This document shows positions 1 to 33,745 of a DNA stretch of 33,745 nt, one piece after another. A program made the translations under genes and the position numbers. Origin of the DNA: Gammaproteobacteria bacterium (GTDB taxonomy: Bacteria > Pseudomonadota > Gammaproteobacteria > Steroidobacterales > Rariloculaceae); the NCBI GenBank assembly GCA_029243585.1, contig JAQWRR010000033.1, forward strand, positions 1 to 33,745, in the 5' to 3' direction. The stretch's first letter is position 1. Each line of letters begins with the position of its first letter. The notes under the pieces are model-generated. The model saw only the letters and a list, made by a program, of their open reading frames with translations. It ran no database searches and was not told where the DNA came from.

Positions 1-184
1 TATTTACGTCTATGACGTAGAGACGAGGGAGCTCTTAAAGGTAATTGAAATGCCTGGTAATGGAGATGCACACGGACTAATTTGGGTTCATTACGATGAA
101 AATGGAGAGCCTCGTACCGTGCGTGATCAAGGAAACTTCCACGGAGGAATTAATCCGGCAGAGGGAGCCATATTAGATTATTGA
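1..184 (+). CDS. C-terminal fragment of a probable beta-propeller (YncE/YVTN-like) protein, truncated by window edge
   Basis: The window opens inside a gene. The frame starting at base 2 is open for 60 codons and stops with TGA at 182-184. It is absent from the ORF track because it has no start inside the window. The fragment begins IYVYDVETRELLKVIE, which resembles a blade of a YVTN/WD-type propeller (a 'YVYD..T..LL..I' strand pattern). It ends with a His- and Gly-containing tail (DQGNFHGGINP). A second propeller-like protein lies 2 kb downstream on the same strand, so a related periplasmic function is plausible. The family call rests on a short tail only. The SCO gene begins about 75 bases later. 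Confidence 0.5.
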   Translation, partial: IYVYDVETRELLKVIEMPGNGDAHGLIWVHYDENGEPRTVRDQGNFHGGINPAEGAILDY

Positions 185-259
185 TATCTGTGGATCTAAA
201 AGCTTTTTGAATGAAAGCCTGAGAATAAAAAAACCTATGATGACAAGGTAAGAAATAAT

Positions 260-907
260 GTGAAAATTTTACCAAAACTTAGTGAAAAAATAGTAGTCAC
301 TGCATTTGTGGGAGCTGTCAGTCTTGGGTCTTTTTCATTTCTTGCACATTCTCAGCATGTACATTCTGATATTCCTGCTTCAGTTGATAATGCTCATGCT
401 TTACACGCTGACAATATAGAGGCAGGCCAACCTAGTTTTGCTAGCCCACTGAGCGACATCATTGTTGATTTTGAGTTAGTGGACCGTCATGGAAACCTCG
501 TTTCAAGTGAAGATTTTCTTGGAGAGCACCTACTTCTTGGTTTTGGTTTTACCCATTGTCCAGATGTTTGTCCGATGATGGCATTAAATATGGGGATAGC
601 ACTGCGAGATACAGAGGTCAAGGCAAAAGGTATTTTTGTAAGCATAGATACTGAACGTGATACCCCCACAATAACAGACGAATATGTTTCAAGATTCGGT
701 GATGACCTGATAGGCCTTGGTGGAAGTATTGATCAAATTAATGCCGTCGCAAATAACTTCAAAGTGAGTTATGCGATAACGAAAACACAGAATAATTATA
801 TTGTGCAACACACCTCTAATGTTTTTCTGATTGATCCATTAGGAAAGCTTATTGATGTATATCCTTTTTCTACGCCAGCTGAGACCCTGGTTGAGGCGAT
901 GCATTAG
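260..907 (+). CDS. SCO1/SenC family copper-binding thioredoxin-fold protein
   Basis: A 215-residue protein with an N-terminal hydrophobic segment (about residues 11-29), so it is membrane-anchored or exported. The SCO core runs from about residue 65 to the end. It has the family CxxxC copper/thiol motif in THCPDVCP (C100, C104) and the distal histidine in QHTSNVFLID (H184), which are the three copper ligands of the family. SCO proteins deliver copper to the CuA site of cytochrome oxidase or act as periplasmic thiol reductants. Between the anchor and the core is a His-containing stretch (H30, H33, H35, H46, H49) that might bind metal; that is inference. The start is GTG; an ATG two bases earlier, in another frame, is followed at once by a stop. 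An AAGG lies about 11 bases upstream. No oxidase genes are nearby; the neighbours are a CcdA-type membrane protein and propellers. Confidence 0.85.
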   Translation: MKILPKLSEKIVVTAFVGAVSLGSFSFLAHSQHVHSDIPASVDNAHALHADNIEAGQPSFASPLSDIIVDFELVDRHGNLVSSEDFLGEHLLLGFGFTHCPDVCPMMALNMGIALRDTEVKAKGIFVSIDTERDTPTITDEYVSRFGDDLIGLGGSIDQINAVANNFKVSYAITKTQNNYIVQHTSNVFLIDPLGKLIDVYPFSTPAETLVEAMH

Positions 908-918
908 TCGTTTTTGCT

Positions 919-2283
919 ATGTATATTTCTTCAACACGCATTAATTCCTTAAAGCTAAGCGCACTGCTTTTTTTTGGGTTTGCTATTGCATCCTCGTGGC
1001 TTATTTTTCCCTATTTTGTTCAGGGACAGCAGTTACTTAGGGGTATTGGTGATGATAGTCGAATGATTAAAGCGGGTAGCGTATCTCGTTACCTTACCCG
1101 AGAGCTAATAAAAACCCCGGATTTAGAAATCACAGCAACATTAGCAACGGATGAGTATTTTCAGTATGTGGATAGAGCCGCTGTTGTTGGAAATCTCCGG
1201 CCCGATAGGAATTTTATTTTTTTTGTTGCAGAGACAATACACCGGGGAGATCTACCACAAGAAGTGCCCATAGCAACTCTTAGGGTCGGTGAAGACGAGT
1301 ACCTTCCAACAATTTCAGATGGACCAAGCCTTGTTTCACATCATCGATTAAGCGTCTACAGTTTTCCAAAACGCGATGCTGACGGACGTTTAATTGAAAT
1401 AGAAGAGGCAGGTCGTATGCGACTGTATGTGTCAAATAGATATATGGGGAGCAATCGACCTCTGACTTTTGTAGGTAGTTGGGATGCACCATATAGTCTG
1501 CCTGATGAGCTGAAATCTCGTGCAGACATTACGCCGGTAGCAGTATTGGCTTTGGGCGCTGGGCTCTTGTCTTCAGTTCTTACCCCATGCCTGCTTCAGC
1601 TTGTCGTGGTTTTTGGCGGGGTAATTGCCGGTTTTTCAACTGTGCCAGGTCAGTCGGTTGGGGGTTCTAGGCAATTAACGCCGTTAATTCGTCGCAAGAT
1701 TATGCAGCTCGCACTGGCCTTTGTTATTGGGTTTGTTTCTTTGTATGCCCTTGCGGGCGCATTTATTGGAGCGCTGGGTCATCAGGCCCAATTAGCCTTC
1801 TCGGAATACAGCCGGGCTGTAGCCATCATATCCGGCGTACTGGTTATCTTATTAGGACTTTGGGTGGGCTACAGAGGAACCCGAGACTTTGCTTGCCGAA
1901 TTCCTGACCGTCGTGCCATGGAGGCTCTCTCAATGAGGGACACCGTTGGTACGGTTTTAACATCTATGGGTTATGCGCTAGGTTGCACGGCTTGTTTTGG
2001 TGGCGCAATCGTTGCTACTTTAATCGTCTATGTGGGCGCAATTGGCAGCGCTGCAATTGGGGCAGGAATCATGCTCACTTTTGGCATTGGGGTTGCTATA
2101 CCGTTTCTTCTTTCTGCCTACTATATTTCTAAGATGGATACGATACTGCTATTTCTAGCCGAGAATTCAAAATCACTAAGTTATGCGAGTATGATTATTA
2201 TTATCCTATTTGGATTGATCTTGCTTACCGATAACTTTCATGTCGTGAGCGATATGATTTATCCCTATCTTGGGCTAAGTTAG
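919..2283 (+). CDS. Membrane protein: novel periplasmic N-terminal domain fused to CcdA/DsbD-type transmembrane electron-transfer core
   Basis: 454 residues. One N-terminal membrane segment (about 11-34) is followed by roughly 170 residues of probable periplasmic, beta-rich sequence that I do not recognise. From about residue 204 there is a multi-spanning hydrophobic region resembling CcdA/DsbD-beta. The first core helix carries LTPC (C224) and a later helix carries GYALGCTACFGG (C356, C359); C326 lies in a loop. Paired intramembrane cysteines of this type move reducing equivalents from cytoplasmic thioredoxin to periplasmic thiol proteins. Starting 11 bases after the SCO stop, it is probably co-transcribed with it, so the SCO CxxxC is a sensible electron acceptor (inference). 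Family length is usually about 240 residues for CcdA, so the N-terminal half is additional. Annotators may call it 'cytochrome c biogenesis protein'. Confidence 0.75.
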   Translation: MYISSTRINSLKLSALLFFGFAIASSWLIFPYFVQGQQLLRGIGDDSRMIKAGSVSRYLTRELIKTPDLEITATLATDEYFQYVDRAAVVGNLRPDRNFIFFVAETIHRGDLPQEVPIATLRVGEDEYLPTISDGPSLVSHHRLSVYSFPKRDADGRLIEIEEAGRMRLYVSNRYMGSNRPLTFVGSWDAPYSLPDELKSRADITPVAVLALGAGLLSSVLTPCLLQLVVVFGGVIAGFSTVPGQSVGGSRQLTPLIRRKIMQLALAFVIGFVSLYALAGAFIGALGHQAQLAFSEYSRAVAIISGVLVILLGLWVGYRGTRDFACRIPDRRAMEALSMRDTVGTVLTSMGYALGCTACFGGAIVATLIVYVGAIGSAAIGAGIMLTFGIGVAIPFLLSAYYISKMDTILLFLAENSKSLSYASMIIIILFGLILLTDNFHVVSDMIYPYLGLS

Positions 2284-2292
2284 AAGACATAC

Positions 2293-3441
2293 ATGCCGAT
2301 GTTCACTTTTCGAACAACCATCTTTATAAAATCTTTGCTTGGGGCACTAGTTGCTTTTTTGTGTCTTTCGTCAGGTTTATTTGCCCAGGTTGATATATCT
2401 AATCCGCAGCGACTGATGTTCGTGGCTGATGCTGATGATCCAATTATTGATGTGATTGATCTTCAAGAAAACGAAGTTATATTCAGAATTGAAACAAAAC
2501 AAAAAGTAGATGATTTGGTTGCAACACCATTTGCTCCAGTCTTGATTTACACAAATATCGATAAGCAGCTTGTAAGCATGTACAACTTGGAAACACAGGA
2601 ACTTGCAAAAGAAGTCATATTACCCATAGTGCCGCGGCATATGGTTCTTGATACAACAGGGTCAAAAATTGGCTTTACAGATAGTGAGTCTGGGGGATTC
2701 GTTCTTCTATCGGCTTACGGAGGACAAGTGCTTTTTACTTTAGAGGATTTTCCTCCAACAACAGATGTTCTTTTTGATCCTAATGAAGTCGATATTTGGT
2801 ATAGCAATGATCTGGATGGAAGTATTGGCTTGATTGATAGTAATGTTAAAAAAACATTTGAAATAGAGGTAACTGATAAGCCTGAACAGATGCTTTCCTC
2901 TCCTAGCCGAAGTTTGGATGGGCGTTATATTTACGCGGCTAATGAAACTACGGGAGAGGTTTATAGTGTTAATGCCTTTTCAAAAATAGTATATAAAACA
3001 TTTAATATTGGAACCCGACCAGCTCGTCCCTACTCAACTCCTGAGGGCGTTTTCCTTTATATGATGGACAAGGATTCGGGAAGATTTGTTTCCATAGAAC
3101 AACATCTTTTTACAGAATTCGATAATACGATCATTGGCGAAGGTATTGACCTTATAACCGTAGGTCGATTTGATCGTTTGAATCTATTAGCCAGCACAGA
3201 AAACCATAATTTTTATATTTATGACAACAATAGGAAGGCAGTAATAGAGCAGGGTAAGCTAAATTTTACTCCTCTTGATGCACAGGGAGCGGCTGATGGT
3301 CGCCGAGCCTATCTAGCTTCAAGTGATAGCCCTGAAGTAGCAATAATTGATCTGGAGGATCAGCAGGTCAGCTATATTAAGGTGGCGAACGGAAGAGTTG
3401 GCGCATTTGCCATTGGCCTATCTAATAATGTTTGTCATTAA
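2293..3441 (+). CDS. Exported beta-propeller (YncE/YVTN-like) protein
   Basis: 382 residues with a clear signal peptide ending near LFAQ (about residue 32). The mature part consists of repeated short beta-strand units (for example LMFVADADDPIIDVIDL, YIYAANETTGEVYSVNA, AYLASSDSPEVAIIDL) typical of YVTN-type seven-bladed propellers. Length fits a single propeller of about 350 residues. It has one cysteine, near the C-terminus, and no haem c CxxCH motif. Two ATGs (2293 and 2299) are possible starts; an AGAAG lies just upstream. It starts 9 bases after the CcdA-like gene and ends the cassette. Propellers of this kind serve as binding scaffolds or as dehydrogenase heavy subunits; the ligand here is unknown. 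Confidence 0.7.
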   Translation: MPMFTFRTTIFIKSLLGALVAFLCLSSGLFAQVDISNPQRLMFVADADDPIIDVIDLQENEVIFRIETKQKVDDLVATPFAPVLIYTNIDKQLVSMYNLETQELAKEVILPIVPRHMVLDTTGSKIGFTDSESGGFVLLSAYGGQVLFTLEDFPPTTDVLFDPNEVDIWYSNDLDGSIGLIDSNVKKTFEIEVTDKPEQMLSSPSRSLDGRYIYAANETTGEVYSVNAFSKIVYKTFNIGTRPARPYSTPEGVFLYMMDKDSGRFVSIEQHLFTEFDNTIIGEGIDLITVGRFDRLNLLASTENHNFYIYDNNRKAVIEQGKLNFTPLDAQGAADGRRAYLASSDSPEVAIIDLEDQQVSYIKVANGRVGAFAIGLSNNVCH

Positions 3442-3467
3442 TAGCTGGATGCTAGCGTAATTTTTTT
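3442..3467 (+). terminator. Weak candidate intrinsic terminator after the SCO/CcdA/propeller cassette
   Basis: A four-base-pair hairpin (TAGC, loop TGGAT, GCTA) directly follows the stop codon, and a run of seven T begins six bases after it. The stem is too short and too far from the T run to be convincing. The rest of the 174-base gap before moxR shows no promoter that I would defend. Confidence 0.25.
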
Positions 3468-3615
3468 GTCGACGAGATTGATAAAAACTTACAGAAGATC
3501 ATCCTGGTTTATGTCGCTATTCATCTTAAGGACATTATCTTGGATAACTATAAAAGTCATTGGCCTATAGACGCTCACCCCGGTAAAATTCACTGCTTTA
3601 GATCGGCTTAAGGCT

Positions 3616-4590
3616 ATGTCCCTACAAGAAAGATTTGTCAGCTTAGAATCACATATGGCTGGCCTGGTTGTTGGCCAGGCCGCTCTCCTAAACAGAATGT
3701 TGGTGGCGCTTCTCTGCGATGGCCATTTATTAGTGGAGGGCGCGCCAGGTTTAGCTAAGACGCGAGCAATTAAAGTGCTTAGTCACAGTATAGAAGGCGA
3801 TTTCCATCGTCTGCAATTTACTCCTGATTTGCTTCCTGCAGACCTAACGGGTACAGAAATATATCGTCCACAAGATGGTACTTTCGTTTTTAGGGAGGGA
3901 CCGTTATTCCATAATCTAGTGCTAGCGGACGAGGTAAATAGGGCTCCAGCTAAAGTCCAGTCAGCCTTGCTTGAAGCGATGGGTGAAAGGCAGATAACGG
4001 TGGGATCCGTAACCTATCCATTACCTGAATTATTTATGGTCATGGCAACTCAAAATCCCATCGAGCAGGAAGGAACATATCCTCTTCCAGAGGCACAGTT
4101 AGACCGCTTCTTAATGCATGTTTTAGTCGATTATCCGGATGTGGCTGGTGAGAGGGCTATCTTGGCTTTAAATAGAGTTGAAGCGAAACGTTCCACATCA
4201 GATGAAGAGCTATTTACGCCACAAACTGCTCTGAAACAGGGAGAGGTTTTAGCAGCGAGACAGGACGTATTGAAACTACACCTTTCTGAGCCGCTTGAGG
4301 AATACATCGTTCAGATCGTTTTAGCTACAAGAGATTGTGGTCGTTATGGAGATGATCTTCAGGGTTTATTGCAATATGGAGCAAGTCCTAGAGCAACTAT
4401 CGCATTGGATAGGTGCGCACGTGCCCATGCCTGGCTTACAGGTCGTGACTACGTTACGCCGGAGGATATTCAATCAGTTGCACGCGATGTGCTCAGACAT
4501 AGGATTCTTCTCAGCTTTGAGGCAGAGGCTGCTGGGCGAAATCCTGACCAGATTGTAGATATGCTCTTAGATAGGATAGGAGTGCCGTGA
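3616..4590 (+). CDS. MoxR-family AAA+ ATPase
   Basis: 324 residues, full length for MoxR. Walker A is GAPGLAKT (about 42-49) and Walker B is LVLADE (101-106), followed by NRAPAKVQSALLEAMGE. The sensor-1 region is ATQNPIEQEGTYPLPEAQLD (about 144-163), a MoxR signature. The C-terminal lid domain contains GASPRATIAL. MoxR ATPases act as chaperones with VWA-domain proteins, inserting metals or maturing partner complexes, and those partners are encoded immediately downstream. The start ATG has AAGG six bases upstream. The last four bases (GTGA) overlap the next gene's start. Confidence 0.95.
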   Translation: MSLQERFVSLESHMAGLVVGQAALLNRMLVALLCDGHLLVEGAPGLAKTRAIKVLSHSIEGDFHRLQFTPDLLPADLTGTEIYRPQDGTFVFREGPLFHNLVLADEVNRAPAKVQSALLEAMGERQITVGSVTYPLPELFMVMATQNPIEQEGTYPLPEAQLDRFLMHVLVDYPDVAGERAILALNRVEAKRSTSDEELFTPQTALKQGEVLAARQDVLKLHLSEPLEEYIVQIVLATRDCGRYGDDLQGLLQYGASPRATIALDRCARAHAWLTGRDYVTPEDIQSVARDVLRHRILLSFEAEAAGRNPDQIVDMLLDRIGVP

Positions 4591-5513
4591 GTTATCCACT
4601 AGATCTGTCTAAGATATCACCAGCTCGAATTGCATTAACTGATTTAATCGGGCTTAAGAAAGCGGGGGAATCGCTTAGAACAGATGCCTTGCGAGTAAGC
4701 GCTCTGGATGCAGGTAGCCACCTATCTAGATTAAAGGGTCGCGGAATAGAATTTGATGAAGCACGTCCTTATCAAGAAGGTGATGACCTTCGGACGATCG
4801 ATTGGCGGGTTACAGCTCGGACTGGAAAAACTCATACTAAAATTTTCAGAGAAGAACGAGATCGTCCGGTAATAATTTGGCTCGACTATCGTCAATCTAT
4901 GATGTTTGCCACGCAGGGGGCATATAAGGCGGTTAGGGCTGCCCAGGTTGCGGCTTTACTAGCTTGGAGTGCTGTTGCCAATGGTGATCGTTTGGGAGGA
5001 TTGGTTTTTTCCGAGCAAGAGCACGTTGAGCTACGCCCCCGTCTTGGGCACCGAGCGGCCTTAAATCTATTCAGAACCCTAACTAAAGCAGTTTTTTGGG
5101 AGCCTAAAGATTTAGATAATGATTTGGATAAAGCACGATCACTATTGAGACTGACTCGGGTCGTACGCCCAGGTAGTCAAATATTTTTGTTAAGTGATTT
5201 CCGCGGATTATCAGAGTCTTTTGAACAACATTTGCGACAGTTAGCTAGGCACAGTGATGTGTCCTTATTACAGTTTTTCGATCCGGTTGAGAGGGAGCTT
5301 CCTCCACCGGGTAGGTATCAAATCGATATGGGTGGGTCTTTGATTTCTATTGATACCAATCAAATTAATTCCCGGGAAGCATATAGAAAGCGTTTTCGTG
5401 CTATCCAGTCACCTTTAGAAAAGCTATCACGGCTTCCAGGGGTTCAGTTACTAGAGTGTTCCACCGTAGCGGACCCCTACAAGTTACTTACTCAATACTT
5501 TGAAGTTAAATGA
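4587..5513 (+). CDS. DUF58 domain protein
   Basis: 308 residues. The DUF58 core lies at about 51-95: GRGIEFDEARPYQEGDDLR, then IDWRVTARTG and a K-x-F-R-E-E segment. The later part has a degenerate VWA-like fold (LLSDFRG near 200). It is soluble, with no signal peptide or membrane segment. DUF58 proteins always travel with MoxR ATPases and Bat-type VWA proteins. The GTG start overlaps the moxR stop as GTGA, and the stop overlaps the following ATG as ATGA, so translation is coupled on both sides. Confidence 0.92.
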   Translation: MSYPLDLSKISPARIALTDLIGLKKAGESLRTDALRVSALDAGSHLSRLKGRGIEFDEARPYQEGDDLRTIDWRVTARTGKTHTKIFREERDRPVIIWLDYRQSMMFATQGAYKAVRAAQVAALLAWSAVANGDRLGGLVFSEQEHVELRPRLGHRAALNLFRTLTKAVFWEPKDLDNDLDKARSLLRLTRVVRPGSQIFLLSDFRGLSESFEQHLRQLARHSDVSLLQFFDPVERELPPPGRYQIDMGGSLISIDTNQINSREAYRKRFRAIQSPLEKLSRLPGVQLLECSTVADPYKLLTQYFEVK

Positions 5514-5998
5514 ACCCAAGCTTTGACCCAACTGATATGCCATTGAGGGATATACATCTTCCGGATGCTATTTCTTGGTGGCCGCTTGCTTTTGGATGGT
5601 GGGCTTTAGTGTTAATTGTTGTTACCGGTATTGCAGTGTTCGCAGTACGTTTTTATGCAGCTCGGCGGCAAAGAGTAGCGCGCCGAGAAATTCAAAAAGC
5701 AATGGATACGCTTCATACGGGCCAGGATCCCGCGCTATGTGCACAACAGTTTTCAACTATCATGAGACGATTTGCAATGACGATTAGTGGTGAACCAGAT
5801 GCGGTAGCTGGCCTGGCAGGCGAAAACTGGCTCTTATTTCTTGATGAGTCCTGGGAAAATGAAGAATTTACTCAAGGCGAGGGAAGGCTTTTATTATCAG
5901 CACCGTATAGGAGTGAAGGCAGTGTTAACCAAGATCGTTGCTTTAAACTGGGAGCCCTCTGTATATCTTGGATCAAAGCACAGCCGGTGAGGCTCTGA
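5510..5998 (+). CDS. DUF4381 domain membrane protein
   Basis: 162 residues. It begins with a short Pro-rich head (MPLRDIHLPDAISWWPLAFG) that matches the DUF4381 pattern, followed by one membrane helix (about 25-46) and a basic stretch (AARRQRVARRE). The remaining cytoplasmic part is helical (about 50-160). This small family is found between the DUF58 gene and batA in gammaproteobacterial Bat operons, and the placement here is the same. The biochemical role is unknown. Start ATG overlaps the DUF58 stop by four bases. Confidence 0.85.
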   Translation: MNPSFDPTDMPLRDIHLPDAISWWPLAFGWWALVLIVVTGIAVFAVRFYAARRQRVARREIQKAMDTLHTGQDPALCAQQFSTIMRRFAMTISGEPDAVAGLAGENWLLFLDESWENEEFTQGEGRLLLSAPYRSEGSVNQDRCFKLGALCISWIKAQPVRL

Positions 5999-6000
5999 CT

Positions 6001-7023
6001 ATGTGGAGTCTTGCTTGGTGGTGGATCCTGTTTGCATTACCCATGCCCTGGTTAGTACGGCATTTTTCAAATGCTGAACCTACCTTGAAGGATGCGGCAC
6101 TAAAAGTTCCGGTACCAGAAGAATTTGCTGGGTTAACTGGAGTTAGCGCAAAAAAAACAGTACCAAGCATTAAATTGTTAGTGCTTTGGTGCATTTGGAT
6201 ATTAATTGTATTTGCCGCTGCTAGGCCGCAGTACCTGGGGGAGCCTACTTTTCTTCCAGTAACAGGCAGGGACCTTCTTCTTGCAGTTGACCTTTCAGGC
6301 AGTATGGAAGAACAGGACTTTCAGCTTAATGGAGAGTGGGTAGATCGACTTACTGCAACCAAATCGGTCGCTAAAGAATTTATAGGTAGACGTGTAGGTG
6401 ATCGTATAGGCCTTATTCTTTTTGGTCGTGAGACTTACTTGCAGACACCGCTTACCTTTGATCGTGAGACAGTACAAACATTTCTTGATGAGGCTGTTAT
6501 TGGTCTGGCTGGCAAAGAAACTGCGATAGGAGACGCTATCGGACTTTCTATAAAGACTCTTGCAGATGCTGAGGTAGAGGAGAGTCGTCGAGTGTTGATT
6601 CTCTTGACTGATGGAGCAAACACAGCGGGAGCAGTAGATCCGCTTAAGGCGGCTGACTTGGCTCGGGACAGAGGAATGGTGATTTACGCTATTGGGATAG
6701 GTGCGGACGCATTAATGGTGAGATCACTATTTGGTGTACGGCAAATTAATCCATCAGCTGACCTGGATGAACAAACATTAACGACTATCGCTGAAGGTAC
6801 AGGGGGCATTTACTTCAGAGCGCGGGATACAGATGAACTTCAGAATATCTATACCATATTAGATGAATTGGAACCGGTTGCAGATGAAGAGCAAGGATTT
6901 AGACCAATAGAAGAATATTTTTATTGGCCTCTAGGTTTAGCCCTAGCCTTAAGCATTTCTTGGGCTATGACTGGGATTAGACGGAAGGTGGCAGGCTCAG
7001 TATTAGAGGTTAGTAGTGGCTGA
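6001..7023 (+). CDS. BatA-like VWA domain membrane protein
   Basis: The ORF track starts at a TTG at 5968, but ATG 6001 is preferred: it gives the usual membrane-first start MWSLAWWWILFALP, lies two bases after the DUF4381 stop, and has GAGG eight bases upstream. This yields 340 residues. Two N-terminal membrane helices (about 4-18 and 58-74) precede a VWA domain with a complete MIDAS motif DLSGS (97-101), a TAIGDA threonine segment, and LLTDGANT. A C-terminal helix (PLGLALALSISWAM) follows. VWA domains bind protein partners through a metal ion. The gene overlaps the next by eight bases. Confidence 0.9.
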   Translation: MWSLAWWWILFALPMPWLVRHFSNAEPTLKDAALKVPVPEEFAGLTGVSAKKTVPSIKLLVLWCIWILIVFAAARPQYLGEPTFLPVTGRDLLLAVDLSGSMEEQDFQLNGEWVDRLTATKSVAKEFIGRRVGDRIGLILFGRETYLQTPLTFDRETVQTFLDEAVIGLAGKETAIGDAIGLSIKTLADAEVEESRRVLILLTDGANTAGAVDPLKAADLARDRGMVIYAIGIGADALMVRSLFGVRQINPSADLDEQTLTTIAEGTGGIYFRARDTDELQNIYTILDELEPVADEEQGFRPIEEYFYWPLGLALALSISWAMTGIRRKVAGSVLEVSSG

Positions 7024-8770
7024 GTTTCATTTTATTCGTCCCTTATGGTTGCTCGGGTTGCCAGTAGGTATTTGGTTAATATGGAAGCTGGTGCGGAGAA
7101 GCGGTGCTTTAGGGCGTTGGCATGAATTGGTGGATGATGCGCTAAAGCCCTATGTATTAACGGCTCCAGATCTTAGTTTAAAAGAGCATAACTGGTTAAC
7201 TGGTGCCGCAATAATTGCATGGGTGCTAGCCACGGTTGCTCTAGCAGGGCCTACTTGGGAACGATTACCTGTGCCCGCATACAGATCTTCTGAAGCGTTA
7301 GTGGTTGCGTTGGATTTATCCCGCTCTATGGATGCAGGCGATCTTCAACCAACGCGTTTGGCACGTGCCAAGCTTAAGCTTTTGTCGCTACTGGAGCGCC
7401 GCGCGTCAGGGCAGACTGGATTAATTGTTTTTTCAGCTCACGCCTTTACGGTATCTCCGCTTACGGCAGATACGGAGACTATTACCGCGTTGGTATCTAG
7501 TCTTACCAGTGACATTATGCCTAGTCGTGGAAGTTACCCAGAAGCGGGCGTAAATCGTGCTATTCAGATTATGCGACAGACCGGGATCAACCAAGGCGAA
7601 GTGCTTCTTATGACGGACTCGGCAGTATCACCGGGAATGGAAGCTTTAGCGCAAGAACTTCGTGAGGATGGCTTTATTTTGCATGTAATGGCTATTGGGA
7701 CGGCAGAAGGGGGACCAATAGCTCAGCCACGTGGTGGTTTTCTTACGGATAATATTGGTCAAGTCGTGGTTAGCCAGGTTGATCTTGTTCGATTAGAGCG
7801 GTTGGCAGATTTGGGTGGAGGCCGGTTCTCTAGTCTCGCACCTGATGACCGCGATTTAGATTATTTATTCCCTAATTCTAACTTACTGAATGCTGGTGCT
7901 TCTGAAAGTATGGATTTTCAAACAGATGTATGGCGTGACCAGGGACCTTGGCTTTCGCTGTTGCTAGTCCCGTTAGTGGCACTTGCTTTTAAACGTGGGT
8001 GGATTGTTCTATGGGTTGTTGGGATTATTTTACCTGGGACAAGGGCGGAAGCATTGGCTTGGGATGACCTATGGTTGCGTGCTGATCAGCAAGGCCAGGC
8101 TGCATTTGAGGCCGAAGAGCATCAGCAAGCTAGTGAACTATTTCAGAACCCCGAGTGGCGTGCTGCCGCTCAGTATAGAGCTGGTGACTTCGCAGCCAGT
8201 GCCGCCTCGTTGGAAAATATTGAAACCGCAGAAGCTCACTATAATCGTGGTAATGCCTTGGCTAGAGCAGGAGCAATTCCTGAGGCTATTAATGCCTATG
8301 ATCTGGCTCTTGAACTTGAATCGGAGCATGAAGACGCGATTTTTAATCGTGACCTTTTGTTGCAGCAACAGCCACAAGAGTCGCCAAACCAGGAGGGTCA
8401 GCAGGGAGACAACTCGGAGCAAGATTCGTCTGAAGATGGTCAAGAAGAATCAGAGGGAGATTCACAGGAGTCACAGGAAGATACAAGCCCCCAAAGTGCA
8501 GAGGGAGGAGAAGCTGAACCACAAGATTCAGAGGATCCTGAACAGGTTGCTGAGTCTGATCAGGAAGATTCAATTGAAGGAACACCCTTGCCTACCGCTG
8601 AAGAGCTTGAAGAATGGGCATCTGAGCAGGCAGCTGATCAATGGCTAAGGAGAATTCCACAAGACCCCGGTGGGCTTTTGCGAAGAAAGTTTCTCTATCA
8701 ATACCAGAGACTAGGGGTTGATCAGGACGGAAATTATGTTTGGCCAGGTGACGAGGAGCAACCTTGGTGA
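7016..8770 (+). CDS. BatB-BatC fusion: VWA domain plus TPR membrane protein
   Basis: 584 residues. Membrane helices at about 9-25 and 62-77 come first. A VWA domain follows with MIDAS DLSRS (100-104) and MTDSAV (about 199-204). Two helices (about 312-326 and 328-345) lead to a second, probably periplasmic, part with TPR-like repeats (about 365-445: AQYRAGDFAASAASLE, AHYNRGNALARAGAIPEA). Next comes a Gln/Glu/Ser/Asp-rich low-complexity stretch (about 450-525), then a conserved-looking tail (QWLRRIPQDPGGLLRRKF). In Bacteroides and others BatB and BatC are separate; here they form one chain, as is common in gammaproteobacteria. The GTG start lies inside the end of batA. The acidic linker suggests a flexible spacer. 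Confidence 0.9.
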   Translation: MAEFHFIRPLWLLGLPVGIWLIWKLVRRSGALGRWHELVDDALKPYVLTAPDLSLKEHNWLTGAAIIAWVLATVALAGPTWERLPVPAYRSSEALVVALDLSRSMDAGDLQPTRLARAKLKLLSLLERRASGQTGLIVFSAHAFTVSPLTADTETITALVSSLTSDIMPSRGSYPEAGVNRAIQIMRQTGINQGEVLLMTDSAVSPGMEALAQELREDGFILHVMAIGTAEGGPIAQPRGGFLTDNIGQVVVSQVDLVRLERLADLGGGRFSSLAPDDRDLDYLFPNSNLLNAGASESMDFQTDVWRDQGPWLSLLLVPLVALAFKRGWIVLWVVGIILPGTRAEALAWDDLWLRADQQGQAAFEAEEHQQASELFQNPEWRAAAQYRAGDFAASAASLENIETAEAHYNRGNALARAGAIPEAINAYDLALELESEHEDAIFNRDLLLQQQPQESPNQEGQQGDNSEQDSSEDGQEESEGDSQESQEDTSPQSAEGGEAEPQDSEDPEQVAESDQEDSIEGTPLPTAEELEEWASEQAADQWLRRIPQDPGGLLRRKFLYQYQRLGVDQDGNYVWPGDEEQPW

Positions 8771-10413
8771 GCAAAAAATTAATAGCTACGCTTTTATTTG
8801 GGTTCTTGTTTATTGGCAAACTTTTTGCACAAGAACCCGAGCTTAATGCAAGTCTTGATAGATCTGTGGTTAATGAGAATGAATCTTTCACATACACGCT
8901 TTATGTTCAGGGACAGACAAGCATTGAACCCGACTTAAACTCGCTATCTAACGATTTTGAAATCTTACAGAGGTCTAGAAATACAAGTATCCAGATGATT
9001 AATGGGACAACTTCGCAGCTTACCGAGTGGCGTATACAGTTAATGCCGCTCTCTGTGGGTAACTTTACTATTCCACCAGTACAGTTAGCTGGCTCATTAT
9101 CTAACCCTGTGCAAGTGCAGGTTTTACCTGCTACTACTGGTGATACACCAGGTGAGATTTTTATTGAAGTTGAGTTGATGCCCTTCACAGCTTACGTTCA
9201 ATCTCAAGTAATCTATACGCTTCGGCTTTTTCGCGCTATCAATACGGGCCGCTCTAGCCTTACGACACCGGAGGCAACTGGGGGTGAGGCTATTATAGTG
9301 CCGCTTGGAGAGGACCGAGAGTTCCGTACTCGTCGCGATGATAAAGATTTTATTGTCCTAGAGCGGCAGTATGCGATTTTTCCTCAAGCAGCCGGAGAAT
9401 TGATCATTGAGCCAGTGACATTTGAGGGAGTTGTTCTCACAGCATCTGGTTTATCCAGTCTCCAAAGGGTTCGTTCAGGTGTTCTAGCTTTATCCGTACA
9501 AGCCGCCGTTCCCCCTCCCCAGGAATACCCCAATGCCTCTTGGGTGCCAGCAAGTTCACTCAACCTATCCGAGCTTTGGAGTGATGACCCAGGGGAGTTC
9601 ACATTGGGTATTCCACAGACGCGAACTTTGACTATAGAGGCGGAGGGTTTAATAGAAACACAACTCCCAGAAATAACAATGCTGCAGACAGAAGGAGTTC
9701 GCCAGTACTCTGATCAGCCTGAATTGGAACGTGAAACGGGCCCCGAAGGTGTACAGGCTACTCGCATAGAACGTTTTGCTGTAATAGCACAATCACCTGG
9801 GCAGGTAACAATCCCAGCAGTTGAATTGCCATGGTTCAATGTTGTTGACGGGGCATGGGAAGTTGCTCGGGTCGATCCTAGAGTATCAGTAGTTATTAAT
9901 AATCAGAACGAATTCCTATCTCCATCAATAGGTCAACTGGAAGAAATTACTGATTTAGAGAGTGCTGCTGGTAATGAACGCTTATGGCAATGGGTGAGTG
10001 CAGCCTTATTGAGTGCTTGGCTTTTAACCTTGCTGGTTTTTCGTTTTGGTTGGATACGTCGTACACCTACTAGAAGCGAACCCTCAGTAGTTTTGAAAAA
10101 ACCAAGGGAGAACCAGATGCTTAGAGGTGTCATTGCTGCTTGTGAGAAAAATGATCCTGAGACGACACGAAGTCTATTGCTAGAATGGTCTGAAAATTAT
10201 GTGGCTAGTGAGCCTAAAACGCTTGGATATCTCGCAGCTAAAGCGCCAGAGGATCTTGCTAAAGCTGTTTCTAACCTGGAAAAGAACCTTTATGGCCCAA
10301 GCGCTGATAGCTGGGATGGGAGAGCGTTGTCCATAGCGATTAAAAAATATAGTCGATCGCAAAGAACTGGTGACAAAACTACCGAAGAAGTGCTACAGCC
10401 TTTATATCGGTAA
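8767..10413 (+). CDS. BatD family protein (oxygen tolerance/DUF-type, membrane anchored)
   Basis: The track begins at TTG 8764. GTG 8767 is better: it overlaps the upstream stop as GTGA and has GAGGAG seven bases upstream, giving 548 residues. A signal peptide (KKLIATLLFGFLFIGKLFAQ) is followed by a BatD-type beta-sandwich series. 'LNASLDRSVVNENESFTYTL' at the mature N-terminus is the usual BatD opening. One C-terminal helix lies at about 412-430, with a cytoplasmic tail of about 115 residues rich in helix. BatD is the periplasmic component of Bat systems, linked in some bacteria to oxidative stress tolerance; the exact role is unsettled. Last gene of the operon. Confidence 0.85.
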   Translation: MSKKLIATLLFGFLFIGKLFAQEPELNASLDRSVVNENESFTYTLYVQGQTSIEPDLNSLSNDFEILQRSRNTSIQMINGTTSQLTEWRIQLMPLSVGNFTIPPVQLAGSLSNPVQVQVLPATTGDTPGEIFIEVELMPFTAYVQSQVIYTLRLFRAINTGRSSLTTPEATGGEAIIVPLGEDREFRTRRDDKDFIVLERQYAIFPQAAGELIIEPVTFEGVVLTASGLSSLQRVRSGVLALSVQAAVPPPQEYPNASWVPASSLNLSELWSDDPGEFTLGIPQTRTLTIEAEGLIETQLPEITMLQTEGVRQYSDQPELERETGPEGVQATRIERFAVIAQSPGQVTIPAVELPWFNVVDGAWEVARVDPRVSVVINNQNEFLSPSIGQLEEITDLESAAGNERLWQWVSAALLSAWLLTLLVFRFGWIRRTPTRSEPSVVLKKPRENQMLRGVIAACEKNDPETTRSLLLEWSENYVASEPKTLGYLAAKAPEDLAKAVSNLEKNLYGPSADSWDGRALSIAIKKYSRSQRTGDKTTEEVLQPLYR

Positions 10414-10533
10414 AGACTCTTTTAATTAGTTAAGTAATCTGCAGTAGAGAGCTAACTCTTCCCTAAAGTTTTGCTTGGATAGTTCCTATTTATAGGCGAG
10501 GTACCCAGGTAATTAATCGGAATATTAGGCAGA

Positions 10534-10953
10534 CTACCAGTGGCCTATATTTTCCATTGAGGACCATGGCTCTTTAATAGGTAAGGAGTCTCCCTTTTGT
10601 AGAAACTCTACTGAAATATTATCTGGGGAACGAATAAAGGCCATACGACCATCACGTGGCGGCCGGTTAATTGTCACACCAGCTTCCATCAATCTTTGGC
10701 AGGTGGCATAAATATCATCTACTTCATAGGCAATATGCCCAAAATTGCGACCTTCATCGTAAGGTTCTGGATCCCAGTTATAGGTTAACTCAAGAGCACA
10801 TTCTTCTTGGCCTTCAGGAGCTACGAATATTAGGCTAAAGCGGCCAGCTTCATAATCATCATGTCTCGTTTTTTTTAGGCCAAGCTTATTGCAATAAAAA
10901 TCCAAGGATTTTTCGAGATCGCTAACTCTTACCATTGTATGTAGGTAACGCAC
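10534..10953 (-). CDS. gloA: Lactoylglutathione lyase (glyoxalase I)
   Basis: 139 residues, close to E. coli GloA (135). It converts the methylglyoxal-glutathione hemithioacetal to S-lactoylglutathione in the cytoplasm. The four metal ligands expected of bacterial GloA are present: H5 (MRYLHTMVRV), E55 (ALELTYNW), H73 (NFGHIAYEV) and E116 (NISVEFLQ). The start is GTG with an excellent AAGGAG seven bases upstream. It lies 24 bases downstream of the OmpA-domain gene on the same strand and may share its transcript. It converges with batD; the 120-base gap between them has no convincing terminator hairpin. Confidence 0.95.
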   Translation of the reverse strand: MRYLHTMVRVSDLEKSLDFYCNKLGLKKTRHDDYEAGRFSLIFVAPEGQEECALELTYNWDPEPYDEGRNFGHIAYEVDDIYATCQRLMEAGVTINRPPRDGRMAFIRSPDNISVEFLQKGDSLPIKEPWSSMENIGHW

Positions 10954-10977
10954 AGTGTTTCTCCTTAGCAGCTAGAC

Positions 10978-12420
10978 TTATTCTTGTTGCGTTTCTATCC
11001 GAATATCAATTCTACGGTTTCTCGCTCGTCCCTGAGATGTTTCGTTATTTGCTATAGGACGCATTTGCCCATAACCAACAGAACTAACCCTGAATGACTC
11101 AAGGCCAAGTTGAGTATTTAGATAATCACCTACAGCTTCAGCCCGAGATCTAGAAAGTCTTAAGTTAGCCTGACTCCCACCATATGAATCAGTATGACCT
11201 TCAACGACTACACGAGAGCGAGGAAAAGTGTCTATAGCATCATAGAGTTTATCTAATAGCTGACCATGCTCAGGACGAATGTTTGATTCTCCTGATCCAA
11301 ATGTTAAACCAACAAGCCTTACAACTACACTACTCCCCTCTCTTGTAATTTGAGCTTCCTCAAGAGAGAACATGGTTTCTATCCTGGTAAATCGAGCCCG
11401 TAATTGTTCTTCAATTTCTAGTCTCTGCACTAAAAGGATGTGTTCCTCAGAGGCATTATTTAGCTGATTATCTAGCTCTCTAATTTCATTTTCTAAGCTA
11501 GCAATTTGTCTTCTGCTATTTTCCAAATCACTTATAAGTTGTATCTCACGCTGATGAGAATTTTCTATATTTGTTATCAGTTCTAAAGTTACGGTTTCTG
11601 TGCCGGCATCCAGTTGTACGACACTATCTGTTGCGCTAGCGAGCTGCATAATTTGCTCCTCATGAGCCAATATAATGTCTTCTGCAGTCCCATTACCGTC
11701 ACGTAGGCTTCGAATTTTTTCGGTTATGAAGGCGGCATGTCTTGCTTCGTAATTAGCCTGTTCTACAAGCCTAAGAGGTCTTTCCATTTCATAACGATTT
11801 TCGTTTATAGCTTGTTCGGCTTGGGTCAGTAATTCTTGTGCTTTCTGGTATGTTATTGGTGAGTTTTGTGGCACACGATCTTGAACGGCTTGTGCCAGCA
11901 AAGCCCTTGTCTGACTCAGATATTGCGCTTTGATGGCTGTTAATTCTGCATCACGAAATAATATTTCTGCGGTTTCCGCGCGAGCTTGAGCTATATCGTT
12001 ATCGCCGGCCTCGAGAGCCAGACTTGAGCTGTTAAATGCCTCTTCAGCATCTGTCCATAGTGCTGTAGCAAAGTTATCGGCTCGGACATTCAAAGCATCA
12101 TCTCTGCTTTCTATAAGGGTGTTCAAAGTAATACGGGCTGCACGGGCTGCAACTGCTGCATCATTAAGTGATCTGATCGCATCGGCAAGTCTATTTTGGA
12201 TTCGGTCAGTATTTCTTCCGCGAACTAGGTCATTTGCAGCATCAGAATAAGCTTCTAAGCCATTGCTATAACCGCGTGGGGCAAGTAGAGGTGCATTAGC
12301 GGATTGAGCACTCTCCAACGCCTCATCTGCCGCCTCGAAAAGCGTGCTTCTAGGGTCTTGGGCGTAGCTCAGTGGTATTAGTGCTAACGCTATGATTAAT
12401 GAAAACCAGGTCTTTATCAT
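10978..12420 (-). CDS. OmpA-domain envelope protein with long helical periplasmic region
   Basis: The track start is a TTG at 12432; ATG 12420 is preferred because the signal peptide MIKTWFSLIIALALIPLSYAQ begins there and a promoter would start transcription about 20 bases upstream. This gives 480 residues. After the signal peptide, about residues 22-350 are Ala/Glu/Arg-rich and strongly helical, with coiled-coil heptads (for example SDLENSRRQIASLENEIREL). The C-terminal OmpA/MotB peptidoglycan-binding domain (about 365-478) has VEGHTDSYGG, NLRLSRSRAEAV and the closing NRRIDI. No beta-barrel is visible, so it probably bridges to peptidoglycan from the periplasm. N-terminal parts of such proteins are sometimes assigned to DUF4398. 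No lipobox cysteine is present. Confidence 0.85.
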   Translation of the reverse strand: MIKTWFSLIIALALIPLSYAQDPRSTLFEAADEALESAQSANAPLLAPRGYSNGLEAYSDAANDLVRGRNTDRIQNRLADAIRSLNDAAVAARAARITLNTLIESRDDALNVRADNFATALWTDAEEAFNSSSLALEAGDNDIAQARAETAEILFRDAELTAIKAQYLSQTRALLAQAVQDRVPQNSPITYQKAQELLTQAEQAINENRYEMERPLRLVEQANYEARHAAFITEKIRSLRDGNGTAEDIILAHEEQIMQLASATDSVVQLDAGTETVTLELITNIENSHQREIQLISDLENSRRQIASLENEIRELDNQLNNASEEHILLVQRLEIEEQLRARFTRIETMFSLEEAQITREGSSVVVRLVGLTFGSGESNIRPEHGQLLDKLYDAIDTFPRSRVVVEGHTDSYGGSQANLRLSRSRAEAVGDYLNTQLGLESFRVSSVGYGQMRPIANNETSQGRARNRRIDIRIETQQE

Positions 12421-12447
12421 TGGGGGTACCAAAATACGCTATCCCTA

Positions 12448-12475
12448 TCTATATAAATTAGTTTGAATATGTCAA
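12448..12475 (-). promoter_or_regulatory. Sigma70-type promoter for the OmpA-domain gene
   Basis: Read on the minus strand, a perfect TTGACA (-35, at 12470-12475) is followed by a 16-base spacer and TATAGA (-10, at 12448-12453, four of six consensus). A start near 12441 would leave about a 20-base leader before ATG 12420. It lies in the 140-base gap between greB and this gene. This is the best -35 hexamer I found in any gap of the window. Confidence 0.65.
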
Positions 12476-12560
12476 GAATTTCATATTGCACATGATGCTC
12501 TGGATATACTTCAAACTCAAAAAATCTACGGTACTTTGATTTAATCAACTGGACCATTAA

Positions 12561-13072
12561 TTATCTATCTTTATAGCTTATCTCAATTATTGTGAATTTA
12601 TTTTTTCCTTCAGGGGTATTGACAATGATTTGTTCATTAAGACCTTTTCCCATAACTGCGATTCCAAGAGGTGAGTCCATACTGAGATTATCGTCTTCGA
12701 AGTCAAATTCATCAGGGCCGACCAAACGGTATGCTACTACCTGATTTTTGTATCACAAAGTTTAAACTGCGCGCCGAAAAAAACTTTTTTACGATCACGG
12801 GGCACTGTATCGACTATCTGAATTCCATCAAGCCGTTTTCTTAGGTAGCGAATACGTCGGTCTATCTCGCCAAGTTGCCTTTTCCCATAAATATAGTCGG
12901 CGTTTTCGGAACGATCCCCTTGAGCGGCTGCTTCAGCTACGGCACGAGTTACTGCCGGTCTTTTGTGGCGCCATAAGTGTTCTAATTCCTTTTCAAGCAC
13001 AATTGCGCCTTCAGGAGTTATATATTTAGAGCTCGGTGGTGTTGGGGGTTTATAGCGACCCATAAGACGCAT
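12561..13072 (-). CDS. greB: Transcription elongation factor GreB, interrupted by an apparent -1 frameshift
   Basis: The track shows only the first 111 codons (to 12737). Codons 21-100 match GreB: an EKELEHLWRHKRPAVTRAV coiled-coil arm, GDRSENADYIYGKRQLGEID at its tip with D53/E56, and VFFGAQF entering the C-terminal domain. That frame stops at TAG. The rest is present in another frame from about 12744 down to TAA 12561-12563: VAYRLVGPDEFDFED, SPLGIAVMGK and IIVNTPEGKNKFTIIEISY. Adding one A to the A5 run (T5 on the plus strand, 12745-12749) restores a continuous 170-residue GreB reading DTKNQVVAYRLVG. GreB rescues backtracked RNA polymerase by stimulating transcript cleavage. Either a sequencing/assembly error, a real mutation, or slippage. 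The first 20 residues are an extra Pro-rich head. Confidence 0.88.
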
Positions 13073-13083
13073 CTTGCAAACCG

Positions 13084-13100
13084 TGAGATAATTTATCTCA
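13084..13100. repeat. Perfect 17-base palindrome in the divergent greB/lipA promoter region
   Basis: TGAGATAA-T-TTATCTCA has perfect eight-base arms around one central base. It is centred in the 56-base gap between the divergent greB and lipA starts, about 30 bases from lipA and 12 bases from greB. Size and position suit a dimeric repressor operator controlling one or both genes; which regulator is unknown. Confidence 0.5.
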
Positions 13101-13128
13101 TAGTTAATGATTAAGTGATTAAATACTA

Positions 13129-14115
13129 ATGAATCAGTTTCGCGGCATACCTGTAGTACAGAGTGGCAAAAAATACCGAAACACTCAAGGCGTCACGGCC
13201 GTTAAAGATGGAATAAAACTGCGGGATACTAGTAGTGAAGCACCTTTGTTAGCCAAACCCCCATGGTTAAAAATGCGTATTCCATCGGGCGCTAAGTATG
13301 GGCGGGTTAAACAAACTGTTCATGAGCATAAGCTTTCTACGGTATGTGAAGAATCAATGTGCCCCAACATTGGTGAATGCTGGTCGAATGGCACCGCCAC
13401 AATCATGTTAATGGGCGCGGTATGCACCCGTGCCTGTAAATTCTGTGCTGTAGATACAGGAAACCCGCATGGATGGTTAGATTCAGATGAACCAAAAAAC
13501 GCAGCTCGTTCAGTTGAACTTATGGGATTAAAATATGTGGTTCTAACATCAGTAGATAGAGATGATTTATCTGATGGTGGCGCAGACCATTATGCTGCGT
13601 GCATAAAAGCTATAAAAGAGCGTTGTCCGCAGACAATAGTGGAGGCTCTAACACCAGATTTTTTAGGAAAAGTTTCTAGTATTAAAAAAGTGCTTGATTC
13701 GGGGTTAGAGGTTTTTGCACAGAATATAGAAACTGTTAAAAGGTTAACTCATATCGTTCGTGATGCAAGGGCTGGGTATGATCAAACCTTGAGGGTTCTT
13801 TCAAGCGCAAATGAGTATCGCTCTGATGTCTTGACCAAAACCAGCTTGATGTTGGGTTTAGGGGAAACAGATGCAGAAATCAGAGAGACATTAGAGGACT
13901 TACGTCGTATAGATGTAAATATTGTGACTCTTGGGCAATATCTGCAACCGACTAAAAACCACTTGCCGGTAAAACGTTACGTCACCCCTGCTGAATTTGA
14001 TCAGTATCGGGAATGGGGTATTAAATTGGGTTTTATGGAGGTCGTGGCAGGTCCGCTCGTTCGTTCAAGCTATCGCGCTGAACGAGTTTTTGATATGAAT
14101 AACGTGGGATTATGA
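13129..14115 (+). CDS. lipA: Lipoyl synthase
   Basis: 328 residues, normal length. A radical-SAM enzyme that inserts two sulfur atoms into octanoyl groups on lipoyl domains of 2-oxoacid dehydrogenases. The auxiliary cluster motif C-x4-C-x5-C is at C73, C78, C84 ([12 protein letters not shown]). The radical-SAM CxxxCxxC is at C99, C103, C106 (CTRACKFC). The C-terminal RSSYRAE supplies the conserved serine ligand. Substrate-binding landmarks such as [12 protein letters not shown] and GETDAEI are intact. lipB is not adjacent. No clear Shine-Dalgarno precedes the ATG; the upstream region is AT-rich and holds the palindrome. Confidence 0.96.
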
Positions 14116-14160
14116 AATAGCGATTGTATTTTTTATGCTTAACAGTTTTTTGGAATAATA

Positions 14161-15135
14161 ATGATTGAATTCTTATTTGACTATGGTCTTTTTGCCGCGA
14201 AGTTTGGAACAATTACGGTACTTATAGTGATAGTTATTGGGGTAATTGCAGCATCAACAAAGCGTGGTGCAAATGAAGAAGGACTTGCTGTAGAGCATTT
14301 AAATAAGCGCCTAGAAGCACTAGGTGATGCAGTACGTAGGTCGGTTCATGGAAAGGAGCAGTTGAAAAAGGCCTCTAAAGAAAGAAAAAAAGAAAAAAAA
14401 GAACTATCAAAAAAAGGCTCTCAACGCCAACGTATTTACGTCATAGATTTTAAAGGAGATATTCGGGCAACTGCGACCTCATCGCTTCGTGAAGAGGTTT
14501 CAGCAATTCTTTCTGTTGCTGAAAGTGATGATCAAGTGTTGGTTCGACTGGAGAACCCAGGCGGAACTGTACATGAACATGGTTTGGCAGCCTCTCAACT
14601 TCTTAGAATTAGAAGCAAGGGTATTCCTTTAACAGTTTCTGTCGATAAAGTTGCAGCTAGTGGGGGCTATCTTATGGCCTGTGTTGCAAGCCGTATTATT
14701 GCTGCACCATTTGCAATTATTGGTTCGATTGGCGTTATTGCACAACTTCCTAATTTTCATCGATTCCTAGAGAATAAGGGGGTTGATTTTGAACAAATTA
14801 CGGCTGGCCGTCACAAACGAACACTCACCATGTTTGGAAAAAACACGGATGAGGATAGAGATAAGCTAAAAGAAGAAATAGAAGATGTGCATGAGCTCTT
14901 TAAGGCCCAAATTGCTAGTTATCGGCCTCAAATTGATGTTGAAGGTGTATCTACTGGTGAGCACTGGTATGGCACACGGGCGTTAGAGCTTGGTTTAATT
15001 GATGAGATTTGTACTAGTGATGATTTTCTAAGTGAGGCTGCTTCTGATGCTGACTTATATGGCATAACATTTAAACGAAAAAAATCTCTTCCAGAAAGAC
15101 TTTTAGGAGGAGCAGAAAGTTTTTTAGCTCGCTGA
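14161..15135 (+). CDS. sohB: SohB-type S49 peptidase
   Basis: 324 residues. One N-terminal membrane helix (about 10-31) is followed by a very Lys/Glu-rich linker (KKASKERKKEKKELSKK, about 69-86), encoded by a run of A-rich codons prone to slippage but intact here. The S49 domain has the nucleophile in VAASGGYLMAC (S167) and the general-base lysine in AGRHKRTLT (K219), the Ser-Lys dyad of SppA/SohB proteases. Proteases of this kind cleave membrane or signal peptides at the inner membrane. GGA lies seven bases before the ATG. The 3' end overlaps the convergent oplAH by 12 bases. Confidence 0.92.
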   Translation: MIEFLFDYGLFAAKFGTITVLIVIVIGVIAASTKRGANEEGLAVEHLNKRLEALGDAVRRSVHGKEQLKKASKERKKEKKELSKKGSQRQRIYVIDFKGDIRATATSSLREEVSAILSVAESDDQVLVRLENPGGTVHEHGLAASQLLRIRSKGIPLTVSVDKVAASGGYLMACVASRIIAAPFAIIGSIGVIAQLPNFHRFLENKGVDFEQITAGRHKRTLTMFGKNTDEDRDKLKEEIEDVHELFKAQIASYRPQIDVEGVSTGEHWYGTRALELGLIDEICTSDDFLSEAASDADLYGITFKRKKSLPERLLGGAESFLAR

Positions 15136-18100
15136 GCCATAACCTCCACCGCCTGGTGTTTCAATGATGAAGCGATCCCCTGCCTCAAGTAGGTTTTCCT
15201 CAGTGGCCGCAATATTCTCTCTTTTATTTGATAAGTTACGAATAATATAGTTTCTACCTGCTTTCCCATTACCACCATTTGCTAAGCCAAATGGTGGTAT
15301 ACGTCTGCGATTCGAAAGAATAGATGTTTGCATAGGTTCAAGAAAAAGAATTTCCCTTACTACGCCATCCCCTCCTTGTTGAGCTCCTTTACCCCCTGAA
15401 CCTTTTCTAATTTCAAATCTTTCAAGACGAATGGGATAGCGCCATTCTAGAACTTCAGGGTCTGTTAGTCGGGAGTTTGTCATATGAGTTTGGACAGCGC
15501 TTGCACCATGAAAGTCTGGTCCGGCACCAGCGCCACCACATATGGTTTCATAGTATTGATACTTTTCATTGCCAAAGGTGAAATTATTCATTGTTCCTTG
15601 GGAGGCGGCAGACGCGCCCAGTGCAGCTAAGAGCGCATCAGTAATACATTGTGATGTTTCTACATTACCTGCTACAACTGGTGCTGGATAGCGAGGATTA
15701 ACCATGCTTGATTTGGGCAACTTAATAGTTAATGGTCTAAGACAACCATCGTTTAGAGGAATATTTTCTTCGATCAATGTTCGAAATACATATAGAACAG
15801 CTGCCCTAACAACCGCAGTAGGGGCATTAAAATTGGTTGAGCTTTCCGAAGAAGTACCACTAAAATCAATGATTGCGTCACCTTTTTCTTTATCGATTAT
15901 GATTGAAATATTTATACACTCATGACTATCTAATTCTATTGACCAGTTTCCGTTACTCAGTTTTTTGATTGCTTTTCTTACACAGTTTTCCGCGTTTGTT
16001 TTTATATGATCCATATAAGCATGTACGACATCTCTACCAAAACGCTTAATCATCTTGGTTAATTCAAGAACACCCTTTGTGTTTGCGGCCACTTGGGCTT
16101 TTAGATCTGCAATATTTTGATCTGGATTGCGAGCAGGGTAAGGACTATCACTTAAGATTTTTCTTATATTTTTTTCAAGAAAAACTCCATCACTAACGAG
16201 TAGTACATTATCAAGTAGGACGCCTTCTTCCTCTATTGTTATGCTTGTGGCTGGCATAGAACCGGGTGTTTTCCCACCAATATCTGCGTGATGTGCACGA
16301 CAGGCAACAATAAAATCAAGCGTATTTCCAGGCTGATTAAAAATAGGAGTTACAACGGTAATATCTGGAAGATGAGTGCCACCGTTATAAGGCGCATTTA
16401 AAACATATACGTCTCCTGGCTTAAGTGCACTATGATGTTGGTTTAATACAGCCTTTACGCTTTCTCCCATAGAGCCAAGGTGTACTGGCATATGTGGAGC
16501 ATTCGCGATTAGATCGCCAGCCGAGTCAAATACTGCACAAGAAAAATCTAGGCGCTCCTTTATATTTACCGAGTACGCGGTGTTTTCTAGCACAATTCCC
16601 ATTTGTTCAGCTATGTGCATGAACAGATTATTGAATATTTCTAACCTGATCGGGTCTGATTGTGTTCCAAGTTTTTCTCTAGTTGAAACCGTGCTAGATC
16701 TAGTTAAAAGAAGATGTCCAAGTTGATTTACCTTAGCTTGCCATCCTGGGTCGATAATAGTTGTTGAGTTAGGGTCAACAATGAGTCCGGGACCGGTTAA
16801 TTGCCAACCAGCACCCAGTTTTTCTCTTAGATAAACTGGGGTGCTAATTGGCACAGAATCAAACCAAATATCCCTTAAAGCCTCTGGTTGATTATCGACT
16901 GTACCACCTGTCCAAAGTGGTTCTTCAAGGCTTGCTCCCTCAACTACAGCCTCAACTTCAATGCTTTCCACAATTAATGTGGTGTCATCAGCTTCAAATC
17001 CAAAGCGTTTATTATGCAGCTTGAGAAAATTTTCTTTAACGCGTTGCAGATTTTTTTCATATGTAATGGGTAGTGCAGTGTCCGAGCCAACTGATTTCAT
17101 CATCAGTCGGTATGAGAAGTTAATTAAATCAATCTGAACCCCTTGTTTAACTAGCTCCTCGAGTCCATTTTTCTCAAGTTTAGAAAAAGTTGCTTCCAAT
17201 TTTGGAAAAATATCTTTCGTCCAAGCGCTTTCCATGCTCATCTGCTTTAAAGAACGCATGTCAGCTAGACCCATACCATAAGCAGATAACACCCCAGACA
17301 TTGGGTGAATAAATATGGTCTTTACTCCTAGTGCATCTGCTACCTGGCAAGCATGCTGACCAGCTGCTCCACCAAAACAGCAAAGTGAAAATTCAGTTAC
17401 ATCATGTCCACGCTGAATAGAAATATTCTTAATAGCAGTAGTCATCCTTTCAACTGCAATTCTTAAGAATCCTGCTGCTAGCTCTTTTATAGAAACCTGA
17501 TGCCCAGTTTCACTTTGCAATTTTTCTGCAAGACTAGTAAAGAGGAGTGAAACTGATTTATGGTCTATTTCTTCATTACCGTTTTGTCCAAAAACCTTTG
17601 GGAAATAATCTGGTTGTAAACGTCCCAGTAGTACATTTGCATCGGTGACTGTTATAGGACCATTGTTTCGATAGCAGGCTGGTCCAGGATAGGCCCCCGC
17701 TGATTCAGGACCTACCTGTAACCGATCCGAAGACAGCTTCAAGATTGAACCACCGCCTGCTGCTACGGTTTGTACTCGCATCATAGGCGCTGTGAGCCGA
17801 ACGCCAGCAATCATGCTACTTGTTGTTCTTTCAAAGTCGCCATCATAGAGCGACACATCCGTAGAGGTGCCGCCCATATCAAATCCTATTAGTTTTTTTA
17901 GATTAGCGGACTTGGCAGTTCTGACCATTCCTACAACACCCCCAGCCGGTCCTGAAAGGACGCTATCCTTCCCTCGGAATGATTCAGCACTAGTCAATCC
18001 GCCATGACTTTGCATGAATAGAATTGGTGTGTCGCCGAGGCGCTCAGCAAGACCATGCCGTACTTGGTCTACATAGTTTTTAAGTATGGGAGAAAGATAC

Positions 18101-18726
18101 GCATCTGTTAAGGTGGTATCTCCTCGGGAAATAAGCTTCATAAGAGGGCTAGTTGAATGAGATACAGAAATTTGCTCAAACCCAATTTCCTCAGCAATTT
18201 TTTGTGCAACTTGTTCATGTATAGGGAAGCGGTATCCATGCATAAAAACAATGGCAACACTTTTGATTTTGTTTTTATATGCTTCTTTAAGCTGGCTACG
18301 CAGGCTCAGTTTATCTAGAGGCTCAATTATTTCCCCTTGTGCGGAGAGGCGTTCTTGGGTCTCAATAACCTGGGCATAGAGCATTTGGGGTAACTCTATA
18401 TTTAATGCAAAAATATCAGGTCTATTTTGATAGCCAATGCGCAATGCATCGCCAAAACCTTTTGTGATAACCAAAGCTGTATCTGCTCCACGTCGTTCAA
18501 GAAGAGCGTTGGTGGCTACTGTAGTCCCCATCCTCACCACTTCTAGGTGTTCATTTGTTTGGGATAGGATTCTCAGAATTCCATCAACAACAGCATCTTT
18601 ATAATGTGAAGAATTTTCAGAAAGAAGCTTAGTAGCAGTAATAGATCCATTAGGATTTCTAGCTACTATATCGGTGAAGGTTCCTCCACGGTCAATCCAA
18701 AATTGCCAGCCTGCTTTTCTTTCCAT
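15124..18726 (-). CDS. 5-oxoprolinase / hydantoinase, HyuA-HyuB fused (OplAH type)
   Basis: 1200 residues. The N-terminal HyuA-type half has an ASKHA-like ATP site ([10 protein letters not shown] at 11-20; [15 protein letters not shown] further on). It continues to about residue 690. The C-terminal HyuB half contains [32 protein letters not shown] and the terminal GGGGYG. The single-chain layout matches ATP-dependent 5-oxoprolinase, which opens 5-oxoproline to glutamate in glutathione turnover. Hydantoinases and acetone carboxylases share the folds but are usually split, so the substrate is inferred. It stands alone on its strand. No strong Shine-Dalgarno is seen at the ATG. The stop lies inside sohB on the opposite strand. 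Confidence 0.82.
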
Positions 18727-18923
18727 TATTTTTAGTGTTGCCTTATCCTAGAAGAAAGTAAATCTTAGCTCTAAATATTTATCCTTTTAAAACCTGGATT
18801 GTTTGCATATTTTTTATGTATAAAGCCAGAAAAAATCTAATCTATTAAGAATAAGATATTTTAAGAGGGTGAAAAATTACTTATATGTGTGATATTGGCG
18901 GTAGTCATAGAATAAAATCCACA

Positions 18924-18950
18924 TGATCAGGTGATCAGTGTCATTATAAT
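18924..18950 (+). promoter_or_regulatory. Candidate promoter/operator upstream of the Npt-like transporter
   Basis: A perfect -10 hexamer TATAAT lies at 18945-18950, about 45 bases before the transporter start. The expected -35 position has no TTGACA-like hexamer but instead two TGATCA half-sites separated by GG (18924-18929 and 18932-18937). A weak -35 covered by a repeated motif suggests an activator-dependent promoter. The rest of the 269-base divergent gap to oplAH is AT-rich with nothing else I would name. Confidence 0.35.
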
Positions 18951-18995
18951 GCTGAGTTCATGGGGTGCTTATCAGAATAAGGATGGGAGACAGTA

Positions 18996-20357
18996 ATGGC
19001 TAATTGGGTAGCAAGGGCACTTAATTTTAAGCGTGGCGAACTTTCGCTTGCAGTACTCGCAGGCCTTTTCTATTTTTGCGTGCTTTGTGGCTATTTCTTT
19101 TTACGCCCAGTTCGTGAGGCGATGGGAGTGTCTGGCGGAATGGGCCAGCTTCGCTGGTTGTTTGTTGTGACATCCATAGTTGCACTGGTACTTGTATTAG
19201 CTTTTGGTGGTGTTGTAAGCCGGCTTGATCGAAGACGTTTTATTCCTATCGGCTATCTATTCATTATTATTTGTCTAGCAGGATTTTCCACCTTACTCAT
19301 TATTGATGCAGGGTCCGGAGGTGGTTTGATAGGGACAGAAACCGAGAGTAATTTAGCTCGTACAGTAGGTTATACCTTTTATACATGGCTGAGTGTGATA
19401 AACCTTTTTGCAAATAGCCTTTTCTGGGCCTTCATGGTTGACATTTTTAGTGTAGATCAGGGAAAGCGAATGTTTGCCTTCATCGGTATTGGTGGCACGG
19501 TTGGAGCGTTAATTGGTGGGTGGGCTACTAGTTTAATAAGCGCCCTAACAGACTCTATTTATCTGCCTGCCGGTCTAATGTTAATCGGTGCAGCTTTTTT
19601 TGGAATAGCAATAGTTGTAATGCTTATCCTAGACAGGAAGGCCGTAGGTTCTGAGTATTCACAACTCACAATGGACAGTACGGTTATGAGCGTTAGTCAA
19701 GGAGAGAGCATTGGAGGTAATTTTTGGGACGGAGCAACTGCCGTAGCTAAATCACCCTACCTATTAGGAATTGCGGGCTTCATTATTTTAATGGCGATCT
19801 CAAATACGCTTATCTATTTTACTGCAGCTAATATCATTTCAACTAGTACTGATACCTTTAGTCAGCGTGTGGAAGGATTTGCACAATTTGATGCGCTTGC
19901 ACAGGGTGCAACTTTAATAACTCAGATATTTATTACGACTCGACTTATCAAACGACTAGGAGTTGGTTGGACTTTGGCGATACTACCGCTTGTAACAGTT
20001 GCTGGGTTTGCTACCCTCGCTATCTGGCCTATATATGGCGTAATGGCTATATTTCAGGCGCTTCACAGAGCGACACGCTATGCTATTTCTCGCCCTGCAA
20101 GAGAAACTCTTTTTAGCATTGTTCCTGCCGATGAGAAATACAAAGCTAAACCATTGATAGACGTCTTTCTTTATAGGGGAGGTGATGTGGCAGGTGCAGG
20201 CATTCAGGGGGTCCTGAGCGCACTTGGAACCATGACTATTATGGCTGCAGCTACGGTACCGTTTGCTGGTATCTGGTGTGCATTATCACTGGCATTAGGA
20301 CGAGTACAACAACAAAGAAATACTGAAGATGCTGACCAAGCAACTGAAATAAGCTAA
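18996..20357 (+). CDS. Npt1/Npt2-like (MFS-related) nucleotide transporter family protein
   Basis: 453 residues, almost entirely membrane helices (about 11-12). The opening KRGELSLAVLAGLFYFCVLCGYFFLRPVREAMG and the internal LFWAFMVDIFSVDQGKRMFAFIGIGG resemble the bacterial homologues of the ATP/ADP exchangers (COG3202, Tlc/Npt). Those in intracellular parasites import host nucleotides; the free-living homologues have no settled substrate. RPARETLFSIVPADEKYKAKPLIDVFLYRGGD is another segment conserved in that group. A strong GGGAGA precedes the ATG. It stands alone, with neighbours on the other strand. A general MFS transporter is the main alternative. Confidence 0.65.
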   Translation: MANWVARALNFKRGELSLAVLAGLFYFCVLCGYFFLRPVREAMGVSGGMGQLRWLFVVTSIVALVLVLAFGGVVSRLDRRRFIPIGYLFIIICLAGFSTLLIIDAGSGGGLIGTETESNLARTVGYTFYTWLSVINLFANSLFWAFMVDIFSVDQGKRMFAFIGIGGTVGALIGGWATSLISALTDSIYLPAGLMLIGAAFFGIAIVVMLILDRKAVGSEYSQLTMDSTVMSVSQGESIGGNFWDGATAVAKSPYLLGIAGFIILMAISNTLIYFTAANIISTSTDTFSQRVEGFAQFDALAQGATLITQIFITTRLIKRLGVGWTLAILPLVTVAGFATLAIWPIYGVMAIFQALHRATRYAISRPARETLFSIVPADEKYKAKPLIDVFLYRGGDVAGAGIQGVLSALGTMTIMAAATVPFAGIWCALSLALGRVQQQRNTEDADQATEIS

Positions 20358-20431
20358 AGGTATGGTTTTACTGAGTTGGTTTTTGTTTAATTAGGGAAGA
20401 AACTAAAACTTTTTTTTATTAAGACTGCTAT

Positions 20432-20450
20432 CTAAACCAATTAGGTTTAG
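20432..20450. repeat. Stem-loop between the convergent transporter and cysQ genes
   Basis: CTAAACC, loop AATTA, GGTTTAG: a perfect seven-base stem with a five-base loop, 12 bases beyond the cysQ stop. Its position between convergent genes suggests an end-of-transcript hairpin. Neither side has a T run directly after the stem (an A/T-rich run of eight T lies about 14 bases away), so it is not a standard intrinsic terminator. Confidence 0.35.
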
Positions 20451-20462
20451 TAAAAGTTGTTG

Positions 20463-21485
20463 TTAAGCATTAATGTCAGGAATGAGGTCGCTCTCAAGTC
20501 GGGCAATCATACCTTTAACCAATAGTTTGCGTTTTTTTAGACGCTTCAACATGATCTGATCCAAATCTGGATCATTTTTAATACGTGAAATGGCTTGATC
20601 CAGGTCTTGATATGCTACTCGTAATGCTTTGAGTTTTTCGACATTTTTAAAAGCTTCGGTTTCTACTTTTTTGCCACTATTTTTTACAAAAGACTGTAGC
20701 CAATTTAAGTTAGGGTTGCCAAATGCTATGAAGTTAGGGTTCAAAAAATCATTTTTAGTGTTATACCTTAGCGGCTGACCAAACAAATCTATCATGCTTC
20801 CTCCGGCACTTTCGAGGATGGCTTGAGCGGCTGCTGTGTCCCACTCTGATGTTGGACCAAATCTTGGATATAGATCTGCCTGGCCGTCTGCGATATAGCA
20901 AGTTTTTATCGAACTACCTATTTTTTTTAACTGATAATCACCCAGAGTTTTAATATGTTTATCTAAAGCAGCATCTGTATGGCTTCGACTACCAACAATT
21001 CTGATCGGTTGATTTTGAACTAGGGATGTATTTATTTTGATTTTGTCTTGATTTTTATATCGGCGCCAAGCACCAAGTTCTATGGAGCCGCTATATTCAA
21101 TCTGTAAGGCTGGAGCCAGAACCACTCCAAGTGTAGCCCTGTTTCCTTCTACCAATGCAATATTTACTGTAAATTCTCCATTGCGCTTCACGAACTCCTT
21201 TGTTCCATCTAGCGGATCAACTAACCAGTATGATTTCCAGTTTCGTCGATCTCTTACTTCTTTTTCTGGTGATTCTTCGGATAGGACAGGAAGGTGGGGT
21301 TTTAAATTAGTTAGTCCTTCCTGGATGATATGGTGGGAACTCTGGTCAGCCTTTGTCAAAGGTGACCCGTCATTTTTTAATTCAATGGCAAAATCTTTCT
21401 CATAGATTTCCATAATGGATTTACTAGCAGTCCTAGCAATTTCTATTACTTCTTCTAACAAATTATTTTTAAATCTGAAGGTCAT
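20463..21485 (-). CDS. cysQ: CysQ 3'(2'),5'-bisphosphate nucleotidase fused to a C-terminal DUF465 (YdcH-like) domain
   Basis: 340 residues, against about 250-270 for CysQ. The inositol-monophosphatase-fold part (about 1-265) has the metal-binding set: E70 in LSEES, WLVDPLDGTKEF (D90, D93), and SEWDTAAAQA (D216). It hydrolyses PAP to AMP, removing the by-product of sulfate assimilation. After a short linker, residues about 284-335 (LKALRVAYQDLDQAISRI..., LKRLKKRKLLVKGMIARLE) have the two-helix pattern of DUF465, normally a separate protein of about 70 residues. The fusion is continuous in frame. The start ATG lies 40 bases from the divergent yrfG. Confidence 0.88.
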   Translation of the reverse strand: MTFRFKNNLLEEVIEIARTASKSIMEIYEKDFAIELKNDGSPLTKADQSSHHIIQEGLTNLKPHLPVLSEESPEKEVRDRRNWKSYWLVDPLDGTKEFVKRNGEFTVNIALVEGNRATLGVVLAPALQIEYSGSIELGAWRRYKNQDKIKINTSLVQNQPIRIVGSRSHTDAALDKHIKTLGDYQLKKIGSSIKTCYIADGQADLYPRFGPTSEWDTAAAQAILESAGGSMIDLFGQPLRYNTKNDFLNPNFIAFGNPNLNWLQSFVKNSGKKVETEAFKNVEKLKALRVAYQDLDQAISRIKNDPDLDQIMLKRLKKRKLLVKGMIARLESDLIPDINA

Positions 21486-21525
21486 GCATTTCTTGATCTG
21501 CTAGTTCCTATTACTATAGTCATTC

Positions 21526-22218
21526 ATGTTGCAACGGGTCACAAGGATGAAAGATTCTTCTAAGACAATAATTTCTTGGGATCAAGTTGATACAGTACTT
21601 GTAGATATGGATGGAACGCTACTAGATCTTGCGTTTGATAATTTTTTTTGGCGTGAAGTTGTTCCAAAGGAATACGCAAAACAGAATGGGTTAAGCGAGA
21701 ATATTGCAAGAGAAGAGTTAATGTCCCGCTATAAGGCTTTGCAGGGGAGGCTTGAGTGGTATTGCATAGATTACTGGACTGATGATCTCAACCTAGATAT
21801 TCGAGGTTTGAAACATAAATACCAAAGCCGTATTCAATTTCTTCCTGGAGCCATAGAATTTCTTGATTATCTAAGAATTAGTAAGAAACGAGTTATTTTG
21901 GTAACAAACGCGCATCCTGATACTTTTGCGATAAAAGCTCAGAAAACGGGGGTGGATAAGCATGTTGATGCGGTATTTTCCTCTCATGAATTTGAGTTTC
22001 CTAAAGAACATAAAGAGTTTTGGCCTCGTTTTTATGCTTCTCAAAAATTCACGCTACTTAGAACCGTTTTAATCGACGATAGTGCTCCAGTGCTTGAAGC
22101 GGCCAGAGATTTTGGCATTGGTAAAACGATTGCTATTAGCTGCCCTGATTCCAGGTTCGCTTCTCAAGAAGTAGCAGGATTTGTTTCAGTAGAAGGAGTA
22201 GAAAAGTTGATTTTCTAA
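21526..22218 (+). CDS. yrfG: HAD-family GMP/IMP nucleotidase YrfG
   Basis: 230 residues, similar in size to E. coli YrfG (222). It begins with ISWDQVDTVLVDMDGTLLDLAFDNFFW, close to YrfG, with HAD motif I DMDGT (D27, D29). Motif II is VTNAH and motif IV is LIDDSAPVLEAA. LEWYCIDYWTDDL is a YrfG-specific cap segment. The enzyme dephosphorylates purine nucleoside monophosphates. Two starts are possible: ATG 21526 and ATG 21547; the second aligns slightly better with homologues and has AAGG immediately before it, but too close to act well. It ends nine bases from the convergent rhlB. Confidence 0.9.
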   Translation: MLQRVTRMKDSSKTIISWDQVDTVLVDMDGTLLDLAFDNFFWREVVPKEYAKQNGLSENIAREELMSRYKALQGRLEWYCIDYWTDDLNLDIRGLKHKYQSRIQFLPGAIEFLDYLRISKKRVILVTNAHPDTFAIKAQKTGVDKHVDAVFSSHEFEFPKEHKEFWPRFYASQKFTLLRTVLIDDSAPVLEAARDFGIGKTIAISCPDSRFASQEVAGFVSVEGVEKLIF

Positions 22219-22227
22219 TTATTTATA

Positions 22228-23547
22228 TCAGCGCTTTTTTTGGTGTCTTGCCCTTTGAGGTCGCGGCTTATTTCGTGAATTTCCAGATGAAGAGCGTGAT
22301 TGTTTGAAGGGCATTTTCTTTGGTTTATAAGGCGGAGTTTTTACGGGCAAAAGAGAGTCACGATCAATCTGCTCCACCGAAATTTTTCGGCCTATGTATT
22401 TCTCAATATCAGGAAGTGACATGGCATAGTTTTCACAACCGAAACTGATAGCATCTCCTGATGCACCAGCTCGTGCGGTGCGACCAATACGATGCACATA
22501 ATCTTCCGCATCTTGAGGTAGATCATAGTTAAACACATAATTCACGTCTGGAATGTGAAGTCCCCTAGATGCAACATCAGTACCAATAAGAACTGGCAGG
22601 TCACCCGATAAGAATTCCTTGAGCATTCTTATGCGTTTATTTTGAGGTACATCGCCAGATATTGCCTGAGCATGAATTCCATTGTGTTCTAGATAGTTCT
22701 GTAATTTATCTGCTTCACGACGAGTATTAACAAAGATCATTGTTCGATTTGGGTTCCGTTGCCTAAGTAGTGTAATTAGCAAGGGGATTTTTTCTTCATT
22801 TGCAGGAAAATAAATGCTTTGTTGCACACGATCAACGGTCATCTTGTCAGGCTCGATACGAATCAGTTCTGGGTCATTCATATGCTCATAAGCTAGCTCA
22901 AGTACTCTATGTGAAAGCGTCGCCGAGAAAAGCATGTTGAGCCTTAAATCTCTTTCCGGTAACCGTCTTAATACATAGCGGATATCTTTTATGAAGCCTA
23001 AGTCAAACATCCGATCTGCCTCATCAAGAATCATTACTTGAATTCGACGAAAGGAGAACACTCGGTTTTTAAAGTAATCGATGAGTCGTCCAGGCGTTCC
23101 AATCAAAACATCAACACCTTGAACTAATATTTGTTTTTGTTTTTCGTAGTCAGTTCCACCATAGGCAAGCCCAAGTTTAAATGGCAGATGACGTCCAAGT
23201 TGCACAGCATCCGCATGAATCTGTATTGCGAGCTCCCTGGTGGGCGCAAGAATTAAAGCCCTTGGCCCGGGTTGATGCGAATGGATGGGGTCAGAGATGG
23301 CAAGTTTATTGAATAAGGCCACTAAAAAAGCGGCGGTTTTTCCCGTTCCAGTCTGAGCCTGTCCAGCAACGTCACCCCCTGTTAAGGCAATAGGTAAGGT
23401 TTTCTCCTGTATAGGCGTGCATTTGCTGAAACCCGCGTCAGCTATGCCCTGAAGGAGTTTATCAGGGAGTGAAAGAGTGCTAAATCTGAGGTCGCTAAGG
23501 TGATCGTCACGCTTAGTTCCTGAATCATCATTCGTAAAAACTTGCAA
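22228..23547 (-). CDS. rhlB: DEAD-box RNA helicase RhlB
   Basis: 439 residues. Q motif CTPIQ (43-47), Walker A AQTGTGKT (64-71), [21 protein letters not shown], and [10 protein letters not shown] are all present. The tail is basic ([20 protein letters not shown]), typical of RhlB, which binds RNase E in the degradosome. The identity is supported by the divergent trxA-rho pair, a conserved gammaproteobacterial arrangement. The start codon is TTG (MQVFTNDD): an in-frame TGA lies four codons upstream and no ATG/GTG fits. GAGA precedes it at about eight bases. Confidence 0.92.
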
Positions 23548-23582
23548 ATTATGTTCTCAACGGTCCAAAATACACCTAATAA

Positions 23583-23707
23583 GGCGAGAGCACTCGCCCC
23601 CCCAGATACCCGCTGTATTCCCGCGAACGTCGTAAGGAAGCATTAAGCACCGATATTGTGCCTGACAGGGCAGCCGACGTCACTTCAGTTCAGCCCTTCG
23701 GCTTTTT
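23583..23707 (+). ncRNA. Candidate structured RNA or leader in the rhlB/trxA gap
   Basis: This stretch is clearly richer in G and C than its surroundings and is the least AT-like gap in the window. It contains a perfect six-base-pair hairpin GGCGAG-AGCA-CTCGCC (23583-23598), and a distal six-base complement ACGTCG (23627-23632) with CGACGT (23675-23680) that would enclose about 42 bases. Inside is GCAC-loop-GTGC (23647-23661). It ends in a terminator-like hairpin with T run. It could be a small RNA or part of a trxA leader. One plus-strand frame is also open across it without a good start codon. It matches no RNA family that I recognise. Confidence 0.35.
23692..23707 (+). terminator. Short terminator-like hairpin upstream of trxA
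   Basis: AGCC-CTTC-GGCT followed at once by TTTT (five T in a row counting the stem end). The stem has only four pairs, two or three of them G-C. It would end transcription entering from the left about 67 bases before the trxA start, so it is either the end of a small RNA or an attenuator. Confidence 0.4.
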
Positions 23708-23773
23708 AGTACGGGACCATTCAGCGATAGCTCTGTTGGGAAGAATTATTTTAAGAGTTAGAGGTTTTGATAA

Positions 23774-24103
23774 GTGAGCGATAATATTTTACATACAACT
23801 GATAGTCAGTTTGATGAAGATGTCATTCAGTCTGAATGTCCCGTTTTGTTGGATTTTTGGGCAGAATGGTGTGGTCCGTGCAAGATGATTGCTCCAATGC
23901 TAGATGCTATTGCAGAAGAATATCAGGGCCGTTTGAAGGTGGTAAAAATAAATGTCGATGAAAACCCTCAGACACCTCTTAAGTATAACGTCCGCAGCAT
24001 ACCAACCCTTATCCTTTTAAAAGGAGAATCGGTTGAGGGGCAACAAATTGGTGCTGTCGCTAAGGGGGCATTAGCGTCTTTTATTGATAAGCATATTAGT
24101 TAA
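23774..24103 (+). CDS. trxA: Thioredoxin 1
   Basis: 109 residues, the same length as E. coli TrxA. The active site is WCGPC (C33, C36) and the cis-proline is in RSIPTL. It is the main cytoplasmic thiol-disulfide reductant and would feed electrons to ribonucleotide reductase, PAPS reductase and, across the membrane, the DsbD and CcdA-like proteins found at both ends of this window. The start is GTG with GAGG about nine bases upstream. rho follows after 36 bases. Confidence 0.96.
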   Translation: MSDNILHTTDSQFDEDVIQSECPVLLDFWAEWCGPCKMIAPMLDAIAEEYQGRLKVVKINVDENPQTPLKYNVRSIPTLILLKGESVEGQQIGAVAKGALASFIDKHIS

Positions 24104-24139
24104 AACGTTTAGTATTTTTTATTATTTGGTATTGGATCC

Positions 24140-25570
24140 GTGAGGGGATACTTGGGCAACACATCACGAAACCGTTCAAAGAACAGCCATAGGCAGTCTA
24201 GAGACGGTAATCAGAAAAAAAGACATTCACGCAGGCATAACCGCGAAGAGTTTCCGGATGATGAGGATTTTGATGTCATCTCAGCTGCCGAACTCGAGCT
24301 AACTAAAAATGCCATGAATCTTGCTGAGCTTAAGACCCGTCCAGCATCGGCGCTGGTTGAGCTTGCGCAGTCAATGGGTTTAGAAAGTCTAGCCCGCTCT
24401 CGAAAGCAAGATATTATTTTCTCGATTCTTAAAGCGCATGCTAAAAATGGAGAAAGCATTTTTGGTGAGGGGATTTTAGAGATTCTGCAGGATGGATTCG
24501 GGTTTTTGCGTTCAGCTGATAGTTCTTACTTGGCTGGTCCAGATGATATATATGTTTCCCCTAGTCAAATTCGCCGCTTTAATTTGAGAACTGGCGACAC
24601 TGTTTCAGGCATGATCCGTCCGCCAAAGGATGGTGAGCGTTACTTTGCCATGTTGAAAGTTGGCCAAATAAATCATGACGGCCCAGAGAATGCTAAAAAT
24701 AAGGTTTTGTTTGAGAATCTTACGCCGCTTTTTCCAACTCAGCGGCTAAAATTAGAACAAGGTAATGGCAGCACAGAGGACCTAACAGCGCGTATCATCG
24801 ATATGTGTGCGCCTATTGGTAAAGGCCAAAGAGGCTTGATTGTTTCCCCTCCCAAGGCTGGCAAGACAATGTTATTGCAGAACATAGCGTCTTCGATTGT
24901 TGCCAATCAGCCCGAATGCGACCTCATAGTCTTATTAATTGATGAAAGACCTGAGGAAGTCACAGAGATGGAACGTACTGTCAGAGGTGAGGTAGTTTCG
25001 AGTACTTTTGATGAACCAGCAACCAGGCATGTACAGGTTGCAGAAATGGTTATTGAGAAGGCAAAACGTCTCACAGAACATAAACGCGATGTCGTGATTT
25101 TATTGGATTCAATAACAAGACTAGCTCGTGCGTACAATACAGTTGTCCCATCTTCTGGAAAGGTTTTGACAGGTGGTGTTGATGCAAATGCACTTCAAAG
25201 ACCAAAACGGTTTTTTGGTGCTGCTAGAAATATTGAGGAAGGAGGTAGTCTGACTATTATTGCTACTGCTCTCGTAGATACCGGATCCAAGATGGACGAG
25301 GTGATTTATGAGGAGTTTAAGGGTACTGGCAATATGGAAATCCATCTTGATCGACGTGTTGCCGAGAAAAGAGTTTTTCCTGCGATTAATATTAATCGTT
25401 CAGGTACAAGAAAAGAGGAACTGCTTACAAAACCTGATGAGCTTCAGAAGATCTGGGTGTTGCGGAAGGTTTTACATCCAATGGATGAGTTAGCCGCTAT
25501 AGAGTTTTTGTTAGGTAAGCTTCAGGATACAAAAACTAACGTCGAATTTTTTGAGGCAATGAAGCGCTAG
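24140..25570 (+). CDS. rho: Transcription termination factor Rho with N-terminal extension
   Basis: 476 residues from GTG 24140, against 419 for E. coli Rho. The usual start (MNLAELK) is M59 here, at ATG 24314. The extra 58 residues are basic then acidic ([20 protein letters not shown]) and read as ordinary coding sequence without stops; neither start has a strong Shine-Dalgarno. The rest is standard: cold-shock-type RNA-binding fold ([16 protein letters not shown]), Walker A PPKAGKT (237-243), [14 protein letters not shown], and the R/Q-loop regions. Rho is a hexameric RNA translocase that ends transcription and is essential in most gammaproteobacteria. It overlaps the convergent purD by four bases. 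Confidence 0.93.
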
Positions 25571-26865
25571 TTATCCTTTTGATCTTGTTCACGTTTGATA
25601 GCACGATACCCTATATCGTGCCGATAAAATGCTCCTTCCCAGTCTATTTTTTCGGCAATGTCATAAGCATTAGCAGCAGCTTCTGTGACATTTTTTCCTA
25701 GAGCAACAGCGCAGAGAACCCTCCCTCCGTTTGTAACAATATTTTTTTCATCTAATGTGGTGCCGGCATGGAACACCTTAGAATTCTCACCTAAGATACT
25801 ATCTAATCCAGTAATTGTATCTCCTGTTCTATAACTTTCAGGATAACCATCGCTTGCCATTACAACACCAAGGGATGCCCTTGGATCCCATTCTATTTCT
25901 ATAGACTCTAGGGATCCGTCAAATGCGCTGAGGCACAGGGCAGCAAGGTCTGATCGTAGTCTGATCAAAATCGGTTGTGTTTCCGGATCTCCAAATCTGC
26001 AGTTAAATTCCAATACTTTTGTTTTTCCGTTTGGGTCAATCATAAGTCCAGCATATAGGAACCCCCTATAATTCATGCCATCTGCATGCATGCCCTCAAC
26101 AGTCGGTATAATAATGTCCTGCATAACTTGATCAGATAGTTTTTTAGTCATTACTGGAGCTGGAGAGTAGGCTCCCATACCTCCAGTATTAGGGCCCTGA
26201 TCACCCTCATCACGGGTTTTATGGTCCTGTGAGCTTGCTAAAGGAACGATGCGCGTATCATCTACAATAGCGATAAAACTAGCTTCTTCGCCATAGAGAA
26301 ATTCTTCGATAACTACCTTTGAGCCAGCCTGACCGAAGATTTTTCCTTCCAACATACTTCTGAGGGTATCTTCAGCTTCAGCAAGAGTTTCTGTGATAAT
26401 TACACCTTTGCCAGCTGCTAACCCGTCTGCCTTGATGACGACTGGAAAGGTGCTTGATCGCACATATTCTATAGCCCTATCAAGATCTTCAAAATCTTTG
26501 TAGGTAGCAGTTGGAATATTATGTCTTTCTAGAAATTCTTTTGAAAAAGCTTTTGATCCTTCTAGTTTTGCAGCAGCCGCACGAGGACCAAAACATTTAA
26601 GCCCTGCCGCCTCAAAAAGATCAACTACACCCTCTACGAGAGGTTGTTCAGGGCCAACAATAGTCAAGCCTATATTTTCGGTTTGAGCAAGCTTGAGCAA
26701 GCCATCTAGATCATCAGCCTTGACTGATACATTACGAACCTTTTCTTCTTTTATAGTGCCCGCATTTCCTGGTGCTACTAGAACTTCTGATACCAAAGAA
26801 GACTGTGCAAACTTCCAAGCTAAGGCGTGCTCTCTGCCTCCACCGCCGATTACTAAAATTTTCAT
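25567..26865 (-). CDS. purD: Phosphoribosylamine-glycine ligase
   Basis: 432 residues, full length (E. coli 429). It makes glycinamide ribonucleotide from phosphoribosylamine, glycine and ATP, the second step of purine synthesis. An N-terminal Rossmann-like loop [14 protein letters not shown] is followed by an ATP-grasp domain with [16 protein letters not shown], and later [10 protein letters not shown] and [11 protein letters not shown] for metal and ATP. It follows purH by 22 bases on the same strand, an arrangement like purHD. It ends four bases inside the convergent rho, so there is no room for a terminator between them. Confidence 0.97.
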
Positions 26866-26887
26866 TGTCTTTTATTTTTCCGTTTTT

Positions 26888-28459
26888 TTAGTGACGAAAA
26901 TGCCTCATCCCAGTGAAAACCATAGCCATACCATGCTCATCAGCAGCTGCAATAACTTCTTCATCACGTACAGAACCCCCAGGTTGTATAACGGACGTGA
27001 TTCCATGTTCAGCAGCAATATCAATACCATCGCGAAATGGAAAAAAAGCATCTGAGGCTACAGATGCATCAGTAAGAGTTAAATCTGCATCAGCAGCCTT
27101 CATTGCTGCAATACGTGCGCTCATAACACGGCTCGTCTGTCCAGCGCCTATGCCAAGAGTAGCGTGTTCATTAGTGTATACAATGGCATTGGATTTAATA
27201 AATTTTACAACTGTCCATGCAAATTTTAATGCTTTCAATTCTGAATTTGTTGGAGCACGTTTAGTAACGGTCGTTAACCGAAAATCATTAGAATCAGTGT
27301 AATCATTGCTTTGCACTAATAACCCACCAGCAATAGACTTCATGTTCCAATCATAATCAGTTATCTGCATTGGACCAGTTTCCAGAACACGCACATTTTT
27401 TTTCTGACCAAGATCCTTATATGCACCCCGATCAATTTCTGGAGCAATTATGAGCTCGACCATCTGATTTTGAATAATGAATTTAGCCGTATTTGCGTCT
27501 AGTGTTCTGTTAAAAGCAATGATTCCACCAAACGCAGATTGCGGATCTGTGGAAAAAGCCGTTTGATATGCAGTTAGAAGGTTTTCCGAGACAGCCACAC
27601 CGCATGGATTAGCATGTTTAATAATTGCACATACTGGATCAGAAAAAGCTTTTACACAGTCAAGAGCAGCCTCCGCATCAACTATATTATTAAAGGAAAG
27701 GGGTTTTCCTTGAATTTGTTTTGACCCAACAATTGATCCTGATAATGCATTAGAAGAACTAAATAGAGCAGCTTCTTGGTGAGGGTTTTCTCCATAACGA
27801 AGTTTTTGGTCTCGACGCCATCCAAGAACTAGTGGATCTGACGCTATTAGCTCAGACTCAGAATATGGTCCAGCACGGCGCAAATATTGTGAAATAGTAG
27901 CATCATAGTAAGCGGTATGAGCAAAAGCTTTAGCTGCAAGTTCGCTTCGTAAAGTTTTAAGTGACCCTCCTGTTTGCAAAGCTTCTAGTACTATTGGGTA
28001 GTCATCTGGGTCAATAATAACGGTTACCCTATTATGATTTTTTGCGGCAGCTCTAACCATCGCTGGACCACCGACATCAATTTTTTCAATAGCCTCTTCA
28101 TAGGTGCAATCCGAAGCAGCAATTGTGGATTCAAATGGATACAGATTTACAACCAGCAAATCAATCCAGTTAATACTATGTTCTGCGGTTATTGATTCAT
28201 CAATTCCAGTTCTTGCTAATAAACCACCATGAACAGAGGGATGTAGTGTTTTAACTCTCCCATCCATTATTTCAGGGAACTTTGTGATTTCTGAAATGTC
28301 AGTTACAGCTATACCAGCTGAACGTAGTGCTTCTGCTGTTCCACCGGTTGAAATGATTTCGAAAGATAGGCTCGTTAAACCTTTCGCGAAAGCGGCAAGC
28401 CCACTTTTATCAGATACACTTATGAGGACGCGAAATTTCTTTTTATCCGTGTGGTTCAT
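26888..28459 (-). CDS. purH: Bifunctional AICAR transformylase / IMP cyclohydrolase
   Basis: 523 residues (E. coli 529). The N-terminal IMP cyclohydrolase part has the MGS-type loop LISVSDKSGLAAFAKGL, STGGTAEAL and TLHPSVHGG (71-79). The C-terminal transformylase has RYGENPHQEAA (221-231) and the catalytic KHANPCGVA (K281, H282). It carries out the last two steps of IMP synthesis. The ATG overlaps the fis stop as ATGA, so translation is probably coupled to the nucleoid regulator, and purD follows. Confidence 0.97.
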   Translation of the reverse strand: MNHTDKKKFRVLISVSDKSGLAAFAKGLTSLSFEIISTGGTAEALRSAGIAVTDISEITKFPEIMDGRVKTLHPSVHGGLLARTGIDESITAEHSINWIDLLVVNLYPFESTIAASDCTYEEAIEKIDVGGPAMVRAAAKNHNRVTVIIDPDDYPIVLEALQTGGSLKTLRSELAAKAFAHTAYYDATISQYLRRAGPYSESELIASDPLVLGWRRDQKLRYGENPHQEAALFSSSNALSGSIVGSKQIQGKPLSFNNIVDAEAALDCVKAFSDPVCAIIKHANPCGVAVSENLLTAYQTAFSTDPQSAFGGIIAFNRTLDANTAKFIIQNQMVELIIAPEIDRGAYKDLGQKKNVRVLETGPMQITDYDWNMKSIAGGLLVQSNDYTDSNDFRLTTVTKRAPTNSELKALKFAWTVVKFIKSNAIVYTNEHATLGIGAGQTSRVMSARIAAMKAADADLTLTDASVASDAFFPFRDGIDIAAEHGITSVIQPGGSVRDEEVIAAADEHGMAMVFTGMRHFRH

Positions 28460-28767
28460 TCATCTAACAGCTTATAAATCTTAAGTTTTTTTCTTAAAGT
28501 GCCACGGCTTATTCCTAGGATTTCAGCTGCTTCACTTTGATTTCCACTTGTATAATTCATAACCGTCCGAAATAGAGGTTTTTCCACTTCACCTATTACA
28601 AGCTGATAAAGCTCAGCAGGTTTATACCCATTAAGGTTTTTGAAATAAAGTGATAACGCCTTATCAGCAAGTGCACCAAGAGGCTTGCTTGCTGATTGCT
28701 CGTGATTATTAGATATTTTCTTTTTTGTTGCCGCAACTGTTTTTTTTATATTCTTCGAATTGATCAC
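28456..28767 (-). CDS. fis: Nucleoid-associated DNA-binding protein Fis
   Basis: The track start is TTG 28788 (110 residues). GTG 28767 is preferred: AAGGGA stands six bases upstream and the resulting 103 residues match Fis (98 in E. coli). The C-terminal helix-turn-helix GNQSEAAEILGISRGTLRKKLKIY is intact, and the central dimerisation helices are present. Fis bends DNA and regulates rRNA, recombination and growth-phase genes. It follows dusB as in the E. coli dusB-fis operon, but its 5' end overlaps the dusB 3' end by 59 bases in another frame. The 3' end overlaps purH by four bases. The first 25 residues are Lys-rich and poorly conserved in appearance. Confidence 0.93.
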   Translation of the reverse strand: MINSKNIKKTVAATKKKISNNHEQSASKPLGALADKALSLYFKNLNGYKPAELYQLVIGEVEKPLFRTVMNYTSGNQSEAAEILGISRGTLRKKLKIYKLLDE

Positions 28768-29785
28768 TACGTTTCCCTTGAGGGCCAACGAATTTGGCTA
28801 TGCTTGCTTCCAGAAGTTCATCTAAAAAATAACGTGTAAGTTCTAATTGTTTCCGAGCTGTCTCAACACGCACAATTCGTTGACGAAAATTAAGACCACC
28901 TGCTTGGTGTTGCGTGTACCAAATTAAATGTTTTCGTCCCACACGTACACCCGTGAATTCTCCATAGAAGGAGTACAGGCTATCAAGGTGGGTAAGGATA
29001 ATATCACGGACAGAGGCGATAGGAAGACTTGGTTTTTTATTATTAGATAGATATGCATCAATTTCATTAAATATCCAAGGCCTACCTTTCGCGCTTCGAC
29101 CGATCATGAGCGCATCTGCTTTTGTAAGTTCTAAAACTAACTTTGCTTTTTCTGGCGAATCAATATCACCATTTGCAATGACGGGTATAGTCACTGCTTC
29201 TTTAATCTGTCGGATTGTTTGATATTCAGCATGGCCTTTAAAACGGCATTCTCTGGTACGACCATGCACTGTAATAGCCGCGACACCGCAATTTTCCGCA
29301 ATACGAGCAATCTCTACTCCATTTCGAGAATTAGGACACCATCCTGTTCGGATTTTTAGGGTGATAGGAACCGTTGCCCTTAAAGTTACGCGGGCTAGAA
29401 TAGATTCCACAAGGTTGGGATCTCGGAGTAACGATGAGCCTGCAGCTCGCCTACAAACTTTTTTGGCTGGGCAACCCATGTTTATATCAACGATATTTGC
29501 CCCCTGATCTTGGGCGCTCACTGCTGCACTAGCTAACATTTCTGGATCGAAGCCAGCAATTTGAATAATTCTTGGGTTGATATTTCCCCATACGCTAAGG
29601 CGGCGCTTTGATTTGCTACTTGTCCAGAGTTTTGTATCAGCAGTAATCATTTCGCTTGGTGTCATTCCCGCACCTAATTGGGCACAAAGATGCCGGAATG
29701 GCGCATCAGAGATGCCAGCCATAGGAGCTAATGCCAGTTGATTAGGAAAATGGATTCCGCCTATATTAATGCCTTCATCTTTCAT
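28709..29785 (-). CDS. dusB: tRNA-dihydrouridine synthase B
   Basis: 358 residues; E. coli DusB has 321, the excess being mostly a C-terminal tail. An FMN-dependent TIM barrel that reduces a uridine in the tRNA D-loop. Landmarks are LAPMAGISDAPFRHLC (about 19-34), NMGCPAKKVC with catalytic C105, KIRTGW, ITVHGRTR, and ANGDIDSPEKA with MIGRSAKGRPWIF for FMN. It begins seven bases after prmA. The last 20 or so residues (YKKNSCGNKKENI) are encoded by bases that also encode the start of Fis, so that part is shaped by two frames. Confidence 0.96.
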   Translation of the reverse strand: MKDEGINIGGIHFPNQLALAPMAGISDAPFRHLCAQLGAGMTPSEMITADTKLWTSSKSKRRLSVWGNINPRIIQIAGFDPEMLASAAVSAQDQGANIVDINMGCPAKKVCRRAAGSSLLRDPNLVESILARVTLRATVPITLKIRTGWCPNSRNGVEIARIAENCGVAAITVHGRTRECRFKGHAEYQTIRQIKEAVTIPVIANGDIDSPEKAKLVLELTKADALMIGRSAKGRPWIFNEIDAYLSNNKKPSLPIASVRDIILTHLDSLYSFYGEFTGVRVGRKHLIWYTQHQAGGLNFRQRIVRVETARKQLELTRYFLDELLEASIAKFVGPQGKRSDQFEEYKKNSCGNKKENI

Positions 29786-29791
29786 TGAAGT

Positions 29792-30676
29792 TCAGACTGA
29801 TTCCTTCCGGCGTTTAGACCATAGTAGCGCCCATCCTTTCTTATGCTGTTGGTTGAAAGGTTCGAATTCATGAGAATAGGCTTTGCTTATAGTTGGAATC
29901 TGTGACGACAATATGCCACTTAATACAAGATGACCTCTAGGCTTAACAAGACGACCGAATAATTTACTGAGATTCTGTAAAGTGCCAGCAATAATATTTG
30001 CTATAACCAGATCAGCCTGCAAATCGGGCAGATTTTTGGGTACACCAATCCAGAGTTTGTCTTGTACTTTATTTAGACCAGCATTCTCCCGGGTAGCTAC
30101 TAGTGCTTGTGGTTCGATGTCTACTGCCCACGCACTATGAGCGCCAAGCCTTAAAGATGATATAGCCAAAATGCCTGACCCGCAGCCATAATCTAACACT
30201 TGCATATCTGGACTTAGATGAGCATCAAGCCATTCTAGGCAAAGAGATGTCGTAGGATGTTCGCCCGTACCAAAAGCAAGACCAAGATTTAGCCTTGTAC
30301 AAACTCGAGAAGTTTTTTTAATTTTGGCGTCAGCAGCAGCCAGCATTAGGCGTTTCCCAATACGCTGGGTAGGTGGACGGCGTTCCCAAGCCGCCTTCCA
30401 ATCCTTTTCATTTATCTTATGTAATCTGATTGGCCCTTTAATGCCAATCGTTACCTGCAAATAACTTTCTACTAAACTAATTGAAATTGAAGGTGGGAAA
30501 AGTGCTGTTAATAGTATCGAAGACCAAAGAGATACTTCACCAGGATAAGGCTCTAGAATTTCTTCGCCATCTTTACAGGTTAGGCTAATTGCAACGGCCC
30601 CTGTTAATCTGAGGAGCGCTTCTATCCGGTTAATGTCATCAGTCTCAACAATGATCTGCAGTTCGTGCCAGGACAT
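29792..30676 (-). CDS. prmA: Ribosomal protein L11 methyltransferase
   Basis: 294 residues (E. coli 293). An N-terminal substrate-recognition domain (about 1-60) is joined to a SAM-dependent Rossmann fold with GLAFGTGEHPTTSLC (132-146), DYGCGSGILA (162-171), AVDIEPQAL and VIANIIAGTL (the N-I motif). It trimethylates several amino groups on L11. The gene sits seven bases after accC and six before dusB, as in many gammaproteobacteria. The N-terminal MSWHELQI is the usual start. Confidence 0.97.
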   Translation of the reverse strand: MSWHELQIIVETDDINRIEALLRLTGAVAISLTCKDGEEILEPYPGEVSLWSSILLTALFPPSISISLVESYLQVTIGIKGPIRLHKINEKDWKAAWERRPPTQRIGKRLMLAAADAKIKKTSRVCTRLNLGLAFGTGEHPTTSLCLEWLDAHLSPDMQVLDYGCGSGILAISSLRLGAHSAWAVDIEPQALVATRENAGLNKVQDKLWIGVPKNLPDLQADLVIANIIAGTLQNLSKLFGRLVKPRGHLVLSGILSSQIPTISKAYSHEFEPFNQQHKKGWALLWSKRRKESV

Positions 30677-30683
30677 TAGTACA

Positions 30684-32033
30684 CTATTTTATACCTAGAC
30701 GCTTCTCGAGATAATTTATATCAGTGCCGCCTCTTTTAAAGGCGGAATGTTGGCATATTTCTTGATGAAGAGGGCTATTTGTTTTTATGCCCTCTATTAC
30801 CAGTTCGCTAAGGGCAGTATCCATTCTTGCTATAGCAGAAGGCCTATCTTCTGCATATGAAATGATTTTTGCGATTAGCGAATCATAGTAGGGTGGCACT
30901 TTATATCCTACGTAAAGGTGACTATCTACGCGAATCCCGGGGCCACCAGGAGGATGCCAGAGATTGATTTTTCCAGGAGATGGCATGAAGGTTTTTGGGT
31001 CTTCAGCATTGATCCGGCATTCTATTGCGTGCCCAGACCATTGGATATCATCTTGTCTATGTGTCATTGGTTCGCCATTAGCTATTAATAGCTGTTCTTT
31101 AACTATATCTATACCTGTGATCAATTCTGTAATTGGGTGTTCAACTTGAACGCGGGTATTCATTTCAATGAAATAAAAATTTTTGTCCTGATAGAGAAAC
31201 TCAAATGTACCCGCACCTTTATAGCCAATATCTAAACATGCCTTTGCACATCTTGTTCCCATCTTCATTCTTATTTCAGGGCTAATACCAGGAGCTGGAG
31301 CTTCTTCTACTATTTTCTGATGCCTTCTTTGCATAGAGCAGTCCCGCTCCCCTAAGTGAATAGCATTTCCATGGGTATCAGCTAGAATCTGAAATTCGAT
31401 ATGACGTGGGTTCTCAAGAAATTTCTCCATATAAACATCCCCATTACCAAAAGCAGCTAAAGCTTCGCTTTTAGTGATGGAGATTGCATTAAAAAGGTAT
31501 GCTTCACTATGCACTACACGCATGCCTCTCCCACCACCACCACCTACTGCTTTAATGATGACTGGATAACCAATTTCATGGGCGATATCAGCATTTTTAT
31601 TATTATCATCTGAAAGTATGCCATCTGATCCTGGGACACAGGGTACGCCTGCTGCTTTCATCGATTTTATGGCTGAAACCTTATCTCCCATTAAACGGAT
31701 GGTCTGTGGATCAGGCCCAATGAAAATAAAACCACTTTCTTGTACGCGTTCAGCAAAGTCCGCATTCTCTGAGAGAAACCCATATCCAGGATGAATTGCT
31801 ACAGCATCGGTAATTTCTGCAGCAGCAATAATGGCGGGCATATTGAGATAACTATTGGCCGAAGGTGCGGGACCAATACATACCGTTTCATCTGCTAGCA
31901 GAACATGCTTCAGTCCTGCATCTGCTGAAGAGTGGGCTGCAACAGTTTTTATGCCTAACTCTCGGCAAGCCCTTAAAACTCGCAGAGCGATTTCCCCACG
32001 GTTGGCTATAAGCACCTTATCGAACATAGACAC
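30684..32033 (-). CDS. accC: Biotin carboxylase subunit of acetyl-CoA carboxylase
   Basis: 449 residues, the same as E. coli. It carboxylates biotin on AccB with ATP and bicarbonate. Features: [18 protein letters not shown], the Gly-rich ATP loop [11 protein letters not shown] (162-172), [13 protein letters not shown]-type segment ([14 protein letters not shown]), [21 protein letters not shown], and [16 protein letters not shown] with the catalytic residues. The track uses GTG 32033, directly after the accB stop; ATG 32027 ([11 protein letters not shown]) aligns better with E. coli (MLDKIVIANRG) and is equally likely. It forms one unit with accB. Confidence 0.97.
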
Positions 32034-32489
32034 TTATTCTTTAATAACAAATAGTGCCTGATCAAATTCTATCGGGTCACCATTCTCTGCTAAAATTTTA
32101 GTTATTCGACCTTTTGCGTCGGATTCAATCTGGTTCATCATCTTCATGGCTTCAATGATGCAAAGCGTATCCCCAATTTCTACGTTGGCCCCAATTTCTA
32201 CAAAAGGTTTAGCGCCAGGTGCAGAGCCAGCATAGAAAGTTCCGACCATAGGTGCTACTACAACATGACCGTCGTAATTGATTTTTTCATCATCTGACGA
32301 TGGTGTTTTGCTTTCGGATGGTTCTTTTGTAGCAACTTTTGTAACTGGAGCAGATTCGACTGTTATTGCAGTTGGCGTAGAGGGATTACGACTAATACGG
32401 ACAGACTCCTCGCCTTCAGTAATTTCTATCTCAGCCACCCCAGAATCTTCAAGTAGCTCGATAAGTTTTTTTACTTTTCTAATATCGAT
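32034..32489 (-). CDS. accB: Biotin carboxyl carrier protein (BCCP), probable non-AUG start
   Basis: The track begins at GTG 32438 (134 residues), but the 17 codons upstream in frame read IDIRKVKKLIELLEDSG, the highly conserved AccB N-terminus (E. coli MDIRKIKKLIELVEESG). No ATG, GTG or TTG is available between these and the aroQ stop; the position of E. coli M1 is ATC (32487-32489). AGGA lies seven bases before this ATC, ideal spacing. That start gives 151 residues (E. coli 156). The C-terminal biotinyl domain has the EAMKMMNQIES motif (biotinylated lysine K116 in this numbering), after a Pro/Ser/Thr-rich linker. It carries carboxyl-biotin between AccC and the AccAD transferase. accC follows immediately. 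Confidence 0.9.
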   Translation of the reverse strand: MDIRKVKKLIELLEDSGVAEIEITEGEESVRISRNPSTPTAITVESAPVTKVATKEPSESKTPSSDDEKINYDGHVVVAPMVGTFYAGSAPGAKPFVEIGANVEIGDTLCIIEAMKMMNQIESDAKGRITKILAENGDPIEFDQALFVIKE

Positions 32490-32498
32490 GATGTTTTC

Positions 32499-32936
32499 CT
32501 AAGCCAAATATTTTTCAGCAGCTATCAAGGCAAGTTCATAACTTATTACGCCAAAACCAGAGATTGTTCCTATAGCCACATCAGAGAAGAACGAACGTTG
32601 TCTGAAATCCTCTCTGGCTGCCACATTAGATAAATGGATTTCAACGAAAGGAATCTCTACAGCAAGAAGTGCGTCTCGCAGTACTATGCTGGTATGAGTG
32701 AATCCCGCGGGATTGAAGAGAATACAATCAGTTGACTCATTAGTTGCGTCATGAATTCGTTTTACAAGTTCATGCTCAGCATCACTCTGAAAGCACCTCA
32801 GCTTATGACTACGCTCATTTGCTAGCTCACTGAGTCGAGCCTCAATTTCACTCAGGGTGCTAGGTCCGTAGAGATTAGGTTCTCGTTGCCCCAGTAATTG
32901 TAGGTTCGGGCCATTAATTAATAGTAGATTTGACAT
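32499..32936 (-). CDS. aroQ: Type II 3-dehydroquinate dehydratase
   Basis: 145 residues, typical for the dodecameric type II enzyme of the shikimate pathway. [18 protein letters not shown] holds the catalytic loop with Y23; N75 in [12 protein letters not shown]101 in EIHLSNV, and the Arg in REDFRQRS are all in place. AroQ-accB-accC is a common gammaproteobacterial order. The gene is in the same frame as accB, separated from its conserved start by only the TAG stop and three codons. The upstream gap to the TlpA gene holds an inverted repeat. Confidence 0.97.
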
Positions 32937-32971
32937 TTTTTATTTTCAACGAAGATATGGCGTATATTACA

Positions 32972-32997
32972 ATTTTTCGAAGAATTTAACGAAAAAT
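32972..32997. repeat. Inverted repeat between the TlpA-like gene and aroQ
   Basis: ATTTTTCG and CGAAAAAT form perfect eight-base arms around a ten-base loop. It lies in the 72-base gap upstream of aroQ. It is A/T-rich, with no T run beyond the stem on the minus strand, so it fits an operator or a weak processing hairpin better than a terminator. It could also be chance in AT-rich DNA. Confidence 0.35.
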
Positions 32998-33008
32998 ACG
33001 GGAGTTTT

Positions 33009-33626
33009 TTATGGTTGGGTTGTTAATAAAGCCCGTGCTGTTTCTATATCAGTTGCACCGTTTGCTATATCTGAGAGCACGTCACTTAGATGCTCAAGGT
33101 CCTCCGGGAGGATTTCTCCTGTATGAACTCCTAAGATTCTACCCTCTTTATCAGAAAATACGGTAAAAGGTAGCGCAAAGAACTCTACTCCAAAAGCACC
33201 TGCTGCATTCATGGCGTCTGATTCCCCTACAAGAATCGGGTAATTGAATTCCATATCGGCCGCAAAATTTTGAACCGCCTCAAAGTTATCAATGGCAATG
33301 CCAACAACCTGAACAGGGTAATCAATATGTTGTTCCTGAAATTCTTTAAGCAGCGGGATTTCTCTTAAGCATGGTGCACACCAAGTAGCCCAGAAATTTA
33401 TTACTAGTGCATTTTCAGGCCAACTCTGTATAGATCTCATACTGCCAGTTAGATCGCCAAGTGAAAATTCGGGAAGCAAACCTAATTCTTGTGTCGGCAT
33501 TGCTGCCCGACTTGTTTGTGATTCGCTTATTTGAGGTTCTGGGGATCGTAAAATCGTACGATACCCAAGGTATGCTACAACAGCCGCTAAGCTTAAAAGT
33601 AGTGTAAAAATTGCGCTGCGTGCCAT
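33009..33626 (-). CDS. TlpA-like periplasmic thioredoxin (membrane anchored)
   Basis: 205 residues. An N-terminal membrane anchor (about 5-21) leads to a thioredoxin fold with INFWATWCAPCLREIP (C83, C86) and cis-proline in FALPFTVF. The WCAPC motif and the lack of a haem-lyase context suggest a TlpA/ResA-type thiol reductase. It follows dsbD by 29 bases on the same strand; DsbD is the likely electron donor (inference). Its substrates are not visible. An alternative is a DsbE/CcmG-like protein, but no ccm genes are here. Confidence 0.88.
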   Translation of the reverse strand: MARSAIFTLLLSLAAVVAYLGYRTILRSPEPQISESQTSRAAMPTQELGLLPEFSLGDLTGSMRSIQSWPENALVINFWATWCAPCLREIPLLKEFQEQHIDYPVQVVGIAIDNFEAVQNFAADMEFNYPILVGESDAMNAAGAFGVEFFALPFTVFSDKEGRILGVHTGEILPEDLEHLSDVLSDIANGATDIETARALLTTQP

Positions 33627-33655
33627 AGGGAGTTACCGGTTTTTAAGGCTCAATT

Positions 33656-33745
33656 TTATAATGAAGATACTTGTAGAACATGCGAACTGAATTCTTCTGC
33701 ATCTACAAAACCAACAAGTTTATACGCTTCTAACTCTTGTCCCTG
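33656..33745 (-). CDS. dsbD: C-terminal end of DsbD (thiol:disulfide interchange protein), truncated by window edge
   Basis: The minus-strand frame entering from the right edge is open for 29 codons and stops with TAA at 33656-33658; it is missing from the ORF track because no start is in the window. The peptide (GQELEAYKLVGFVDAEEFSS) resembles the last helix and strand of the DsbD gamma thioredoxin domain (family pattern '...GF.DAE.F..HL'). The position just upstream of a TlpA-like gene and aroQ agrees. The call rests on a short tail. Confidence 0.6.
   Translation of the reverse strand, partial: QGQELEAYKLVGFVDAEEFSSHVLQVSSL

Follow-up and report, generated by a model that had tools for sequence, protein, structure and literature searches.

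Enzymes that hold copper within a propeller are few but important, acting in the turnover of N2O, thiocyanate and methanethiol, and the assembly of their metal sites is understood only in part. Thiocyanate dehydrogenase (TcDH) is a periplasmic seven-bladed propeller that binds copper through tunnel histidines and donates electrons to cytochrome c (PMC9456337, PMC6504805). Its active site includes H135, H136, H206, H381, H437, H482 and H528, and receipt of copper in the cytoplasm has been proposed for this Tat-exported enzyme (PMC6504805). The propeller of NosZ contains two consecutive histidines plus five others (PMC11573801), and MtoX is a copper enzyme whose ligands are proposed to be His89, His90, His140 and His412 and whose gene adjoins one for SCO1/SenC (PMC5739008).

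The window, meaning the whole 33.7 kb stretch of DNA analysed here, opens contig 66 of a genome that spans 1.8 Mb and is 77%-complete. Its first four coding regions, separated by gaps of 75, 11 and 9 bases, are listed in Table 1, and we read them as a probable copper-enzyme assembly operon. The initial annotation had recognised four adjacent genes for propeller proteins, an SCO protein and a membrane thiol carrier; all four lie where it had placed them, on one strand, and the two middle products match their Pfam families. The contig begins inside the first gene, so its product, CytProp, was read from relatives, in which complete versions have about 580 codons (582 residues for the product of L004:7507-9252, whose numbering is used for CytProp below). 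The order CytProp, SCO, CcdA fusion, Prop2 recurs across independent contigs and is therefore not a matter of chance.

Table 1. Features of the cassette at the start of the window.
Feature	Position	Strand	Evidence
CytProp, 3' end	2..184	+	last 60 codons + stop; 92% identical to residues 523-582 of L004:7507-9252
SCO1/SenC family protein, exported	260..907	+	PF02630 5.7e-36; CxxxC codons 100/104, His184
CcdA/DsbD-type membrane protein with N-terminal periplasmic domain ("CcdA fusion")	919..2283	+	PF02683 1.2e-9, PF13386 3.9e-7
Prop2, exported beta-propeller	2293..3441	+	sub-threshold propeller matches; ends ...SNNVCH, Cys381-His382 at nt 3433-3438

Downstream, the window holds a bat operon (MoxR, DUF58, DUF4381, two VWA proteins and BatD) and then mostly housekeeping genes. 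The bat operon was rejected as a member of the system, since the two are neighbours in close relatives only and are 6.7 kb apart in L005. No oxidase or ccm genes were found among the window ORFs scanned, in keeping with the first description of the locus as lacking oxidase and cytochrome maturation genes. The locus is not cytochrome-free, however, because the upstream propeller, with its CxxCH, is itself a c-type cytochrome fusion, and this gene does not assign the cassette to any known locus for an oxidase or for nitrous-oxide reductase. PADLOC gave no match that would indicate a defence role, the viral collection searched contained no relative, and the plasmid collection searched returned only a generic YncE-type match.

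Conserved histidines and predicted fold of CytProp

The N-terminus of CytProp reads as a Sec-type signal and is followed by a haem c domain, with CxxCH and then a conserved Met79, and by a seven-bladed propeller. Nearly all homologues have one CxxCH per protein. H242, H297, H298, H503 and H546 are invariant in 49/49 CytProps, as are K470 and E472, and H569 is kept in 45 of the 49. In the fragment inside the window, the residues that correspond to H546 and H569 are encoded at nt 71-73 and nt 140-142, respectively. Neither CytProp nor Prop2 reaches the threshold of any Pfam or NCBIfam family.

A second, divergent cassette in genome G834 (L113) encodes a separate 461-residue propeller, a cytochrome c-cupredoxin fusion, a CcdA fusion, Prop2 and SCO. 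With about 26% identity to CytProp, this propeller retains the equivalents of all six histidines and of K470 and E472. It matches CytProp at 58 of 140 highly conserved columns, and by our own arithmetic the retention of 6/6 histidines would occur by chance in about 0.5% of cases. As the six histidines are kept here without a fused haem, the histidine set and not the haem fusion is the constant feature.

The initial annotation had pointed to structure prediction and Foldseek for the propellers, and for the first of them this gave a seven-bladed fold with matches that were generic. The full-length model was poor (pLDDT 57, again with generic Foldseek matches), and the propeller-only model reached pLDDT 79 and pTM 0.84, with seven inner strands counted in the predicted fold. 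In this model, H242, H297/H298, H503 and H546 are positioned at or beside the starts of four inner strands on consecutive blades, and their side chains may converge. With the propeller-only model, Foldseek placed generic YVTN/WD propellers at the head of its list; NirN, NirF and hydrazine synthase beta also ranked high, and neither TcDH nor NosZ appeared in the top 50. The ranking of this predicted structure does not discriminate.

A profile of two CytProp blades, those with H242 and H297/H298, was compared with the PDB and gave 0.0076 for 5OEX, 0.0077 for 6UWE, 0.012 for 5F75 and 0.24 for 6SJI, all TcDH entries, and 1.9e-5 for 8Q9X, which we take to be TcDH, the PDB table naming only a Tat-signal protein. 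Generic YVTN propellers score as well as TcDH or better, so this local similarity is a lead rather than a sign of membership. Similarity to TcDH over the full length of CytProp was not detectable, and single-sequence searches returned no TcDH. The two also share an adjacent histidine pair in the tunnel set. TcDH has no fused haem, unlike CytProp, and is Tat-exported and encoded beside copCD or cus genes, whereas the CytProp cassette has SCO and CcdA (PMC6504805, PMC5328954). Cyanase, present in several TcDH organisms, was found in 0/21 of the CytProp genomes examined; since not every TcDH organism has it, this absence is only suggestive (PMC6504805). Together with the weak similarity, it makes CytProp unlikely to be TcDH proper.

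CytProp resembles NosZ and L-NosZ in its seven-bladed propeller and in a histidine ring with two consecutive histidines (PMC11573801), but it is without a CuA domain and no nosDFYL neighbours were seen. A reading as L-NosZ, raised by weak NCBIfam matches, was rejected (NF052460 17.3 and 25.3 bits vs a cut-off of 700). The likeness to MtoX of the SBP56 family lies in the periplasmic location, the adjacent histidine pair among the proposed ligands and the SCO1/SenC gene beside the enzyme gene (PMC5739008); mtoX loci carry mauG, whereas the CytProp cassette carries the CcdA fusion and Prop2. CytProp was also rejected as an SBP56 methanethiol oxidase, as it did not match PF05694 even with E values up to 1 allowed, and a search of 6 genomes found no SBP56. 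We likewise rejected a CytProp-azurin-cytochrome oxidase operon in L074/L078, where genes on the opposite strand (D-Tyr-tRNA deacylase-like and tatA-like) intervene.

Putative assembly proteins and their co-inheritance

The SCO product is a member of the SCO1/SenC family (123.9 bits vs a gathering score of 22.8), and its CxxxC and distal histidine are invariant in 15/15 homologues. The 919-2283 product belongs to the CcdA/DsbD membrane domain family (DsbD_TM, 38.3 bits vs a gathering score of 27.1) and likewise keeps its cysteines: Cys224, Cys326, Cys356 and Cys359 of the membrane part are invariant in 17/17 homologues, and His441 near the C-terminus is also invariant. It differs from CcdA/DsbD by the approximately 200 residues that precede the DsbD_TM match, a periplasmic domain that matched no Pfam family and in which His108, His141 and His142 (window numbering) are invariant, again in 17/17.

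The propeller-repeat matches of Prop2 are all sub-threshold (e.g., TIGR03866, 56.7 bits vs a cut-off of 287). Its C-terminus, N-x-C-H, is found in 21/21 homologues, including both versions from another class. The minimum pairwise identity among these homologues is 15%, and the residues of N-x-C-H make up three of nine invariant columns. Conservation through such divergence suggests that this tail, which ends the chain with a thiol and an imidazole, is probably the working part of Prop2, and a role for Prop2 may be proposed from the tail only.

Methylamine dehydrogenase loci had at first been offered as an analogy, and this analogy is not supported. No mau families were among the Pfam/NCBIfam matches of the cassette proteins, and the methylamine dehydrogenase heavy chain shows up only as a generic propeller match. 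Conservation instead centres on the CytProp histidines, the SCO copper motif and the Cys-His of Prop2, which points to a metal site rather than to a tryptophan-derived quinone. The accompanying remark that no Cys-rich small subunit is visible was correct, as none accompanies the cassette.

CytProp was found in 20/246 genomes of the order. The CcdA fusion is present in 17/20 of these and in 0/20 relatives without CytProp (Fisher p about 1e-8, phylogeny ignored), and Prop2 in 16/20 vs 0/20 (p about 8e-8, phylogeny ignored); within the window's own family the counts are 13/16 vs 0/6 (p 0.001, phylogeny ignored). The co-occurrence on which the initial annotation depended is thus borne out. Three CytProp MAGs have no detectable CcdA fusion, which incompleteness may or may not explain; several genomes are incomplete. 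No adjacent SCO was detected in the L008, L041, L127, G764 or G778 cassettes. A class-wide sample of 369 genomes contained CytProp in no further genome, and in another class of the phylum it was found in 1/385. In a second genome of the same family in that class, the contig carries the CcdA fusion and Prop2 and breaks off within a related propeller, of which it has the start; the two alphaproteobacterial versions of the cassette are L041 and L127. In genomes rich in CytProp paralogues (e.g., G764, G778 and G872) there is just one CcdA fusion each, adjoining one CytProp copy or sitting 9-18 kb away, the pattern to be expected of a maturation factor that the paralogues share.

Proposed assembly route and its alternatives

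We consider it fairly likely that the cassette encodes a periplasmic oxidoreductase, CytProp, together with its private assembly line of SCO, CcdA fusion and Prop2. The suggestion that these genes mature an exported metalloprotein encoded upstream has thereby gained a likely client, the last 60 residues of which lie inside the window. CytProp is a predicted periplasmic metal oxidoreductase in which the metal is probably copper. At the mouth of the tunnel, H242, H297, H298, H503, H546 and H569 with Lys470 and Glu472 would bind at least one metal ion. Since a propeller whose histidine set includes an adjacent pair coincides with SCO in the operon, the site is best read as a copper site; the local similarity to TcDH and the precedent of SCO beside mtoX make copper the likeliest metal by analogy. 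CytProp would oxidise a small substrate, and the electrons would reach the respiratory chain by way of the enzyme's own haem c, a direction of catalysis suggested by the fused or adjacent cytochrome.

The metal site would be built outside the cytoplasm. Attachment of haem c takes place in the periplasm, on a chain that is still unfolded, and because of this the copper of CytProp would not be loaded in the cytoplasm. SCO may deliver copper in the periplasm, and the CcdA fusion may move reducing equivalents across the membrane, keeping the thiols of SCO, and probably the cysteine of the Prop2 tail, reduced. Prop2 could act through its N-x-C-H tail as a transfer, docking or assembly factor. One cassette could serve several CytProp paralogues per cell.

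More tentatively, these proteins may represent a new class of periplasmic copper-propeller dehydrogenases, in which haem c is fused to or encoded with a six-His propeller and many paralogues act on different substrates, the assembly line consisting of SCO, a CcdA fusion that bears histidines and a metallochaperone of propeller fold with the N-x-C-H tail. This would account for a redox cassette that recurs, unnamed, among uncultured proteobacteria. As this uncharacterised enzyme family, rich in paralogues, is inherited with a small set of maturation genes, its chemistry and assembly route can be tested with four genes, and the invariant Cys-His tail of Prop2 is a concrete, mutable feature.

The same genes can be read in other ways. 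The reductant for maturing cytochrome c comes from proteins of the CcdA type, and CytProp has one CxxCH in nearly all homologues, so that the cassette could serve thiol and haem c maturation, the CcdA fusion and SCO keeping this CxxCH reduced and the propeller binding a ligand and no second metal. We regard this as unlikely: an ordinary haem c ligation system would not be confined to CytProp genomes, the propellers served by the second G834 cassette and by L127 have no haem fused to them, and the invariant histidines of the propeller and of the CcdA periplasmic domain are left unexplained. SCO proteins can also act as thiol oxidoreductases, and some cassettes show no adjacent SCO; if SCO were solely a thiol reductase, the ring might hold a metal other than copper (e.g., calcium, iron or manganese). 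This is quite unlikely given that the histidine rings of known propellers are catalytic copper sites (NosZ, TcDH and, by proposal, MtoX) and that the Cys-Cys-His copper motif of SCO is complete in 15/15.

The architecture, in which one propeller is joined to a cytochrome c domain and a second, separate propeller is its partner, is shared with NirS/NirN and NirF, and the high Foldseek positions of NirN and NirF agree with it. CytProp could then be a haem d1 or other tetrapyrrole enzyme, with Prop2 as the counterpart of NirF. The PF02239 match, however, is limited to one short stretch and falls below the gathering score (19.2 vs 25.5 bits), so CytProp is not a member of this family. The cytochrome cd1 propeller has eight blades, compared with seven in the CytProp model. 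NirJ was above the cut-off in 0/21 genomes (best 67 bits vs 515), on which ground the haem d1 reading was rejected, and d1 assembly has no place for SCO or the CcdA fusion. We therefore hold this explanation to be very improbable.

For the preferred reading of CytProp as a copper oxidoreductase, no description of the protein or its substrate was found in the open-licence literature, and subscription journals could hold one. The genes next to the paralogues vary, including DUF6152, a sulfatase, an MBL hydrolase, and TRAP and phosphonate-type transporters, and no single substrate emerges from these neighbourhoods. The L041 version is followed downstream by a phosphonate-type ABC transporter.

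Gene neighbourhoods of the cassette

The bat-type operon next to the cassette is complete and likewise adjoins it at two loci in related genomes, L003 and L004; at a third, L005, 6.7 kb separates the MoxR/DUF58 genes from the cassette. After the divergent second cassette of genome G834, whose genes are consecutive, come a GST-like gene and one for a TauE/SafE exporter. The window also encodes a fused, oxoprolinase-type hydantoinase A/B protein of 1200 residues.

Features and their coordinates
Feature	Position	Strand	Remarks
Bat-type operon	window 3616-10413	+	MoxR, DUF58, DUF4381, VWA, VWA-TPR, BatD; immediately 3' of cassette
Hydantoinase A/B	window 15124-18726	-	
Second cassette, G834	L113:6228-11545		stand-alone His-ring propeller, cytochrome c-cupredoxin fusion, CcdA fusion, Prop2, SCO
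Tandem CytProp pair	L086:9443-13090		

CytProp copies elsewhere

Many paralogues of CytProp, the haem c-propeller protein, are found in each of five genomes (G764, G778, G844, G860 and G872), with DUF6152 proteins, sulfatases, MBL hydrolases and dehydrogenases often encoded next to them. This expansion, which includes the tandem pair, suggests substrate diversification. At loci L074 and L078, a CytProp copy is inserted between a tatA-like gene and tatB/tatC. Farther along lies an operon of azurin and cytochrome oxidase genes; a first impression that it formed a single operon with CytProp was ruled out by intervening opposite-strand genes.
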